Source: Tabrizicola piscis
Lineage (GTDB): Bacteria > Pseudomonadota > Alphaproteobacteria > Rhodobacterales > Rhodobacteraceae
Direction: 5' to 3'
NCBI RefSeq assembly: GCF_003940805.1
Contig: NZ_CP034328.1
Coordinates: forward strand, 2,728,001-2,792,000
Length of the DNA stretch: 64,000 nt
Below the pieces are notes generated by a model that was not told where the DNA came from, did not search any database, and saw only the letters and a list, made by a program, of their open reading frames with translations. A program made the position numbers and the translations under genes. Below, piece after piece: positions 1 to 64,000 of this stretch; the first letter of the stretch is position 1, and each line of letters begins with the position of its first letter.

Positions 1-117
1 AGCGGCAACGGCAGCGGGAAAGGCCGTCTGGCCATTGTGCAGACAGCCCCAGAGGTCACAGAACACGGCGTCATAGCGGCCTGCCAGATCAGCAAGGGAG
101 CGGACGATTTCGGTCAT
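1..117 (-). CDS. HAD-superfamily (class IIA-like) hydrolase, N-terminal fragment
   Basis: Only the first 39 codons are in the window; the gene runs off the left edge. Reading leftwards from the ATG at 115-117, the protein begins MTEIVRSLADLAGRYDAVFC and continues with the HAD motif I, DLWGCLHNG. The Asp in that motif would be the nucleophile of a phosphatase. The motif I surroundings resemble the NagD/class IIA group and a HAD subfamily common in alphaproteobacteria; this is recalled family knowledge. Substrate and full length cannot be judged. The gene lies downstream of ppaC on the same strand, separated by a 92-bp gap with a hairpin, so co-transcription is uncertain. Confidence 0.72.
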   Translation of the reverse strand, partial: MTEIVRSLADLAGRYDAVFCDLWGCLHNGQTAFPAAVAA

Positions 118-163
118 TCGATTGGCCCTTTCGCCGTCAACCCGGCTGTCTGTGGTCTATCCC

Positions 164-187
164 CCGTCTCTGCGCAGGCAGAGACGG
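164..187 (-). terminator. Hairpin downstream of ppaC
   Basis: A perfect 10-bp stem (CCGTCTCTGC at 164-173 and GCAGAGACGG at 178-187) with loop GCAG lies 23 bp past the ppaC stop. No clear T-run follows on the minus strand, so it may be a weak terminator or an mRNA 3'-end stabiliser. Confidence 0.4.
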
Positions 188-209
188 ACATCTGCGCACC
201 GTCGTGAAG

Positions 210-1127
210 TTAAAGCTTCAGCGCCGGGATGATCTGTTTCTTGCGGCTCATCACGCCGGGCAGAACCACGGTGTCACCCGTGACCGTGACGCCAAAGGAC
301 GCCTCGGCCATCTGCTTGACCAGATCGTTCGGAACCAGAAGCGTTGCTTCTTCGCGGATGATGTCGACAACGAACAGCAGCACCTGATCGGCACCGTCTT
401 CCTTGGCCACGTCCACCATCGAGGCCATCAGGCTGGCCTTGCGGTCCAGCACGACCTTGGGTGCCGTGGTCTCCAGCACCGAGACGCGAAGTTCCTTGCC
501 GGCGACATTGTATTCCTTGGAATCCATCCGCAGCAGCGCCGCGTCAGAAAAGGCCGAGACGTCGGACTTCGCTTCGAACATCTGGGCGGCGAGGTCTGGG
601 ATCGACACCCGCAGGTCAGCAGCCAGCTTTTCAGCCACAGCGCGGTCATGCGGGGTGGTGGTGGGGCTGCGGAATTCCAGCGTGTCGGAGATGATGCAGG
701 ACAGCATCGCACCCTTGACCCCACGCGGGGCCTTGGCCAGCGCATCGCCCATCAGGTCGTGCATGATGGTGGCGGTGCAGGCCAGCGGGCGGATGGTGAT
801 GTCGATGGGGGTCTTCGTCTTGATCCCGCCCACCAGCAGGTGATGGTCGATGATCCCCTGAACCTGCGCGTCGTTGATCGAGGGCGGCAGTTCGGCCGGG
901 TTGTTCGTGTCGACGATCATCACCTGATCATCGGCGGTGACATCGGCAATGATCTCGGGCTTCGTCAGGTCCCAGTGGCGCAGCACGAAGGCGGCTTCGG
1001 TGTTCGGTTCGCCCAGCAGCACGGGCTTCGCCGGGGTGCCGGATTCGGTCAGATACCAGGCCCAGATGATGGGCGAGCCGGTGGAATCGGTGTCGGGGGA
1101 TTTGTGGCCGAAGACGAGCGTTGTCAT
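210..1127 (-). CDS. ppaC: Manganese-dependent inorganic pyrophosphatase (DHH family)
   Basis: Cytosolic enzyme hydrolysing pyrophosphate to two phosphates, which pulls biosynthetic reactions forward. The 305-residue protein has the family II arrangement: an N-terminal metal-binding segment GHKSPDTD (residues 7-14), a VDTNN motif near residue 72, the IIDHH signature near residues 90-95 and a C-terminal DHHA2-type domain ending with SRKKQIIP, whose basic residues contact substrate in known family members. The length matches family II enzymes (about 305-310). Start ATG at 1125-1127. It is a stand-alone gene with a hairpin after it. Family I pyrophosphatase is unrelated in sequence, so the assignment is firm. 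Confidence 0.95.
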   Translation of the reverse strand: MTTLVFGHKSPDTDSTGSPIIWAWYLTESGTPAKPVLLGEPNTEAAFVLRHWDLTKPEIIADVTADDQVMIVDTNNPAELPPSINDAQVQGIIDHHLLVGGIKTKTPIDITIRPLACTATIMHDLMGDALAKAPRGVKGAMLSCIISDTLEFRSPTTTPHDRAVAEKLAADLRVSIPDLAAQMFEAKSDVSAFSDAALLRMDSKEYNVAGKELRVSVLETTAPKVVLDRKASLMASMVDVAKEDGADQVLLFVVDIIREEATLLVPNDLVKQMAEASFGVTVTGDTVVLPGVMSRKKQIIPALKL

Positions 1128-1660
1128 GGGAATACCTTTGGCATGGATTTGCGCGCGGTATAGGCGAGGGCGGGCGGATTGTCACGCGGGCGCGTTTGTG
1201 GCATGAATAACGCCTTGGCAGAGGAGTGCGACGCGATGGACAAGACCGTCTGACGCCCCCCGATTGGGGGCAGGCCGTGCCGCCGGATCGGCGGAATGAC
1301 ACCCCATGCTGAAGGAGTGCCCTGAAAATGGTGACGAAAGCGAAGGCCTAGGGCCGTTCGTGGCCGGGTGTGATCCCGGCTGACATCCATATCTGAACTC
1401 AGGGGCAGATCATGCCGAAAACAAAGACTGGAAAACCCGCCATGGCGGGGCTGAAACCATTGCCGAAAGCGCGGGGGTTTGATCCCTTGGCGCTGAAGGC
1501 TCAGACCATGCCGAAGGGGCCAAAGCTGGTGCCAAAGCGCGGGATGATTCCCGGAAAGTCGGGCCAACGCTAGGGCGATGAAAGCCGGGGGTAGGGGGTG
1601 TCCCGCCGGGTGCCCCCACCCTTATCCCCCTCCCCACAAGGATGGCGCATTTGGCGTGCG
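1128..1660. other. 533-bp intergenic region
   Basis: This stretch separates two minus-strand genes. It contains one plausible small plus-strand gene (1412-1573, listed separately), a C-rich tract near 1610-1636 resembling one half of the CCCCTCCCC hairpins found elsewhere in the window, and no other feature I can support. The ppaC promoter should lie just above 1127, but I cannot define its boxes. Confidence 0.5.
1412..1573 (+). CDS. Possible small basic protein (53 aa)
   Basis: I do not recognise this protein. An ATG at 1412 is preceded by a good Shine-Dalgarno-like AGGGG (1401-1405), six bases upstream. The 53-codon frame encodes a Lys/Pro/Gly-rich peptide that begins MPKTKTGKPAMAGLKPLPKA and ends PKRGMIPGKSGQR. 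It has no hydrophobic segment, no Cys and no acidic residue apart from one Asp, so it would be strongly basic and probably disordered. It could bind nucleic acid or membranes, or it could be a chance frame in GC-rich DNA. The ribosome-binding site and compositional oddity are the only support. Confidence 0.3.
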   Translation: MPKTKTGKPAMAGLKPLPKARGFDPLALKAQTMPKGPKLVPKRGMIPGKSGQR

Positions 1661-2401
1661 TCAGTCGTAAAATGCAGGGGCCTTGCGCAGCATCGGCCAT
1701 TGTGATGGTTCGTGGCCGTAGATCATCAGGGCATCAGGCCCGCCAAGCGCCAGCAACCGGCTGGCGGAGGCCTGCGCGGCCTTTGGGTCCTGCGCATCGG
1801 CGAAATGCTCAGCGGGTTCCGAGGCGCGGTTGATCGCGTCGATGGCCAGAACCACGCGGCCGGTCTCGGGCAGATCAAGGACCGCCGACAGGTGGCCAAG
1901 GGTATGGCCGGGCGTGGGGATCAGGGTCAGCCCGTCACATACTACGGTGTCGGTGTCGATCAGGTGATAGGTCGCCTTGGGCCAGTCGATCGGGCGCGCG
2001 CTGCCGAAATAGCGCGGCTTGGGGTCCGTGCGTTCGATTGCTGTCAGCAGGATCGGCGCATGGGCAAACAGCGGCAGCGATCCGACATGGTCGATATGGC
2101 CATGGGACAGGATCACAAGGTCAATGTCCTTCGGCGCAAGGCCAAGCAGGCCAAGCGCCCCGACGGCGGTCTGATGGGGGCCATAGTTCAGCAGGCGGCC
2201 AAAGACCGGCAGGCCATCACGGTCGGCAATGCCGGGGTCAGTGGCATAGGCGGGCGGAAATCCCGTGTCGATCAGGATGCGAGCACCCCGGTCGGTTTCC
2301 AAGAGATAGGCCGGGATACCGATGATCCGCTCACCCCCGCGCACGTCGAACAGGCCGAGGTCCAATATGGTCAGGCGGGCAAGGCGACCGGGCAGGATCA
2401 C
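1661..2401 (-). CDS. Metallo-beta-lactamase-fold hydrolase, AHL-lactonase-like
   Basis: A 246-residue MBL-fold protein. The zinc-binding signature SHGHIDHVGS lies near residues 99-108, a further ligand motif is PTPGHTLGH near 162-170, the bridging Asp is in AIDAIN, and the last His is in IYGHEP close to the C-terminus. The layout resembles the N-acyl-homoserine-lactonase (AiiA/AttM) branch, but the fold serves many hydrolases, so lactonase activity is only a guess. The start is GTG at 2399-2401, overlapping the TGA of the upstream TraB/GumN gene by four bases (GTGA), which implies translational coupling. No signal peptide is visible, so it should be cytosolic while its partner is exported. 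Confidence 0.85.
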   Translation of the reverse strand: MILPGRLARLTILDLGLFDVRGGERIIGIPAYLLETDRGARILIDTGFPPAYATDPGIADRDGLPVFGRLLNYGPHQTAVGALGLLGLAPKDIDLVILSHGHIDHVGSLPLFAHAPILLTAIERTDPKPRYFGSARPIDWPKATYHLIDTDTVVCDGLTLIPTPGHTLGHLSAVLDLPETGRVVLAIDAINRASEPAEHFADAQDPKAAQASASRLLALGGPDALMIYGHEPSQWPMLRKAPAFYD

Positions 2402-3399
2402 AGCGGCAGCGGTTCCAAAGTGAAGCCTTCCTGCTGCAGCAGGTTCAGCACACCCGCTTCACCCGAAAGATGCAAGGCGCCGAAAGCGGCGAAGACCGGG
2501 CCCTTGGCGGCGGCTTCGGTCAGGACCGGTATCCATGTGCGGTTGCGGGTGTTCATCAGCAGGTCCTCCATCCGCGCATATTCCGCGTCAACCTGTTCAC
2601 GGGTGTAGTTGGGCATGTCATAGGTCACAAAGCGCAGGAATTCCCAGATCATCCGGCTTTCCCCGGCGAAATAACTGTCCGCCAGGGTTGCCGAGTAATC
2701 TTCCGCCCGATCCTCAATCGCAAGGGTCGACTGGAGCATTGCGACAAGTTCATCCCGGGTCATCGAATCGAAGATGGTGAAGACGGTGTCGAAGGGCTCC
2801 AGCCCGCGAACCGGCACGCCTGCGGCCTTGGCCGCGTCGATCACCATGCCGTCAAGGCCCTTTGGGTCTGCCATCTGCTCCATGGCGCAGGGCGGGACGG
2901 CCAGCATCACGACGGCATACCAGGGCTGGATCTTGGCGGCCATGAAACCCGGCACGCCACGCAGCGCCAAGGCTTTGGACAATCCCGCCCAAAGGTCCGC
3001 TGGCAGCTGTTCGATCAGGGTGGGTCCGTCCACGATCATGACCTTGGACGGGTCACGGGCAATCAGGTCCAGAAGCTGCGTCTGTTCGTCCGGCCCGGCT
3101 TCGACCAGAACCGTCGTGGCGGCGGCGATTTCGGGTGTGATCGTTTCAAGCGTCGGCAAATGCCGAGGATCATCGAAATGATAGGTCCCGATCAGGGTGA
3201 TGACGTCATCGCCCCGCGTCGCACGCCAGTAGTTGCCCGTGGGATAGGGCACGGCATTGGCGGCAGCGGTGATCTCGGCCAGCCGCTCGGCGGGCATGTC
3301 GGCAAACAGGTTGCGACCCGCGCATTCGGCGGCCACGGGGGCGGACAGCAGGCCAAGGGCGGTGGCAAGACTGATCAGGGAAAGGCGAAGGCTGGGCAT
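2398..3399 (-). CDS. TraB/GumN-family exported protein
   Basis: A 333-residue protein with a Sec signal peptide (hydrophobic LSLISLATALGLLSAPVAA, cleavage expected before ECAG). The mature part shows the TraB/GumN (Tiki-like) hallmarks: a GTYHFDD motif near residue 71 carrying the putative metal-binding His, an LVEAGPDE strand and a C-terminal GALHLSGEAGVL motif with a second His. Family members are proposed metalloproteases of the EreA/Tiki clan; bacterial function is poorly defined. It is the first gene of a two-gene unit with the MBL hydrolase. It stands head-to-head with groES, and the shared 190-bp region carries the groE promoter and CIRCE site. Confidence 0.85.
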   Translation of the reverse strand: MPSLRLSLISLATALGLLSAPVAAECAGRNLFADMPAERLAEITAAANAVPYPTGNYWRATRGDDVITLIGTYHFDDPRHLPTLETITPEIAAATTVLVEAGPDEQTQLLDLIARDPSKVMIVDGPTLIEQLPADLWAGLSKALALRGVPGFMAAKIQPWYAVVMLAVPPCAMEQMADPKGLDGMVIDAAKAAGVPVRGLEPFDTVFTIFDSMTRDELVAMLQSTLAIEDRAEDYSATLADSYFAGESRMIWEFLRFVTYDMPNYTREQVDAEYARMEDLLMNTRNRTWIPVLTEAAAKGPVFAAFGALHLSGEAGVLNLLQQEGFTLEPLPL

Positions 3400-3491
3400 C
3401 TGGCTCGCGCTGGTTGGGACGGGTTGGGGGCATCGTGGCAGTCATCCCGGAAAAGGCAATGCGAAATGGAAGCGCAGGGCCGTCGGGGGTG

Positions 3492-3520
3492 TTGACAGCA
3501 GGCGAGCCATCACCTACCTG
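3492..3520 (+). promoter_or_regulatory. Putative groESL promoter
   Basis: TTGACA at 3492-3497 and TACCTG at 3515-3520 are 17 bp apart and lie immediately upstream of the CIRCE operator. The -35 is consensus; the -10 is weak. An overlapping heat-shock sigma (RpoH) promoter is possible because alphaproteobacterial groE operons often use both. This is inferred from position and sequence only. Confidence 0.5.
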
Positions 3521-3528
3521 AACGGCTG

Positions 3529-3555
3529 TTGGCACTCGGGCTAGCTGAGTGCTAA
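3529..3555 (+). promoter_or_regulatory. CIRCE operator (HrcA binding site)
   Basis: The inverted repeat TTGGCACTC-N9-GAGTGCTAA matches the CIRCE consensus TTAGCACTC-N9-GAGTGCTAA with one mismatch and the exact nine-base spacer. It lies 37 bp before the groES start, between promoter and gene, as in other HrcA-repressed groE operons. HrcA itself is not encoded in this window. Confidence 0.95.
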
Positions 3556-3592
3556 TCAAGATCAAACCTGGAAACTCAAGGGAGTACCCCAG

Positions 3593-3880
3593 ATGGCTTT
3601 CAAACCGCTGCATGACCGCGTTCTGGTCAAGCGTATCGCCTCTGACGAAAAGACCAAGGGCGGGCTTATCATCCCCGATACCGCCAAGGAAAAGCCCGCC
3701 GAGGGCGAGATCGTCGCCGTGGGCGAGGGCGCACGCAAGGATTCGGGCGAACTGATCGCTCCGTCCGTCAAGGCTGGCGATCGGATCCTGTTCGGCAAAT
3801 GGTCGGGCACCGAAGTGACGCTGAACGGCGAAGAGCTGCTGATCATGAAAGAAAGCGACATCCTCGGCATCATCGCCTGA
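3593..3880 (+). CDS. groES: Co-chaperonin GroES
   Basis: A 95-residue lid of the GroEL chaperonin, cytosolic. It opens with [12 protein letters not shown], has the mobile-loop region [16 protein letters not shown] (about residues 21-36) that binds GroEL, and ends with the typical [13 protein letters not shown]. Length matches the family (95-97 aa). It is the first gene of the groESL operon, 63 bp ahead of groEL, and is controlled by the CIRCE site upstream. Confidence 0.98.
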
Positions 3881-3895
3881 GGGGAGGTGGGTTGA

Positions 3896-5587
<1,692 letters not shown>

Positions 5588-5617
5588 TCATTCCGGCCTG
5601 ACGGCCAGAACGACAGG

Positions 5618-5646
5618 AAGGGCGCCCCCATCGGGCGCCCTTTTTC
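5618..5646 (+). terminator. Intrinsic terminator of groESL
   Basis: GGGCGCCC (5620-5627) pairs with GGGCGCCC (5633-5640) around loop CCATC, extended by A-T pairs and followed by TTTTTCTTTT. This is a classical rho-independent terminator. Confidence 0.93.
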
Positions 5647-5686
5647 TTTTGGCATCCGGGCTTGTGCCCCAAGGGCATCACCCGCC

Positions 5687-6547
5687 ATGGTGACGGCCAT
5701 GCGCCTGTTCCTTCTTGTTGCCCTGACCATGCTGGCCTTTGCCGGGAATTCGGTGCTGAACCGTTGGGCAGTCGGGCCGGGCCACATCGGCGCGGTGGAA
5801 TTTGCCAGTCTGCGGCTTCTGGCCGGGGCAGTGGTGCTGGCCACGTTGGTCCTGTGGCACCGGCAGGGGCTGGCCTGGCCGGGGCGGCAAGGCCGGTTGG
5901 CCGGGGTTCTGGGGCTGTCGGCCTATCTTCTGGGCTTTTCGCTGGCCTATCGCGGTCTTGATGCCGGAACAGGGGCGCTGGTCCTGTTCGGCATGGTGCA
6001 GGTCACCATGTTCGCGGGGGCCTTGTGGTCGCGTGAGGCTGTTCCCCTGCGTCGCTGGGTCGGGGCGGGGGTTGCCCTTGGCGGCCTGGCGCTGATCGCC
6101 GCGCCGGGCGGGGCGGGTCTGGCCCTTGGCCCGTTTGCGATGATGGCCTTGGCCGGGGTGGGCTGGGGCATCTATTCGCTGGCCGGGCGGGGGGCGACCG
6201 ATCCATTGGCAGCAACGGCGTGGAACTTTCTGCTGGCGGTGCCCATCGTGCTGCCACTGGGGCTTGTCGCGGGCTTTGCGCGCCCGGATGCGACCGGGGT
6301 CTGGCTGGCGGTGGTGTCGGGTGCCGTGACCTCGGGCCTTGGCTATGCGCTTTGGTATGCCGTATTGCCGCGCCTTGGGGCGGCGCGGGCTGCGGTGGCG
6401 CAGCTTTCGGTGCCGGTCCTTGCCGCTTTGGGCGGGGCCGCCCTGCTGGCCGAGGTGCCTGGCCTGCGGTTCTGGCTGGCCTCGGGGCTGGTGCTGGGCG
6501 GCGTGGCCTTGGCCAGCCTGCCCTACAGGTCCTTGACCAGACGGTGA
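5687..6547 (+). CDS. EamA/DMT-family transporter
   Basis: A 286-residue membrane protein with about ten hydrophobic segments in two internal EamA repeats (roughly residues 5-140 and 150-280). It looks like a drug/metabolite exporter; substrate unknown. Short charged links such as WHRQGLAWPGRQ separate helices, as is typical. ATG at 5687 is used here; an in-frame ATG at 5699 would still leave the first helix intact. The 3' end overlaps the convergent GNAT gene by 25 bp. It is not closely adjacent to the tandem EamA pair at 18.9-20.6 kb and differs from them in sequence. Confidence 0.85.
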   Translation: MVTAMRLFLLVALTMLAFAGNSVLNRWAVGPGHIGAVEFASLRLLAGAVVLATLVLWHRQGLAWPGRQGRLAGVLGLSAYLLGFSLAYRGLDAGTGALVLFGMVQVTMFAGALWSREAVPLRRWVGAGVALGGLALIAAPGGAGLALGPFAMMALAGVGWGIYSLAGRGATDPLAATAWNFLLAVPIVLPLGLVAGFARPDATGVWLAVVSGAVTSGLGYALWYAVLPRLGAARAAVAQLSVPVLAALGGAALLAEVPGLRFWLASGLVLGGVALASLPYRSLTRR

Positions 6548-7005
6548 AGGATATGGCCGGTGTCCGGGTCTTTCCGGCTAAGGCCTGTCGGACGAAACCC
6601 CTCACGCTGCCAGAAGGCCCGGCCGCGCCGATTGGCCTCCAGCACAGCAAGATAAAGTCGGGCCGCGCCACGGGTGCGGGCAAGGGTTTCCGCATGGGCA
6701 AGACAGGCGCGGCCGTGGCCCGCGCCCTGCGCCCAAGGGCCGATCAGCATCAAGCCAAGATAGGCATCCTGCGGTTCGGGAAAGCCGTAGGACACCTCGG
6801 CCACGCCAGACAGCCGGCCATCAAGGAAAAGGCCAAGATGGTGGCTTTGGCCCGGGTCACAGCCGGGCGGGCCATCGGTGAAGAACTCAGCCGCCTGACG
6901 GTCAGGGTCGACGGTGCCCTCAGCCAAAAGCCAGTAGTCGGGCGCATCGCGGTAGAAGGCGGCGAGAAGTGGGGCTTCGGAGGGGTCAAGCGTGCGGATC
7001 AGCAT
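6523..7005 (-). CDS. GNAT-family N-acetyltransferase
   Basis: A 160-residue acyl-CoA-dependent acetyltransferase. The core beta-strand/turn segment AYLGLMLIGPWAQGAGHGRA (about residues 84-103) contains the pyrophosphate-binding Q/G-x-G-x-A-type loop, followed by the LYLAVLEANRRGRAFWQREGF segment (split here as LYLAVLEANRR and FWQREGF), which is the usual GNAT C-terminal motif. Acceptor unknown. ATG at 7003-7005 is preferred over an upstream TTG. Convergent with, and overlapping, the EamA gene. Confidence 0.85.
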   Translation of the reverse strand: MLIRTLDPSEAPLLAAFYRDAPDYWLLAEGTVDPDRQAAEFFTDGPPGCDPGQSHHLGLFLDGRLSGVAEVSYGFPEPQDAYLGLMLIGPWAQGAGHGRACLAHAETLARTRGAARLYLAVLEANRRGRAFWQREGFRPTGLSRKDPDTGHILHRLVKDL

Positions 7006-7132
7006 GGGCAATTGTCACGATCTCAAGGTCAAGTATGCCCGACGGGCGGCGCCAAGTTCGGCCCGGGGGACAGCGGCAGGTCGGGAAGGTCTGGCCGGTC
7101 ATTCCCGGCACCCTCATTCACGAAAGCGCGGC

Positions 7133-7591
7133 TCATTTCAGGATCACTTCCAGCGGGTCATAGACCGCCCCCGCATCGCCCCAAGCAGCGGCGGGCAGGC
7201 TGTCGGGCTTGAAGCGGATGGTGCCGCTGGCAAGCTCAGCGCGGGAAAAGAAGCGGCGCTCGGTCACCACGCCTTCGGGGTCCACCCAGTCGGTGGCCAA
7301 AGTGCCGGCAAGCAGGGTGCAGCGAAAGAACAGGTCCACCTCATGAAAGCCGCTATCGGGGTCGTGGAATTCGTTCACCAGAACCGGGGCTCCGACCGTG
7401 ATGGTCAGGCCGGTTTCCTCATGCACCTCTCGGGCAAGGTTTTCGGGCAGCGACTGGCCGGCCTCACACCCGCCGCCGGGCGCGCACCACAGACCCAGCC
7501 GCGCGCCGGGATAGGCGTTCACCAGAAGCAGCCGATCCTGATCCAGAATCAGCGCGCGAACGGCAAGTCGGGGTTTGAAACGGGCCATCAT
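7133..7591 (-). CDS. NUDIX hydrolase
   Basis: A 152-residue NUDIX-fold protein. The Nudix box is visible as [20 protein letters not shown] followed by ETGL (about residues 39-62), with the catalytic R-E-x-x-E-E-like acidic cluster. It should cleave a nucleoside diphosphate linked to some group X; the substrate cannot be told. The frame is open further upstream, but the ATG pair at 7586-7591 fits the domain start and avoids overlap with the divergent hydrolase gene. Confidence 0.85.
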
Positions 7592-7716
7592 GGCACAAGG
7601 CTTGCGCAGGACGACGGCGCTTGTCCAGCCTTGCCGGGGAACCTGCCGCATCGCGTGACGCTGGGTCAGGAGTCCATGGCCTTTCAAATCCGTTGCAGTG
7701 GGATCATGGTCCGCAC

Positions 7717-8409
7717 ATGGCATTTCCGCGCTTTCCATTTCTGGCACCGCCCGACCGGCCTTCTGGCTCTCCCCCCGCCGAGCGGGTGATCCTGGTCCAC
7801 GGGCTGGCCCGGTCGGCCCGGTCGCTGGCTGCGATGGGGGTGGCGCTGCGGGCGGCGGGCTATGCGGTCAGCCATGCTGCCTATCCGTCAACCCGGTCTG
7901 AGCCCGAGGTCTTGGTGGATCAGGTCGCCAAGGCCTTTGCCGGACCGCATCAGGGAACGGCGCATCTGGTCACCCATTCCATGGGGGGGATCCTTGTCCG
8001 GGACTGGCTGGCGCGCGGGCATCCGCAGGGGCTGGGGCGGGTTGTGATGCTGGCCCCGCCAAACCATGGGTCGGAACTGGTGGACCGGTTCGGCGACCTC
8101 AAGGCGTTTCAGCTGGTCAACGGCCCGGCAGGGCTTTCGCTGGGGACCGGGCCGGAAAGCTGGCCCAACCGGCTGCCGCCGCCGGATTATCCGGTCGGAA
8201 TCATTGCGGGCACGCGGTCGATCAACCCGCTTCTGTCCCACCTTTTGCCGGGGCCGGATGATGGGAAGGTGACGGTAGCGAGCACCCGGCTGGAGGGGAT
8301 GGCGGACCATCTGACACTGCCAGTCAGCCACACCTGGATGATGGTCAACCCGACCGTGATCCGGCAGACCCTGCATTTTCTGCGTGAGGGGCGGTTCCAG
8401 CGGGCCTAG
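7717..8409 (+). CDS. Alpha/beta-hydrolase (lipase/PGAP1-like)
   Basis: A 230-residue serine hydrolase. It shows the oxyanion-hole strand [10 protein letters not shown] (about 24-33), the nucleophile elbow VTHSMGG (Ser88) and a late His in LPVSHTWM that would complete the triad. The region after the elbow ([14 protein letters not shown]) is typical of small esterases/lipases of the DUF676/PGAP1-like group. No signal peptide is convincing. The frame is open upstream, but ATG at 7717 sits just before the domain. It is divergent from the NUDIX gene. Confidence 0.82.
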
Positions 8410-8477
8410 TGTCCCGGGCAGGGACAGGGCGGCATTACAATGATTACAATGGCTTGCGAGGGGCCGTCCAGGACCTG

Positions 8478-9557
8478 TTAACGGTTCTGTCCGGAAACCA
8501 CCCGGTTCACATGGCCCATCTTGCGCCCGGGGCGGGGGGCGCCCTTGCCGTAGAGATGGACCTGAGTGTCGCGGGCCTTGAGCAAGTCCGGCACCTTTAG
8601 CACATCGTCGCCGATCAGGTTTTCCATCACAACGTCGGCGTAGCGGCCACCATCGCCCAGCGGCAGGCCCGCAACGGCGCGGATGTGTTGTTCAAACTGG
8701 TCCACCGCACATCCGGCCTGCGTCCAGTGGCCCGAGTTGTGGACGCGCGGCGCGATTTCGTTGACCAAAAGGCCCTTGGCGGTCACGAAAAGCTCTACCC
8801 CCATCACACCAACATAGTCGAGCGCGTTCAGGATGCGCGCCGCCAGCAGCACCGCGTCGGAGCGTTGGCTGGGCGACAGGCGCGCCGGGATGGTGGTGGT
8901 GCGCAGGATGCCACCCTCATGCACGTTCTCGCCCGGGTCATAGGCCGACACGCTGCCATCAAGGCCGCGGGCGGCGATGACTGACACTTCACGGTCGAAA
9001 GCAATGAAGCCTTCCAGCACGCAGGGCGCGCCGTTCATCGCGGCCCATGCGGTGGGAATGTCATCGGGGCTGGTCAGCTTGGCCTGACCTTTGCCGTCGT
9101 AGCCCAGACGCGTGGTTTTCAGGATGGCGGGCAGGCCAAGGCTGGCAACGGCTGCGGCAAGGGCGGACTCGGATTCGACGGCGGCCCAAGGGGCCGTGGC
9201 AAGGCCAAGGTCGTTCAGAAAAGTCTTTTCGGTGATCCGGTCCTGACTGATCGCCAGCGCGCGGCGGTTGGGGCGGATCGGCCGCAGGCTTTCCAGCAGG
9301 TCCAGCGCCGAGGTGGGGACATTCTCGAATTCATAGGTGATGACGTCGACACTGGCGGCAAACGCGCGGAGCGCGGCTTCATCCTCATAGGGGGCGGTGG
9401 TGACGCGGTAGGCGACATCGCCCGCCGGAGCCGAGGCGGGTTCATAGATATGGCAGCGATAGCCAAGGCGGCTGGCGGCGACTGACAGCATCCGGCCAAG
9501 CTGGCCGCCACCAAGGATGCCGATGGTCGCGCCGGGTTCAAGCATCAGAGGGCTCAT
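8478..9557 (-). CDS. purK: N5-carboxyaminoimidazole ribonucleotide synthase
   Basis: A 359-residue ATP-grasp enzyme that carboxylates AIR with bicarbonate and ATP to give N5-CAIR, the sixth step of purine synthesis. The N-terminal [11 protein letters not shown] motif is diagnostic. The ATP-grasp core is seen in [16 protein letters not shown] (about residues 140-155) and the catalytic region [13 protein letters not shown] near residue 270. Start ATG at 9555-9557 overlaps purE by 20 bp; an internal ATG at 9543-9545 is an alternative. It is co-transcribed after purE. Confidence 0.95.
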
Positions 9558-10017
9558 CAGGAATAGAGGCGGAAAGGGCGTCGCGCCACGCGTCAAGCCG
9601 CTGGGCAAGGGCAGGGTCGGAGATGGCGAGGATCGCTGCGGCCATCAGGCCGGCATTCGCGGCCCCGCCAATTGCCATGGTGGCAACCGGGTAGCCCTTC
9701 GGCATCTGCAGGATGGAGTAGAGCGAATCAACCCCGGCCAAGGCGCGGGTCTGGACGGGTACCCCGATGACGGGCAGGCGTGTCTTTGATGCCATCATGC
9801 CGGGCAAGTGGGCCGCACCCCCGGCCCCCGCGATGATGACCTTAAGCCCGCGCGTTACGGCGGTCTTGCCATAGTCCCACAGGCGATCCGGGGTCCGGTG
9901 CGCGCTGACGATCTTCGTCTCGTACGGAATGCCCAGATCATCCAGAATCAGGGCCGCGTCCTTCATGGTGGGCCAGTCGCTTTGCGACCCCATGATGATA
10001 CCGACGTGAACGGTCAT
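9538..10017 (-). CDS. purE: N5-CAIR mutase (PurE class I)
   Basis: A 159-residue enzyme converting N5-CAIR to CAIR. The substrate-binding loop [13 protein letters not shown] is at the N-terminus, and the SAHRTPDRL motif with the catalytic His is near residues 40-48; [14 protein letters not shown] follows. Start ATG at 10015-10017. It is the first gene of purEK with a 20-bp overlap, so the two enzymes of the bacterial AIR route are coupled. Confidence 0.96.
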
Positions 10018-10074
10018 GCGCGCCTCCGTACCTGTTGGGGCGCGCTTACCTTGGGATGCGGTCAGGGGCAAGCG

Positions 10075-10293
10075 TCAGGCGATGATGTCGGGGATCAGCT
10101 GATCCTCGATCTTGACCATCTGGTCCTTCAGAAACAGTTTCTGCTTCTTCAGGCGGCGCAGGGTCAACTGGTCTGGGCGACCGGTTTCTTCCAGCGCGTG
10201 AATGGCCTGGTCAAGATCGCGATGCTCACGCCGCAGCACCTCAAGCTTGATGCGGAGCATTTCTTCGAAACTGAGTTCGGAGGGGGCGTTCAT
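10075..10293 (-). CDS. YdcH-family (DUF465) small protein
   Basis: A 72-residue, almost wholly helical, charged protein: the first half is EMLRIKLEVLRREHRDLDQA and the second half is LRRLKKQKLFLKDQMVKIED. This pattern matches DUF465/YdcH, a small coiled-coil family of unknown role common in alphaproteobacteria. It lies upstream of purE on the same strand (57-bp gap). Divergent from hsp20. Confidence 0.82.
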   Translation of the reverse strand: MNAPSELSFEEMLRIKLEVLRREHRDLDQAIHALEETGRPDQLTLRRLKKQKLFLKDQMVKIEDQLIPDIIA

Positions 10294-10412
10294 GGCAGCC
10301 GACTCGATTCCTGAGGTTTTGGGTCCGACGTTCCGGACAGGATATAGGAAACCGTGGCCGTGGGGTGAAGGTTTCTGCGGCAGGTTGTGTGTCTTTCTTA
10401 CCGGAAGCGGGC

Positions 10413-10441
10413 CTTGCGGGGCGCGAACCCGCGCCCCATAT
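10413..10441 (+). promoter_or_regulatory. Heat-shock (RpoH-like) promoter of hsp20
   Basis: CTTGCG (10413-10418) and CCCCATAT (10434-10441), spaced by 15 bp, resemble the sigma-32 pattern CTTGAA/CCCCATNT. It lies 66 bp upstream of an alpha-crystallin-type heat-shock gene, which makes the match meaningful. Start-site mapping is absent, so this is an inference. Confidence 0.6.
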
Positions 10442-10507
10442 TCAACCCAGCGGTGCCCGGACGTGGGGCCGCATGCCGAACTGTCGCTTAAGCCAAGGAC
10501 ATGTCCG

Positions 10508-10951
10508 ATGACGAAACTGAGTTTTGGGGCCCACCCCTACCTTCTGGGGTTCGAACAGCTGGAACGGCTGGTTGAACGCACCGCGAAATCGGGGGCCGAA
10601 GGCTACCCGCCCTTCAACATCGAAGCCGTGGCGGAAAACGCCTATCGGATCACCCTGGCGGTTGCCGGGTTCCGTGAGGACGATCTTGCCATCACGGTGG
10701 AAGAGCGGCAGCTGGTCGTGCGCGGCCGTCAGGCCGATGATCTGGGCGAGCGGGTGTTCCTGCACCGGGGCATCGCCGCGCGGGCGTTCCAGCGCAGTTT
10801 CGTGATGGCCGACGGGGTCGAAGTGGCCGGGGCGACGATGGAGCATGGTTTGCTGCATATCGACCTGCGCCGTCAGGTGCCGGATACCGTGGTGCAGACG
10901 ATCAGGATCGGTCGGAAAGATGCCAGCCTGAAGGATGGGGGCAACACATGA
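10508..10951 (+). CDS. Hsp20/alpha-crystallin small heat-shock protein
   Basis: A 147-residue holdase chaperone. The alpha-crystallin domain spans about residues 35-130, beginning PPFNIEAVAENAYRITLAVA; it includes the VRGRQADD strand/turn and the RAFQRSFVMADGVEV stretch, and ends with the GLLHIDLRR strand. The C-terminal tail is short, and TIRIG resembles the I-x-I anchoring motif. ATG at 10508 is in the family-consistent position; longer upstream reading has no support. An RpoH-like promoter precedes it, and DUF1150 follows with an ATGA overlap. Confidence 0.92.
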   Translation: MTKLSFGAHPYLLGFEQLERLVERTAKSGAEGYPPFNIEAVAENAYRITLAVAGFREDDLAITVEERQLVVRGRQADDLGERVFLHRGIAARAFQRSFVMADGVEVAGATMEHGLLHIDLRRQVPDTVVQTIRIGRKDASLKDGGNT

Positions 10952-11175
10952 ACACACCTTTCAACGGATTGCCGCAGGGCGCTGACCGGATCGTCTATGT
11001 CCGCGAAGTCGCGGTCGAGGATTTGCCGGACGATGTGCGCGCGCAGATGGACGGGCTGGATGTGATCTGGTCAGTGCATGGCGCGGATGGCCGCCAGCTG
11101 GCGCTGGTCGCGGACCGGAAGCTCGCGTTTCACCTGGCGCGGGAACATGACTTCACGCCGGTGAGCGTGCATTGA
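10948..11175 (+). CDS. DUF1150 family protein
   Basis: A 75-residue protein of a family I recognise from alphaproteobacteria (segments RIVYVREVAVEDLP and LALVADRKLAFHLAREHDFT). It is a small, acidic, soluble protein of unknown function. Its ATG overlaps the hsp20 stop by four bases, so the two are translationally coupled and induced together by heat. The recurrent pairing suggests a role in small-HSP function. Confidence 0.85.
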   Translation: MNTPFNGLPQGADRIVYVREVAVEDLPDDVRAQMDGLDVIWSVHGADGRQLALVADRKLAFHLAREHDFTPVSVH

Positions 11176-11214
11176 GTTTGGGCCGCCCCCGTTGCAGTGG
11201 GGGGGCGCAAGCCG

Positions 11215-12093
11215 CTATTCGCCCGGAATTTCGTGAATTCTTGCTGGGGCGGGCGGTGCTGGCTTGGCCCCGCGCCGACGATAGGCGCTCGGGGTGAAGG
11301 CATAGCCAAGCTGGCCGACCAGTGTCGGCGCCATCTGGTCGGTAACACCCAGCGGTACGTTGCAGGGGCCCGGCACACGGAACGTGCCAAAGGCCTGGTC
11401 AAAGATCGAAAACACCGTCGCATAGTTGGTGTCGAAGGCAGCCCGGTCTGCTGCATGGTGCCAGCGGTGCATGGCGGGCGACACGAACACGCGCCCCAGC
11501 GGGCCATAGGTCCAGGGCAAGTCGGCGTGGATCAGATAGCCATAGTAATGGCGGACCAGATTGTTGGCGACGATCGCCTCGATCGGCAGGCCCAGCACTA
11601 GCAGGACACCCGTGTCGATAACAAACGTGGTGATCTTGTTGAACGGGTGGAACCGTTGCAGGGTCAGCCAGGTCATCTCGGTGTCGGAATGGTGGACGGC
11701 GTGGCCCGGCCAAAGAAAGCGGGTGTGTTCCAGCCTGTGGCGCCAGTAGCCGACAAAATCGCCAACAAAGACCCCGAGGAGGACGACCGGCAGCATCGGC
11801 ATGCCGTTCCAGAAGTCGCGGTCGATCAGGCTGATGCCGTTGGTGATGAATGCCCAGTCCAAGGCCTGCGAGTAAAGCACGATCATCGGGCCGATAAAGA
11901 CCAGATTGAACAGCAGTATCTGCACGTTGAGCCCAGACTCGACTGCGGCGCGGCGCATGTCGGCAAATAGGGCTGAGCGTTTCACCAGCATTCCCAGCGA
12001 CAGGAAGAAGGCCGCCGTGGGCAGCAGGGATTCCAGCGTGCCTAGTCCGGCGCTCCAGCTGTCGGACAGCAGCTGGGTCAGAAAGTCGAGCAT
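11215..12093 (-). CDS. Sterol desaturase-family (fatty acid hydroxylase-like) membrane protein
   Basis: A 292-residue integral membrane di-iron protein. The eight-His signature is complete: HRLEH, HAVHH and HRWHH, with an additional His in RHYYGYLIHADLP. Four to five hydrophobic helices precede and interrupt the clusters. Family members hydroxylate or desaturate fatty acids, sterols or carotenoids; the substrate here is unknown. The ATG at 12091-12093 has a GGAAGGA ribosome site; an ATG at 12124-12126 would add 11 residues. It is an isolated minus-strand gene downstream of sat-cysC. Confidence 0.87.
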   Translation of the reverse strand: MLDFLTQLLSDSWSAGLGTLESLLPTAAFFLSLGMLVKRSALFADMRRAAVESGLNVQILLFNLVFIGPMIVLYSQALDWAFITNGISLIDRDFWNGMPMLPVVLLGVFVGDFVGYWRHRLEHTRFLWPGHAVHHSDTEMTWLTLQRFHPFNKITTFVIDTGVLLVLGLPIEAIVANNLVRHYYGYLIHADLPWTYGPLGRVFVSPAMHRWHHAADRAAFDTNYATVFSIFDQAFGTFRVPGPCNVPLGVTDQMAPTLVGQLGYAFTPSAYRRRGAKPAPPAPARIHEIPGE

Positions 12094-12214
12094 CTGGGCA
12101 GATCCTTCCCACGAATACTGCGCCATCAAGACAAGAATATTGGGCGAAAATGTGAAATAATCCGCGTTGAACAAGGGAATTCCGGCCGGATTGGGAAATC
12201 CGGCCGGTGTCTTG

Positions 12215-13924
12215 TCACGCCCGGATCAGGCCCATCTGTTCCAGCTTGAGCAGAACCTGGTGGGCGCAGTGGTCGACATCGACATTTTCGGTGTCCACCA
12301 CCAGTTCGGCCTTGGTCGGCGCTTCATAGGGGTCGGAGATGCCGGTGAATTCCTTGATCTTGCCTTCGCGTGCCAGTTTATACAGGCCCTTGCGGTCGCG
12401 GCGTTCGCATTCTTCGATGCTGGTCGCGACATGGACTTCGATGAAGGCGCCGAACGCCTCGATCATCTCACGCACCGCGCGGCGGGTGGCGGTGTAGGGG
12501 GCGATGGGGGCGCAGATGGCGATGCCGCCGTTCTTGGTGATCTCGGACGCCACATAGCCGATGCGCTTGATGTTCAGGTCGCGGTGTTCCTTGGAGAAGC
12601 CGAGTTCCGAGGACAGGTGTTTGCGCACCACGTCGCCATCCAGCAGCGTGACGGGGCGGCCGCCCATTTCCATCAGCTTGACCATCAGCGCGTTGGCGAT
12701 GGTGGATTTGCCGCTGCCGGAGAGGCCGGTGAAGAACACGGTGAAGCCCTGCTTGGACCGCGCGGGGCTGGTCTTCCTCAGTTCTTCCACCACTTGCGGG
12801 AAGCTGAACCATTCGGGGATGTCCAGCCCTTCGCGCAAGCGGCGGCGGAGTTCGGTGCCGGAAATGTCCAGCACGGTGGAGCCTTCGGGCACTTCGTTCG
12901 CCGGGTAGTACTGGGCCTTTTCGGCGACATAGACCATGTGTTTGAAATCGACCATCTCGATGCCGATCTCGGCGGCATGGGCGGCGAACAGTTCTTGCGC
13001 AGCGTAGGGGTCGTAAAAATCCTGACCTTGGGAGTTTTTCCCCGGCCCGGCATGGTCACGGCCCACGATCATGTGGGTGCAGCCGTGGTTCTTGCGGATG
13101 ATGCCGTGCCAGACCGCCTCACGCGGGCCGGCCATGCGCATGGCGAGGTTGAGGAGGCTGAGGGCCGTGGTCTGGGCGGGGTACTGGTCCAGCACCGCCT
13201 CATAACAGCGGACGCGGGTGAAGTGGTCCACGTCGCCGGGTTTGGTCATGCCGACGACGGGGTGGATGAGGAGGTTGGCCTGCGCCTCACGCGCGGCGCG
13301 GAAGGTGAGTTCCTGATGCGCGCGGTGGAGGGGGTTGCGGGTCTGGAAAGCCACGATCTTGCGCCAACCCATCTTGCGGAAGAAGGCGCGGAGTTCGTTC
13401 GGGGTGTCACGGCGGGCCTTGAAGTCATAGTGGACCGGCTGCTGGATGCCGGTGACCGGGCCGCCCAGATAGACCTTGCCCGCCTGGTTGTGCAGGTAGT
13501 TGACCGCAGGGTGGGCGAGGTCATCAGCGCCAAAAACCTTTTCCGCCTCAAGCGCCTTGTTCGGCACCCATTTGTCGCTGATCGACAGGATCGCAAGGAT
13601 GACACCTTCGGCGTCGCGAAGGGCGATGTCCTGACCGGGTTCGACCTTTTCGGCAAAGGCCTCGGACACGTCCAGCGTGATCGGCATGGGCCAGAGCGTG
13701 CCATCAGCGGTGCGCATGTTGGCGACGACGCCATCATAGTCCGCCTGTCCCATGAAGCCACGCAACGGGAAGAACCCGCCGTTCATCAACAGCTCCAGAT
13801 CGCAGACCTGACGCGCGGTCAGGTCCCATGAGGGCAGCGCGCCAGCCTCATGCTTCAGCTTCTGGGCGGAATCGTAGGAAACATAAAGCTCGGGGATCGG
13901 GGCGAGGTTTGGCAGGGAAGACAT
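12215..13924 (-). CDS. Bifunctional sulfate adenylyltransferase/APS kinase
   Basis: A 569-residue fusion catalysing the first two steps of sulfate activation (sulfate to APS to PAPS). The ATP sulfurylase domain occupies about residues 1-385, with QTRNPLHRAH (194-203) and GRDHAGPG (288-295) as the nucleotide-binding motifs. The APS kinase domain (about 395-569) has the P-loop GLSGSGKST and a GLYKLAREG motif. Unlike fungal enzymes, whose kinase domain is often regulatory, the P-loop here is intact, so both activities are expected. No cys genes adjoin it. Upstream, 13925-14203 contains nested hairpins (for example CTCCTCG/CGAGGAG near 14143-14170) that probably end the rppH transcript. Confidence 0.93.
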   Translation of the reverse strand: MSSLPNLAPIPELYVSYDSAQKLKHEAGALPSWDLTARQVCDLELLMNGGFFPLRGFMGQADYDGVVANMRTADGTLWPMPITLDVSEAFAEKVEPGQDIALRDAEGVILAILSISDKWVPNKALEAEKVFGADDLAHPAVNYLHNQAGKVYLGGPVTGIQQPVHYDFKARRDTPNELRAFFRKMGWRKIVAFQTRNPLHRAHQELTFRAAREAQANLLIHPVVGMTKPGDVDHFTRVRCYEAVLDQYPAQTTALSLLNLAMRMAGPREAVWHGIIRKNHGCTHMIVGRDHAGPGKNSQGQDFYDPYAAQELFAAHAAEIGIEMVDFKHMVYVAEKAQYYPANEVPEGSTVLDISGTELRRRLREGLDIPEWFSFPQVVEELRKTSPARSKQGFTVFFTGLSGSGKSTIANALMVKLMEMGGRPVTLLDGDVVRKHLSSELGFSKEHRDLNIKRIGYVASEITKNGGIAICAPIAPYTATRRAVREMIEAFGAFIEVHVATSIEECERRDRKGLYKLAREGKIKEFTGISDPYEAPTKAELVVDTENVDVDHCAHQVLLKLEQMGLIRA

Positions 13925-14203
13925 CGGATCAACCTTTCAAGGCGCTGGCGTGCACGGCGGCATTGGCCACCTGTCGGGCGGGTGCCTAGCGCGGGAACGG
14001 GGCAGAATTCAAGCGACGGTGCGGTATCTGGGGACAATAAGGCGGAAATCGTGGGGGATGTAGCCCCCGCAGTCCGCCTTTTACCCAAGCCAGCGGGGGG
14101 CGGAACGATGTTCCGGGGTGGGGCCGCTCGTCGATGACTTCGTCACTCCTCGCTGCGGGGGCCGAGGAGGAGACGCAGTCGAATGACGAGGGGACGGGGC
14201 GGT

Positions 14204-14683
14204 TTACGCCAGATAAGCGCGGAAACTGCGGATGACTTCGTCATAAACCGCGCGTTTGAAGGGGACGATGCTGTCAACCATCTCATCGGCCAGAATCCAG
14301 CGCCAGGTCGAAAACTCGGGGTGTTCGGTGGCGATCTTGATGTCGCTGTCGCGGCCATTGAAGCGGAACAGGAACCATTTCTGCCGCTGGCCCCGGTACT
14401 TGCCGCCCCAGACCTTGCCCAGAAGATCGGGCGGCAGGTCATAGGTCACCCAGCCGTGGGTCTTGGCGATGGGGGTGACAAGGTCACGGGTGACGCCGGT
14501 TTCTTCCCACAGCTCACGGAAGGCCGCTGTCTTGGGGGTTTCGTCCTTGTCGATGCCGCCTTGTGGCATCTGCCATGCGGGCGAGGGGCTGTCGATCCGC
14601 TGACCGGCAAACACAAGACCGCGGGCGTCGATCAGGACGACGCCGACACAGGGGCGGTAGGGCAGGCTTTCCGGGTCGGTCAT
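14204..14683 (-). CDS. rppH: RNA pyrophosphohydrolase
   Basis: A 159-residue NUDIX enzyme that removes pyrophosphate from mRNA 5' ends, starting decay. The Nudix box reads [20 protein letters not shown] then TGV, with all catalytic glutamates. [11 protein letters not shown] near the N-terminus and WQMPQGGID are typical RppH signatures, and the [12 protein letters not shown] strand binds RNA in homologues. ATG at 14681-14683 is chosen as the family start. It stands downstream of ctpA on the same strand, with a strong GC hairpin between. Confidence 0.93.
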
Positions 14684-14736
14684 GGCGGGCACTTTCGGCA
14701 AATCGGGCCCGATGGAAGCGGGCCCCCCACCCCCAT

Positions 14737-14759
14737 CCCCTCCCCACGAGGGGGAGGGG
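14737..14759. repeat. CCCCTCCCC hairpin, copy 1
   Basis: CCCCTCCCC (14737-14745), loop ACGAG, GGGGAGGGG (14751-14759). A perfect 9-bp stem between ctpA and rppH. Near-identical hairpins occur at 26602-26622 and 28973-28999, always between genes, so this is a dispersed family element that may act at transcript ends. Confidence 0.75.
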
Positions 14760-14789
14760 AGGCGAAGGTGGACAGGTTTGGCCCAGACC

Positions 14790-16136
14790 TTAGGGCTGTT
14801 CGGGGGCGATGGCGGTCAGCCCCTTGATGATGTCGACGGCATAGGCGAGTTGGTAATCCTCATCCCGCAGCTTGGCCGATTCCTCGGCCCGGGCGAGTTC
14901 TTCCTCGTACAGCCGCTTTTCCTCATCGGTCATCGAATCGTTGGTGATGGCGCCGCGCAGGTCGGCTTCGGACCGGTTGCGGACGGCCGATGCCGGTGCA
15001 TCTTCCTCACCTTCAACCACGGGGGCTGGTGGCGGCTGGTTCACCACGATGTCTGGCGAGATGCCAAGCGCCTGGATCGACCGGCCGGATGGCGTGTAGT
15101 AGCGCGCGGTGGTCAGGCGCATCGCCCCGTCGCCGCGCAGCGGGATCAGGGTCTGGACCGAGCCTTTGCCGAAGCTTTTCGTGCCGACAACGATGGCGCG
15201 GCGGTGGTCCTGCAAGGCGCCGGCCACGATTTCCGAGGCCGAAGCAGAGCCGCCGTTGATCAGCATCACGATCGGCTTGCCTGCCACCAGATCGCCGGGC
15301 TGGGCGTTGTAGCGTTCGCCACTGCCTGCCTGACGGCCCCGGGTGGAGACGATCTCGCCCTTTTCAAGGAAGGCGTCCGAGACCGAGATCGCTTCGTTCA
15401 ACAGGCCGCCGGGGTTGTTGCGCAGATCAAGGACGACGCCGTCCATGTTCTCGATCCCGCCCAGTTCCTCGATTGCGGTGTTCAGGGCTTCGACCATGCC
15501 AGAGGTGGTCTGGTCGTTGAAGGTGGTGATCCGCAGGACGACCGTGTTGTCGACAACGCGGCCCCGGACGGCGGTCAGCTTGATGGTGTCGCGGATGATC
15601 GACACGTCAAAGGGTTCCGGCGTACCTTCGCGGACGATGGTGATGATGATTTCCGATCCGATCGGACCGCGCATCTTTTCCACGGCGTCGTCCAGCAGAA
15701 GGCCAAGGACGGATTCGCCATCGACATGGGTGATGAAGTCGCCCGCAAGGATGCCGGCCTTGTCGGCGGGGGTGCCGTCCATCGGGGAGATGACCTTGAT
15801 GAAGCCTTCTTCCTGCGTCACCTCGATCCCGAGGCCGCCGAATTCGCCGCGGGTCTGCACCCGCATGTCGTCGAAATCCTTGGCCGACAGATAGCCGGAG
15901 TGCGGGTCAAGCGAGGTGAGCATCCCGTTGATCGCGGCGGTGACCAGGTCTTCGGTCGACACTTCCTCGACATACTGGCTGCGGATGCGTTCGAAGATGT
16001 CGCCGAACAGATCAAGCTGTTCGTAGACCGAGGTATCGCTGGAGGCTTCCTGCGCGATCAGGGGGCCGGCGATCTGCGTGGTCAGCACCACCCCGGCAAC
16101 CGTTCCGCCCAAGGCGGCCATCACGAACTTTTTCAT
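14790..16136 (-). CDS. ctpA: S41 carboxyl-terminal processing protease
   Basis: A 448-residue periplasmic serine protease that trims the C-termini of envelope proteins. An N-terminal signal anchor ([20 protein letters not shown]) is followed by a PDZ domain (about residues 100-170, with GGLGIEV) and the catalytic core: the [11 protein letters not shown] strand, the Ser of GGSASASE (Ser299) and, 25 residues later, the general-base Lys of TKSFGKG (Lys324). The C-terminal third is charged and helical. Its start is 6 bp after the stop of the EnvC-like gene, so gpmI, envC-like and ctpA form one unit, an arrangement common in alphaproteobacteria that links it to cell-wall remodelling. Confidence 0.94.
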
Positions 16137-16142
16137 ACGACG

Positions 16143-17273
16143 TCAATCCTCTGTGCGGGCGGTGGCGGTGAACCACGGCATCGGGTCCACGGGCGCTGCA
16201 CCCTGTCTGAGTTCCATATAAAGCGTTTCCGTCCCGCGCCCGCCAGACCCATCTGCCGGTTCGGTCAGGAATTCCGCCGAAGCTGCCTCGACCCCTCCCA
16301 TCAGGCCAAGTGGGGCATCGGCGGCAACGACTTCTCCTACCTCGCCATAAAGGACATCCAGTCCGGCCAGAACCAGTAGATAGCCGTCCCCGGGTTCGAG
16401 TATCATCACATTTCCGTAGTCAAGCAGCGGACCGCGGTAGCGGATGGTCGCAGGCCATGGAGCGGTGACCAGTGCACGGGGTCCGGTGGCAAGGGTCAGG
16501 CCGGGGCGGCGGGTGCCGGTGGCGTCCGCCTCGCCAGGTTTGCGCAGGGTGCGACCAAGGACGGGCAGCGGCAGGGTGCCCTTGGCGGCGACAAAGCTGG
16601 TGTCGCCTTCGGCATCGGGTGACAGGCCTGCGGCAAAGCCATCCAGCGTGTCGGCGCTTTCCAGCAGATCGCGCAGCGCGTCGGGGTCATCCAGAAACCG
16701 GCGCGGCAGGTCGACCCGGTCGGACATGGCCTGTGACAGGCTGGTTCGAGCCTCTTGCGCGGCGGCAAGGCCTTTGGACAGCGTTTCGCCCGCCGAAAGC
16801 TGGAGCGCGCGCAGGTCGGCGAGTTCCTGAAGCTCGGCCTTGAGCGCCTCGGCTTCGGCCTGCAGGGCGGGGGTCACATCCGCCATCACCATGCCGGAGC
16901 GGGCGGTGCCAAGCGCGCCGTCGGGGTGCAGCAGGAGAAGCGGGCCGGGGTTCGCCTCCATCGTGGCCAAGACGCCCAGCAGGCGGCCGATGCTGTCACT
17001 TTTGGCGTCGAACTGACGGGTCAGGGCGGTTTCGCGCAGTGACGCCTGCCGCAACGCCCCGCGCAGGGCGGCCAGCCCGGATTCGTAGGCGCGGATCGTC
17101 TTGCTGAGCGCGGCAACGCGGTCCCGCGCCTCGACTGCCGCGTCAAGGGCGGCCACGGCGGCCTGCAGATCGGCCGAGGCGAGAGCGGCCTGTTCGGCCA
17201 CCGTCTGCGCGGTGGCCGGGCCCACAAGCATTGGGGCAGTAAGCAGAAGGCAAAGGGCGGCGGCGCGGATCAT
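16143..17273 (-). CDS. EnvC-like murein hydrolase activator (LytM/M23 fold, degenerate)
   Basis: A 376-residue exported protein: a signal peptide (AALCLLLTAPMLVGPATA), a long Ala/Leu-rich coiled coil (about residues 25-220) and a C-terminal M23/LytM-like domain (about 270-365). In the M23 part the zinc-binding His positions are not seen; the segment reads DYGNVMILEPGDGYLLVLAG rather than carrying the usual H-x-H. EnvC-type proteins with dead LytM domains activate amidases instead of cutting peptidoglycan, so I infer an activator. ATG at 17271-17273 overlaps the gpmI stop (ATGA). Confidence 0.85.
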   Translation of the reverse strand: MIRAAALCLLLTAPMLVGPATAQTVAEQAALASADLQAAVAALDAAVEARDRVAALSKTIRAYESGLAALRGALRQASLRETALTRQFDAKSDSIGRLLGVLATMEANPGPLLLLHPDGALGTARSGMVMADVTPALQAEAEALKAELQELADLRALQLSAGETLSKGLAAAQEARTSLSQAMSDRVDLPRRFLDDPDALRDLLESADTLDGFAAGLSPDAEGDTSFVAAKGTLPLPVLGRTLRKPGEADATGTRRPGLTLATGPRALVTAPWPATIRYRGPLLDYGNVMILEPGDGYLLVLAGLDVLYGEVGEVVAADAPLGLMGGVEAASAEFLTEPADGSGGRGTETLYMELRQGAAPVDPMPWFTATARTED

Positions 17274-18787
17274 GCGATCAGCGTTTCCCCGGTCATTTCG
17301 GCGGGCTGGGGCAGGCCCATCAACTGCAGCAGCGTGGGCGCCAGGTCCGACAGGCGGCCATTGCGCAAGTGGGCGCCAGCGGGGCCGCCGACAAGGATGA
17401 CCGGCACCGGGTTCGTGGTATGGGCGGTATGGGGGCCGCCAGAGACGGGATCTACCATCACCTCGCAATTGCCATGGTCGGCGCAGATCAGCATCGCGCC
17501 ACCCCTTGCGGTCAGCGCCTCCAGCGCGCGGGCAAGACCTTGATCCACCGCCTCGCACGCCCTGATCGCAGCGGGGAGGCTGCCGGTATGGCCCACCATA
17601 TCGGGGTTGGCGAAGTTGACGACGATCAGGTCATAGCCATGGTTGATCGCCCCAACCAGCCGATCAGTCACTTCGGGCGCGCTCATTTCCGGTTGCAGGT
17701 CATAGGTGGCGACCTTGGGCGACAAAGGCATAGCGCGGTCTTCGCCGGGGTAGGGCACCTCACGCCCGCCGTTCAGGAAGAAGGTGACATGGGGGTATTT
17801 TTCGGTTTCGGCCAGACGGAATTGGGTACGGCCGTGGTTGGAGACCCATTCGCCAAGGGTGTTCACCAGCACGCGCTTGGGGAAGGCGGTGGCGATATAG
17901 GCGTTGTGGGCGTCGGAATATTCGACCATCCCCAGCATGGCCGACCACTCCGGCCGGGGGCCGGTGTCAAACGCGGTGAAGGCGGGATCACCAAGCGCGG
18001 CAAGGATTTCCCGCGCCCGGTCGGCCCGGAAGTTCAGGCAGAAGATACCGTCCCCATCCTTGGCCCCGTGATAGCCGTCGATCACGGTGGGGGCGAGGAA
18101 TTCATCCGTCTCGGCCTTGGCATAAGAGCTTGAGATGGCGCTGATCGGATACTGGGCAGCCTCGCCCTTTGCATTGACGATCACGTCGTAGGCGCGCGCC
18201 ACGCGTTCCCAGCGATTGTCACGGTCCATGGCCCAGTAGCGGCCCGTCACCGTGGCGATGCTGGCACCATAGGGCAGGCGCTGGACAAGGTCGGCCACAT
18301 AGCCCTGCGCCGAGGAGGGAGAGACATCGCGCCCATCGGTGATGGCATGGAGCGCTACGGGAACGCCAAGCGCGGTGATTGCGCGGCAGGCGGCAAGGAT
18401 GTGGTTGACGTGGCCATGCACGCCGCCATCCGACACCACGCCCAGAAGATGCGCGGTCCCGCCCTTGGCCTTCACCTTGGCAGCAAAGTCCAGAATGGCC
18501 GGGTTCACGGCAAAGCTGCCGTCTTCGATGGCAAGGTCGATGGCACCAAGGTCCATCGCCACCACGCGGCCCGCGCCGATGTTGGTGTGGCCAACCTCGG
18601 AGTTGCCCATCTGCCCGGTGGGCAGGCCCACATCTGGCCCGTGGGTCACAAGGGTGGCATGCGGGCAGGTGGCCCAAAGGTGGTTGAAGGTCGGCACCCG
18701 CGCCTGCGCCGGCGCGCTGGTTTCAGGGTTCGGGCCAATGCCCCAGCCGTCAAGGATGCAAAGGACGACGGGTTTCGGGGCGGTCAT
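17270..18787 (-). CDS. gpmI: 2,3-bisphosphoglycerate-independent phosphoglycerate mutase
   Basis: A 505-residue glycolytic enzyme interconverting 3- and 2-phosphoglycerate through a phosphoserine intermediate and two Mn ions. It opens with PVVLCILDGWG (metal-binding Asp), has the phospho-acceptor Ser in GNSEVGHTN (Ser63), HAITDGRD in the phosphatase-transferase interface and a C-terminal LICADHGNCE metal motif. Length is normal (about 505-515). First gene of the gpmI/envC-like/ctpA unit. Confidence 0.96.
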   Translation of the reverse strand: MTAPKPVVLCILDGWGIGPNPETSAPAQARVPTFNHLWATCPHATLVTHGPDVGLPTGQMGNSEVGHTNIGAGRVVAMDLGAIDLAIEDGSFAVNPAILDFAAKVKAKGGTAHLLGVVSDGGVHGHVNHILAACRAITALGVPVALHAITDGRDVSPSSAQGYVADLVQRLPYGASIATVTGRYWAMDRDNRWERVARAYDVIVNAKGEAAQYPISAISSSYAKAETDEFLAPTVIDGYHGAKDGDGIFCLNFRADRAREILAALGDPAFTAFDTGPRPEWSAMLGMVEYSDAHNAYIATAFPKRVLVNTLGEWVSNHGRTQFRLAETEKYPHVTFFLNGGREVPYPGEDRAMPLSPKVATYDLQPEMSAPEVTDRLVGAINHGYDLIVVNFANPDMVGHTGSLPAAIRACEAVDQGLARALEALTARGGAMLICADHGNCEVMVDPVSGGPHTAHTTNPVPVILVGGPAGAHLRNGRLSDLAPTLLQLMGLPQPAEMTGETLIA

Positions 18788-18854
18788 GGGGCAGGCTCCT
18801 GTCAGGCGTTGCCTGCGGTTTTACGCCGCGTCGGGGGGCGGGGCAACCGGGCTG

Positions 18855-19760
18855 CTACTGCGCCCGTTCGGCGGCCTTTTCCCGGACGCGCTGGCGCCAC
18901 AGGGTGAAGACCCCCGCCGCCACCACGATTCCCGCGCCGATGGCGACGTTGATGCGCAGCACCTCGCCAAAGACGAAAAGGCCGATGGACGAGGCGAAGA
19001 CCAGCTGCAGATAGGCGAAGGGCTGGATCGCCGACGCTTCGGCCACCGCATAGGCGCGGATGAGAAGCCAGTGGCCAAGGACAGCGGTGCAGCACAGGGT
19101 GGACATCCAGGCCCAGTCGGTCGGGGTCATCCAAGTCCAGTTGGCAAGGCCGAAGGGTGTCATGGCGATGGCCCCGACGACGCCGGTCCAAAAAAAGCTG
19201 ACGGGCGCGCTGTCCTTGCGGGCGACGTAGCGGGTCAAAAGCCCGTAGACCGCGAACATGAGGGCCGCAAGCAGGGGCACCAGCGCCCAGGGCGAAAAGA
19301 CGGCAATGCCCGGCTGCAGGATGATGAGGACGCCGACAAAGCCCACGGCGATTGCCGTCCAGCGCCGCCAGCCGACCTTTTCGCCCAGGATCGGGCCGGA
19401 CAGCGCGGCGATCAGCAGGGGGTAGCTGGTAAAGACGGCATGCGCCTCGATCAGGCCCAGCTTCACGAAACCGACGACCATCACGCAAATCTCGGCCACC
19501 AGGATCACGCCCCGGACAAGCTGTACCCAAGGCGTGTGGCTTTTGGCAGCGGCGCGCAGGCCGCCGGTGCTGACGGCGGCAAGGGTGATGGCAAACAGCC
19601 CGAAGACCCAGAAGCGGATCATCACCACCATCATCACGCTGTAATCCGTCGCCAGATGCCGCGAGATCCCGTCCTGCGCGGCGAAGACCACCGTGGTCGC
19701 GATCATCAGCCAGACGCCAAGGCGGGTGTTCTGGGTGGTGGCGGATTGGGGCGCGGTCAT
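18855..19760 (-). CDS. EamA/DMT-family transporter (tandem copy 2)
   Basis: A 301-residue exporter-type membrane protein with ten predicted helices. It closely parallels the next gene: both start with a WLM-x-A segment, share AAQDG-S-KHLA/RHLA, an MIRFWVF/MIRYWVF helix, GPILGE and PYLQ/PFAYLQ-(L/I)VF near the end. It arose by tandem duplication. It is translationally coupled to the upstream copy (ATGA overlap at 19757-19760). Substrate unknown; a heterodimeric pump is possible. Confidence 0.87.
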   Translation of the reverse strand: MTAPQSATTQNTRLGVWLMIATTVVFAAQDGISRHLATDYSVMMVVMIRFWVFGLFAITLAAVSTGGLRAAAKSHTPWVQLVRGVILVAEICVMVVGFVKLGLIEAHAVFTSYPLLIAALSGPILGEKVGWRRWTAIAVGFVGVLIILQPGIAVFSPWALVPLLAALMFAVYGLLTRYVARKDSAPVSFFWTGVVGAIAMTPFGLANWTWMTPTDWAWMSTLCCTAVLGHWLLIRAYAVAEASAIQPFAYLQLVFASSIGLFVFGEVLRINVAIGAGIVVAAGVFTLWRQRVREKAAERAQ

Positions 19761-20626
19761 GCGGACTTGCGTTCCAACGACAGTGCATAAAGCCCTGCGG
19801 CGACGATGACGGCAGTGCCGATGGCGACGGGCAGTTCAAGCACTTCGCCATAGATCGTCAGGCCGATGATGGTGACGAAGACGATCTGCAGATAGGCATA
19901 GGGCTGGACCCGCGCCGCCTCGATCTGCTCGTAGCATTTCAACAGGAGCCAGTGCGAGAAGATCGACAAGGCGCAGTAGATGGCAAGGAAGGCCATGTCC
20001 TGCGGGACCATCGGCTCCAGATGCGGCAGGCCAAGCCCGGTCATCAGCAGCGCGCCGATCACGCCGGGCCAGAAGAAGGCGGGAAACGTCGGCTCGTCCC
20101 GCGTGGTCAGGCGGGTCAGGACGGAATAGAGCGCGAAGAAGAACGCAGCGACAAGCGGCAGAAGTGCTGCCCAGCTGAACACGCCAACCCCCGGGCGCAG
20201 GATGATGATGACGCCCAGCAGCCCGGCAGCAACCGCCGCCCACCGCTGCCAGACGATGCGCTCCCCAAGGATCGGACCGGAGAGGGCGACGATCAGCAGC
20301 GGGCAGATCGCAAAGACGGCATGGCTTTCGATCAACCCGATCAGGGTATAGCCCCAGACGATCAGACAGATCTCGGCCACCAGCAGGCATGACCGGATGA
20401 GGTGCGCGCCAAGCCGCCCCGACCGGATCGCCGCGCGCGGCCCCTCGGGCCGGCGGAGCGCCAGGATGGTGACGAACCCGGCGAAGACCCAGTAGCGGAT
20501 CATGATGATCATCAGGGTCGAGTATTCGCCCGCAAGGTGCTTGGAAAACCCGTCCTGCGCTGCAAAGGCGGCGACGGCGGCGACCATCAGCCAGATGCCT
20601 TTAACGGGATTTCGGGAAGAGCTCAT
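19757..20626 (-). CDS. EamA/DMT-family transporter (tandem copy 1)
   Basis: A 289-residue paralogue of the gene below it in the operon, with two EamA repeats (about residues 8-140 and 150-280). Signatures are MIIMIRYWVFAGF, LSGPILGERIVWQRW and VQPYAYLQIVFVTIIGL. It is the promoter-proximal gene of the two-gene unit. The 536 bp upstream (20627-21162) hold no gene but contain the two-hairpin repeat element and the promoter of the divergent ABC importer. Confidence 0.87.
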   Translation of the reverse strand: MSSSRNPVKGIWLMVAAVAAFAAQDGFSKHLAGEYSTLMIIMIRYWVFAGFVTILALRRPEGPRAAIRSGRLGAHLIRSCLLVAEICLIVWGYTLIGLIESHAVFAICPLLIVALSGPILGERIVWQRWAAVAAGLLGVIIILRPGVGVFSWAALLPLVAAFFFALYSVLTRLTTRDEPTFPAFFWPGVIGALLMTGLGLPHLEPMVPQDMAFLAIYCALSIFSHWLLLKCYEQIEAARVQPYAYLQIVFVTIIGLTIYGEVLELPVAIGTAVIVAAGLYALSLERKSA

Positions 20627-20776
20627 GGTGCGGCCGGGGTAACACGGGGCAACGGCAGGGGGAAGGGGGGCAATGTCTGGGGCAGATTGCCGATGTCATG
20701 AAGGATTCCCATCGGGATTTCATGGCTTTAGGCGGGGCCCCCGCTTGCGCCTGCGTCGTCCCCGACCCGCGTCGCA

Positions 20777-21001
20777 GCCTCCGGCGGGAGTATTTGGAAA
20801 AGAGCAAGTCGCAGGATGGTCTTCGCTTTACCGGGCCTGCGCGCCGTGGTGGACGCGGCCGCCCCTGCAGTTGCTCTTTTCCAAATACTCCCGCCGGAGG
20901 CGCCGCCGGTGGTCCCGGTCATTGCCGCCGGACCATCGGTTCCGTGGCAACGCCGTTCGAGTGGGGCTCGATGCCCCCGAGGGCGGCACCCTTGTCAGGC
21001 A
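20777..21001. repeat. Two-hairpin intergenic element, copy A (about 225 bp)
   Basis: Perfect 31-bp inverted arms (20777-20807 and 20871-20901, core CCTCCGGCGGGAGTATTTGG) flank a 63-nt loop. After 44 bp a second conserved block (20946-21001) contains GGGGCTCGATGCCCC inside an outer stem (GCCGTTC 20952-20958 with GGGCGGC 20981-20987). The same order and spacing recur at 47318-47535. The two loops and the linker differ between copies, while arms and second hairpin are kept. No coding capacity is seen. Confidence 0.85.
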
Positions 21002-21162
21002 AGGTCGGGCGGCAGGGACAAAGATATCTCGATGCGATTGCGCCTTGTCAGAACTTTCATCGCGCTGTTACCTGAGTGTTACAGAGCGCGGGCACTGACC
21101 GTGGTTGCAAGAGCCGCTGGTCGGCAAAACCCTGCGCCGATGTTCCACCTGGGAGAAGTCAA

Positions 21163-22269
21163 ATGCTGAAAAGAAACATCCTGTGCCTGACGACAAGCGT
21201 TGCCGTGCTGATGTCGAACGGTGCCGCCTTCGCCGAAGCCCACATGGCCGAGCTTGAGGCCGCTGCCAAGGCCGAAGGCATGCTGTCCACCATCGCCCTG
21301 CCGCATGACTGGTGCGGCTATGGCAACGTGATCGCCGGGTTCAAGGCAAAGTACCCCGAGATCACCGTGAACGAGCTGAACCCCGACGCCGGTTCCGCCG
21401 ATGAGCTTGAGGCCGTGAAGGCCAACAAGGACAACAAGGGCCCGCAGGCCCCGGACGTGCTGGACGTGGGTCTTGCCTTTGGTCCGCAAGCCAAGGCCGA
21501 AGGTCTGACCCAGCCCTACAAGGTCTCCACCTGGGACGAGATCCCGGCCGAGATCAAGGATGCCGATGGCCACTGGTATGCCGATTATTACGGCGTCATG
21601 TCCTTCATCGTGAACAAGGATCTGGTTGAAAACGTCCCGCAGGACTGGGCTGATCTGCTGAAGCCGGAATATGCGGGCATGGTGGCGCTGGCGGGCGATC
21701 CGCGTGCGTCGAACCAGGCGATCCTGGGTGTTCTGGCGGCTGGCATGTCGACCGGGGCTGCCCCGGGTGAGGCCGCTGGCAAGGCGGGGCTTGAGTTCTT
21801 CAAGGCGCTGAACGATGCGGGCAACTTTGTCCCGGTCATCGGCAAGGCCGGCACGCTGGCGCAGGGCACCACGCCGATCATGATCATGTGGGACTACAAC
21901 GCCCTTGCGGCCCGTGACACACTCGCCGGGAACCCCCCGGTCGAGGTTGTCGTGCCGAAGTCGGGCGTTCTGGCCGGGGTCTATGTGCAGGCAATCAGCG
22001 CCTACGCCCCGCAGCCGAATGCCGCCAAGCTGTGGATGGAATACCTTTACAGCGACGAAGGTCAGCTTGGCTGGCTGGCGGGCTACTGCCACCCGGCGCG
22101 CTTCAACGCGATGGCCGCTGCTGGCAAGATCCCGCAGGAGCTGCTGGACGCGCTGCCCCCGGCGGAATCCTACGAGGCCGCCTACTTCCCGACCCTGGAA
22201 GAAGTTGACGCGAACAAGGCCGCCGTCACCGCTGGCTGGGATTCCGTTGTCGGCGCCAACGTCGAGTGA
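21163..22269 (+). CDS. ABC transporter extracellular solute-binding protein
   Basis: A 368-residue periplasmic receptor for the importer encoded next. Signal peptide about residues 1-25 (cleavage after GAAFA). The mature protein has the family 1/PotD-FbpA-like fold pattern: an early LPHDWCGYGNVIAGFKAKYP segment, a hinge at WYADYYGVMSFIVNKDLV and the late YLYSDEGQ helix. Ligand unknown; polyamine-, iron- or phosphonate-type receptors share this fold. ATG at 21163 is well supported by GGGAG at 21151-21155. TGTTAC direct repeats at about 21065 and 21078 lie in its leader. Confidence 0.87.
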   Translation: MLKRNILCLTTSVAVLMSNGAAFAEAHMAELEAAAKAEGMLSTIALPHDWCGYGNVIAGFKAKYPEITVNELNPDAGSADELEAVKANKDNKGPQAPDVLDVGLAFGPQAKAEGLTQPYKVSTWDEIPAEIKDADGHWYADYYGVMSFIVNKDLVENVPQDWADLLKPEYAGMVALAGDPRASNQAILGVLAAGMSTGAAPGEAAGKAGLEFFKALNDAGNFVPVIGKAGTLAQGTTPIMIMWDYNALAARDTLAGNPPVEVVVPKSGVLAGVYVQAISAYAPQPNAAKLWMEYLYSDEGQLGWLAGYCHPARFNAMAAAGKIPQELLDALPPAESYEAAYFPTLEEVDANKAAVTAGWDSVVGANVE

Positions 22270-22276
22270 TCTGACC

Positions 22277-22306
22277 GCCTGCCCCGGGCGTGATCCCGGG
22301 GCAGGC
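22277..22306 (+). other. Stable intercistronic stem-loop
   Basis: GCCTGCCCCGGG (22277-22288), loop CGTGAT, CCCGGGGCAGGC (22295-22306): a perfect 12-bp stem without a T-run, between the binding-protein and permease genes. Such stems commonly protect the upstream mRNA or attenuate readthrough, so that more receptor than membrane subunits is made. Confidence 0.75.
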
Positions 22307-22352
22307 ACTCCATTCAGGCGGCCGCCAGAGCCGCCGTTTATCCGGGGGATAC

Positions 22353-23225
22353 ATGGCAAAGGGTCCGATCCGTCGCGGCGAGCGAAGGCTGCCGCTGGAA
22401 TGGCTGGGCATCCTGCCCTTCGCGATCTTTGCCGTCCTGTTCCTGATCCTGCCGACGATGCGGATCGTGATCGGGGCCTTCCAGACGGCGGATGGTGGCT
22501 TTACCTTCCAGAACCTCTTGGACCTGAACACCCCATCGATCGTCAACGCCTATTGGACGTCAATCAAGCTGAGCCTGATTTCCGCGGGCCTTGGTTGCGC
22601 CATCGGGTTTGCCATGGCGGCAGCGGTGGTCTTTGGCGGCCTGCCAAAGGGAGTGCGGTCGCCGCTGATGACATTCTCGGGCGTGGCGTCGAACTTTGCC
22701 GGCGTGCCGCTGGCCTTTGCCTTCATCGCCACCATCGGCCCGGCGGGGCTGATCACGATGGAACTGCGTGACGTCGGCATCAACCTGCGCGCCCTTGGGT
22801 TCAACCTGCTGTCCTTCTGGGGGCTGGTGATCACCTACCTGTTCTTCCAGATCCCGCTGATGATCCTGATCATCATCCCCGCGCTGGACGGGCTGAAGCG
22901 CGAATGGCGTGAGGCGGCGGCGGTGCTGGGCGCCACCACGGCGCAATACTGGCGGATGGTGGCCTTGCCGATCCTGTTCCCGTCGCTGTTGGGGACCTTC
23001 GCGCTGTTGTTCGCCAATGCCTTTGGCGCGGTGGCCACGGCCTTTGCGCTGACCGGGCCGCAGTTGAACATCGTGCCGATCAAGCTGTTCGCGCAGATTC
23101 GGGGCGATGTGCTGGGCAATCCGAACCTTGGCTTTGCGCTGGCCTTCGGGATGATCGTGATCACTGTCATTGCCAACACGATCTACATCGTCCTGCGCGT
23201 CCGGTCGGAGAGGTGGCTGAAATGA
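22353..23225 (+). CDS. ABC importer permease subunit 1
   Basis: A 290-residue inner-membrane permease with six helices. The cytoplasmic coupling (EAA) loop reads WREAAAVLGATTAQYWRMVA then LPILFPS, which contacts the ATPase. It resembles PotB/FbpB-like type I importer permeases. ATG at 22353 follows a GGGGGA ribosome site. The stop overlaps the next permease start (ATGA). Confidence 0.9.
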   Translation: MAKGPIRRGERRLPLEWLGILPFAIFAVLFLILPTMRIVIGAFQTADGGFTFQNLLDLNTPSIVNAYWTSIKLSLISAGLGCAIGFAMAAAVVFGGLPKGVRSPLMTFSGVASNFAGVPLAFAFIATIGPAGLITMELRDVGINLRALGFNLLSFWGLVITYLFFQIPLMILIIIPALDGLKREWREAAAVLGATTAQYWRMVALPILFPSLLGTFALLFANAFGAVATAFALTGPQLNIVPIKLFAQIRGDVLGNPNLGFALAFGMIVITVIANTIYIVLRVRSERWLK

Positions 23226-24004
23226 CCCGCTTCTTCGCCTGGTTCGCGCTGATCTTCGGCTGCCTGTACTTCCTTCTGCCGCTGGTCGGGATGACCGAGT
23301 TCAGCCTGAAGATGCGGCGGGGGGAGTATTCCTTCGACGCCTATCGCCGCGTGTTTGAGGATCAGCGGTTCTGGGACACTTTCAGCTATTCGCTGATCCT
23401 TGCCGCCGCGACCATCGTGGTCGGCGTGTTTCTGGTCGTGCCCACGGCCTATTGGGTGCGGCTGAAGCTGCCACAGGCCCGCCCCTTCGTCGAGTTTGTC
23501 ACCCTGCTGCCGCTGGTCATTCCGGCCATCGTGCTCGTCTTCGGCTATATCCGGCTTTACAACACCTCCAGCTGGCTGCCGCTGACCGGGTCCGCGCTCG
23601 GGACCGATTTCCTGCTGACCATGGGCTATACCACGCTGGCGCTGCCCTACATGTACCGCAGCGTGGATACCGGGTTGCGAACCATCGATGTGGGCACGTT
23701 GACGGAAGCCGCGCAGTCGCTTGGCGCGGGGTGGATCACCATTCTGGGGCGGATCATCCTGCCGAACGTGATGGTTGCTGTGCTGTCGGGGGCGTTCCTG
23801 ACGCTGGCGATTGTCCTGGGCGAGTTCACCATGGCGGCGCTTCTCAACCGGCCGGCCTTTGGGCCGTTCATGCAGCTTCTGGGGGCCAACCGGGCCTATG
23901 AGCCACCTGCGCTGGCGGTGATCGCCTTTGCCATCACCTGGGGCTGCATGGGTCTGATGCAACTGGTCACCCGGTTTTCCAAACACGAAAGGGCCAAGGC
24001 CTGA
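23222..24004 (+). CDS. ABC importer permease subunit 2
   Basis: A 260-residue PotC-like permease with six helices. The EAA loop is LTEAAQSLGAGWITILGRII then LPNVM. ATG at 23222 overlaps permease 1 by four bases and is preceded by GAGAGG. The stop overlaps the ATPase start by one base. With its partner it should form the heterodimeric channel. Confidence 0.9.
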   Translation: MTRFFAWFALIFGCLYFLLPLVGMTEFSLKMRRGEYSFDAYRRVFEDQRFWDTFSYSLILAAATIVVGVFLVVPTAYWVRLKLPQARPFVEFVTLLPLVIPAIVLVFGYIRLYNTSSWLPLTGSALGTDFLLTMGYTTLALPYMYRSVDTGLRTIDVGTLTEAAQSLGAGWITILGRIILPNVMVAVLSGAFLTLAIVLGEFTMAALLNRPAFGPFMQLLGANRAYEPPALAVIAFAITWGCMGLMQLVTRFSKHERAKA

Positions 24005-25056
24005 TGAGCTTCCTGACGATCCAAAATCTAGAAAAGGCCTTTGGGTCAAATCTGGTGGTGAAGGACTTTGACCTGAAGGTCGAGAAGGGCGAGTTCATCT
24101 CGCTTCTTGGGCCGTCGGGCTGTGGCAAGACGACGGTGCTGCGCATGGTCGCGGGGTTTGAACGGCCCACCTCGGGCAGCATCACCATCGACGGGCAAGA
24201 GGTGACCGGGCTGAAGGCCAATGCGCGCAACATCGGGATGATGTTTCAGGCCTATGCGCTGTTTCCGAACCTCACGGTGGCTGACAACGTGGCCTTTGGC
24301 CTGAAGGTCAAGGGCGTGGGCCGGGCCGAGCGTGAGGCGCGGGTCAAGGAAATGCTGGCGCTGATCGGATTGTCCGAGATGGCGGGGCGGTTCCCGTTCC
24401 AGCTGTCGGGCGGCCAGCAGCAGCGCGTGGCGCTGGCGCGGGCTTTGGCGCCCAGCCCAAGGGTGCTGTTGCTGGATGAGCCTCTGAGTGCGCTGGATGC
24501 CAAAGTGCGGGTTTCCCTGCGCAATGAGATCCGCGAGATTCAGCAAAGGCTGGGCATCACGACGATCTTCGTGACCCACGATCAGGAAGAGGCGATGAGC
24601 ATCTCGGACCGGATCGTGGTGATGAACGCCGGGATCGCCGATCAGGTCGGCACGCCGTTTGAAATCTACAACCGCCCGACGACGCGGTTCGTGGCCAACT
24701 TCGTCGGCACGCTGAACACCTTTGCCGTGACGGTCGAGGATGCGGCCACTGGCCGGGTCAACCTTGGCGGTGCGGTGCTGACCTTGCCGCCCGGCCTTGC
24801 TGCGGGCCGCGAAATGCATATCGCGCTCCGCCCCGAGGCGCTGCGTCTGGGGCGTGAACCGGGCTATGAGACGGTGGTCATGGGCCAGATCGAAGAGGTC
24901 CATTTCATGGGGTCGATCATCCGGCTGCGGGCAAAGGTTGCGGGCGAGACGGTGGTGATGGACACCTTCAACCGCGCCGACCAGCCGCCCCCGGTGCCGG
25001 GGACCAAGGTGGAAATCAGCCTGTCGGGCAAGGATGCGATTATCCTGAACGGGTGA
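24004..25056 (+). CDS. ABC importer ATP-binding subunit
   Basis: A 350-residue ATPase of the PotA/FbpC/UgpC type. Walker A GPSGCGKTT (about 37-45), Q-loop FQAYALFPN, signature LSGGQQQRVALARAL, Walker B VLLLDEPLSALDAK and the H-loop FVTHDQEEA are all intact. The C-terminal TOBE domain (about 280-350: MHIALRPEALRL and IRLRAKVAGE) is regulatory or ligand-sensing in relatives. Last gene of the importer operon, followed by paired hairpins. Confidence 0.95.
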   Translation: MSFLTIQNLEKAFGSNLVVKDFDLKVEKGEFISLLGPSGCGKTTVLRMVAGFERPTSGSITIDGQEVTGLKANARNIGMMFQAYALFPNLTVADNVAFGLKVKGVGRAEREARVKEMLALIGLSEMAGRFPFQLSGGQQQRVALARALAPSPRVLLLDEPLSALDAKVRVSLRNEIREIQQRLGITTIFVTHDQEEAMSISDRIVVMNAGIADQVGTPFEIYNRPTTRFVANFVGTLNTFAVTVEDAATGRVNLGGAVLTLPPGLAAGREMHIALRPEALRLGREPGYETVVMGQIEEVHFMGSIIRLRAKVAGETVVMDTFNRADQPPPVPGTKVEISLSGKDAIILNG

Positions 25057-25060
25057 GGCT

Positions 25061-25113
25061 GGGGCCAAAATCCTTCGAAGGATTTTGCAAATTTCTTCCA
25101 AGAAATTTGGCCC
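25061..25113 (+). terminator. Paired-hairpin transcript end
   Basis: Two adjacent palindromes, AAAATCCTTCGAAGGATTTT (25067-25086) and AAATTTCTTCCAAGAAATTT (25089-25108), sit inside an outer GGGGCCAAA/TTTGGCCC pair. Either inner hairpin ends in T's, so it can work as a terminator of the ABC operon. The same two-hairpin architecture recurs at 44822-44867. Confidence 0.7.
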
Positions 25114-25161
25114 TTTCCTCTGGGCGTGGTTCTTGGTGAACTGCGCGAAACGGGGGATGGT

Positions 25162-26574
25162 ATGGCGTTGATTGACGATCTGGTGGCGGCCCTTGGTGCG
25201 GCCCATGTCCTGACCGGGGCAGACATGGCCCGCCATGCGCGCGACTGGATGGGCAAGTATCGCGGCGCCCCGCTTGCCGTGGTTCGGCCTGCCGACACGG
25301 CCGAAGTTTCCGCCGTCGTGAAACTGGCCGCCGCACATGGTGTGCCGGTGGTGCCGATCAGCGGCAACACCGGGCTGGTCGGCGGGACGATGACGACGGG
25401 CGGCGTGATGGTCAGCCTTGAGCGGATGAACCGCATCCGCGCCGTCAAGCGCGATGCCCGGCTGGTGGTGGCCGAGGCGGGGGTCATCCTGACCCGCCTG
25501 CATGACGCCGCCGAGGCCGAGGGGCTGTACTTCCCTCTGTGGTTCGGCGCGCGGGGGTCGGCGATGCTGGGCGGGGTCCTGTCCACCAACGCGGGCGGGT
25601 CGAACGTGCTGCGCTACGGCTCCACCCGCGCCTTGTGTCTGGGGCTGGAGGTGGTGCTGGCCGATGGCCGTGTGCTGGACCTGATGGGCGAGTTGCACAA
25701 GGACAACTCTGGCTATGATCTGAAAAACCTTTTCATCGGGGCCGAGGGGACGCTGGGCATCATCACCGCAGCGGTGATGAAGCTGGTGCCAGCGCCGCGC
25801 GCCCATGCGACGGCGACGGTAGCGGCGCGGTCCTTGCCGGATGCGCTGGTGCTGCTGAACCGGATGCAAGAGGCGACGGGGGGCCGGGTCGAAGCGTTCG
25901 AGTTCATGCCGCGCACCTATTCGGAACGGCTGCGGGTGGCGCGGCCCGATCTGGGCTTGCCGTTCGACGATATTCCCGAAGTGACGATCCTGATCGAGGC
26001 GGCGACAACGGTGCCCGCCGAAGCCACCCCGGACGCGGCGGGCGAGGTGCCGTTGGTGGGCCTGCTGGAAACCGTGCTGGCCGACATGCTGGAGGCGGGG
26101 CTGATCACCGATGCCGTCCTTGCCCGCAGCGAGCAGCAGCGCCGGGCGATGTGGGCCCGGCGTGAGGCGGCGGCGGAAATCACCCTTGGCCTGACCCCGG
26201 CGGTGGATACGGATGTGTGCCTGCCTCTGGACAGGGTGGAGGGTTTCCTGACCACGGTTCTGGCGCGGCTGGAGGCGCTGGACCCCGGGTTGAAAAGTCT
26301 GACCGTGGCGCATCTGGGCGACGGTAATCTGCATTTCACGGCCTTTCCCACGCGGGATGAGGCTGAACTGAAAGACCGGGTGATGGAGGTGGTCGAGGAT
26401 GTGGTGGCCGGACTGGGTGGCAGCTTCTCGGCCGAACATGGGGTTGGCTTGTCCAAGCTGAACTCGATGGCGCGGCGGAAGAACCCGGTGGCGCTGGACG
26501 TGATGCGGGCGGTGAAGGCGGCGCTGGACCCGGAGGGGCGGATGAACCCGGGGAAGGTCATTCCGGCGGGGTAA
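25162..26574 (+). CDS. FAD-linked oxidase (GlcD/D-2-hydroxyacid dehydrogenase-like)
   Basis: A 470-residue flavoprotein. The FAD-binding PCMH domain (about 30-215) carries VPISGNTGLVGG, FGARGSAMLGGVLSTNAGG and the GAEGTLGIITA motif. The FAD-oxidase C-terminal domain (about 220-470) ends with HLGDGNLHFT, EHGVGLSK and DPEGRMNPGKV. These are the marks of D-lactate/glycolate/D-2-hydroxyglutarate dehydrogenases; the natural substrate is not clear. ATG at 25162 gives the domain-consistent start. It stands alone after the importer terminator. Confidence 0.9.
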   Translation: MALIDDLVAALGAAHVLTGADMARHARDWMGKYRGAPLAVVRPADTAEVSAVVKLAAAHGVPVVPISGNTGLVGGTMTTGGVMVSLERMNRIRAVKRDARLVVAEAGVILTRLHDAAEAEGLYFPLWFGARGSAMLGGVLSTNAGGSNVLRYGSTRALCLGLEVVLADGRVLDLMGELHKDNSGYDLKNLFIGAEGTLGIITAAVMKLVPAPRAHATATVAARSLPDALVLLNRMQEATGGRVEAFEFMPRTYSERLRVARPDLGLPFDDIPEVTILIEAATTVPAEATPDAAGEVPLVGLLETVLADMLEAGLITDAVLARSEQQRRAMWARREAAAEITLGLTPAVDTDVCLPLDRVEGFLTTVLARLEALDPGLKSLTVAHLGDGNLHFTAFPTRDEAELKDRVMEVVEDVVAGLGGSFSAEHGVGLSKLNSMARRKNPVALDVMRAVKAALDPEGRMNPGKVIPAG

Positions 26575-26601
26575 GGCTGGCGGGTGGCAGATGCAGCGGC
26601 C

Positions 26602-26622
26602 CCCTCCCCACTAGGGGGAGGG
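26602..26622. repeat. CCCCTCCCC hairpin, copy 2
   Basis: CCCTCCCC (26602-26609), loop ACTAG, GGGGAGGG (26615-26622). It has the same stem as the element at 14737 and a loop differing by one base (ACTAG versus ACGAG). It lies between the FAD oxidase and MFS genes, downstream of the former. Confidence 0.75.
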
Positions 26623-26665
26623 CACCCTGCTTGCGCCGGTTTGGGCGGCGGGATAGCCAGAGGCC

Positions 26666-27859
26666 ATGTCCGCAATCCGCCTTTGCCTGACTGATCCCGC
26701 CCTGCGCGCCGCAGGATTGGTGATCGTGTTGCAAGGCGCGATCGTCTGCAGTTTCGGCCCCTACTTCAGCACCCTTGCCGTCAATACCTATGGCTTTGGC
26801 GACCGGGGGTTTGCGGTCCTTCTGGCGCTGTCCTCGATCATATCAGTCAGCGCCTCGGTCTACGGGGGCATCCGGGCGGATCAGACGGCGAACCGCAGGC
26901 AGGTGACCTTGGCCGCGGTCGTGTCGCTGGCCATGGGTATGCTGTTGATGACGGTGGTACCGGGGCCTTGGGTCTTTGCGGTCGTGGCGGCAGTGCTCTT
27001 GCCGGTGGGATCGGTGACATTCGGGCAGGTCTTTGCCCTGACCCGGATGGCGGCGACGCGGCATCCCAAGGGAGAGCGTGACGGGATCATGGCGGTGATC
27101 CGGGCGCTGTTTGCCCTGCCCTTCGTGGTGGTCCTGCCGCTTTGGGCCATGGTCTTTGCGCAAGGAGTTTCAGTCATCTCGGTCTTTCCGGTCGGGCTTT
27201 TGCTGGCTGGTGCAATGCTGCTGGTGGTGCAGCGGCAGTGGCCAAGGGATGGCGCGACCACATGGGAAGACCGGCCAAGCGGGCTGAGCTTTCGCGCCGC
27301 CTTGGCCGAGATGGGGCAGCCCCGGCTGGCGGCGCGGGTGCTGGCGCTGGGGGCCGTCAACGCGGCGGGGACGATCTACATTGCCGTCATCTCGCTGGTG
27401 ATGGTGGCGGATGTCGGGCGTGGGGTGGCGGATGTCGCGCTCTATGTCGGGCTGGTGGCGGGGCTGGAGGTGCCGTTCATGCTGATGCTGCCAGCGCTGT
27501 TGCGCGGGATGGACCGGACGCTGCTGATCCTTGGCGGGGCCGCCCTTTACGCGGTGCATGTGGCGCTGCTGCCGGTTCTGGCCGGGTCTGCGCTGGTTTG
27601 GCTGCTGGTCCTGCCTGCCGCTTTGGGCGGGGCCGTCACCCTGACCGTGCCGATTGCCTATCTGCAGGACCTGCTGGCTGACAGGCCGGGGGCCGGGGCC
27701 AGTCTGATGGCGGTGCAAAGACTGGCGGGCGATGTGATTGCGGCGCTGTGCTTTGGTCTGGGCACGGCGGTGGCGGGCTATGGGGCTGTTGCCTGGCTGG
27801 GGGTGGCAGTGTCGCTGGCTGGGGCGGGGGCCCTGTGCTGGGCGGACCGACGTCGATAG
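26666..27859 (+). CDS. MFS transporter (sugar-efflux SetA-like)
   Basis: A 397-residue membrane protein with about twelve helices in two six-helix halves. The loop RADQTANRRQV after helix 2 fits the MFS A-motif position. The N-terminal half (FGPYFSTLAVNTYGFGDRGF) and overall pattern resemble the SetA/sugar efflux branch, but substrate prediction is weak. It precedes the iolG-like gene by 78 bp on the same strand, so a shared role in sugar or polyol handling is possible. Confidence 0.82.
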   Translation: MSAIRLCLTDPALRAAGLVIVLQGAIVCSFGPYFSTLAVNTYGFGDRGFAVLLALSSIISVSASVYGGIRADQTANRRQVTLAAVVSLAMGMLLMTVVPGPWVFAVVAAVLLPVGSVTFGQVFALTRMAATRHPKGERDGIMAVIRALFALPFVVVLPLWAMVFAQGVSVISVFPVGLLLAGAMLLVVQRQWPRDGATTWEDRPSGLSFRAALAEMGQPRLAARVLALGAVNAAGTIYIAVISLVMVADVGRGVADVALYVGLVAGLEVPFMLMLPALLRGMDRTLLILGGAALYAVHVALLPVLAGSALVWLLVLPAALGGAVTLTVPIAYLQDLLADRPGAGASLMAVQRLAGDVIAALCFGLGTAVAGYGAVAWLGVAVSLAGAGALCWADRRR

Positions 27860-27937
27860 AGGACGGCGCTAGGGCATTGCGCGGGCAGCCCCGTGGTGGC
27901 ATGAGGGCGGCGAAACGTTGATGCTTTGGGGGAAATC

Positions 27938-28939
27938 ATGGCGATCAGGTTCGGGCTTTTGGGTGCAGGGCGTATTGGCAAGGTCCATGCAAAGGCCGTG
28001 ACGGGCAATCCCGATGCGCGGCTGGTGGCGGTGTCGGATGCGATGCCGGCGGCGGCACAGGCGATTGCCGACCAGTATGGCTGCGACGTACGCTCGATTG
28101 ACGCGATTGCAGCGGCCAAGGACATTGACGCCGTGGTCATCTGCACGCCGACCGATACCCACGCCGACCTGATCGAGCAGTTCGTCAAGGCTGGCAAGGC
28201 GGTGTTCTGCGAAAAGCCGATCGACCTGTCGCTGGCCCGCGTCAAGCAGTGCCTTGAGGTGGTGCGCGCGGCGAAGGGTACGCTGATGGTCGGCTTCAAC
28301 CGCCGCTTCGACCCGCATTTCGCCGCTGTCCGGGCCGAGATCGACAAGGGCACGGTCGGCGCAGTTGAAATGGTGGTCATCACCAGCCGCGATCCCGGTG
28401 CACCGCCCGTTGACTATATCGCTCGGTCGGGCGGCATCTTCCGCGACATGACGATCCATGATTTCGACATGGCGCGGTTCCTGTTGGGCGAGGAAGTGAC
28501 CGAGGTTTCCGCGATGGCCGCCGTGCTGGTTGATCCGGCAATCGGCAAGGCTGGCGACAGCGACAGCGTTCAGGTGATGCTCAAGACCGCCACGGGGAAG
28601 ATGGCCGTCATCTCGAACAGCCGCCGGGCGACCTATGGCTACGACCAGCGGATCGAGGTGCATGGGTCCAAGGGTGCCGTCAGCGCGGAAAACCAGCGTC
28701 CGGTCAGCATCGAAGTGGCCACGGGTGCCGGTTACACCCGCCCGCCGCTGCATGATTTCTTCATGACCCGCTATACTGAAGCCTATGCCGCCGAAATCAC
28801 CGCCTTCATCGATGCGATGGGTGGCAAGGCCAAGGCAAGCCCTTCGGGCGAGGATGGGCTGCTCGCGCTGGCGCTGGCGGAAGCGGCGCTGAAGTCGGTG
28901 GCCGAGGGGCGGGTGGTCAAGGTCAGCGAGATCCTCTAG
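27938..28939 (+). CDS. iolG: Inositol 2-dehydrogenase-like Gfo/Idh/MocA oxidoreductase
   Basis: A 333-residue NAD(P)-dependent oxidoreductase. The Rossmann motif GLLGAGRIGKVHA is at the N-terminus; the family EKP motif (FCEKPIDL) and catalytic SGGIFRDMTIHDFDMARFL (with the Asp/His pair) are near residues 95 and 165-183. The last motif is characteristic of the IolG branch. ATG at 27938 is used; a start four codons upstream is possible. No other iol genes flank it, so scyllo- or other inositol isomers, or another sugar, may be the substrate. Confidence 0.85.
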   Translation: MAIRFGLLGAGRIGKVHAKAVTGNPDARLVAVSDAMPAAAQAIADQYGCDVRSIDAIAAAKDIDAVVICTPTDTHADLIEQFVKAGKAVFCEKPIDLSLARVKQCLEVVRAAKGTLMVGFNRRFDPHFAAVRAEIDKGTVGAVEMVVITSRDPGAPPVDYIARSGGIFRDMTIHDFDMARFLLGEEVTEVSAMAAVLVDPAIGKAGDSDSVQVMLKTATGKMAVISNSRRATYGYDQRIEVHGSKGAVSAENQRPVSIEVATGAGYTRPPLHDFFMTRYTEAYAAEITAFIDAMGGKAKASPSGEDGLLALALAEAALKSVAEGRVVKVSEIL

Positions 28940-28972
28940 GCCGGGGTGCCTTTCGGGCGCCCCCCTCCCCAT

Positions 28973-28999
28973 CCCTCCCCCACAGAGGGGGGAGGGAGG
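28973..28999. repeat. CCCCTCCCC hairpin, copy 3
   Basis: CCCTCCCCC (28973-28981) pairs with GGGGGAGGG of the 28987-28996 tract across a short ACAGA loop. It lies between the convergent iolG-like and metacaspase genes. A smaller GGTGCC/GGCGCC stem precedes it at about 28945-28961. It probably acts as a bidirectional transcript end. Confidence 0.65.
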
Positions 29000-29092
29000 C
29001 GCTTATGGCGGGTGCGGTTCGCGGTATCAGACGGGTGAAAATGCTGCAGGCAATGCTGCGCAGCAAATGTTTCAGATCAATGGGTTGTCAGG

Positions 29093-31165
29093 TCAGTTCC
29101 CTGCAACGGTCCGCAGCTCCAGTTGCAGAATTACCGGGCGGGCGGCTGACTCTTCCGTGTCATCCGTCAAGGCAATCGCGCCCCGCGTGGTTTCGCCAAA
29201 ACCGGCTTCGATCAAGGCGTCGCCAAAGGCCGAACCGCCAAGGCTTCGGTTCACGTCAACCGCGTCCTGGGCGAGATAGCCGAGGTCCTCGACCGGGCTT
29301 TGCGGCTTGGCGGGTGTCACCACGACCAGCATCCGTTCCTGCCCAAGAACGGTGTCGGTGATCTTGAACAGGCCTTTCTTCAACTCGTCCCCCGGCTGGA
29401 GACGGCCAGAGAACCAGTGGCTGATCGAATAGTCCGCCGCGATGTAGAGGACGTTCACGTCCACCGGTCCATCGGTGTTGTTGCGGGCAAGGACATGCAC
29501 TTCGTCATCGGGCAAAAGCGTGGGCACCGGGGCGAAGGGCAGCGCGCGCAGGGTGCGATCCTCGGGCGTGCGGGTCTGCAGTTCGACGGACACGTCAAGG
29601 CCTTCTGACCCCACGGCAGCGCCCAGCTTGAGCAGGTTTTGCGCCCGGGCGATCGTGGTCAGCGTGTCGGCAAGCGTGGCGGCAAGGGTGGCGCCATCCT
29701 TGTCGGCGGTCGAGACCGAGGGGGTGGTGCCCAGATCCTCGGCCAGGCCGGTTGACGGGAGGACCCAGATCGCATCCGGGCGCGGACTGTCGGGCAGGAC
29801 GGCAAGGCGCAGGTCGGCCTCATCCGTTGCCGGGACAAAGGTCAGGCGGGGGCCTGCGGCTGCGGACAGGTCTGCTAGGGCCGACAGCAAGGCGTCGGCG
29901 GGGGCAGAGCCGGGGGCGGGAAGGGCCACGGTCAGGGTGAAATCCACCGCCTCATCCAGCTTGCGCAGGGTGATGCCCTTGGGCAGGTCGGTTGGCAGGG
30001 TCTTGCCGTCCTTCGCAACCGGTTGGCCGGTGGCGGCGAAGGTGTCGACACTGGACAGGGTCACATAGCCAAGGGCCGCATCGGTGGTGTCGGCCGCGCT
30101 GGCCATCACCGCCATGACCGCGCCTTCGGCAAGGCCATGCAGGCTGCCTGCCGGGATGGTCAGACCCGTATCCGTCACCTCGGCCTGCCACTGGGCGACG
30201 CGGGTGCCGGGGTCGACCCCGAACACCACCTGATCCAGATCGCCTTCAAACAGCGGGGTGGACCGGGCGAGGTTCTTGACCGAATAGCGGCGCAGCACCT
30301 CTTGCCCGATCTGGCCATAAGTCGCGCCGGGGTATTCGGCCAGCACCTCCATCAGCGTCCAGGTGAAGACGCCCTGCGGCTTGCGGTCGGGTTTGCCCTT
30401 GGGCAGGTTCTTTTCCGGCGTCACCTCATTGGTCTGGGCGGCAAAGAAGGCGACGAAACTGCCTTCGCCCTCACCGGCATCAAACGGGGCTTCGACCCCA
30501 TCCCGCGGATCGCCGATGGAGCGGCTGACGACATCTTCCATCGCTTCGGGGTCCATCCCGAGGACCGAGGGCGAAAGCTGGCGGGTGCGGACCTCTTCCT
30601 CGGCGCCGTCAACGCCGCGGGTGGCTGTGCCGGAATGACAGCTGTCAAACACTGCCCAGACATTGGCCCCCTTGGCGCGAAGACCGTCGATCAGGGTGCC
30701 GATCTCATCATCAACTAGCGCGTTTTCCACGGCACCGACCTGATCGGACCAAGCGCCGATGTCGACGGGAAGGAACAACTCGTCCAGCCCATCAAGCTCG
30801 GAGGCGGGGTCAAGCGCGGGGGCCTGCGTGCCGTGGCCGGAGAAGTGCAGGTAGACGAAATCGCCGGGCTGGACCTTTGCGGTCAGGTCGGCAAAGGCGG
30901 TGCGGATGGCGGCCAGCGTGGGCGCGTCATAGCCTGCAACGCCATCGGTCAGCACCGTGACGTTTTCCGCTTCGAACGGCACAGGGGCGTTGGTGGTCAG
31001 GTATCCCGCCACCAGTTGCACATCGTTGGCCGGACCCTTCAGCCACCAGCGTTCTGCCAGGTTCTGATACTGGTTCGCGCCGATCAGGATGGCGTGGTTT
31101 TCCCGCGCCAGTGCCGGCAAAGCGGCAAGGCACAGGGCCGAAGCAAAAAGGGTGCGCAGCATCAT
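29093..31165 (-). CDS. Exported caspase-family (type I metacaspase-like) protein 1
   Basis: A 690-residue protein with a Sec signal peptide (MLRTLFASALCLAALPALA, cleavage near residue 20), so the protease acts outside the cytoplasm. The p20-like caspase domain spans about 22-310: the catalytic His is in HFSGHG (His111) and the Cys in FDSCHSG (Cys176). The acidic pocket residues that give metacaspases basic P1 preference seem kept (Asp48 in GPANDV; Asp174 in DSC). The C-terminal half (about 320-690) is beta-rich; a VNVLYIAADYSISHWF segment resembles DUF4384-type domains. ATG at 31163-31165 is preferred to a TTG at 31174. It follows PPC-protein 1 by 5 bp, so they form an operon. Paralogue of the gene at 36945. 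Confidence 0.9.
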   Translation of the reverse strand: MMLRTLFASALCLAALPALARENHAILIGANQYQNLAERWWLKGPANDVQLVAGYLTTNAPVPFEAENVTVLTDGVAGYDAPTLAAIRTAFADLTAKVQPGDFVYLHFSGHGTQAPALDPASELDGLDELFLPVDIGAWSDQVGAVENALVDDEIGTLIDGLRAKGANVWAVFDSCHSGTATRGVDGAEEEVRTRQLSPSVLGMDPEAMEDVVSRSIGDPRDGVEAPFDAGEGEGSFVAFFAAQTNEVTPEKNLPKGKPDRKPQGVFTWTLMEVLAEYPGATYGQIGQEVLRRYSVKNLARSTPLFEGDLDQVVFGVDPGTRVAQWQAEVTDTGLTIPAGSLHGLAEGAVMAVMASAADTTDAALGYVTLSSVDTFAATGQPVAKDGKTLPTDLPKGITLRKLDEAVDFTLTVALPAPGSAPADALLSALADLSAAAGPRLTFVPATDEADLRLAVLPDSPRPDAIWVLPSTGLAEDLGTTPSVSTADKDGATLAATLADTLTTIARAQNLLKLGAAVGSEGLDVSVELQTRTPEDRTLRALPFAPVPTLLPDDEVHVLARNNTDGPVDVNVLYIAADYSISHWFSGRLQPGDELKKGLFKITDTVLGQERMLVVVTPAKPQSPVEDLGYLAQDAVDVNRSLGGSAFGDALIEAGFGETTRGAIALTDDTEESAARPVILQLELRTVAGN

Positions 31166-31170
31166 GTCTC

Positions 31171-31818
31171 TCAATTTGTCATCAATGCGTAGGCGGCCGA
31201 GCTTGGCCCCTTGTTTTCAACTTTCAGCGTGAAGGTGCCACCTTGCGCGGGCGTCCAGCCGCAATAGGCGATGTGGGAAATATCGGTGTCGGTGCAGACA
31301 AGACGGCCCTTGTCATCAAGGATCGTCAGGTTGACGTTGGTGGCGGCCTTCGCCTCGACATAGACCTCGGCATATTCGCCGCCGCGAAACTCGATCGGGG
31401 GGTAGGTGTCGCCGCCGCCATTCGACAGGCTTCCGATGTTGTAGACCGGGCCGGAGGCGACGCCCTTAGTGGACTCGGCCCGGATGTCGGCGATCAGGCC
31501 CAGAAGAAGGTCATCGCCAGCGGCAAGCGTTTCGGCGGCGGCAAGCATCTCTTCCCAGCCAAGCGGTGCCCCTTCGGCGGGCTGGCCGCCAACAGGCACC
31601 CGATTGCCCGCCACCGGGGCAAGCGTCTTGCGCAGCTTTGCGGCGGACAGGATCAACAGCGGGTCTGCAGCCGCAAGGCCGGCATCGTAAAGCCGGGCGG
31701 AAAGTTCAGCCACCTTTACGGGCGATGCGGTATCTGCCCCGATCTTTGCCCCGACGTCTGCCACGACGGGCAGTGTCAGGGTTGCGGTCAGCAGGGCAGC
31801 AAGCAGGGTGCGATGCAT
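31171..31818 (-). CDS. Exported PPC-like domain protein 1
   Basis: A 215-residue secreted protein I cannot name. It has a signal peptide (LLAALLTATLTLPVVA), a helical N-terminal half (ARLYDAGLAAADPLLILSAA) and a C-terminal beta-domain (about 135-215) resembling bacterial pre-peptidase C-terminal (PPC) sandwiches: EVYVEA, VNLTILDDKGRLVC, a second Cys in AYCGWTP and a final strand TFTLKVENKG. The two Cys align in all three paralogues (here, 40070-40894 and 41004-41690) and probably form a disulfide. It heads the operon with metacaspase 1, and its promoter shares the 17-bp motif at 31895. Confidence 0.75.
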   Translation of the reverse strand: MHRTLLAALLTATLTLPVVADVGAKIGADTASPVKVAELSARLYDAGLAAADPLLILSAAKLRKTLAPVAGNRVPVGGQPAEGAPLGWEEMLAAAETLAAGDDLLLGLIADIRAESTKGVASGPVYNIGSLSNGGGDTYPPIEFRGGEYAEVYVEAKAATNVNLTILDDKGRLVCTDTDISHIAYCGWTPAQGGTFTLKVENKGPSSAAYALMTN

Positions 31819-31894
31819 GGGTGAACTGGTCCGGTGTCAGATATTGCAGTGAAGATGCGTCCCGGCGGGGCGCCTGTAAATGCGCGATTTTTCC

Positions 31895-31911
31895 ATGACG
31901 GCCTTTGTCAT
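31895..31911. promoter_or_regulatory. Shared 17-bp operator-like site, copy 1
   Basis: On the minus strand the site reads ATGACAAAGGCCGTCAT: inverted ATGAC/GTCAT half-sites with a 7-nt spacer. It sits in the 153-bp divergent promoter region between PPC-protein 1/metacaspase 1 (76 bp away) and the HtrA-like/two-component operon (60 bp away). Copies at 36878 and 40982 share 13 of 17 positions (ATGACAAA-N4-GTCAT). Confidence 0.7.
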
Positions 31912-31971
31912 GTGCCCTTGTGAAACGGCACTGCTAGCAAGGCGGAAACGAGGCAAGGCAGAGGTTTCATC

Positions 31972-33324
31972 ATGATGGCCGGACAACGGGCTGACGTCGG
32001 TCGGGACAGGAAGGGGCGCAAGCGGACACAGCCGCGTCGCTACCTTGTCGAGGTGCTGGCTGCGCTGGTGGTGATCGTGCTGGTGGCGCTGGTCGGGCCG
32101 GCAACAGCCTCGCCCTTGGATCAGGCGATGGACCGGGTGTTCACAGTGCACAGCGCCGATGCCGAGGATCGGTTTCTGGGGTCGGCCTTCCTGTGGGGCG
32201 ATGGGTCGGTCGCGGTGACGAATGCCCATGTGGTGGGCACGGCGGACGAGGTTCGGCTGGTGGACCGCCACGGCACCGAGGAAACCGCGCTGGTCATCGC
32301 GCGGGATGCCGTGCGGGATGTGGCGGTGATCGCCGTCGCGCCGGGGCGGACGGGTCTGGTGCTGGCGACCGATGCGGTTGGTCTGGGGGATGAGGTCTTT
32401 GCCCTTGGCGCGCCCTTGGGGGTTGAGTTCACGTTGACCGTTGGCCGGATTTCGGCAACCGCCCGTCAGGTGGAAATCACCGTCCCGCTGCGGATGCTGC
32501 AGCATGACGCGGCAGTCAATCCAGGGTCCTCCGGTGGACCCTTGGTGGACATCGACGGGCGGCTAGTTGGCATGAACAGCCAGATCGCCGATGGCAGCCG
32601 GATGTTCGTGGGCATCGCCTATGCAATCTCGGCCATGGACCTTGATGCCATCGTTACCGGGCTGATCGAGGAAACGTTGGCCCCGTTCCCCTCGCTTGGG
32701 CTGACGGCGCGGCCGGTGGACCGGCAGGTGGCGGCGGCGCTGGGGGTCGATGCGGCGGGGTTGCTGGTGGATGGGGTGACCCCCGGCGGTCTGGCCGAAG
32801 CGGCGGGCCTGCGCGGCGGGGACATCATCCTGGCGGTGGACGGGACCAAGCTGGAGCAGCCCGGCGATCTGGCCTTTGCGGTGGAACGCGCCAGTGCGTC
32901 GGGTGCGACGGTGCTTGCCGTGCTGCGCGACGGTGATCGGCTGGACCTGCCAGTACCGCTGACGACCAACGTCGAGGCGACGGGCCTGAGGCTGCGGCAA
33001 ATGTCGCCCGCTTTGCCGGAAACGGTGCAGTCCTACCGGCTGTCGGCGCTGGGCGTGGTTCTAGCGGATGGCGGGCTGGTTTCGGCGGTCACCGACAACT
33101 CACCCGCGGTCTTCGCGGGGCTGGCGCAGGGCGACCGGATTCTGACGGTGAACGGGGCCACGGTGGACCTTGCGAACTATGAGGTGACCAAGGCCGTGCT
33201 GCTTTTGGTCAGGTCGCCGGGCGGGCTGACCCGGCATATCTATCTTGATCCCTGGGGCGCGCATGATGGTGTGCGACCGGTGGGCGGGGCAAATGTGCTT
33301 GACCCCGACGTTGTCGTGTTCTGA
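31972..33324 (+). CDS. Membrane-anchored HtrA/DegS-like serine protease with two PDZ domains
   Basis: A 450-residue S1C protease. A basic N-terminus (KGRKRTQPRR) precedes one hydrophobic segment (LVEVLAALVVIVLVALVGPA), giving either a signal peptide or an inner-membrane anchor with the body in the periplasm. The protease domain (about 50-225) has an intact triad: His86 (TNAHVV), Asp116 (RDVAVI) and Ser187 (NPGSSGG). Two PDZ domains follow (about 240-325, GLRGGDIIL; about 350-430, GLAQGDRIL). ATG at 31972; the ATG at 31975 is equivalent. It is immediately followed by the response regulator, so proteolysis and signalling are in one operon, reminiscent of DegS-type envelope sensing. Confidence 0.88.
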   Translation: MMAGQRADVGRDRKGRKRTQPRRYLVEVLAALVVIVLVALVGPATASPLDQAMDRVFTVHSADAEDRFLGSAFLWGDGSVAVTNAHVVGTADEVRLVDRHGTEETALVIARDAVRDVAVIAVAPGRTGLVLATDAVGLGDEVFALGAPLGVEFTLTVGRISATARQVEITVPLRMLQHDAAVNPGSSGGPLVDIDGRLVGMNSQIADGSRMFVGIAYAISAMDLDAIVTGLIEETLAPFPSLGLTARPVDRQVAAALGVDAAGLLVDGVTPGGLAEAAGLRGGDIILAVDGTKLEQPGDLAFAVERASASGATVLAVLRDGDRLDLPVPLTTNVEATGLRLRQMSPALPETVQSYRLSALGVVLADGGLVSAVTDNSPAVFAGLAQGDRILTVNGATVDLANYEVTKAVLLLVRSPGGLTRHIYLDPWGAHDGVRPVGGANVLDPDVVVF

Positions 33325-33338
33325 ATGAGGGGATGGGC

Positions 33339-34034
33339 ATGGACGAGCGTATCCTGATCGTCGAGGACGATGCCGAAACCGCCGCCGCGGTGCGCGCGGT
33401 GGTCGAAGGCATGGGCTGTAGTGTCGATCACTGCGACACGCTGGACGCGGGGATCGCGGCGGCGACCAGCACCCCCTACAAGGTCATCGTGCTGGACCGG
33501 ATGCTGCCCGGCGGTGACGGGGTCGAGGCAATGGCGCGCATCAGGGCCGGGGGGTCGACCGCACTGATCCTGATCCTGTCGGCCTTGGGCCGCGCGGCGA
33601 ACCGGGTTGAGGGGCTGGAAAAGGGGGCGGATGATTACCTGCCGAAGCCCTTTGAGCCGGATGAGTTGCGCGCGCGGGTCCGGGCCCTGTTGCGGCGGGG
33701 CACGATGCAGGTGCTGGACAATGACCTGCTGGTCTTTGGCGATCTGGAAATCCGGCTGAAGGCGCGGACCGTGCATGTAAAGCGCACCCATGTCGCGGTT
33801 TCCCCCAAGGAGTTTGAGCTGATCACCTATTTCGCCCGCAATGCCGGGCAGGTCGTCACCCGGATGCAGTTGCTGGAAAACGTCTGGAACCTGCATTTCG
33901 ACCCCGGCACGAATGTGGTGGATGTCCACGTTGGCCGCTTGCGGCGCAAGCTGGAGGAGGCGGGGTCCTTGGCCATTCAGACCGCGCGGGGCGAAGGCTA
34001 TGTCTTCGCGCCCTTGCCCGGGTCGCCGGGGTGA
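33339..34034 (+). CDS. OmpR/PhoB-family response regulator
   Basis: A 231-residue transcription regulator. The receiver domain (1-118) has the acidic pair EDD (residues 9-11), the phospho-acceptor Asp53 (VIVLDRMLPGGDG), the switch Ser in ILSALGR and Lys103 (LPKPF). The C-terminal winged helix (about 130-225) includes VAVSPKEFELITYFARNAGQ and VDVHVGRLRRKLEEAG. ATG at 33339 is chosen; an ATG two codons upstream exists. It overlaps the kinase by four bases. It is the natural candidate to bind the 17-bp inverted repeats found in this cluster. Confidence 0.93.
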   Translation: MDERILIVEDDAETAAAVRAVVEGMGCSVDHCDTLDAGIAAATSTPYKVIVLDRMLPGGDGVEAMARIRAGGSTALILILSALGRAANRVEGLEKGADDYLPKPFEPDELRARVRALLRRGTMQVLDNDLLVFGDLEIRLKARTVHVKRTHVAVSPKEFELITYFARNAGQVVTRMQLLENVWNLHFDPGTNVVDVHVGRLRRKLEEAGSLAIQTARGEGYVFAPLPGSPG

Positions 34035-35392
34035 TTTCCCGCCGCCCCCTTGCCGCGCGGGCCACGTTGCGGCTGGCGGCGGTGATGGCGCTTGCGGTGA
34101 CCCTGCTGTCCCTTGGCGCGATGGCCCTGCAATACCGGCTTGTCGAGGCGCGGCTGATGCAGGCGCAGCGGGCGCTGCTGTCGGCGGATCTGGACGGGTT
34201 CGCAGCGCTTTACGACCAGCGCCGGATCATCGCCCTGCGGCAGGCGATCGACTATCGCGCGGCGGCGGCGACGGGTGGGGAGATGCTCCTGCTGCTGGAT
34301 CGCAATGGCACTGTGCTGGCAGGCACGCGGGGCGGCTGGCCGGAGGGGTTGCAGGCCGAGGGTGACAGCTTCGCCGTGGAACCCGCCCGCGCGTTTTCTG
34401 AGGCTGGCACACGCTGGCTGGCAGTGGCGCGCGACTTGCCGGGGGGCTTTCCCCTGCTGGTCGCGCGCAGCCTGCAGCCGGTCGATGACACGCTGGCGGC
34501 GATGCGGCGGGGGATGCTGGCCCTGTTGGCCGCGATGCTGGTGGCGGGGGGCGTGGTCGGCTGGCTGGCGGCGCGGTCGGTCATGGGGCGGATCGGGCGG
34601 CTGAATGATCTGGCGGATCGGGTGGCCGAAGGCGCGCTGGACGCGCGCTTGCCGGGGCCACGGTCGCCCGATGAGTTCGGGCTCTTGGAAACCCATGTGC
34701 ACGGGATGCTGGACCGCATCCAGAACCTGAACCGCGCGACGCACCGGCTGTCCGATACCATCGCGCATGAACTCCGCACCCCCTTGAACCGGATGCTGCT
34801 GAAACTGTCCCGGATCGAGGGTCAGGAAGACCTGGCCGCCGACCTGCGGGCCGAAATGCGCCAGGCGATCCGGATGTTCGATTCGCTTCTCGACATCAGC
34901 CGGGCCGAGGCGGATCAGGGCAGCGGCGGCGGGCTGGTGCCCGTGGACCTGTCAGCCGTGGCGGGGGAGGTTTGGGAGCTTTACGAACCCCTGGCCGAGG
35001 ACAAGGGTCTGGACGCACAAGCCCTGATCGCGCCGGGCCTGCGTGTGCTGGGGGACCGCAACCTGATTGCGCAGCTTTTGTCGAACCTTCTGGACAACGC
35101 CATCAAGTACTGTGCGAAGGGCGACCTGCTGACCCTGACCGTGGCCGAAGCGGGCGACAGCATCCTGATGCGCGTGGCCGATACCGGCCCCGGCCTGCCC
35201 GCCGACATGCGGGGCGCCGCGTTTGAACGGTTTGTGCGCGCCGACCGTGACCGGGGGATCAAGGGCCATGGTCTTGGCCTCGCCCTGGTGCGGGCGATTG
35301 CGGCGCGGCATGGCGCGCGGCTGACATTGCCCGAAGGCAATACCGGATTCACGCTTGAAATCCTGTGGCCAAGGCTTCAGCAATCGGACTGA
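34031..35392 (+). CDS. Sensor histidine kinase
   Basis: A 453-residue inner-membrane kinase starting at GTG (34031), overlapping the regulator stop (GTGA). TM1 is about residues 13-33, a periplasmic sensor about 34-160 has no recognisable fold, TM2 is about 161-181, and a HAMP domain about 182-235. The phospho-accepting His246 lies in SDTIAHELRTPLN. The ATPase domain shows the N-box NLLDNAIKY (Asn356), G1 DTGPGLP and G2 GHGLGLAL. All catalytic parts are intact. It is the partner of the preceding regulator. What it senses is unknown; the extracytoplasmic location of all neighbouring effectors suggests an envelope signal. Confidence 0.93.
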   Translation: MISRRPLAARATLRLAAVMALAVTLLSLGAMALQYRLVEARLMQAQRALLSADLDGFAALYDQRRIIALRQAIDYRAAAATGGEMLLLLDRNGTVLAGTRGGWPEGLQAEGDSFAVEPARAFSEAGTRWLAVARDLPGGFPLLVARSLQPVDDTLAAMRRGMLALLAAMLVAGGVVGWLAARSVMGRIGRLNDLADRVAEGALDARLPGPRSPDEFGLLETHVHGMLDRIQNLNRATHRLSDTIAHELRTPLNRMLLKLSRIEGQEDLAADLRAEMRQAIRMFDSLLDISRAEADQGSGGGLVPVDLSAVAGEVWELYEPLAEDKGLDAQALIAPGLRVLGDRNLIAQLLSNLLDNAIKYCAKGDLLTLTVAEAGDSILMRVADTGPGLPADMRGAAFERFVRADRDRGIKGHGLGLALVRAIAARHGARLTLPEGNTGFTLEILWPRLQQSD

Positions 35393-35414
35393 CCCAACCC
35401 ATTTCAGGCCATGC

Positions 35415-36857
35415 ATGCGCCGCGCCGTATTTTCCCTTCTGTTGCTTCTGGGCTGTGCCCCCTGGAACCAGCCCTTGAACCAGCCGCTTCAGGATGAAAA
35501 CGCCCCGCTGGTCGAACCTGCCGTCGTTGGCGATGGCGAGCTTTACATCGGCCTGGCCTTTTCAGGCGGCGGTTTAAGGGCAACCTCCTTTGCCTATGGC
35601 ATGCTGGAGGAGTTGCGTGCCGCAGGCGTCGAAACCGGGTCGCCCAACGGGCTTCTGGATCAGGTGCGGCTGGTGTCGGGGGTGTCGGGCGGGTCGATCA
35701 TGGCTGCGCAGTTCGGGCTTTACGGCCCCGCAGGCGTGCCCGGCTTTCGTGAGCGGTTCCTCGTGACGGATGGCGAGGCTTACATGGTCACCTCGGGCCT
35801 GAACCCGCTGACCATCGCCAAGGGCGTGGCAGGCGGGGTGAACGGGCGCGACACTTTCGGGCGCTATCTGGACGACACGCTGTTCAAGGGTGCCACCTTT
35901 GGCGATCTGCGGAAACGGTCGCGCATCAAGACCTGGATCAACGCGACGGATATGGCCAACAACACGCCGTTCCTGTTCAGCCCCGAAACCTTCGATGCCC
36001 TGTGTTCGGACCTGTCCAAAGTGCGGCTCAGCGAAGCGGTTGCCGCCAGCGCGGCCTTCCCGCTGGTGTTCACCCCCATCGTGCTGAAGGCGCATCAGGG
36101 CAAGTGCGACTACCGCGAACCCGATTGGCTGACCGCCGCGCGCTATAACCCCGAGGCGACGGCAGCGATGCGCGCCCATGCCCGGGCGCTGGAAAGCTAT
36201 ACCAACCCCGAGGAAGTGAAGTTCGTCAAACTGCTGGATGGCGGGATCACCGACAATTTCGGCACCACCGGCCTTGCGGTGGAACGCGCCCGCGCGCAGG
36301 TGCCCTATGCGCCTTTGACCGAGGAAGAGGCGGTCAAGCTGAAGCGGATGCTGTTCCTTGTCGCCAACGCGGGGGTCGAGGAAGACTATGATTGGACGCA
36401 GAAAGTGGCGGGGCCGGGCGGGGTGAATCTGGCGATGTCGATTGCCACCAGCGCCATGTCTGCCGCCAGCCGGTCCGGCTACGACTCCATGCGTGGCGAG
36501 CTGCGGTTCTGGGAGGCGGAGCTGATCGAATGGCGCTGCGCCCTGCCGATGGCCGAGGTGCGACGACTGCGCGGATCAACGGCGGGGTGGGATTGCAAGG
36601 ACGTCAAGCTGTTCGTGGGCGAGGCGAGCTTTGCCAGCCTGCCCCCAGACATGCGCGACGCGCTGAACAAGGTGCCGACCCGGTTGAAGCTGAAGACGTC
36701 GGATGTGGACATGGTGATCGAGGCCGGGCGGCTGGCGACCCGGATGACGCCTGAGTTCAACGGCTTTCTCGCCTCGCTCTCCGGCAATGCCGTGGACAGC
36801 CGGATCGAGGCTGGCATCGCTGCTGGCGGGCGGCGGGTGATGCCGCTGGGCAATTGA
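35415..36857 (+). CDS. Patatin-like phospholipase, lipoprotein
   Basis: A 480-residue lipoprotein: MRRAVFSLLLLLGC gives a lipobox with acylated Cys14. The patatin domain (about 40-330) has the oxyanion motif FSGGGLRATSF, the nucleophile Ser91 in SGVSGGS and the catalytic Asp275 in LLDGGITDN, so the Ser-Asp dyad is complete. It should hydrolyse phospholipid acyl esters at the periplasmic face of a membrane. ATG at 35415 follows the kinase stop by 22 bp. The gene completes the HtrA-like/two-component operon. The C-terminal 150 residues have no family I recognise. An active phospholipase exported to the envelope is potentially self-harmful, which implies tight control. Confidence 0.9.
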   Translation: MRRAVFSLLLLLGCAPWNQPLNQPLQDENAPLVEPAVVGDGELYIGLAFSGGGLRATSFAYGMLEELRAAGVETGSPNGLLDQVRLVSGVSGGSIMAAQFGLYGPAGVPGFRERFLVTDGEAYMVTSGLNPLTIAKGVAGGVNGRDTFGRYLDDTLFKGATFGDLRKRSRIKTWINATDMANNTPFLFSPETFDALCSDLSKVRLSEAVAASAAFPLVFTPIVLKAHQGKCDYREPDWLTAARYNPEATAAMRAHARALESYTNPEEVKFVKLLDGGITDNFGTTGLAVERARAQVPYAPLTEEEAVKLKRMLFLVANAGVEEDYDWTQKVAGPGGVNLAMSIATSAMSAASRSGYDSMRGELRFWEAELIEWRCALPMAEVRRLRGSTAGWDCKDVKLFVGEASFASLPPDMRDALNKVPTRLKLKTSDVDMVIEAGRLATRMTPEFNGFLASLSGNAVDSRIEAGIAAGGRRVMPLGN

Positions 36858-36877
36858 CCAAAGGGCTTGGCTCCGGA

Positions 36878-36894
36878 TGACAAATCACGTCATC
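36878..36894. promoter_or_regulatory. Shared 17-bp operator-like site, copy 2
   Basis: ATGACAAATCACGTCAT, extended to a 7-bp inverted repeat (GGATGAC/GTCATCC). It begins 20 bp after the patatin stop and ends 50 bp before the metacaspase 2 start. It matches the sites at 31895 and 40982. Confidence 0.75.
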
Positions 36895-36923
36895 CGCAGC
36901 AACCCGCTTGTTCCGGGCAGGGC

Positions 36924-36937
36924 CCACGATATCGTGG
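36924..36937. promoter_or_regulatory. 14-bp palindrome before metacaspase 2
   Basis: CCACGATATCGTGG is a perfect palindrome ending 7 bp before the ATG at 36945, where a ribosome-binding site would be expected; no ordinary Shine-Dalgarno is present. It may be a protein-binding site or an RNA hairpin limiting translation of the protease. Confidence 0.45.
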
Positions 36938-36944
36938 CCGCATC

Positions 36945-38888
36945 ATGCGCACGACATTTGCATATCCTTTGATCTTTGCGGCAAGTTTGGCCGGCACTGC
37001 CGCCGTGGCCGAGGTGCGCGCCGTTCTGGTGGGGGTCAGCGATTACCTCGTGCTGGACGCAGACCTGAAAGGCCCTGCCAACGACGTGCGGCTGATGGCG
37101 GAAACGCTGGCCTTGCGCGGTGTCGATCCCGCAGCGATGACCGTGCTGACCGCTGAACCCGCAGGCCTGCCCGACGGCGTTTCGACAGCCGCCCCGCTGC
37201 GGGACACCATCCTTGCGGCGATGGAGGTGGTCGCTGCGGCCTCGGTCGCCGGGGATACGGTGGTGTTCTACTATTCCGGCCATGGCGCGCAGGCCCCGGA
37301 CATGTCGGGGGACGAGGGCGGGGGGTATGACGAGATCCTGCTGCCCGCCGACGCCGCAGGGTGGAAGGGGGCGATCGGCGCGGTGGAGAATGCCATTCTG
37401 GACGATGAATTGCAGGCTTGGGCGCAAGGGATGCTGTCGCGCGGCGTGCAGGTTGTGGGCCTGATCGACGCCTGCCATTCGGCCACCGGGTTCCGCGCGG
37501 TTGGCGGGCAGGGCGTGGCGCGGGTGGTGGACGAAGCGGCGCTGGGGATTCCCGACGACGTGGTGCCAGTGACGGGTGCGCCCCTGCCGCCGCTGACGGG
37601 GGAGTTCGTGTTCCTTTACTCCTCGCAATCCGACCAGCGGTCGTTTGAATATCCGCTGGCGGATGGCGCGACATGGCATGGCGAGTTTACCTTGCGGCTG
37701 GCCCAGACCCTGCGGGATGCGCCTGCGGCCAGCTGGGCGCAGGTGCTGGCGGCCACCACCGAAGGCATGGCGCAGGGCCCGGCCCGGCAGATGCCGGAAG
37801 GCGAAGGCACGCTGCTTGAGGCGCAGGTGTTTGGCACCGGCGCAGGTGCGGCCCGGATGGCCGTTGCGGACGGGCGGCTTGCGGCGGGTCTGCTGCACGG
37901 GCTGGCTACGGGGGCTGAGGTAGCGCTTTTTGCCAGCCCGTCGGGCGGCGAGGCGCTGGCCGTCCTGCCCTTGGGGGAAGTGACGGCGCGGCAGGCCGTG
38001 CTGGCGGGCGACGTGCCGGACGGCGCGGTTTGGGCCGAACTGGTCAGCGCGCCGCCGCCCGCGCCGCTGGTGCTGGCCGCACCGGTGCGGGCGGATGTGA
38101 ACGACGGCTTTGACTACTCCCGTTGGCAGGCGGTCTTGCCGCCCGCCGGCCCGGTTGCCGATCTGGTGCCGATCCTGACCGAGGGGACTGTGGCGCTGGC
38201 CGGGGCGGATGGGGTGCTCGACCCCGCAGGTCCGGGATCGTCGCCCCGGATCGTGGCGCTGCCCGGCATGACCGAGGCCGAAGCGGTGGCGCAGATGCTG
38301 GAGCAGGCTGCACATGGGCTTGGCCTGCGTGCGGTCTTGTCGGGGGCCACCGGGCGGGCGCTGGTGGGCAGGCAGGCGATCAGCATGGCGGTGGAACGCC
38401 GTGCGGCGGATGCCGCCTGCGGAGCGCTGACCGAAGCGGTGCCCTACGACCCGGCCGCAGGCGTTGCGCCTTGCGATCAGCTTTGGGTGACGCTGACGAA
38501 TACGGGCGGCAAGGCGCAGGATGTCAGTGTCCTGTACTTCGCCGCCGATTTCACCGTGACGCCGATCTGGCCGGTGCAGAACCTTGCCAACCGGCTGGCC
38601 CCGGGGGAAACGGTGCGCGTGGGCCTGATGATTGAAGACGGCAGCGTGGCGGGGCTGGAAGAGATCTGGGTCCTCGCCGTGCCGGTGGACCCCGACGCGC
38701 CACGGGTGGACCTGACCCGCCTTGCCACCCCTGCCGCAAACCGCGCGCTTGGCGGTACAGACCCGATGACGGAGTGGTTGGAGTCCCGCCTGACAGGCGA
38801 CAGCACCGCCACACGCGGATTTACTCTGAAACCCGCCCCGCTGACGATGATCCGCCAACAGGTGCGACTGACCCCCCGGGATGGATGA
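36945..38888 (+). CDS. Exported caspase-family (type I metacaspase-like) protein 2
   Basis: A 647-residue paralogue of the 29.1-kb metacaspase. Signal peptide about 1-22 (LIFAASLAGTAAVA). Caspase domain about 24-310: catalytic His113 (YYSGHG) and Cys177 (IDACHSA), with pocket acids Asp47 (GPANDV) and Asp175. The DSC of copy 1 is DAC here. The C-terminal half again carries the DUF4384-like strand VSVLYFAADFTVTPIWP. ATG at 36945 is the first Met before the signal peptide. It is co-transcribed with the chymotrypsin-fold zymogen 26 bp downstream. Intact catalytic residues and export predict an active envelope protease rather than a cytoplasmic defence effector. Confidence 0.9.
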   Translation: MRTTFAYPLIFAASLAGTAAVAEVRAVLVGVSDYLVLDADLKGPANDVRLMAETLALRGVDPAAMTVLTAEPAGLPDGVSTAAPLRDTILAAMEVVAAASVAGDTVVFYYSGHGAQAPDMSGDEGGGYDEILLPADAAGWKGAIGAVENAILDDELQAWAQGMLSRGVQVVGLIDACHSATGFRAVGGQGVARVVDEAALGIPDDVVPVTGAPLPPLTGEFVFLYSSQSDQRSFEYPLADGATWHGEFTLRLAQTLRDAPAASWAQVLAATTEGMAQGPARQMPEGEGTLLEAQVFGTGAGAARMAVADGRLAAGLLHGLATGAEVALFASPSGGEALAVLPLGEVTARQAVLAGDVPDGAVWAELVSAPPPAPLVLAAPVRADVNDGFDYSRWQAVLPPAGPVADLVPILTEGTVALAGADGVLDPAGPGSSPRIVALPGMTEAEAVAQMLEQAAHGLGLRAVLSGATGRALVGRQAISMAVERRAADAACGALTEAVPYDPAAGVAPCDQLWVTLTNTGGKAQDVSVLYFAADFTVTPIWPVQNLANRLAPGETVRVGLMIEDGSVAGLEEIWVLAVPVDPDAPRVDLTRLATPAANRALGGTDPMTEWLESRLTGDSTATRGFTLKPAPLTMIRQQVRLTPRDG

Positions 38889-38914
38889 TCCCGCCATTGC
38901 CATGGAGTATTGAG

Positions 38915-39973
38915 ATGACACTTCCCCGTTTGTCCGCCACCGTCCTGCTGGCTGCCCTGTGCGCCCCGGCGGCCCATGCCGAGGACCAGCCCGGCTTCGC
39001 CCCCCCGGACGCGGCGCAAACCGCATCGCCCTTTGAATACGCGAAGACCGGGGCCAAGGCCGCCCGGGCGGACACAGCCGAAGCGGCGGGGGCCAAGGTC
39101 ATCGGCGGCGAGGTTGCCGCCGAAGGGGCCTGGCCCTGGCAGGTTGCGCTTCTGGTCGGGGGTGCTCCGGTCGGGGTCGACAGCCAGTTCTGCGGCGGGT
39201 CGCTGGTCATGGACCAATGGGTGCTGACAGCGGCGCATTGCGTGCATATGCGCCAGCAGGACGGCAGCTATGCCGATCTTTGGCCGCAGGAAATCTCCAT
39301 CCTCGTCGGCACGAACGAACTGACCCCCGGCAAGGGTGACCTGATCCCGGTCGAGGCGGTGTTCCGGCATCCGTCCTACGCCGGCACGCAATTTGATTTC
39401 GACATTGCCCTGCTCAAGCTGTCACGGGCACCGCAAGCGCCCTACCAGACCATCGAAGTGCCGGATGCAGACTTCGGCAGCATGCTGAACCAGCAAGGCG
39501 TGACCACCATTGTCACTGGCTGGGGCTTGCAGGAAGGGGCCATGCCCGCGCCCGAACTGCGGCAGGCGCAGATTCAGGTGCTGGACCGGAACCTGTGCAA
39601 CGCCGCCATGCTGGAGGCGCGGGCCGAAGATGCGGCGGGCGGCTTCAGCTATGCGGTGCAGACGCTGAACCTGGCCGAAGCGGATGCCTATGCGCTTTGG
39701 GACGAACTGATCGCGCGGGCCCCGATGCCGGTCAGTGAGAACATGATCTGTTCGGGCACGTTCGAGGGCGGCAAGACCAGCTGCAACGGCGACAGTGGCG
39801 GCCCGCTGGTCGTGCCGCTGGACGATGGCAGCTATATCCAGGCCGGGATCGTCAGCTGGGGGCTTAGCGCAAGCTCGGGCCGGGGGTGCGAAGAGACGGC
39901 GCTGTTTTCCGCCTATACCGACATTTCGAAGTTCGTGCCCTGGCTGAACCAGGTGATCGCCGAAAACCCGTGA
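38915..39973 (+). CDS. Chymotrypsin-fold (S1A) serine protease zymogen
   Basis: A 352-residue exported protease: signal peptide 1-22 (ends AAHA), propeptide about 23-61, then the mature N-terminus VIGGE after Lys61. The triad is intact: His108 (TAAHC), Asp163 (DFDIALL) and Ser294 (GDSGG). The residue at the base of the S1 pocket (six before the Ser) is Thr288, not the Asp of trypsin, so basic P1 specificity is not expected. Cleavage after Lys61 is needed for activation and fits a Lys/Arg-specific protease such as the metacaspase encoded just upstream. Start supported by GGAG at 38904-38907. S1A proteases are uncommon in alphaproteobacterial cores. Confidence 0.9.
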   Translation: MTLPRLSATVLLAALCAPAAHAEDQPGFAPPDAAQTASPFEYAKTGAKAARADTAEAAGAKVIGGEVAAEGAWPWQVALLVGGAPVGVDSQFCGGSLVMDQWVLTAAHCVHMRQQDGSYADLWPQEISILVGTNELTPGKGDLIPVEAVFRHPSYAGTQFDFDIALLKLSRAPQAPYQTIEVPDADFGSMLNQQGVTTIVTGWGLQEGAMPAPELRQAQIQVLDRNLCNAAMLEARAEDAAGGFSYAVQTLNLAEADAYALWDELIARAPMPVSENMICSGTFEGGKTSCNGDSGGPLVVPLDDGSYIQAGIVSWGLSASSGRGCEETALFSAYTDISKFVPWLNQVIAENP

Positions 39974-40016
39974 TGGCAAGCCGACTGCGGCGGGGCAAGG
40001 TTCTGCCCTGTCAAGC

Positions 40017-40047
40017 AAAAGGGCCCGCAGCCGGTTGCTGCGGGCCC
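40017..40047 (-). terminator. Intrinsic terminator of PPC-protein 2
   Basis: GGGCCCGCAGC (40021-40031), loop CGGTT, GCTGCGGGCCC (40037-40047), an 11-bp stem; on the minus strand it is followed by TTTTGCTTG. It ends minus-strand transcripts and may also act on the convergent protease transcript. Confidence 0.88.
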
Positions 40048-40069
40048 CTTGATATCCGGCGGGTTGGGG

Positions 40070-40894
40070 TCAGTTGGTCATCAGGTAATAGCTGTTCCTG
40101 ACCCGGCCCATGTTCTGGACCGTCACGTAGAAATAGCCGTTCCACGCCGGGGTGAAATCGCAATAAAGCGAGTCCGACCAGCTGACATCGTAGCAAAAGA
40201 CATTCCCGTTCTCATCGGTGATCGCCACGTCAAGGTCAGTATCGCCATCGCCCACGACCGCGATTTCAGCGTAGGAATTGCCGTAGAATGGAATCTCCCA
40301 CACATCGGTCTGGCCTGCGGGCAAGCGCGACAGCCAGCTGACGGCACCGCCGATCCGGCCGCGCGACCCTTCGGCCATCGCATCGTCGATCAGGCCAAGA
40401 AGCACCTCGTCATCGGCGGCAAGCTCCTTGGCCTTGGCAAACATCGCATCCGCCGTGACAGGGCCTTCGGCGGCGCCTTCGTCTTCCGAGGTGGCGTTGA
40501 AGAAAGTGGCCTTGGACGCAGCGCGCGGCTCACCCTCGTTCATCATCGGGGCCGGGGCGGCGGGGGCGGCGGCGGGGGCCGCCTTCTTGCGCAGGCTTTC
40601 CTGATCGCCCTCTTCGAAGACGATCTTCGCCGGGTCCAGCGCTGCGGCTTCAGCACTGGTGACATCGACCGACGCGGCCAGCTTGGCGGCTGCCAGCACG
40701 GTCAGCGCGTCGCCCTGCTCGACGCCAAGCGCATAAAGATCCTGGGCAAGGCCCATCGTCGTGGCGCCGCCAGCGGCTGTCGCGGTGGCGGCGGGGTCGA
40801 TGTTGGTGCCCGATGTATCCTGGGCAATTGCGGGAAAGGCCAGCGCGACCAGAGAAGTGGTTGCCAGCGCAAGGGAAATGGATTTCAGCGTCAT
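40070..40894 (-). CDS. Exported PPC-like domain protein 2
   Basis: A 274-residue secreted protein: signal peptide about 1-24 (ends PAIAQ), helical segment with DLYALGVEQGDALTVLAAAK, an Ala/Pro-rich linker (about 105-125), a second helical segment (LAADDEVLLGLIDDAM) and the C-terminal beta-domain (about 195-274) with GQTDVWEIPFYG, DLDVAITDENGNVFC, LYCDFTP and the ending YYLMTN. Both Cys match paralogues 1 and 3. Ligand or partner unknown; PPC domains often accompany secreted proteases. The promoter contains the 17-bp site at 40982, and a strong terminator follows. Confidence 0.77.
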   Translation of the reverse strand: MTLKSISLALATTSLVALAFPAIAQDTSGTNIDPAATATAAGGATTMGLAQDLYALGVEQGDALTVLAAAKLAASVDVTSAEAAALDPAKIVFEEGDQESLRKKAAPAAAPAAPAPMMNEGEPRAASKATFFNATSEDEGAAEGPVTADAMFAKAKELAADDEVLLGLIDDAMAEGSRGRIGGAVSWLSRLPAGQTDVWEIPFYGNSYAEIAVVGDGDTDLDVAITDENGNVFCYDVSWSDSLYCDFTPAWNGYFYVTVQNMGRVRNSYYLMTN

Positions 40895-40981
40895 GTCTGA
40901 TCCTGTGGGTTGGCCGACCCGGTCTGGGCCGGAGTGCCGCGATCTTGGCAGGACCCTTTCCGTTTGAGAAGGGCGCATGGC

Positions 40982-40998
40982 ATGACAAATTCGGTCAT
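40982..40998. promoter_or_regulatory. Shared 17-bp operator-like site, copy 3
   Basis: ATGACAAATTCGGTCAT lies 87 bp upstream of the PPC-protein 2 start and just after the stop of PPC-protein 3. Downstream in the direction of transcription (40960-40974, minus strand) is GCCCTTCTCAAACGG, which also follows site 1 toward the HtrA-like gene as GCCCTTGTGAAACGG (31914-31928). Two promoters therefore share a motif pair. Confidence 0.72.
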
Positions 40999-41003
40999 CT
41001 GCA

Positions 41004-41690
41004 TCAGTTGCCGATAAGGCGATAGCTGTTCACCGTAGCGCCGGGATTGTGGATGCTGGCCGTGAAAAACCCGTTGCGGGCCGGGGTCAGGCGGCAAAGC
41101 GCGGGGTCACGCGACAGCGGCGAGGCGCAAAGGATGTTGCCCGCCTCATCAGTCAGGGTCAGGGACAGGGGGCCATCGCCATCGCCGATCAGGGCAAGTT
41201 CGGCCGCCACCTCGCCGAACAGGGCAAGGCGCCAGGTGTCGGTCTGGCCGGGGCCAAGGTCGGCCCTTGCCTCGGTCGCGGTTTCCAGGCGGCCTCGCGG
41301 CAGCTGGGCATCAAGGTCATAGGCCAGATCCTGCAGATCGGGATCGTCGCCCACAAGGTTCCGGGCGATGGCAAGCGCTGCGGCACTTGCCGGATCGGGG
41401 GCGGCGGTGCGGCCCGTCGGGGCGTCGGGGACGGGATCGCCAATGGTTGTCCGCTCCCACCCGCCGGCAGGGCGCAGGGTGACGCTGCGGGCAAGGCGGA
41501 TGGCGACCAGCATGGGCAGAACGTCGCCCGTGGAAAGGGCTTGGTCCCAAGTGCGCTGAGCCAGGATCAGACGCTGGGCCGTGCCATGGGAACCGGACGG
41601 GTTGGCCGACAGGTTCGGCTCCTCTGCGCTGGCGGGGGCCAGACCCAGAGCAAGGATCAGGGCAGACAAAAGGCTGGTGCGGCGGGTCAT
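41004..41690 (-). CDS. Exported PPC-like domain protein 3
   Basis: A 228-residue secreted protein, the most divergent of the three paralogues. Signal peptide about 1-22 (ends PASAE). The N-terminal helix (QALSTGDVLPMLVAIRLAR) and the DPDLQDLAYDLDAQL helix match those of proteins 1 and 2. The C-terminal domain (about 148-228) has GQTDTWRLALFG, LSLTLTDEAGNILC, ALCRLTP and the ending YRLIGN, with both Cys kept. ATG at 41688-41690. No copy of the 17-bp site is seen in the 113 bp upstream, so it may be regulated differently. Confidence 0.72.
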   Translation of the reverse strand: MTRRTSLLSALILALGLAPASAEEPNLSANPSGSHGTAQRLILAQRTWDQALSTGDVLPMLVAIRLARSVTLRPAGGWERTTIGDPVPDAPTGRTAAPDPASAAALAIARNLVGDDPDLQDLAYDLDAQLPRGRLETATEARADLGPGQTDTWRLALFGEVAAELALIGDGDGPLSLTLTDEAGNILCASPLSRDPALCRLTPARNGFFTASIHNPGATVNSYRLIGN

Positions 41691-41803
41691 CGGCGGTTTT
41701 CCAAGGCTGGGGCGGACTGTGGCAAAGCCAGCCTGTGGGGACAAGTGAGGAAACCTTTCCGCGCCCGCGATTTCCCGGTAGCACGAAGGAAACGGAGGTG
41801 ACC

Positions 41804-42952
41804 ATGCACGAGATCCTGGAACGGCTGCTGGCGTTCGACACGGTCAGTTCAAAGCCCAACATCGCGCTGATGGGCTATGTGAAGGGGCTGCTGGAGGAAG
41901 CAGACATTCCCGTCGTGCTGGTGCCGGATGCGGGCGGGGGGAAGGCGAACCTTTACGCCACCACCGGCCCTGCGGGGATGGGGGGTGTCATGCTGTCGGG
42001 CCATACGGATGTGGTCCCGGTCGAGGGGCAGGCCTGGACCAAGCCGCCCTTCGCGCTGACCCAAGCTGACGGCCGCATCTACGGGCGTGGGGCGGCGGAC
42101 ATGAAGGGCTTTGTCGCCTGTGCGGTGGCGGCGATGCTGCAAGCCTCACGCCGGCCCTTGCGGGTGCCGCTGCATCTGGCGCTGTCCTATGACGAGGAGA
42201 TCGGCTGCATGGGGGTGCGCAGCCTGATCGACATGCTGGAGGCGGCCCCGGTGCGGCCGCGGTTCTGTATCGTGGGGGAACCCACGGGGATGCAGGTGGC
42301 GACAGGGCACAAGGGGAAGGTGGCACTCCGCGCAACCTGCGTGGGGCGTGAGGGGCATTCGGCGCTGGCACCCCTGGCCTTGAACGCGCTGCATCTGGCG
42401 GGGGATTTCCTGGCGGAGGTGCGGGGCTTGCAGGCCGAGGTCGCCGCGACGGGGCTGCGGGATGGCGACTATGACGTGCCTTACACCACGCTGCATGTGG
42501 GCAAGATGTCGGGCGGGGTGCAGGTCAACATCGTGCCGAACCATGCCACGCTGGACTTCGAGATCCGGTCCCTTGCGGGCGAGGATGTGGCAGGGCTGAT
42601 CACCCGGCTGGAGGCCGCGGCGGAGGGGATCGTGGCCCCCCTGCGGGCTGAGTTTCCCGAGGCGGCGATCCGGGTGGAGCGGTTGTGGGACTACCCCGGC
42701 CTTGGCACCCCCTCGGACGCGGGGGTGGTCAACTTTGTGAAAGGTCTGACGGGGGCGAACGGGACGATCAAGGTTGCCTTCGGGACGGAAGGCGGGCTGT
42801 TCGATCAGCGCCTCGGCATCCCCACGGTGATCTGCGGGCCGGGGTCGATGGCACAGGGGCACAAGCCGGATGAGTTCGTCACGGTGGAGCAGCTGGAGCG
42901 ATGCGAGGCGATGCTGGGGGCCCTGATCGGGCGGTTGGAGGCGGGGATCTAG
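41804..42952 (+). CDS. argE: Acetylornithine deacetylase
   Basis: A 382-residue M20-family zinc hydrolase, probably releasing ornithine from N-acetylornithine in arginine synthesis. Metal-binding motifs are [11 protein letters not shown], the bridging Asp in GRGAADMKG and the Glu pair in SYDEEIGC; the dimerisation domain follows REGHSA. It is distinct in sequence from the DapE encoded at 55.1 kb. Start supported by GGAGGTG at 41794-41800. Other M20 amidohydrolases share these motifs, so the substrate is likely but not certain. Confidence 0.88.
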   Translation: MHEILERLLAFDTVSSKPNIALMGYVKGLLEEADIPVVLVPDAGGGKANLYATTGPAGMGGVMLSGHTDVVPVEGQAWTKPPFALTQADGRIYGRGAADMKGFVACAVAAMLQASRRPLRVPLHLALSYDEEIGCMGVRSLIDMLEAAPVRPRFCIVGEPTGMQVATGHKGKVALRATCVGREGHSALAPLALNALHLAGDFLAEVRGLQAEVAATGLRDGDYDVPYTTLHVGKMSGGVQVNIVPNHATLDFEIRSLAGEDVAGLITRLEAAAEGIVAPLRAEFPEAAIRVERLWDYPGLGTPSDAGVVNFVKGLTGANGTIKVAFGTEGGLFDQRLGIPTVICGPGSMAQGHKPDEFVTVEQLERCEAMLGALIGRLEAGI

Positions 42953-43062
42953 GGGAGGTGCCCCGGGCGGGGACAGGGGGACCCGTATAGCAGTGTGTGG
43001 GAGAGTCGGGTCGGTCCCCGACCTACGACGGATGTTGGAGCAGCGCCGGTCTGAAGCCCGGC

Positions 43063-43668
43063 CTACTGGGCGAGGGACTTCAGTTTGTCCACCGCCTCGA
43101 CCGACAGGCGGTAGTGGCCGGTCATGGGGTAGGTGAAGAGGATATCCTCCTCCTGCGCGCCGGCGCCGATGTTGTGGAGGATAAGGGGATTGCCCTCGGC
43201 CGTGCGGCGGTCGGAGACGATACCGATATGGGCAAGGTTGCCGGGCAGCGTCCAGGTGACGATATCGCCAGGCAGGTAGGGCGTGGGGGCATCGGTCAGG
43301 GGCAGGTCTGCGCCGATGCGGGTCAGCAGCGTTTGCAGGTTCGGCACGCGGCGGTGGTCGATGTTGCGGTCAGTGCGCGTCAGGCCCCAAAGGGCCGGGT
43401 AGGCAGAGAAATTCGCCTGCATGTCGCGGTTGATGGCCAGTTGCAGGTCGATGTCCCAGGCATCGCGCAGGGCGCGGATCACCACATCGGTGCAGACGCC
43501 CCGGTCGCGCGGCAGATCGCCGCCGGGGAAGGCGAGGGCGGTGTAGGCGGGGTCATAGGTGACGGTGACGCCGACCTGATCACGGGCGGCTTCGGTCAGG
43601 CGCGACGGCTCGACCCCGGCGAAGGCGGGGGCGGTGAGGAGGGTGAGGATCAGGGCGATGCTGCGCAT
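43063..43668 (-). CDS. DUF1287 exported protein
   Basis: A 201-residue protein with a signal peptide (RSIALILTLLTAPAFAG). The mature part contains DRGVCTDVVIRALRDAWDID, then HRRVPNLQTLL, LPGDIVTWTLPGNLAHIGIV and LILHNIGAG. The Cys followed by two His in this order resembles NlpC/P60-type cysteine peptidases, to which DUF1287 appears related. Substrate unknown; cell-wall peptides are a reasonable guess. ATG at 43666-43668 is used. Divergent from mnmH. The 110 bp after its stop contains only short GC inverted repeats. Confidence 0.82.
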   Translation of the reverse strand: MRSIALILTLLTAPAFAGVEPSRLTEAARDQVGVTVTYDPAYTALAFPGGDLPRDRGVCTDVVIRALRDAWDIDLQLAINRDMQANFSAYPALWGLTRTDRNIDHRRVPNLQTLLTRIGADLPLTDAPTPYLPGDIVTWTLPGNLAHIGIVSDRRTAEGNPLILHNIGAGAQEEDILFTYPMTGHYRLSVEAVDKLKSLAQ

Positions 43669-43768
43669 GCGCGTGATGATGCGCTTTGGCGCGGAGTCTG
43701 GCGAGGGGGGATTTCTGACGGAAGCGATGGGCTGGCACCTTTCCGCCGGGTCCGGTAATAGGTTCGTG

Positions 43769-44821
43769 ATGGCGATTACCCTCACCTCATTGGCCGATCT
43801 TGCCGCGCAGGACTTCGATGACATCATCGATGTGCGCGCCCCGGCGGAGTATGCCGAGGATCATCTGCCGGGCGCGATCTCGCTTCCCGTGCTGAGCGAT
43901 GAGGAGCGGGCGCGGGTCGGGACGATCTACAAGCAGGTGTCGCCCTTCACCGCGCGCAAGCTGGGCGCGGCGCTGGTGGCGCGCAACGCGGCGGCGCATC
44001 TGGAGGGCCCTTTGGCCGACAAGCCTGGGGGCTGGCGGCCGCTGGTCTATTGCTGGCGCGGGGGGCAAAGGTCGGGGTCCTTCGCGACGATCCTTTCGCA
44101 GATCGGCTGGCGGGTGGAAACGCTGGCGGGCGGCTACAAGGCGTGGCGGTCGCTGGTGGTGGAGGCGGTGTATAACACGCCGGTCCGGTCGCCGGTCGTG
44201 GTGCTGGACGGGAACACGGGGTCTGCGAAGACCGAGGTATTGAACCTGTTGCCGGGGTTTGGGGTGCAGGTGATCGACCTTGAGGGGCTGGCGCGGCACC
44301 GGGGGTCTTTGTTCGGCTCCGTGGGCGAGCAGCCGTCGCAGAAGGCGTTCGAGGGGTCCTTGGCGCAGGCGCTGGCGGGGCTGGACCCGGCGCGGCCGGT
44401 GGTGGTGGAAGCGGAAAGTTCGAAGATCGGCGAGCGGCGGTTGCCACCGGAGATCTGGAAGGCGATGGTCGCAGGCCCAAGGGTGGCGATTGCGGCACCC
44501 CGTGGGGTGCGGGCAGAGTATCTGGCGCGGGCCTATGGTGACCTGACGGCGGATGCCGGGCGGCTGGCGGCGACGGTGGATTTGCTGCGGCCGATGCAGC
44601 CGGGCGAGGTGATCGACGGCTGGCAGGCCTTGGCCGGGGCGGGGGAGTTCGTGGCGCTGGCCGACGGGCTGATGGAGCGGCACTACGACCCGCGCTATGG
44701 CAAGCACCGGGCGCGGATGGGCAATCCGCTGGTTGAGGTGGAGGCCGGGGACCTGTCACCCGCAGCGCTGCCAGAGCTGGCGGCGCGGGTGGCAGAGGCG
44801 GTGCAGAGGCTGGCGGGGTAG
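43769..44821 (+). CDS. mnmH: tRNA 2-selenouridine/2-geranylthiouridine synthase
   Basis: A 350-residue enzyme (also called SelU/YbbB) that replaces sulfur by selenium in the wobble 2-thiouridine of some tRNAs. The rhodanese domain (about 1-130) has the reactive Cys in VYCWRGGQRSG; the P-loop-like domain has LDGNTGSAKTE. ATG at 43769. It converges on selD, its selenophosphate supplier, across a 59-bp gap, which supports the function. Confidence 0.93.
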   Translation: MAITLTSLADLAAQDFDDIIDVRAPAEYAEDHLPGAISLPVLSDEERARVGTIYKQVSPFTARKLGAALVARNAAAHLEGPLADKPGGWRPLVYCWRGGQRSGSFATILSQIGWRVETLAGGYKAWRSLVVEAVYNTPVRSPVVVLDGNTGSAKTEVLNLLPGFGVQVIDLEGLARHRGSLFGSVGEQPSQKAFEGSLAQALAGLDPARPVVVEAESSKIGERRLPPEIWKAMVAGPRVAIAAPRGVRAEYLARAYGDLTADAGRLAATVDLLRPMQPGEVIDGWQALAGAGEFVALADGLMERHYDPRYGKHRARMGNPLVEVEAGDLSPAALPELAARVAEAVQRLAG

Positions 44822-44867
44822 GCCGGAATTTTCAAAAATTCCGGCCCGATTTCCTTGAGGAAATCGG
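44822..44867. terminator. Paired-hairpin bidirectional terminator
   Basis: GCCGGAATTTT/AAAATTCCGGC (44822-44845) and CCGATTTCC/GGAAATCGG (44846-44867, loop TTGA) lie back to back between the convergent mnmH and selD genes. The architecture matches the pair at 25061-25113, though the stem sequences differ. Confidence 0.72.
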
Positions 44868-44880
44868 CTTTGCCCCGGTG

Positions 44881-47070
44881 TCAGGGCACGACGGTCAGAT
44901 GTGGCTGTCCTGCAGCAACCTCACCGATGATCGCGGCGTCATGGCCTTGGCTTTGCAGCTGATCAAGCAGATCAGCCGCCAGCGCCCGTGGCACAGCCGC
45001 CAGAAGCCCGCCGCAGGTTTGCGGATCGGTGAGAAGGAGCGCGCGGGGGTCGTCTGGGGCGGTCATCCGCCAACTGACGGCCGCAAGGTTCGCGGGCTGC
45101 AGTGAGGAGGCCTGGCCCATCGACGCCAGTTCCAAAGCGCCGGGCATCAGGGGAATGTCCGAAAGCCGGACCGTTGCCGCGCAACTTGAGCCGTCCAGCA
45201 TCTCCAGCAGGTGACCGGCGAGGCCGAAGCCGGTGACATCCGTCATCGCATGGGCATGAGGGGCAAGGGTGGCGGCGGCGGTGGCTTGGGCGCGTGACAT
45301 CTGGGCGATGCAGGCGGCCCAGACCTCACCCAGCATCAGGCGGTCCGGCTGCGCCATGGCCATCTCTGCCGCTAGGATGGTGCCGGAGCCGAGGGGTTTC
45401 GTCAGGATCAGCGCGTCGCCCGGCTGTGCGCCGTGCTTGGGGATGGCGCGGGCTGCCGTCCCGGTGACGGTGAAGCCGATGGTCAGTTCGGCCCCTTCGG
45501 TGGAGTGACCGCCGACGATATCGGCCCCGGCGGCGCGGAAGGTGGCGGCGGCTTCCTCCATCACCTCGGCAAGCATCCGGGTCTGCAGGTCAGGGCCAAG
45601 GCGCGGCAGGGTCACCTGTGCAAGCGCCACCTGTGGCGTGGCACCCATGGCCCAGATGTCACCCAGCGCATGCAGGGCGGCAAGGCGGGCCATCAGGCGC
45701 GGGTCATGGCTGAAGGCGCGGAGGTGATCGGTCGTCAGAACCTGCACGCCAGTGGGCGTGGCAAGGATCGCGGCATCATCTCCGTGGCCAGAGAGCACCT
45801 CGGGCCGCTGTGGCAGGGGAAGGGTGGCAAGGGCGGTCGACAGGGCGCCGGGGCCAAGCTTTGCGCCGCATCCGCCACAAAGCGGACGCTGGTCAAGAAA
45901 CGCCGTCAGGCCTTGGGTGGACGGGCTGGGCAGCGGGGGGGTCGGCATTGCGGGGTAGGGACCGAAGCGGTCCATGAAGGCGCGGTCGATCCGGTCCTTG
46001 AGCCGCCAGAGGCGGGGGCCGGTGACGGTAAGCCCCCATTTCTCGGCCGTGGCGGATCTGGTCCCGAGCGAGATGAGTTTCAGGTAGTCGGATTGCGGTT
46101 TGAAGGGGCGCAGCGGTTGGCCTGACAGCGTGGCGCGGAGGTTGTGAAGCAGGACGGGTGCCGCGCGGACGGCGAAGACCCCGGCCTTCGGGCGGGGGTC
46201 ATGGGCCAGTGTGGCGCAGTCGCCAGAGGCGAAGATGCGCGCGTCCGAGGTGCGCAAGCTGGCGTCGGTGGCGAGGAACCCGTTGACGTGGTCAAGGCCG
46301 ATGTCGGCCAGCCAGGGCTGCGGACGGGCGCCGGTCACGGTCAGCGTGAAGTCAGAACCGATCTCCTCGCCGGTGGACAGGGTGAGGCTGGACGGACCGA
46401 CGGCGGTGACATTCGCCCCAAGGCGAAGGGTGACGCCAAGGGCCGAGAGCGCGCCGAGGACGGTGCGCCGCGCGCGCGCGGAGAGGTCCGGCAGGGGGCT
46501 GTCGCCCCGGTCGAACAGGGTGACCTGCGCCTTTGCGCCCTCGGTTTGCAGGCGGTGGGCGGTGGCCAGCGCCAGTTCCACGCCGCCAAGGCCCGCCCCA
46601 AGGATCGAGACCCGCGGATAGGCAAGGCGGCGGGCAAGGAATGCCTCCCACCGCGCGGCATAGGCCCCGAGGGGCTTTGCCGCCACGGCATGATCCATCG
46701 CGCCGGGCAGGCCGGGCAGGTCCGAGGTGATGCCGATGTCGATCGCGGCAAGGTCATAGGGCAGGGGCGCACGACCGGTCAGGTGGATAAGGCGCGCATC
46801 GCGGTCGATGCCGGTGGCGCGGTCAAGGATCAGACGGGCATTCGCAAAGCGTGACAGGCGGACGAGGTCGATCATCAGCTCGTCCCGCCGGTAATGCCCG
46901 GCGATGAGGCCGGGCAGCATGCCGGTATAGGGGGCGACGGGATCGGGGTTGATGACGGTCAGGCGGGTGCCGGGCAGCGGGTCCATCGCCCACATCCGCA
47001 GGACCAGCGCATGGGCATGGCCACCGCCAAGCAGGACAAGATCGCGGATCGGGGGATAGGCGGGGTTCAT
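44881..47070 (-). CDS. selD: FAD/NAD-dependent oxidoreductase-SelD fusion (selenide, water dikinase)
   Basis: A 729-residue two-domain protein. The N-terminal part (about 1-370) is a pyridine-nucleotide-disulfide/NDH-2-like flavoprotein: a dinucleotide motif LVLLGGGHAHALVL, a second one SILGAGLGGVELA and a FAD-binding IFASGDCATL. The C-terminal part (about 385-729) is SelD, which makes selenophosphate from selenide and ATP: the active-site pair Cys401/Lys404 in GGCGAKLG, then GHGDDAAIL, and DVTGFGLAGHL. The active residue is Cys, not selenocysteine. Such fusions are known in several bacteria; the oxidoreductase may deliver reduced selenium. With mnmH next door and no selA/selB seen here, tRNA selenation is the evident use. 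Confidence 0.93.
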   Translation of the reverse strand: MNPAYPPIRDLVLLGGGHAHALVLRMWAMDPLPGTRLTVINPDPVAPYTGMLPGLIAGHYRRDELMIDLVRLSRFANARLILDRATGIDRDARLIHLTGRAPLPYDLAAIDIGITSDLPGLPGAMDHAVAAKPLGAYAARWEAFLARRLAYPRVSILGAGLGGVELALATAHRLQTEGAKAQVTLFDRGDSPLPDLSARARRTVLGALSALGVTLRLGANVTAVGPSSLTLSTGEEIGSDFTLTVTGARPQPWLADIGLDHVNGFLATDASLRTSDARIFASGDCATLAHDPRPKAGVFAVRAAPVLLHNLRATLSGQPLRPFKPQSDYLKLISLGTRSATAEKWGLTVTGPRLWRLKDRIDRAFMDRFGPYPAMPTPPLPSPSTQGLTAFLDQRPLCGGCGAKLGPGALSTALATLPLPQRPEVLSGHGDDAAILATPTGVQVLTTDHLRAFSHDPRLMARLAALHALGDIWAMGATPQVALAQVTLPRLGPDLQTRMLAEVMEEAAATFRAAGADIVGGHSTEGAELTIGFTVTGTAARAIPKHGAQPGDALILTKPLGSGTILAAEMAMAQPDRLMLGEVWAACIAQMSRAQATAAATLAPHAHAMTDVTGFGLAGHLLEMLDGSSCAATVRLSDIPLMPGALELASMGQASSLQPANLAAVSWRMTAPDDPRALLLTDPQTCGGLLAAVPRALAADLLDQLQSQGHDAAIIGEVAAGQPHLTVVP

Positions 47071-47317
47071 CGGGTCGCGGTTTTGCCTGGGTTTGGGACG
47101 ATGCCGGTTGTGGGGCCGTTCCGCCGCGACCGCAAGCGGTGGTTCCGGCGGCGGCGCAATCGTGATTGCGCGATTTGCCGTCCGTCACGATGCAGAGCCG
47201 CGAGACGCGGCACGGCTTTCAGGCCGCCTGCGCAGGCTTGCGCCCGCTTGGCTTCGCGGCCCTTGGGGCAGGCGTTCAGGGTGGCGCCGGCTGGCAGTGC
47301 CTGCGGTGTCTGTGGCT

Positions 47318-47535
47318 GCCTCCGGCGGGAGTATTTGGCAAAGAGCAGGTGCAAGACCCGCGCATCCCGGCGGTCGGTGCGATCTGGCAGGACGACTCCT
47401 GAGACCAGTTGCTCTTTTTCAAATACTCCCGCCGGAGGCGTCTACAGGGTCTTTGCGCGCGCGGGTTCAGGATCGTCGCCCGGCAGCGCCGTCCGCAGGG
47501 GCTCGATGCCCCGAGGACGGCACCCCTTTCAGGCA
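47318..47535. repeat. Two-hairpin intergenic element, copy B (about 218 bp)
   Basis: 31-nt inverted arms (47318-47348 and 47409-47439, 28 of 31 positions complementary) around a 60-nt loop, then after 42 bp the second hairpin block (47482-47535) with GGGGCTCGATGCCCC and outer stem GCCGTCC (47488-47494)/GGACGGC (47515-47521). The layout equals copy A at 20777-21001. The outer stem differs from copy A by pair-preserving changes. The last bases overlap the dnaE2 stop codon. The whole 458-bp gap 47071-47528 has no gene. Confidence 0.85.
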
Positions 47536-50387
47536 GCGTCCAGCGTGGGGCGCAGCAGTGCGACCGGATGGGCGCGCAGCGTGAGGCGCATGGCGAGGTA
47601 GTCTTCGACCACCGCCTCGCCCAGAGTCATCTCGCGGAAGGTGACGGTGGGTTCGGCGATGACCTCGCCTTCCATGTCGGTGGCGAAAAGGGGCAGGGCG
47701 GGGCCGGGGGCAAGGCCCTCGGCGGCCCAGAGCGCATCGCGGCGGCTGATCCCGAGCGCGGCGAAAGCGTCGGCTTCGGCAAGGCGGGCCAGCACGTCCG
47801 GCGCCACACCGGCGCGGCGCCAGACGTCCTGCACAGTATGATAGCCGTTGCCACGGGCGCAGACGATCCAGCGCGCCTCATCCTCGGCCATGCCCTTGAT
47901 CTGGCGAAAGCCAAGGCGGAGGGCCAGTTCGGGGGGGGCTTTCGGGTCGGCCTCGGGCAGGCGCACCCATTCCATGCGGTTGTCCCAGGTGCTGGACTGG
48001 ATGCAGGGGGGCAGGACGATCACGCCATGTTCGCGGGCGTCGCGGACGATCTGGGCCGGGGCGTAGAACCCCATCGGCTGGCTGTTGAGCAGCGCGCAGG
48101 CGAAGATGCCGGGGTGGTGGCGTTTGATCCAGGCCGAGGCGTAGACCAGAAGCGCGAAACTGGCGGCGTGGCTTTCGGGAAAGCCGTAGCTGCCGAAGCC
48201 TTCGATCTGGGCAAAGCAGCGCTGGGCGAAGTCGGGGTCATAGCCGCGCGCCAGCATGCCGGAAATGAAACGGTCCTGAAACTCGCTCACCGACCCGTGT
48301 TTCTTGAACGTGGCCAGCGAGCGGCGCAGCCGGTCCGCCTCTTCGGGGGTGAAGCCTGCGCCGACGATGGCGATCTGCATGGCCTGTTCCTGAAACAGGG
48401 GCACGCCAAGCGTCTTGGCGAGCACCTTTCCCAGCGCGTCCGAGGGGAAGCTGACCTGCTCTTGCCCATTCCTGCGCCGCAGGAAGGGGTGGACCATGTC
48501 GCCTTGGATGGGGCCGGGCCGGATGATCGCGACCTGAATCACCAGATCGTAAAAGCAGCGCGGGCGCATCCGGGGCAGGAAGTTCATCTGCGCCCGGCTT
48601 TCCACCTGAAAGACGCCCAAGCTGTCGGCGCGGCAGAGCATGCGGTAGGTCTCGGCATCCTCGGGCGGGAGGGTGGCGAGGGTGAAGCGCTGGTTGTGGT
48701 GGCTTTCCAGCAGGTCAAAGGCCTTGCGGATGCAGGACAGCATCCCCAGCGCCAGAATGTCGATCTTGAGGATCTTCAGCGTGTCGATGTCATCCTTGTC
48801 CCAGGGGATGATCGTGCGGTCCTCCATCGTGGCGTTTTCCACGGGACACAGTTCATCCAGCCGGCCTTCGGTGATGATGAAGCCTCCGACGTGCTGCGAC
48901 AGGTGGCGGGGGAAGCCCTGAATCTCGTCGATCAGCGCCATGGTCTGGCGGAGGCGGCGGTCCTTCGGGTCCAGCCCGATTTCGGCCAGCCGCGTGTCGG
49001 TCACCGCGCCTGGCCCGCCCCAGCCCCAGATCTGGCTGGACATGGCGGCGAGGGTGTCTTGCGACAGGCCCATCGCGCGCCCCACCTCCCTCACCGCGCG
49101 TTTGCCGCGGTAGTGGATGACGGTCGCGCACAGCCCCGCGCGGTGGCGGCCGTATTTTTCGTAGATGTGCTGGATCACCTCTTCCCGACGTTCGTGTTCG
49201 AAGTCGACGTCAATGTCGGGCGGTTCATTGCGGGCTTCCGAGATGAAGCGTTCAAATACCATCGTGCCGATCTCGGGGGAAACCGAGGTCACGCCAAGCG
49301 CGTAGCAGACGACCGAATTGGCAGCGGACCCCCGCCCCTGACACAGGATGCCACGGCTGCGCGCGAAGGCCACGATGTCGTGGACGGTGAGGAAGTAGGG
49401 CTCATAGCGCAGCTTGGCGATGAGGGTCAGCTCATGCGCCATCTGGGTGCGGGCCTTTTCGGGCGGGCCTTCGGGATAGCGCCAGTTCAGGCCCGCCTCG
49501 GCCAGCCTTGCCAGCCGCTGTGGGGCGGTTTCGCCATCGGTGTTTTCGGACGGGTAGTCATAGCGGAGTTCATCCAGCGAAAAGGCGGCGCGGGTGGCGA
49601 TGTCCCCGGCGCGGTCGACGGCGGGTTCATGCCCGGCGAAGATCCGCAACATCTCGGCCCTGGAGCGGAGGCGGCCTTCGTTGTTGGGCAGCGCGCGGCG
49701 GCCAAGCTTGTCCACCGGCACGCCCAACCGGATGGCGGTCAGGGTGTCGGCAAGGCGGCGGCGCGATCCATGGTGCAGGAAGGGCAGGCCAGTGGCGACG
49801 GTGGGAATGCCAAGCGCCCCGGCCAGTGCGGCAAGCTGGCGGAACCTATCGGAATCCTGCCCGTCATAGCGTGGGGCCATGGCGAGGCTGACCTGACCGG
49901 GAAAGTGGCGGGCCAGTCGGCGGGCATGGGCCTGCCAGCGCGCCTTGTCGCCCATCGGGGCGGGGGGAGCCTCGGCCAGGGTCAGGCGCTGGTCGGGGGG
50001 GAGGAGCAGCATCTCCAGCCCCGCGCCCCAGTCGAGGAGGTCCTGAAGGTCAAGCTGGCAGTCGCCCTTGGAGGCGCGCAGGCGGCCCTTGCTCAAAAGG
50101 CGGCACAGCCGCCCCCAGGCCGCCCGGTCGCGGGGCAGGCAGGTGACTTGAAAGCCGTCCGTCAGGATGATCCGCGCCGCCGGGATCAGCCGGACGCGCG
50201 GGCCGCCATCGCGCGCCAGCTCCCGCGCCCGGGTATGTGCCCGGACGATCCCGGCGACCGAGTTCACATCGGCCACCGCCAGAGCGGGCATGCCCATTGC
50301 GGCGGCACGTTCCATCATCTCCTCGGGGTGGGAGGCCCCGGTGAGGAAGGTGAAGTTCGTCAGGGCAGAGAGTTCGACGAAGGACAT
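47529..50387 (-). CDS. dnaE2: Error-prone DNA polymerase DnaE2, C-terminally short
   Basis: A 952-residue SOS-inducible polymerase of the C family. The N-terminal PHP domain begins FVELSALTNFTFLTGASHPE; the palm has PDIDVDFEHERR with the catalytic Asp pair, and FGSYGFPESHAASFALL is typical. The reading frame ends at RLTLRAHPVALLRPTLDAA, where other DnaE2 proteins continue with an OB-fold of roughly 100 residues or more (usual length near 1,050-1,090). The loss coincides with repeat copy B. ATG at 50385-50387 keeps the LexA box outside the gene. The usual partners imuA and imuB are not adjacent. Confidence 0.92.
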   Translation of the reverse strand: MSFVELSALTNFTFLTGASHPEEMMERAAAMGMPALAVADVNSVAGIVRAHTRARELARDGGPRVRLIPAARIILTDGFQVTCLPRDRAAWGRLCRLLSKGRLRASKGDCQLDLQDLLDWGAGLEMLLLPPDQRLTLAEAPPAPMGDKARWQAHARRLARHFPGQVSLAMAPRYDGQDSDRFRQLAALAGALGIPTVATGLPFLHHGSRRRLADTLTAIRLGVPVDKLGRRALPNNEGRLRSRAEMLRIFAGHEPAVDRAGDIATRAAFSLDELRYDYPSENTDGETAPQRLARLAEAGLNWRYPEGPPEKARTQMAHELTLIAKLRYEPYFLTVHDIVAFARSRGILCQGRGSAANSVVCYALGVTSVSPEIGTMVFERFISEARNEPPDIDVDFEHERREEVIQHIYEKYGRHRAGLCATVIHYRGKRAVREVGRAMGLSQDTLAAMSSQIWGWGGPGAVTDTRLAEIGLDPKDRRLRQTMALIDEIQGFPRHLSQHVGGFIITEGRLDELCPVENATMEDRTIIPWDKDDIDTLKILKIDILALGMLSCIRKAFDLLESHHNQRFTLATLPPEDAETYRMLCRADSLGVFQVESRAQMNFLPRMRPRCFYDLVIQVAIIRPGPIQGDMVHPFLRRRNGQEQVSFPSDALGKVLAKTLGVPLFQEQAMQIAIVGAGFTPEEADRLRRSLATFKKHGSVSEFQDRFISGMLARGYDPDFAQRCFAQIEGFGSYGFPESHAASFALLVYASAWIKRHHPGIFACALLNSQPMGFYAPAQIVRDAREHGVIVLPPCIQSSTWDNRMEWVRLPEADPKAPPELALRLGFRQIKGMAEDEARWIVCARGNGYHTVQDVWRRAGVAPDVLARLAEADAFAALGISRRDALWAAEGLAPGPALPLFATDMEGEVIAEPTVTFREMTLGEAVVEDYLAMRLTLRAHPVALLRPTLDAA

Positions 50388-50410
50388 GCAGGCCGCGACT
50401 CGGTCATTTG

Positions 50411-50425
50411 GAACAAAGGTAGAAC
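50411..50425 (-). promoter_or_regulatory. LexA (SOS) box of dnaE2
   Basis: On the minus strand it reads GTTC-TACCTTT-GTTC, an exact match to the alphaproteobacterial LexA site GTTC-N7-GTTC. It lies 24 bp upstream of the dnaE2 ATG, supporting both DNA-damage induction and the chosen start. Confidence 0.9.
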
Positions 50426-50553
50426 ATATTGCCATGGTCGCGCCCGCCCGACCAGCGGCATCGGGGGTTGGGCGGGTCGTGAATCGAGCGCGTTCCGCGC
50501 GAAGACCTTTTGTCTCGCCTGTCGCGCGCAAGCGCGCAACCGGCTCGGGCGTT

Positions 50554-50579
50554 GCCTCCGGCGGGGATATTTGCGCCAG
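50554..50579. repeat. Single arm related to the two-hairpin element
   Basis: GCCTCCGGCGGGGATATTTG (50554-50573) resembles the arm core GCCTCCGGCGGGAGTATTTG. It lies just past the lytic transglycosylase stop. A degenerate inverted copy is at 51874-51893 on the other side of that gene. Confidence 0.6.
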
Positions 50580-50590
50580 TCTGAAAGGGC

Positions 50591-51811
50591 TTAGCGTAGG
50601 AGGGTCAGTATCTCGAGGCTGGGATAGCCGTCGGGGACCATGCCGCGCGCCTTCTGGAAGGCCTTGACGGCGGCGATGGTCTTGGGGCCCATCCGGCCAT
50701 CGACGCCACCGGGGTCAAAGCCGGCCTGACCGAGGCGGTCTTGCAACTCGCGGCGTTCGTCCAGCGTCAGCGCCCGCAGATCGCGTGGCCAGGTGGCGGC
50801 GATGGGGGGGCCGCCTTTCAGGCGGTCGGCAAGGTGGCCAATGCCGATGATATAGGCGTCGGCGGTGTTGTATTTCTCGATCACCTGAAAGTTCGGGAAG
50901 ATCAGGAAGGCCGCACCCCGGTGGCCACCCGGCAGGAGGATGGAGCCGGGGCCATGATCGGGCAGGTCGCCGCCTGAAGCGGTACGGATGCCCATGGCCT
51001 GCCAGTCCGGCACGGGCTTGACCACACGCTCGGTCGTCTGGTCATAGTCGAAGCCTTCTGGCAGCGTGACCTCCAGCCCCCAGGGTTGGCCAGTGGTCCA
51101 GCCCCAGTGCCGCAGGTAGTTGGCGGTGGAGGCAAGGGCATCGCCGGGGTCATCGCCCCAGAGGTTGCGCTTGCCGTCACCGTCGAAGTCGACGGCGAAA
51201 CGTTCCCAGGAGGAGGGCATGAACTGGGTATGGCCGCTGGCCCCGGCCCATGAGCCGGTGAAGGTATCGACATGGCCACCGTCCACGATCTTCAGCGCGG
51301 CGATCAGTTCCGCCTCGAAGAACGCCCCGCGCCGCCCGTCATAGGCCAGCGTCGCCAGCGACCCCAGCACCGGCAGGTCGCCGCGGTAGGTGCCATAGGC
51401 GCTTTCCAGCCCCCAGACGGCGGCGAGGATCTCTGCCTCAACCCCATACTCCGCTGCAATCCGGTCAAGGAGGTCGCGGTGCTGCGCCAGCGCCTTCAGA
51501 CCCAAGGCCACCCGGTCCTCGGACACGGCGGTATCAAGGTAATCCCAGATCGTCTTGGTGAATTCGTTCTGGTTGCGGTCGCGTTCCACGACCTTGGGGT
51601 TGAACTCCACCCCGCGCAGGGCGGCATCAAAGGTTGCCGCGGGCATCCCCGCCGCCAAGGCGCGGGTGCGGAAGTCCTGCACCCAGGCGTCAAGCCCCGC
51701 TTGTGTGCCCATCGTCGCCTCTCCCTGCGCCGCATCGGGCAGGATCGTTTGTGCAGCCGCAGGCCCCTGCAGCAAAGCCGCAAGGATCACCCCAACCAAC
51801 ATCCGCCTCAT
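50591..51811 (-). CDS. Lytic murein transglycosylase (MltB-like) with peptidoglycan-binding domain
   Basis: A 406-residue exported enzyme cleaving the MurNAc-GlcNAc bond to a 1,6-anhydro product. Signal peptide MRRMLVGVILAALLQGPAAA. The SLT_2 domain (about 35-325) has the catalytic Glu in AVWGLESAYGTY and the SWAGASGHTQFMPSSW motif. The C-terminal PG_binding_1 domain (about 345-406) reads ELQDRLGQAGFDPGGVDGRM and GPKTIAAVKAFQ. ATG at 51809-51811; ATG at 51800-51802 is possible. Flanked by inverted arm-like repeats. Confidence 0.92.
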   Translation of the reverse strand: MRRMLVGVILAALLQGPAAAQTILPDAAQGEATMGTQAGLDAWVQDFRTRALAAGMPAATFDAALRGVEFNPKVVERDRNQNEFTKTIWDYLDTAVSEDRVALGLKALAQHRDLLDRIAAEYGVEAEILAAVWGLESAYGTYRGDLPVLGSLATLAYDGRRGAFFEAELIAALKIVDGGHVDTFTGSWAGASGHTQFMPSSWERFAVDFDGDGKRNLWGDDPGDALASTANYLRHWGWTTGQPWGLEVTLPEGFDYDQTTERVVKPVPDWQAMGIRTASGGDLPDHGPGSILLPGGHRGAAFLIFPNFQVIEKYNTADAYIIGIGHLADRLKGGPPIAATWPRDLRALTLDERRELQDRLGQAGFDPGGVDGRMGPKTIAAVKAFQKARGMVPDGYPSLEILTLLR

Positions 51812-51873
51812 CCTGCCACCCAACCCCGCCTCATGAACCGGAACAATTTATCTAAAACTTGCGCTTTCTCTTC

Positions 51874-51893
51874 GACAAATATCCCACGGGAGG
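51874..51893. repeat. Degenerate arm-like repeat
   Basis: CGACAAATATCCCACGGGAG is a degenerate inverted copy of the arm at 50554. It lies between rnr and the transglycosylase gene. Confidence 0.4.
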
Positions 51894-51922
51894 TCTGGAG
51901 GGTGTGAAACCCTCCAGTCCCG

Positions 51923-54154
51923 TCATTTCCGCCGGCGCACCACCCGCCGCTTTGCCGCGGCCTGGGCCGGTTTGCGGGGCTGGTACTTGCCCGATTTGCG
52001 CCCGGCCGGTTTCATCGTGGCGCCTTCGACCGACAGAAGCTCCAGGATCAGCCCGCCCGTCACTGGCACGGCCTCGGCCAGCCGCACCATGACCTTTTGG
52101 CCCAGCCCAAGGGTCAGCCCGGTTTCAGAACCCGTCAGGGTCTGGCTGCCTTCATCATAGTGAAAGAACTCACGCCCAAGGGCGCGGATCGGGATCAGCC
52201 CGTCGGCCCCGGTCTCGTCCAGCCGGATGAACAGGCCAAAGCGCTGCACCCCTGAGACCCGCCCCGCGAACTCTGCCCCGACCCGGTCGGCAAGGTAGGC
52301 GGCCAGATACCGGTCATTCGTATCCCGCTCGGCCGCCATGCTGCGCCGTTCGGCTTCCGAGATCAGCTTGCCGGTTTCCTCCAGGTTCTCCACGTCCCAG
52401 GCCGATAGCCCGTCTGAGCCCCAGCCATGCCCGGCAATCAGCGCGCGGTGGACGATCAGGTCAGAATACCGCCGGATGGGCGAGGTGAAATGCGCGTAGT
52501 TACGCAGCGCAAGGCCGAAATGCCCGAAATTCTCGGGGTGGTAATAGGCCTGCGTCATCGACCGCAGGGTGGACAGGTTGATCAACTCGTCAAACTCTGT
52601 CCCCTCGGCCTGGGCGAGCAGCCGGTTCAGGTGGCTGGTCTGCAGCACCTGCCCCTTGGCAAGGGTCATGCCGGCGCCTTCGGCCACCTCACGCAGAGCG
52701 TCCAGCTTCAGGGGTGAGGGTTCTTCGTGCACCCGGAACAGCAAGGGGCGCTTCAGGCGGATCAGTTCCTCGGCGGCGGCGACGTTGGCCAGCACCATGA
52801 ATTCCTCGATCAGCCGGTGGGCGTCCAGCCGGTCCTTGAACGCGACCGAGGTGACGTGGCCATCGTCATCCAGCACGATCTTGCGCTCGGGCAGGTCAAG
52901 CTCCAGCGGTTGACGCGCCTCGCGTGCGCGGGTCAGGGCGGCGTAGGCGGCGTACAGCGGGCGCAGCACGGGTTCAAGCAGAGGCGCGGTGGCGGCATCG
53001 GGGGTGCCGTCTATCGCCGCCTGCACCTGTTCATAATTCAGCGAGGCCGCAGACCGCATCAGGCCCCGTGTGAACCGGTGGCTGCGTTTGTGGCCGCCCG
53101 CGTCGATCACCATCCGCACGGCCAGACAGGCGCGGTCCACGGCTTCGTGCAGCGAGCAGAGATCGCCCGACAGAATATCGGGCAGCATCGGCACGACACG
53201 GTCGGGGAAGTAGGTCGAATTCCCGCGCTTCCTCGCCTCACGGTCCAAGGCCGAGCCCGGCGTGACGTAATGCGCCACGTCGGCGATGGCGACCCAGAGG
53301 ATGAAGCCGCCGGGGTTGCCGGGGTCCGGGTCGGCTTCGGCCAGCACGGCGTCATCCCGGTCGCGGGCATCGACCGGGTCGATGGTGAGCAGGGGCAGAT
53401 CGCGCAGGTCCTCGCGGCCCTTTAGACCCACGGGTTCGGCGCGGTCGGCTTCAAGGATCACGGCGTCGGGGAACTGGTCGGGGATGCCGTGCTGATGGAT
53501 CGCAATCAGACTTGCGGCGCGGGGACCGGAGGGGTCGCCCAGCCGGGCCAGCACCCGCGCGGCGGGAAGGCCCATGCGGCGGGTCCCGACCAACTCGCCT
53601 TCAACCAGCTCGCCGTCCTTGGCGCCCAGTGTCATGTCCGACGACACGCGCCATTCCTTGTCCGACCCCTTGTCGATCGGCTGGATGCACCCGCCTTCGG
53701 CACTCACCCGGAAGACGCCCAGCACCTTGGCCGGGTTCGACCCCAGCTTGCGGATCAGCCGCGCCTCATAGGCGTAATCATCCAGATCCACCTTCGCCAG
53801 CCGCGCAAGGATGCGGTCGCCGCCGCCAAGGGCCGGATCGCCCTTCTTCGGGATGATGAGGATGCGAGGGGTGTCGTCCACCCCCTCCTCCAGCGGCCGG
53901 GCGTAAAGGTCGCCGCCAGAATCCGGCGGCAACACCTGCAACACGGCCACCGGCGGGAGCACCCCCTTCTCATGGAACCGCCGCATGGTCTTTTCCACCA
54001 CGCCCTCGCCCTCAAGCTCGCGCAGCAGGCGCTTCAGCTCGATCCGGCCATCGCCCTTGATGCCGAAGGCCTTGGCAATGTCGCGCTTGGCCGAGAGGCC
54101 GGGGTTGTCGGTGATCCACTGTCGGATCGCGTCTTTTGAAGGGAATGAGCTCAT
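51923..54154 (-). CDS. rnr: Ribonuclease R
   Basis: A 743-residue processive 3'-5' exoribonuclease that degrades structured RNA. N-terminal winged helix (about 1-70), cold-shock/OB region with DRILARLAKVD, the RNB catalytic domain (about 245-580: DPVDARDRDDAV with the metal-binding Asp cluster, HFTSPIRRYSDL) and a C-terminal S1 domain (about 630-710: FAGRVSGVQRFGLFIRL). The tail is very basic (AKRRVVRRRK), as in other RNase R proteins. Complete, and a monocistronic appearance. Confidence 0.96.
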   Translation of the reverse strand: MSSFPSKDAIRQWITDNPGLSAKRDIAKAFGIKGDGRIELKRLLRELEGEGVVEKTMRRFHEKGVLPPVAVLQVLPPDSGGDLYARPLEEGVDDTPRILIIPKKGDPALGGGDRILARLAKVDLDDYAYEARLIRKLGSNPAKVLGVFRVSAEGGCIQPIDKGSDKEWRVSSDMTLGAKDGELVEGELVGTRRMGLPAARVLARLGDPSGPRAASLIAIHQHGIPDQFPDAVILEADRAEPVGLKGREDLRDLPLLTIDPVDARDRDDAVLAEADPDPGNPGGFILWVAIADVAHYVTPGSALDREARKRGNSTYFPDRVVPMLPDILSGDLCSLHEAVDRACLAVRMVIDAGGHKRSHRFTRGLMRSAASLNYEQVQAAIDGTPDAATAPLLEPVLRPLYAAYAALTRAREARQPLELDLPERKIVLDDDGHVTSVAFKDRLDAHRLIEEFMVLANVAAAEELIRLKRPLLFRVHEEPSPLKLDALREVAEGAGMTLAKGQVLQTSHLNRLLAQAEGTEFDELINLSTLRSMTQAYYHPENFGHFGLALRNYAHFTSPIRRYSDLIVHRALIAGHGWGSDGLSAWDVENLEETGKLISEAERRSMAAERDTNDRYLAAYLADRVGAEFAGRVSGVQRFGLFIRLDETGADGLIPIRALGREFFHYDEGSQTLTGSETGLTLGLGQKVMVRLAEAVPVTGGLILELLSVEGATMKPAGRKSGKYQPRKPAQAAAKRRVVRRRK

Positions 54155-54210
54155 GCCGACTGCCTAGCATGACACGGCTGCAAAGCCTATCCCCCGGGGG
54201 AGGCGGCGCC

Positions 54211-54604
54211 CTAGAGCAGCGCCATCACGACGCCGACCAGGCCCATGCCGATCAACCCGAGGACGGCAAAGAACTGCGCCCCGAAGGCTGGCCCGCGCGA
54301 CGCCGGATTGGCCATGTAGGACAAAAGGTAGACCACGCGCGCCACAAGCCAGACCAGCCCGATGGCCGCAGCCCAAAGGTCGCTCATCCACAGCGCCGCC
54401 ATCCAGAGGCCGATCAGCAGTGCGGGTGCCGTTTCGACCGCGTTCATCTGGACGCGCAGGGCGCGTTCCAGAAGCGGGTCGCCGGTCACGGCGGGGGGCC
54501 GAGATCTTGACCTTGCCACGCACGATGCTGACGTTGATCGCGATCCACAGATAATACAGCGCGATCAGCAGGGTGATCAGAGAGGTATAGACCGGCAATG
54601 TCAT
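54211..54604 (-). pseudogene. MAPEG-family membrane protein, frameshifted
   Basis: The start at 54602-54604 encodes MTLPVYTSLITLLIALYYLW and IAINVSIVRGKVKIS, the first helix and loop of a MAPEG protein. The rest (GDPLLERALRVQMNAVETAP, then LGLIGMGLVGVVMALL) is in the next frame. The break falls at a run of six G (54493-54498; six C on the coding strand). Removing one base gives a continuous protein of about 130 residues, the usual MAPEG size, with KISAPAVTGDPLLERAL at the junction. It could be a true mutation, phase variation at the homopolymer or an assembly error. Working homologues act in glutathione/eicosanoid-type chemistry or have unknown roles. Confidence 0.8.
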
Positions 54605-54697
54605 CGGAAGTCCCTACAGGTTAAGGTTTTTTCATTCGATAGCCGCCGCCGGTGACAAAAGCCAGCGCTTCCCGCGCGGTAGCCCGCAGGCAGGATG

Positions 54698-55111
54698 TCA
54701 CAGGTCCATCACCATCTCGCGGTGCGGGATGCCGGCGTCGATGAACTCATCGCCGATCACCTGGAACCCCAGCGCCGCGTAGAACCCGGTCGCATGGCTT
54801 TGCGCGCCCAGCGTGACCCGGCTGATCCCCGGCATGGCGCGGAACTGGTCCAGCGCCGACCGGATCAGCGCCGCGCCCAGCCCGGTGCCCCGTGCCTGAC
54901 GCAGGACGCAGACCCGTCCGATCTTGCCCGTGGCGCCCTTGACCAAAAGCCGCGCGGTGCCCACCGGCACGTCCCCCTCGAAGGCCAGAAGATGGATGGC
55001 CGAACCATCCAGCCCGTCCACCTCATCCGCCTCGGACACGCCCTGCTCTTCGATGAACACCGTCCGGCGCAGGCGCTGGCAGGTGGCGATGTCCTGCGTG
55101 ACCGTGATCAT
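54698..55111 (-). CDS. GNAT-family acetyltransferase (ElaA-like)
   Basis: A 137-residue GNAT protein. The N-terminal [20 protein letters not shown] is the signature of the ElaA/YjcF branch. The acetyl-CoA loop is [20 protein letters not shown], and [15 protein letters not shown] is the C-terminal motif. Substrate unknown. Its ATG overlaps the dapE stop by four bases, so they are co-translated. Confidence 0.87.
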
Positions 55112-56259
55112 GCGAAATAGTCCCGCAGGATGCGGCCATAGATCGCTTTCAGAGTGTGGATATGCGCAATGTCCACCCGTTCATCCACCTGATGCATCGT
55201 CTTGCCCACCAGACCGAATTCCACCACCGGGCAGTGATCCTTGACAAACCGCGCATCCGACGTCCCGCCCGAGGTGGAGGCGACGGGTTTGCGCCCGGTC
55301 TCTGCCTGCACGGCCTGTGCCACCAGCGCCGAAAGTTCACCCGGCGGGGTCAGGAAGCTTTCGCCGGAGATCGAGATTTTCAGCCCGATCTCGACCCCCG
55401 TTGCCTCGGCCACCACCTCGGCTTCATGCCGCAGCCAGGCTGACAGGGTATCGCCGGAATGGGTGTCGTTGAAGCGGATGTTCACCGTCGCGGTCGCCCG
55501 TGCCGGGATCACGTTGTTCGCCGGATTGCCGCAGTCTATCGTGGTGATCGCAAGGGTGGACGGGTCGAAATGCGGCGTGCCCCGGTCCAGCGGTTCCGCC
55601 TCAAGCCGGGCGAGCAGCCTGACCATTGCCGTCAGCGGGTTCTTGGCCCGGTGGGGATAGGCGCTGTGGCCTTGCACGCCGGTTGCGGTGATGTGGGCGG
55701 TCATCGATCCGCGACGGCCGATCTTCATCATCTCGCCCATCTCCTGCGGGCAGGTGGGTTCGCCGACAAGGCAATGCGTCATCCGCTCGCCGTTGAAGGC
55801 CATCCAGTCAAGGATCGCGATGGTGCCATCCTTGCCTTCGCCTTCCTCATCGCCGGTGATGGTGATGATGACGGCGCCGTCGGGTGGCGTGTCCTGCACG
55901 AAATCCACGGCGGCGGCCACGAAGGCCGCGACGCCGGATTTCATGTCGCAGGCCCCGCGGCCGTACATAACACCGTCCACGACGTCGGCGCCGAACGGGT
56001 CATGCGTCCAGGCGGCGGCATCGCCGACGGGCACCACATCGGTATGGCCGTTGAAGCCGAAAGCGCGGTTTGCGCCGCGTTGCCCCCAGCGGGCATAAAG
56101 ATTGGCGATCCCGCCGCGATCCACCCGGGTGCAGGTGAAGCCGGCATCCGTCAGCAGCGTTTCCAGCAGGGCAATCGCCCCGCCTTCTGCCGGGGTGACC
56201 GAGGGGCAACGGATCAACTGCGCAGTCAGGTCGGCAGGGTCAAGCGGGTAGGGGGGCAT
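55108..56259 (-). CDS. dapE: Succinyl-diaminopimelate desuccinylase
   Basis: A 383-residue M20 zinc enzyme of the succinylase branch of lysine/meso-DAP synthesis. Motifs are [25 protein letters not shown] and [12 protein letters not shown]; the substrate loop is [10 protein letters not shown], and [11 protein letters not shown] near the C-terminus is characteristic of DapE. Its pathway partner dapD is 2.6 kb away at 58867, a split arrangement. Confidence 0.95.
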
Positions 56260-56348
56260 GCAGCATTCCAGACGTGTTCTTGTTACCCCTTTGCGTATCG
56301 CCTTGGGCAGCGGGCCGCAACTGCAACGGGTGGCCGCTTGTCGACCTG

Positions 56349-56729
56349 TCAGTCGAAGAAAGGGGTCATCTCGGCCACGATGACCGAATTTTCAGCCAAT
56401 GCCCGCATCATCAGCGCCTGCTCGTCCGGGTCGATCTCGTCCCCCGCCTTCAGGCGGTCTTCCAGCGTGCCGTGGCCGGTCACTTCCAGCGGGGCAAGGT
56501 CGGCCTCTTTCAGAATGGCGACGGTTTCGCGAACGGCCTCGGCCTCATCCACGCCGGAGGCATAGACCACAAGCCCTGCGCCCGTCGCCTTTTCGGGCAG
56601 TCCGTCACCGGCCTTGCGGCCTACTTCGACGACCAGAGTGTAGACTTTCTGTGGCCGTTTCGGGCGCGCGGCATCGGGCCCCGATCCGGCCGCGGGTGGC
56701 GTTCCGTCGTCGTTGGTTCCGTCTTCCAT
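56349..56729 (-). CDS. Conserved-looking hypothetical protein (126 aa)
   Basis: I do not recognise this family. The acidic, low-complexity first 30 residues ([20 protein letters not shown]) precede a compact domain with [30 protein letters not shown] and [11 protein letters not shown], an alternating strand-helix pattern. No signal peptide, no Cys. ATG at 56727-56729 has a GGGGA ribosome site; an ATG four codons upstream lacks one. It follows the same strand as dapE (90 bp upstream of it) and could be co-transcribed. Confidence 0.68.
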
Positions 56730-56921
56730 GCCGATCCCCATGCCTTTGCTTCGAAGTGGCGGGGACGGCCAAGTTTGTCAATGGTGCCCCGCCAGCCCCC
56801 AAGAATGACCACCCAAGTGCCTAAACCATGCCGTAAATTGCATGCATTTTTTCCCAACGCATTAGCCGAAACGAAGGAACTTCGGTGCGTTGTTGCCCAA
56901 GGCGGGCACTTGGAGGGTGGA

Positions 56922-58490
56922 ATGGTTGATGCAGTGAAATTGCCGGTGACGACGGGTGTCGATGCCATGCAGATGGCTGAGACCATGTTTGGCAACAGCA
57001 TCCAGATTGTCAGTGCCACCTATTCAGGCGACCCCCAGTCCAGCGGCATCTACAGCAACGCATTGGACATTGCGCCGGGCGTTGCCCCGTCGGATACCGG
57101 GGTCATCCTGTCCACCGGCAGGGCCAGCGATTTCACCAACGCTTCCGGTCAGGCCAACCAGACGGCCTCACGGTCCACCAATACCTCGGGGGCGAATGGC
57201 GACGCGGATCTGAACAGCGTCGCCGGCACGCAGACCTTTGACGCCGCGATCTTCAGGGCAGAGTTTGTGCCCGACGGTTCGGTTCTGACGATGCAGATCA
57301 CCTTCTCGTCCGAGGAGTATCTGGAATACGTCGGGTCGGGTTTCAACGATGCCGTCGGCGTCTGGGTGAACGGCCACAAGGCCGAACTGACCGTGGGCAA
57401 CGGCGACATCTCGATCAACAACATCAATCCCGGGTCGAACGGTGACCTGTACGTCGACAATGCCAACGACCAATTCAACACCGAAATGGACGGCTTTACC
57501 GTCACCCTGACGCTGAAGGCCGAGGTGGTACCCGGCCGGGTCAACACGATCAAGATCGGCATCGCGGACGGCGGGGACGCGGCCTACGACAGCAACCTGC
57601 TGATCGCCGCCGACTCGGTCCAGACGTCGGTTGTGGCGGGCGATGACACGTTCTCGGTGGCCTTGGGGGGCCAGACCACGGTCGACCTTCTTGCCAATGA
57701 CAGCAACTCGGGCAGCGGAACGCTGACGATCACCAAGATCAACGGCGTGCCGGTCACGGCGGGCAGCACGGTCGTCCTGCCCTCGGGGCTGGTGATCATG
57801 GTGAACGCCAATGGCACGATCACCGTGGTCAGCGGCTATTCCGATACGCTGGGCGATGCCAGCTTTTCCTATGAGGTGATGAACGCCGCCGGAATCACCG
57901 ATGTGGGGTTCGTGACCGGGGATGTGGTGCCCTGCTTTGTCGAAGGGGCCCGGATCGACACGGCGCGCGGGCCGGTTCCGGTGGAAGATGTGGTGGTCGG
58001 CGATCTGGTGCTGACGCTGGACAGCGGGTTTCAGCCGGTCCGTTGGCGCGGGGCGCGGCGCGTGGCTCGACCGGGGGCGCTGGCTGCGGTGCGCATTCCG
58101 GCCGGGACGTTCGGGGACCATGGTTCGCTCGGCGTGTCGCCGCAGCACCGGCTGTACCTGACCGGATGGCGGGCCGAACTTTACTGTGGTGAGGGCGAGG
58201 TGCTGGTCAAGGCCGCGCATCTGGTCCGCGCAGGCCGTCTGCGGCAGGATGGGCCGGATGTCGCGGTGACCTATCACCACCTGCTGTTCGACCGGCACGA
58301 GATCATCCGGGCCGAAGGCTTGTGGAGCGAAAGCTATCACCCCGGCCCGGCCACGCTGGGCGACCATGACGCCGAGACGCTGGAAGAACTTCTGACGCTG
58401 TTCCCGGAACTGGCGACCGATCCGGAGCATGGCTATGGCCCGATTGCCCGGCCCGAAGCCACGGCGAAGGCAGCGGCGCTGCTGGTGTGA
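56922..58490 (+). CDS. Choice-of-anchor L domain and Hint domain protein
   Basis: A 522-residue probably secreted protein without a classical signal peptide. Residues about 10-225 fit the choice-of-anchor-L domain (IVSATYSGDPQSSGIYSNAL, SSEEYLEYVGSGFNDAVGVW and NTIKIGIADGGDAAYDSNLL), and about 230-325 form a cadherin-like strand-rich linker. From Cys338 (VVPCFVEGARIDTARG) a Hint (hedgehog/intein) domain runs to about residue 480, with SPQHRLYL. Hint proteins of this type abound in Rhodobacteraceae, and some are thought to be exported by type I systems; autoprocessing here is unproven. GGAGGG before ATG 56922 fixes the start. It lies between minus-strand genes. Confidence 0.85.
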   Translation: MVDAVKLPVTTGVDAMQMAETMFGNSIQIVSATYSGDPQSSGIYSNALDIAPGVAPSDTGVILSTGRASDFTNASGQANQTASRSTNTSGANGDADLNSVAGTQTFDAAIFRAEFVPDGSVLTMQITFSSEEYLEYVGSGFNDAVGVWVNGHKAELTVGNGDISINNINPGSNGDLYVDNANDQFNTEMDGFTVTLTLKAEVVPGRVNTIKIGIADGGDAAYDSNLLIAADSVQTSVVAGDDTFSVALGGQTTVDLLANDSNSGSGTLTITKINGVPVTAGSTVVLPSGLVIMVNANGTITVVSGYSDTLGDASFSYEVMNAAGITDVGFVTGDVVPCFVEGARIDTARGPVPVEDVVVGDLVLTLDSGFQPVRWRGARRVARPGALAAVRIPAGTFGDHGSLGVSPQHRLYLTGWRAELYCGEGEVLVKAAHLVRAGRLRQDGPDVAVTYHHLLFDRHEIIRAEGLWSESYHPGPATLGDHDAETLEELLTLFPELATDPEHGYGPIARPEATAKAAALLV

Positions 58491-58505
58491 CCGAGCTATC
58501 GCCGG

Positions 58506-58865
58506 TCAGCGACAGGTCCGCAGTTCACTGACAGACCCATCCTGAATGACTGCGATCCCTTCCGGCAGTCGCATCAGCATGATCCGGTAGCTGTAGCTCT
58601 CGCCCTCGCCAGCGCATTGCGCGTCGTAAAGGATGGCGTCCATGCCTGTGACCGGTACGGGGTTGGTCAGGCTGCACTGGTTTTCCACCCCGGTGAACAC
58701 GTCCCCCTGCACGGCCAAGGCACCGCCGTCCTGACCCACGCTTTGGCAATCCCAGCCTTCGGCCCAGGCGTAGTCCGGGCGGTAAATCCCGTCGAACGGC
58801 CCGGCGGCAAGCGGGGCGGCGCCCATGGTTGCAAGTGCAGCGATCAGGGGGCGATGGATCCGCAT
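58506..58865 (-). CDS. Small exported protein of unknown function (119 aa)
   Basis: Signal peptide RIHRPLIAALATMGAAPLAA, then a Cys-rich mature domain (WDCQSVG, NQCSLTN, YDAQCAGEG, LRTCR): four Cys, likely two disulfides. The family is unfamiliar to me. ATG at 58863-58865 is one base past the dapD stop (58867-58869), so it is probably co-transcribed with dapD, though no metabolic link is apparent. Confidence 0.72.
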   Translation of the reverse strand: MRIHRPLIAALATMGAAPLAAGPFDGIYRPDYAWAEGWDCQSVGQDGGALAVQGDVFTGVENQCSLTNPVPVTGMDAILYDAQCAGEGESYSYRIMLMRLPEGIAVIQDGSVSELRTCR

Positions 58866-58866
58866 C

Positions 58867-59691
58867 TTAATCCCGCAGCAGTTCGTTGATGCTGGTCTTG
58901 GACCGGGTCTGGGCATCGACCTTCTTCACGATCACCGCGCAATACAGGTTGATGCCGCCCTTGGAGGGCATGGACCCGGCCACGACGACCGACCCTGCCG
59001 GAACCTCGCCATACATGACTTCACCGGTTTCGCGGTCGACGATCTTGGTGGATTTGCCGATGAAGACGCCCATGCCGAGGACCGATCCTTCGCGGATGAT
59101 GCAGCCCTCCACCACCTCGGAGCGCGCGCCGATGAAGCAGTCATCCTCGATGATGGTGGGGCCGGCCTGCATGGGTTCCAGCACCCCGCCGATCCCGACG
59201 CCGCCCGACAGATGGACGTTCTTCCCGATCTGCGCGCAGGACCCGACGGTGGCCCAGCCATCGACCATCGACCCTTCGCCGACATAGGCCCCGATGTTCA
59301 CGAAGGACGGCATCAGGACCACGCCCTTGGCGATATAGGCCGACCGGCGGACGATGCTGCCGGGAACCGCCCGGAACCCCGCGTCACGCCACTGGTTCGC
59401 ACCCCAGCCCTGCCACTTGGACGGAACCTTGTCCCACCAGTTGGACCCGCCGTTGCTGCCGGAAATTTCGTACATGTCGGTCAGGCGGAACGACAGCAGC
59501 ACGGCCTTCTTGGCCCACTGGTTCACATGCCAGTCCTGCCCGCGCTTTTCCGCCACGCGCAGGCTGCCGGAATCCAGCGCCGTCAGAGTGGCCTCGATGG
59601 CGTCCCGCGCCTCGCCCTTGGTCGCGGGTGTGATGCTGTCCCGGGCCTCCCATGCGGCTTCGATGGCGGCTTCAAGGGCGGCGTAGGACAT
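58867..59691 (-). CDS. dapD: Tetrahydrodipicolinate N-succinyltransferase
   Basis: A 274-residue left-handed beta-helix enzyme transferring succinyl from succinyl-CoA to tetrahydrodipicolinate, the step before DapC and DapE. Hexapeptide-repeat turns are visible ([39 protein letters not shown] and [16 protein letters not shown]). The N-terminal helical region and C-terminal [19 protein letters not shown] are typical. Full length. Confidence 0.96.
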
Positions 59692-59770
59692 GGAAGGTTC
59701 CCTTTTCGGTTGGTCACGGCGGCCCTGACCCTATAAGGCTGATAAAAGCCCCACGCAATCCGAGTGCCCG

Positions 59771-60592
59771 ATGAAAGACGAACCCCGCAACCACCCGTTC
59801 CGCGACAGTGTCGAAGATATCGCGGCGACGAAACGTATCCCGGATACGCCGCAGACCCGGGCCCCGGCCTATCGGCTTGCCTTCGCCGACCGCGATTTCA
59901 TGACGCGTGAGGAGTTGCGGCCGGTACGGTTGCAGCTGGAACTGCTGAAGCCGCAGCTGATCATGGACGAACGCGGGATCGAATCCACCGTGGTCATGTT
60001 CGGCGGCGCACGAATTCCTGCCCCGGAACACCGCGAGACGGCCCGGACCAAGACCCTTGCCGACCTGTCGCATTACTATGACGAAGCGCGGCGCTTTGCC
60101 CGCATCATGACGGAGCGCAGCCTTGCCACCTATGGCCGCGAGAATGTGATCGTCACCGGGGGCGGCCCGGGGGTGATGGAAGCCGGGAACCGTGGCGCGG
60201 ACGAGGCTGGGGGCCAGTCCATCGGCCTGAACATCGTCCTGCCGCATGAGCAGGCACCGAACGCCTATGTCACGCCGGACCTGAGCTTCAACTTCCACTA
60301 CTTCGCGATCCGCAAGATGCATTTCCTGATGCGGGCCAAGGCGGTCTGCGTCTTTCCGGGCGGCTTTGGCACGCTGGACGAGATGTTTGAAAGCCTGACG
60401 CTGATCCAGACGAAACGGATGAAGGCGATTCCGTTCCTGCTGTTTGGCCGCAAGTGGTGGGAGACGGTGATCAACTGGCAGCATCTGGCTGACGCGGGGG
60501 TGATCAGCCCTGAGGATCTGAACCTGTTTTCCATGGTGGAAACCGCGGAAGAAGCTGTCGGCGTGATCGACAGCTGGGTGGAGCCTTGCTGA
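59771..60592 (+). CDS. LOG-family protein (putative nucleotide phosphoribohydrolase)
   Basis: A 273-residue TIGR00730/LOG-like protein. The signatures VTGGGPGVMEAGNRGADEAG and FPGGFGTLDEMFE carry the catalytic Arg/Glu pair of the LOG/PpnN-type hydrolases that cleave nucleoside 5'-monophosphates to ribose phosphate and base. The first 80 residues form an extra helical N-terminal part, as in the longer bacterial group. Older databases call it lysine decarboxylase, which is wrong. Divergent from dapD. Confidence 0.9.
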   Translation: MKDEPRNHPFRDSVEDIAATKRIPDTPQTRAPAYRLAFADRDFMTREELRPVRLQLELLKPQLIMDERGIESTVVMFGGARIPAPEHRETARTKTLADLSHYYDEARRFARIMTERSLATYGRENVIVTGGGPGVMEAGNRGADEAGGQSIGLNIVLPHEQAPNAYVTPDLSFNFHYFAIRKMHFLMRAKAVCVFPGGFGTLDEMFESLTLIQTKRMKAIPFLLFGRKWWETVINWQHLADAGVISPEDLNLFSMVETAEEAVGVIDSWVEPC

Positions 60593-60632
60593 CAGGGCGG
60601 GCCAGTCCACCCGGGACCGGGGTCCCGCTGCC

Positions 60633-61844
60633 CTAGCCGATGGGCTGGATCATCGGTTCGCGTACCCAGCCGTCCAGAAACTCCACCCGATCACAGCCGG
60701 CAAAGCGGGCAAGGCGGTCAAGCTCGGCCCCCAGCCGCGCGACCCGGGCCTTGGTCAGCCGCACCCCTGGTTCCGGCCAGAAGCCCTTCACCCGCAGGCT
60801 GCTGGCATCGCGGAAGGCTTTGGCGTCGATCCGGCCGATCAGCTGATCGCCTTCCAGCACCGGAAAGACATAGTAGCCGAACGTCCGTTTGGGTTCCGGG
60901 ACGAAGACTTCGATCCGGTAGCGGAAGCCGAAAAGGAATTCCGCCCGCGCCCGGTCACGCAGCGCGGGGTCGAAAGGCGACAGGATGCGCAGGCGTGCGG
61001 GCGGTTCGGGTGGGACGTCGGTCAGCACATCAGGGGTGGCATAGGTTCGGCGGCGTTGGCCGGTGGCGCCTTCCACCTCAACCTCAACAATCCTGCCTTG
61101 CGCCAGCGCGGTCTGGCACCAAAGCTTGGCCGCCTCGGGGCCGATGGCGTTCCAATAGGCCGCGATCTCGCCACTGGTGCCGAAGCCGAGGTGACCAAGC
61201 GCGCTGTGGCAGGCCCAATCCGTAACCTGTTCGGCCGGGACCTGCGCGCGGTGCGCTTCGGGGATCACCCGTTCGGTCAGGTCGTAGATCTTGCGAAAGC
61301 CTTCGCGCCGGGTCACGGCGATCTGCCCGGTCCGCCACAGCCATTCCAGCGCGGTTTTCGACGGGTGCCAATCCCACCAGCCGCCCTTGCCGCGCACCTC
61401 ACCCTCGCCCACGTCGCTGGTGCCGACGGGGCCGTCGCGGGCGATGCGGTTCAGGATCGTGTCGAACTGCGCCTCGTACCCGTCGCGGAACCAGCGCCGC
61501 CAGTTGTGGTGCAGGCGGTCGGCATCGCGGGCAAAGCGGTGCTGCCAGACGCCGTGCAGCCGGGCCGGCAGGATCGAGGCGTCATGCGTCCAGTGTTCCC
61601 AAAGGCTGCGGTCGCGTTCCAAGAGCCGCTTCAGCGCAGGCGGGCGATAGGACTGCCGCCGCGACCACAGGATCATGTCATGCGCCCGGGCAACGGTGTT
61701 GATGCTGTCCACCTGAACAAAGCCGATCCGGTCGATCAGCGCATGCAGCGCGTCACCGCTGGCAGGGCCGGTCGGAGCCTCGGCCAGGGCGTGGCGGTGC
61801 AGGAAATGGCGGCGCGCGGTGGCGTTCGGGATCAAGGGGGCCAT
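60633..61844 (-). CDS. YcaQ-family winged-helix DNA glycosylase
   Basis: A 403-residue protein of the HTH_42/AlkZ-like family. The N-terminal segment GFVQVDSINTVARAHDMILW has the Q-phi-D motif (Gln44-Val-Asp46) that marks the YcaQ (AlkX) branch acting on alkylated and interstrand cross-linked DNA. Tandem winged-helix regions follow, including EWLWRTGQIAVTRREGFRKI. The C-terminal SPFDPALRDRARAEFLFGFR is also typical. Likely a cytosolic DNA repair enzyme. Confidence 0.87.
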   Translation of the reverse strand: MAPLIPNATARRHFLHRHALAEAPTGPASGDALHALIDRIGFVQVDSINTVARAHDMILWSRRQSYRPPALKRLLERDRSLWEHWTHDASILPARLHGVWQHRFARDADRLHHNWRRWFRDGYEAQFDTILNRIARDGPVGTSDVGEGEVRGKGGWWDWHPSKTALEWLWRTGQIAVTRREGFRKIYDLTERVIPEAHRAQVPAEQVTDWACHSALGHLGFGTSGEIAAYWNAIGPEAAKLWCQTALAQGRIVEVEVEGATGQRRRTYATPDVLTDVPPEPPARLRILSPFDPALRDRARAEFLFGFRYRIEVFVPEPKRTFGYYVFPVLEGDQLIGRIDAKAFRDASSLRVKGFWPEPGVRLTKARVARLGAELDRLARFAGCDRVEFLDGWVREPMIQPIG

Positions 61845-62024
61845 CTGCCCTGCGTAGCACTGTGCACCCCTGTGACAAAAGCGGGAAAAACCCTCGAAAC
61901 GTCGCAGAGAGCGTTGGAGAATTAACTATTTCGACTTAGCGTTACAGTGTCTTCCCTCCCTTGGACCAAGCCTGCGCATCGCCGCGTGCCGTTCACGGAC
62001 GAAGGCCGGAAAGGACCGCCACCA

Positions 62025-63314
62025 TTGCCCCATGAAACGCCTCTGATCACCACCCTTGTCGCGGGCTTTGGCCTTGCCTTTCTGTTCGGCCTCTTGGCGC
62101 AGCGGCTGAAGCTGCCGCTGATCGCGGGCTATCTTTTGGCGGGTGTGATCATCGGCCCGTTCACGCCGGGTTATGTGGCCGACATGGGGCTGGCGACCGA
62201 ACTGGCGGAACTGGGGGTGATCCTTCTGATGTTCGGCGTCGGCCTGCACTTTTCCCCGCGCGACCTGATGGCGGTGAAGGCGATTGCGGTGCCCGGTGCG
62301 CTGGGCCAGATCGCGGTTGCCAGCAGTTTCGGCACCGCGATGGGCTGGCTGATGGGGTGGAGCCTGGGGGCAGGGCTGATCTTTGGCCTTGCGCTGTCGG
62401 TCGCGTCAACGGTGGTGCTGCTGCGGGCGCTGCAGGACCGCGATCTGTTGCAGAACGAAAAGGGCCGCGTCGCGGTGGGCTGGCTGATCGTCGAGGATCT
62501 GGTGATGGTGCTGGCGCTGGTCCTGATCCCGCCCCTCGCCGGGCTTCTAGGGGGGACACCCCTGCCCGTGGGCGAAGACGCCGAGATCGTGGCCGAGGTG
62601 GGCAGCGGCATCGGCATCGGCCCGATCGCGGCGACGGTCCTGATCACGCTGGTCAAGGCGGCGGCCTTTGTGGCGCTGATGCTGGTCGTCGGGCGGCGGG
62701 TGATCCCTTGGGTGCTGCATTTCGTGTCGCACACCAAATCGCGTGAGCTGTTCCGGCTTGCGGTTCTGGCCATTGCGCTGGGCGTGGCCTATGGGGCGAC
62801 GCATTTCTTTGGCGTGTCTTTCGCGCTGGGGGCGTTCTTTGCCGGGATGGTCATGTCAAGCTCCACCCTGTCGTCACAGGCGATGCGTGAGACGTTGCCG
62901 TTGCGCGATGCCTTTGCCGTCCTGTTCTTCGTGTCGGTGGGGATGCTGTTCAACCCGTCCATCGTGCTGTCGGCCCCGCTGGCGCTGCTGGGGACGGTGC
63001 TGATCATCATCGGGATCAAGTCGGTCGTGGCCTACTACATCGTCCGGGCGTTCGGGCATGACCATGACAAGGGCCTGACCATCGCCGCAAGCCTGGCGCA
63101 GATTGGTGAGTTTTCGTTCATCCTGATCACGATGGGGGTGACGCTTTCCATCGTCCCACCCGAAGCCCGCGATCTGGTGGTGGCGGGGGCGATGATCTCG
63201 ATCCTGCTCAACCCGCTGTTGTTCCATCTGCTGGACAGGCAGTTGGCGCGCAAGGCAGCGGCGCCCCCGCCCGATGCGCCAGAGGCGGCGGCAGAGCCGA
63301 CACCGCAGGGCTGA
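62025..63314 (+). CDS. YbaL-type monovalent cation:proton antiporter (CPA2), no RCK domain
   Basis: A 429-residue membrane antiporter with about 12 helices. CPA2 marks are AGYLLAGVIIGPFTPG, FGVGLHFSPRDL, a discontinuous helix SVASTVVLLRALQDRD and SQIGEFSFIL-like SLAQIGEFSFIL. E. coli YbaL (about 558 aa) carries a C-terminal TrkA-N/RCK domain, which is absent here; the tail is only an Ala/Pro-rich stretch. A TTG start at 62025 (L/M-PHETPLITTLVAG) with upstream GGAAAGGA fits homologues better than the ATG at 61947, which would add 26 hydrophilic residues. Confidence 0.87.
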   Translation: MPHETPLITTLVAGFGLAFLFGLLAQRLKLPLIAGYLLAGVIIGPFTPGYVADMGLATELAELGVILLMFGVGLHFSPRDLMAVKAIAVPGALGQIAVASSFGTAMGWLMGWSLGAGLIFGLALSVASTVVLLRALQDRDLLQNEKGRVAVGWLIVEDLVMVLALVLIPPLAGLLGGTPLPVGEDAEIVAEVGSGIGIGPIAATVLITLVKAAAFVALMLVVGRRVIPWVLHFVSHTKSRELFRLAVLAIALGVAYGATHFFGVSFALGAFFAGMVMSSSTLSSQAMRETLPLRDAFAVLFFVSVGMLFNPSIVLSAPLALLGTVLIIIGIKSVVAYYIVRAFGHDHDKGLTIAASLAQIGEFSFILITMGVTLSIVPPEARDLVVAGAMISILLNPLLFHLLDRQLARKAAAPPPDAPEAAAEPTPQG

Positions 63315-63318
63315 CGGG

Positions 63319-64000
63319 TCAGAGACCGGCTTCGGCGGCGATTGCGGCCTTCGACTTCCGCGCCCGCTCGGTGGCCGATTTCAGCTGACCACAGGCGGCC
63401 ATGATATCTTCGCCGCGCGGGGTGCGGATCGGGCTGGCGTAACCGGCGTGATAGATGATGTCGGCAAAGGCGTGAATCCGGTTGCCGGACGACCGCTTGT
63501 AGGGCGCACCGGGCCATTCGTTGAACGGGATCAGGTTGACCTTGGCCGGGATGCCTTCCAAGAGCTTCACCAGCCGGTGCGCGTCTTCCTTGGTGTCGTT
63601 GACGCCCTCAAGCATCACATATTCAAAGGTGATCCGTTCGCTGTTCGACAGGCCGGGATAGGCCTTCAGCGCCTCAAGCAACGTGGCGATGTTCCAGCGC
63701 TTGTTGATCGGAACGAGCTGGTCGCGCACCTCATCCGTGGTGGCGTGAAAGCTGACGGCCAGCAGGCAGCCGATTTCTGTCGCCGTGCGGGCAATCTCGG
63801 GCACGACTCCGCTGGTGGACAGGGTGATCCGGCGGCGGCCAAGGGCGATGCCTTCGTTGTCCATCACCACTTTCATCGCGTCGCGGACGTTGTCGAAGTT
63901 GTAAAGCGGCTCACCCATCCCCATCAGCACGATGTTGGAGATGAGGCGCACTTCAACCTTCGGCGCGCCCTGCACGGGCCATTCGCCAAGGTCGTCCCGC
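63319..64000 (-). CDS. rlmN: 23S rRNA/tRNA adenine-C2 methyltransferase RlmN, C-terminal part
   Basis: The C-terminal portion (about 226 residues, frame open to the right edge) of the radical SAM enzyme that methylates A2503 of 23S rRNA. Visible motifs are [29 protein letters not shown], the NKRWNI segment, and the catalytic C-terminal Cys in MAACGQL. The radical-SAM CxxxCxxC cluster lies beyond the window. Stop at 63319-63321, 4 bp from the convergent antiporter gene. Confidence 0.95.

Follow-up and report, generated by a model that had tools for sequence, protein, structure and literature searches.

A 17-bp inverted repeat as the probable operator of an OmpR-type regulator in a caspase homolog and protease gene cluster of Rhodobacteraceae

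To our knowledge, a signal or regulator is known for only a small number of bacterial caspase homologs. In the stretch of 64,000 nucleotides of the Tabrizicola piscis genome analysed here (the window), two such genes (metacaspases 1 and 2) lie in a cluster together with genes coding for proteases, a patatin-like phospholipase, two secreted proteins and a two-component system (Table 1). An initial annotation of this DNA noticed a 17-bp inverted repeat in three promoter regions of the cluster and proposed that it was the operator of the OmpR-type regulator encoded there, uniting four operons. All three sequences were found in the window, with 13 of 17 positions common to them as reported, and their distances to the start codons of PPC1 (76 bp), HtrA (60 bp), metacaspase 2 (51 bp) and PPC2 (87 bp) agree with the 50-90 bp first given. 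The coordinates assigned to the first and third sites (31895-31911 and 40982-40998) were correct, and those of the second (36878-36894) were off by one.

Table 1. Putative operators, probable promoter blocks and genes of the cluster, in window coordinates.
Feature	Position	Strand	Basis or remark
Metacaspase 1	29093..31168	-	Peptidase_C14
PPC1, secreted protein	31171..31818	-	ORF; PPC is the initial annotation's label
Probable -35 (TTTACA) of PPC1-metacaspase 1 operon	31875..31880	-	14 bp from site edge; ortholog flanks
Operator 1 (putative)	31895..31911	-	exact motif; between divergent PPC1-metacaspase 1 and HtrA-RR-HK-patatin operons
Probable -10 (TGcTAGCAA) of HtrA-RR-HK-patatin operon	31935..31940	+	23 bp from site edge; conserved column block
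HtrA-type protease, first gene of regulator operon	31972..33324	+	Trypsin_2 and two PDZ stretches
OmpR/PhoB-type response regulator (RR), proposed operator-binding protein	33333..34034	+	Pfam Response_reg and Trans_reg_C
Sensor histidine kinase (HK), proposed partner	34031..35392	+	Pfam HAMP, HisKA, HATPase_c
Patatin-like phospholipase	35415..36857	+	Pfam Patatin
Operator 2 (putative)	36877..36893	+	exact motif; upstream of metacaspase 2-trypsin
Probable -35 (TTGTTC) of metacaspase 2	36908..36913	+	offset; conserved CTTG block
Probable -10 (TATCGT) of metacaspase 2	36930..36935	+	offset; conserved TATnnT block
Metacaspase 2	36945..38888	+	Peptidase_C14
Trypsin-family protease	38915..39973	+	Pfam Trypsin 6.6e-45; zymogen-like VIGG site read by eye
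PPC2, secreted protein	40070..40894	-	ORF; PPC is the initial annotation's label
Probable -35 block (CTTCTCA) of PPC2	40965..40971	-	offset; conserved CTTCTCAA block
Operator 3 (putative)	40982..40998	+	exact motif; upstream of PPC2

The pattern ATGACAAA-N4-GTCAT has exactly three matches in the 4.39 Mb genome (4,387,422 bp in five contigs), all of them in this cluster, the minus strand of operator 1 reading ATGACAAAGGCCGTCAT. The initial annotation had seen no other copy in the window, which holds for exact matches, and the many unrelated genomic matches that it had named as contrary evidence were not encountered. Allowing one mismatch added two matches to the three exact ones in the whole-genome scan, and when R and Y were admitted at the ends, the genome held three exact and 20 one-mismatch matches. 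Within the window, eight matches with up to two mismatches were found versus 0.64 expected in shuffles, one of the eight being the third site read in reverse. The refined consensus of the element was RTGACAAAkSCYGTCAY. In a matrix of 86 sites, the left half TGACA was preserved in at least 84, and the right half kept GTCA, with a sixth base that mirrors the A of ATGACA in just 17 sites; the element is also asymmetric in its conserved AAA.

The conservation in orthologous promoters, which the initial annotation had suggested checking, was assessed in 52 Rhodobacteraceae loci plus the window, that is, loci L054-L115 after the removal, before counting, of duplicates (L054-L057, L063) and cluster-less loci (L066, L070, L072, L073, L114). 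With at most one mismatch, operator 1 was found in 38 of 45 orthologous spacers, operator 2 in 33 of 38 and operator 3 in 15 of 22 PPC2 upstream regions, the denominators being the spacers that were measurable (present and in the expected order), and at each of the three promoters all such sites (38/38, 33/33 and 15/15) shared one orientation. In shuffles, no class was expected to have more than 0.04 segments with zero or one mismatch. Moreover, RTGAC and GTCAY were separated by 7 bp in 36/45, 30/38 and 12/22 spacers, and spacings of 5, 6, 8 and 9 bp were found in none. Two observations on divergence speak against the operator reading: loci with more diverged regulators, e.g. L065, L067, L068 and L069, mostly carry weaker sites in the cluster, and in L060, whose regulator is 73% identical, the best site has two mismatches at either measured promoter. 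The recognition-helix stretch of the regulator (TNVVDVHVGRLRRKLE) is nearly invariant among orthologs, and it shows no visible change that would correspond to the sites with the TGAA variant in L069, L134 and L185, so that co-variation is not claimed.

The element was also found with genes that lie away from the cluster. In genome G034, for example, the regulator is 1.37 Mb away from PPC2 and 1.65 Mb away from metacaspase 2-trypsin, both of which have exact sites; G121 has exact sites upstream of PPC2 and metacaspase 2, and G247 has one upstream of PPC2; within the genus, more PPC2 and metacaspase 2 copies located elsewhere presented exact sites, some of which may reflect contig breaks. This search proceeded from the site to the following gene and would mostly miss moved genes lacking a site; read from the gene, the site at metacaspase 2 of G247 is no better than two mismatches, and those of G204 are one-mismatch variants. 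In the genus, 93 exact sites were counted in 25 regulator-bearing genomes versus four in seven without a regulator match, a comparison between related, non-independent genomes that partly mirrors the presence of the cluster genes and in which two of the seven are only 80-81% complete. In the family, the regulator was matched in 21 of 295 sampled genomes. Exact ATGACAAANNNNGTCAT occurs 66 times in the 274 regulator-less ones (0.24 per genome), which argues against the operator reading. G020, which keeps patatin, PPC1 and metacaspase 1 with no regulator match, supports this reading by having no site with up to two mismatches in the 20-kb stretch examined, and weighs against it by three exact refined-pattern sites elsewhere in the genome. 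Overall, the element is conserved in the target promoters and linked to the presence of the regulator, as an operator would be, in counts uncorrected for kinship. Since this signal persists at the same positions across many relatives, also where some of the genes have moved, it is very probably the switch by which the sensor-regulator pair turns them on jointly.

The locus itself encodes a suitable protein, with the receiver and Trans_reg_C domains of an OmpR/PhoB-type regulator. It scored 168.7 of 279.2 bits against TIGR01387 (CusR/CopR/SilR), under the curated cut-off, and 168.5 of 296.2 bits against TIGR02154 (PhoB); the best NCBIfam model of the kinase was TIGR01386, also under its curated cut-off (165.8 of 292.55 bits). 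For PPC1 and PPC2, no Pfam family was found at E≤0.001, and at E≤1 no family passed its cut-off.

The usual layout for this regulator class is a direct repeat, from which the head-to-head site described here differs, and this weighs against the operator reading. The same doubt, raised by the initial annotation, is answered by the copper or silver regulators of the OmpR kind CopR, PcoR, AgrR and LciR, which PMC7380067 and PMC6989116 describe as binding inverted repeats, and by the E. coli cusR-cusC spacer, which contains ATGACAAAATTGTCAT. The CusR box is likewise a head-to-head repeat, its ATGACAA half-site equals the left half of the element, it lies in a divergent spacer adjoining an OmpR-type regulator gene, and the two regulators are 40% identical. 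However, ATGAC and GTCAT are 6 bp apart in the CusR box and 7 bp apart here, the right half of the element does not have the mirrored TTT, and CusR acts from one spacer on copper efflux, whereas three operators here precede genes for proteases and secreted proteins. Operators of the CusR/CopR/AgrR class consist of two inverted ATKACA half-sites, and their 6-bp ATKAC/GTMAT layout (6-4-6 or 7-2-7) was present in none of the spacers. Similarly, the AgrR box of Cupriavidus metallidurans, as presented in PMC7380067, combines an OmpR-type regulator, an inverted repeat, an activator position and autoregulation, but its consensus ATKACANNNNTGTMAT leaves 6 bp between the outer 5-mers, unlike the 7 bp here, and its regulon concerns silver and copper. 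The LciR element of Legionella pneumophila (ATTACAAnnTTGTAAT) is an inverted repeat bound by a CusR-homologous regulator and is reported in PMC6989116 to be absent elsewhere in its genome, but it differs in half-site and spacing and activates one gene.

In some relatives, degP, tolQ and a gene coding for a DUF5333 protein also have sites, which suggests an envelope regulon wider than the cluster. When tblastn was used to assign the strand, a degP site with at most one mismatch and the same orientation was found in 6 of 21 regulator-bearing family genomes versus 0 of 27 regulator-less ones hand-picked from the 274 without a match; a seventh regulator-bearing genome, G087, has it on the other strand. 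In the genus, the proportions were 14/24 with and 1/7 without the regulator (Fisher 0.05, uncorrected for kinship), leaving out the regulator-bearing G311, whose degP match starts inside the gene; the site is weaker or absent in the other 10 of the 24, and G320, without a regulator, keeps a one-mismatch site. Among eight other regulator-bearing named genomes, three had the site. At degP, genomes lacking the regulator likewise preserve the right half TTCAC, so a second, overlapping element may exist there. The tolQ sites were found in six genomes, TolQ and TolR being named by profile in one locus, and those of the DUF5333 gene in three, in addition to a one-mismatch site in the T. piscis genome. 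From these sites, degP is a probable further target of the operator system, and the regulon probably constitutes an envelope-damage response, its extension being less certain than its core.

These envelope genes also bear on another explanation, in which the operator belongs to a regulator encoded elsewhere, for example CenR or a different OmpR paralog, and that of the cluster has other targets. Besides the sites at tolQ and degP, the site retained by G320, one of the seven regulator-less genus genomes, fits such a regulator, and CenKR of the related Rhodobacter sphaeroides is an OmpR-type system for envelope genes in which CenR directly activates tolQRAB (PMC9275681). However, the CenR site is a direct repeat, TGA-N8-TGA, according to the same source, and this motif was not found in the 17-mer or in the three spacers of the window, so CenR was set aside as the operator's regulator. 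A section heading of PMC9275681 calls CenKR conserved in alpha-proteobacteria, a distribution that would not explain sites tracking the cluster regulator. CenKR is essential in R. sphaeroides, whereas the cluster regulator was matched in only 21 of 295 family genomes. The scan of ten proteins in 29093-41744 found no further regulator. Control from elsewhere is thus considered improbable.

A second alternative, that the cluster regulator binds the site and represses, is given an equally small chance, although response regulators can do both, as CenR does (PMC9275681). At all four promoters, conserved -35/-10-like blocks come downstream of the site, which does not cover them or the start, and this fits an activator; in the loci L097 and L111, the TTTACA block of the PPC1 promoter is further out by 11 bp. 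A sigma-70 scan of 31700-41200 gave no match, so these blocks rest on conservation. For CenR, PMC9275681 places the sites of activated units upstream of -35 and those of repressed units over the promoter or start site.

That the repeats act as RNA, as terminators or attenuators, is very unlikely: operators 2 and 3 closely follow stop codons of upstream same-strand genes, and compared with shuffles the RNA surrounding operator 2 has a better fold (z -4.33), but that around operators 1 and 3 does not (z -0.21 and -0.23), operator 1 sits between divergent genes, the conserved asymmetric AAA is not needed by a hairpin, and a terminator scan listed none of the three, so that this reading was disfavoured after the fold and terminator scans. 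Chance similarity would be favoured by the small number of fixed bases (13) and by the frequency of 5-bp arms, but it has next to no probability: only three copies exist in the genome, and ortholog conservation refutes it.

Rarity in the genome, conservation in orthologs, sites at dispersed genes and co-occurrence with the regulator support the reading first proposed, and with considerable confidence the 17-bp element can be regarded as the operator for the OmpR-type regulator encoded in the cluster, autoregulation included. We infer that this regulator binds the element directly, that it activates and does not repress, and that the signal comes from the envelope. Two regulator subunits would bind the element head to head, one on rTGACAAA and the other on GTCAy, and the protein bound just upstream of the -35 region would activate transcription of four units: PPC1-metacaspase 1, htrA-RR-HK-patatin, metacaspase 2-trypsin and PPC2, the second of these amounting to positive autoregulation.

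Among the papers listed in searches on metacaspases/orthocaspases, caspase and patatin, and Rhodobacter envelope stress, none described this cluster or motif in its title or the opening of its abstract. More broadly, and as a tentative proposal that may well not hold in full, this could be a dedicated Rhodobacteraceae envelope-damage two-component system whose operators form a type of their own, the starts of their half-sites being 12 bp apart. It would switch on a module of secreted caspase, trypsin zymogen, HtrA and patatin as a single regulon that outlasts gene dispersal and has recruited degP, tolQ and the DUF5333 gene in some species. Through the operator, two caspase homologs, a trypsin with a zymogen-like activation site, an HtrA and a phospholipase would be linked to a single sensor kinase, and the element provides an exact DNA sequence for testing when caspase homologs and their partner proteases are made. 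It would also offer a naturally occurring CusR-type inverted repeat with a different spacing and a system for studying how operators stay with genes that leave a cluster.

The element is a genuine, conserved operator as predicted from comparisons among relatives, and the reading of the initial annotation, that it is the operator of the cluster's own OmpR-type regulator, remained the best explanation and is very probably correct. The three copies of the repeat were present, the second lying one position lower than first placed, and a scan of the 4,387,422-bp genome with ATGACAAANNNNGTCAT supported the claim, revealing no exact match beyond these three and two with one mismatch; with R and Y permitted at the ends, exact matches were still three and one-mismatch sites were 20 in the whole genome. 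Operator 1 serves two directions, PPC1-metacaspase 1 and htrA-RR-HK-patatin, operator 2 serves metacaspase 2-trypsin and operator 3 serves PPC2, making four directions in all. A PPC2-like gene (41004-41744, minus strand) was observed directly upstream of operator 3, and the order PPC2-like gene, site and PPC2 was retained in many relatives having PPC2 elsewhere.

Operators of the cluster (window coordinates) and conserved flanking blocks (distances in bp, reading outward from the site)
Feature	Sequence	Position	Strand	Basis
Operator 1	ATGACAAANNNNGTCAT	31895-31911	minus	pattern match
Operator 2	ATGACAAANNNNGTCAT	36877-36893		pattern match
Operator 3	ATGACAAANNNNGTCAT	40982-40998		pattern match
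HtrA side block	TGnTAG..A; -10-like TAGCAA	TAGCAA 23 from site edge		conservation
PPC1 side block	TTTACA; CATCTT	14; 37		conservation
Metacaspase 2 side block	CTTG; TATnnT	13; 36		conservation
PPC2 side block	CTTCTCAA; CAAGAT-like	10; 34		conservation

Relatives were found with the patatin gene as cluster marker. At E<=1e-30 its matches (41-100% identity) were spread over 18 of the 295 family genomes sampled, and it also matched 42 named loci (41 at >=60% identity, one at 32%), including Tabrizicola aquatica, T. soli, T. thermarum, Pseudorhodobacter, Thalassobius, Seohaeicola and Shimia; the genomes of the three Tabrizicola species are in the same genus as that of the window (degP matches with identical coordinates). 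The footprint set comprised loci L054-L115, minus five duplicates and five loci without the cluster, plus the window. The best match to the pattern RTGACAAANNNNGTCAY had 0 mismatches in 34, 1 in 4 and 2 in 6 of 45 PPC1-HtrA spacers (none within 3 in the remaining one), 0 in 26, 1 in 7, 2 in 3 and 3 in 1 of 38 patatin-metacaspase 2 spacers (none in one), and 0 in 12, 1 in 3, 2 in 6 and 3 in 1 of 22 PPC2 upstream regions, exact counts being tilted slightly towards the pattern by the derivation of its R/Y ends from these same, non-independent loci. The expected conservation in orthologous promoters was thus borne out, with at most one mismatch in 38/45, 33/38 and 15/22 regions, where Markov shuffles predict 0.04 such segments or fewer per class. 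All 86 of these sites kept one orientation per promoter, and no spacer held RTGAC and GTCAY 5, 6, 8 or 9 bp apart, the 7-bp spacing being the only one found. In the matrix of the 86 sites, AAA occupied positions 6-8 (86, 86 and 80 sites) and C position 11 (74 sites) with no mirrored TTT in the right half, so that the element is an asymmetric pseudo-palindrome.

The site also accompanied cluster genes that had moved away from the regulator, which matched at E<=1e-60 in 21 of the 295 family genomes. In several of these, an exact site preceded metacaspase 2 or PPC2 genes distant from the regulator: PPC2 at 1.37 Mb and metacaspase 2-trypsin at 1.65 Mb in G034 (L193, L194), PPC2 at ~24 kb and metacaspase 2 at ~232 kb in G121 (L190, L160), and PPC2 on a different contig in G247 (L172). 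Further distant copies of both genes bore the site within the genus, some of which may reflect draft-assembly breaks, but not those of G312 and G321, which lie ~25 kb from the regulator on one contig. These cases were found from the site, a search that mostly misses relocated genes without one; reading 13 further loci from the gene gave 0-2 mismatches at proper metacaspase 2 and PPC2 genes, with one in G204 and two both at a Pseudosulfitobacter plasmid copy and at G247 metacaspase 2, where side and orientation were kept; the best match at G040 metacaspase 2, with one mismatch, lay on the opposite strand.

The number of sites followed the presence of the regulator gene, found at E<=1e-70 in 25 of 32 genus genomes. 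These 25 carried 93 exact sites vs 4 in the seven without it, two of which are only 80-81% complete (Mann-Whitney 4.6e-5, uncorrected for kinship and in part mirroring cluster-gene presence). Among the 93, 46 were <=12 kb from the regulator (not each inspected) and 6 on contigs that represent pieces of the cluster; elsewhere, 12 were upstream of PPC2, 3 of metacaspase 2, 6 of tolQ, 3 of a DUF5333 gene and 2 of the gene for a small secreted protein, whose neighbour is VWA-like by eye, leaving 15 unclassified (2 without sequence inspection). The small-secreted-protein sites (L318:3950 and L347:3763) are exact and occupy matching places in two relatives. Across the family, the 21 genomes with the regulator held 19 exact copies of ATGACAAANNNNGTCAT vs 66 in the remaining 274. 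G020, which has patatin, PPC1 and metacaspase 1 and no regulator match, had no site within two mismatches in that 20-kb stretch and three exact refined-pattern sites outside it.

Among the ten cluster proteins scanned, only one, which has receiver and Trans_reg_C domains, was recognised as a DNA-binding regulator. Its scores against the PhoB (168.5 of 296.2 bits) and cztR/silR/copR (168.7 of 279.2) models were nearly equal, and the best model of the kinase was cztS/silS/copS (165.8 of 292.55); since these scores fall below the cut-offs, the regulator was not assigned to the copper regulators. Its identity to E. coli CusR is 40%, and ATGACAAAATTGTCAT stands in the E. coli cusR-cusC spacer. The left half-site of the CusR box agrees with the element, whereas the right half matches in its outer bases only and there is a one-base difference in spacing. 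For this class of regulator, inverted repeats are also given, in the portions of the sources consulted, for AgrR (ATKACANNNNTGTMAT) and LciR (ATTACAAnnTTGTAAT). The recognition-helix stretch was nearly invariant among the orthologs read. Several distant orthologs (54-66%) accompany variant sites, with no obvious matching helix change; for example, the Pseudosulfitobacter pseudonitzschiae plasmid NZ_CP054608.1 (10801-29379, L134), where two caspases, HtrA, RR, HK, patatin and a serine protease, making up most of the cluster, adjoin replication and partition genes, has GTGAAAAATGCCGTCAT and GTGAAAAACACTGTCAG. Other distant orthologs, in L106 (58%) and L107 (64%), have the first-promoter site in exact form.

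Reading outward from the site, conserved blocks were seen in all four directions, and in L097 and L111 the PPC1-side TTTACA lay 11 bp further out, at 25 bp, a displacement of about one helical turn. Since a simple sigma-70 scan gave no promoter match in 31700-41200, these –35/–10-like blocks are defined by conservation alone. If they are –35 and –10 elements, the site centres would fall near –44 (htrA) and –55 to –58 (the others), upstream of the RNA polymerase –35 contact, the place that activators occupy; the same positional rule holds for R. sphaeroides CenR, according to the part of the source consulted (PMC9275681).

An extension of the regulon to degP, the DUF5333 gene and tolQ is probable only. 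In this genome, one-mismatch sites lie upstream of degP (ATGACAAATGCCTTCAC, L201:2540-2556), which passes the Do-family cut-off and is preceded by hflC, and of the DUF5333 gene (ATGACAAGTGCCGTCAC, L200:2923-2939), for which the corresponding place in three relatives of the genus holds an exact site. Sites at degP were counted if they lay 129-150 bp before the reference start, kept the orientation and had <=1 mismatch; such a site was found in 6/21 family genomes with the regulator vs 0/27 chosen genomes without it, in 14/24 vs 1/7 within the genus, and in 3/8 other regulator-bearing named genomes. Of the seven regulator-less genus genomes, G320 had an intact left half, two differed there by one base and four were more decayed, whereas TTCAC was retained, so an overlapping element is likely. 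Exact sites precede tolQ in six genus relatives (L321, L323, L325, L328, L337, L338), TolQ and TolR being named by profile in L321 and the other five grouped with it by sequence similarity; neither the 20 one-mismatch loci of this genome nor the window gave a tolQ match.

The trypsin (38915-39973) has a K-VIGG stretch resembling, by eye, a zymogen activation site, and orthocaspase cleavage follows positively charged residues, as stated in the portion of the source consulted (PMC6426788), which makes a secreted caspase-to-trypsin cascade conceivable. The principle is already known; new are the spacing variant and the predicted regulon, in which a sensor pair would stand over a caspase-trypsin-HtrA-patatin module.
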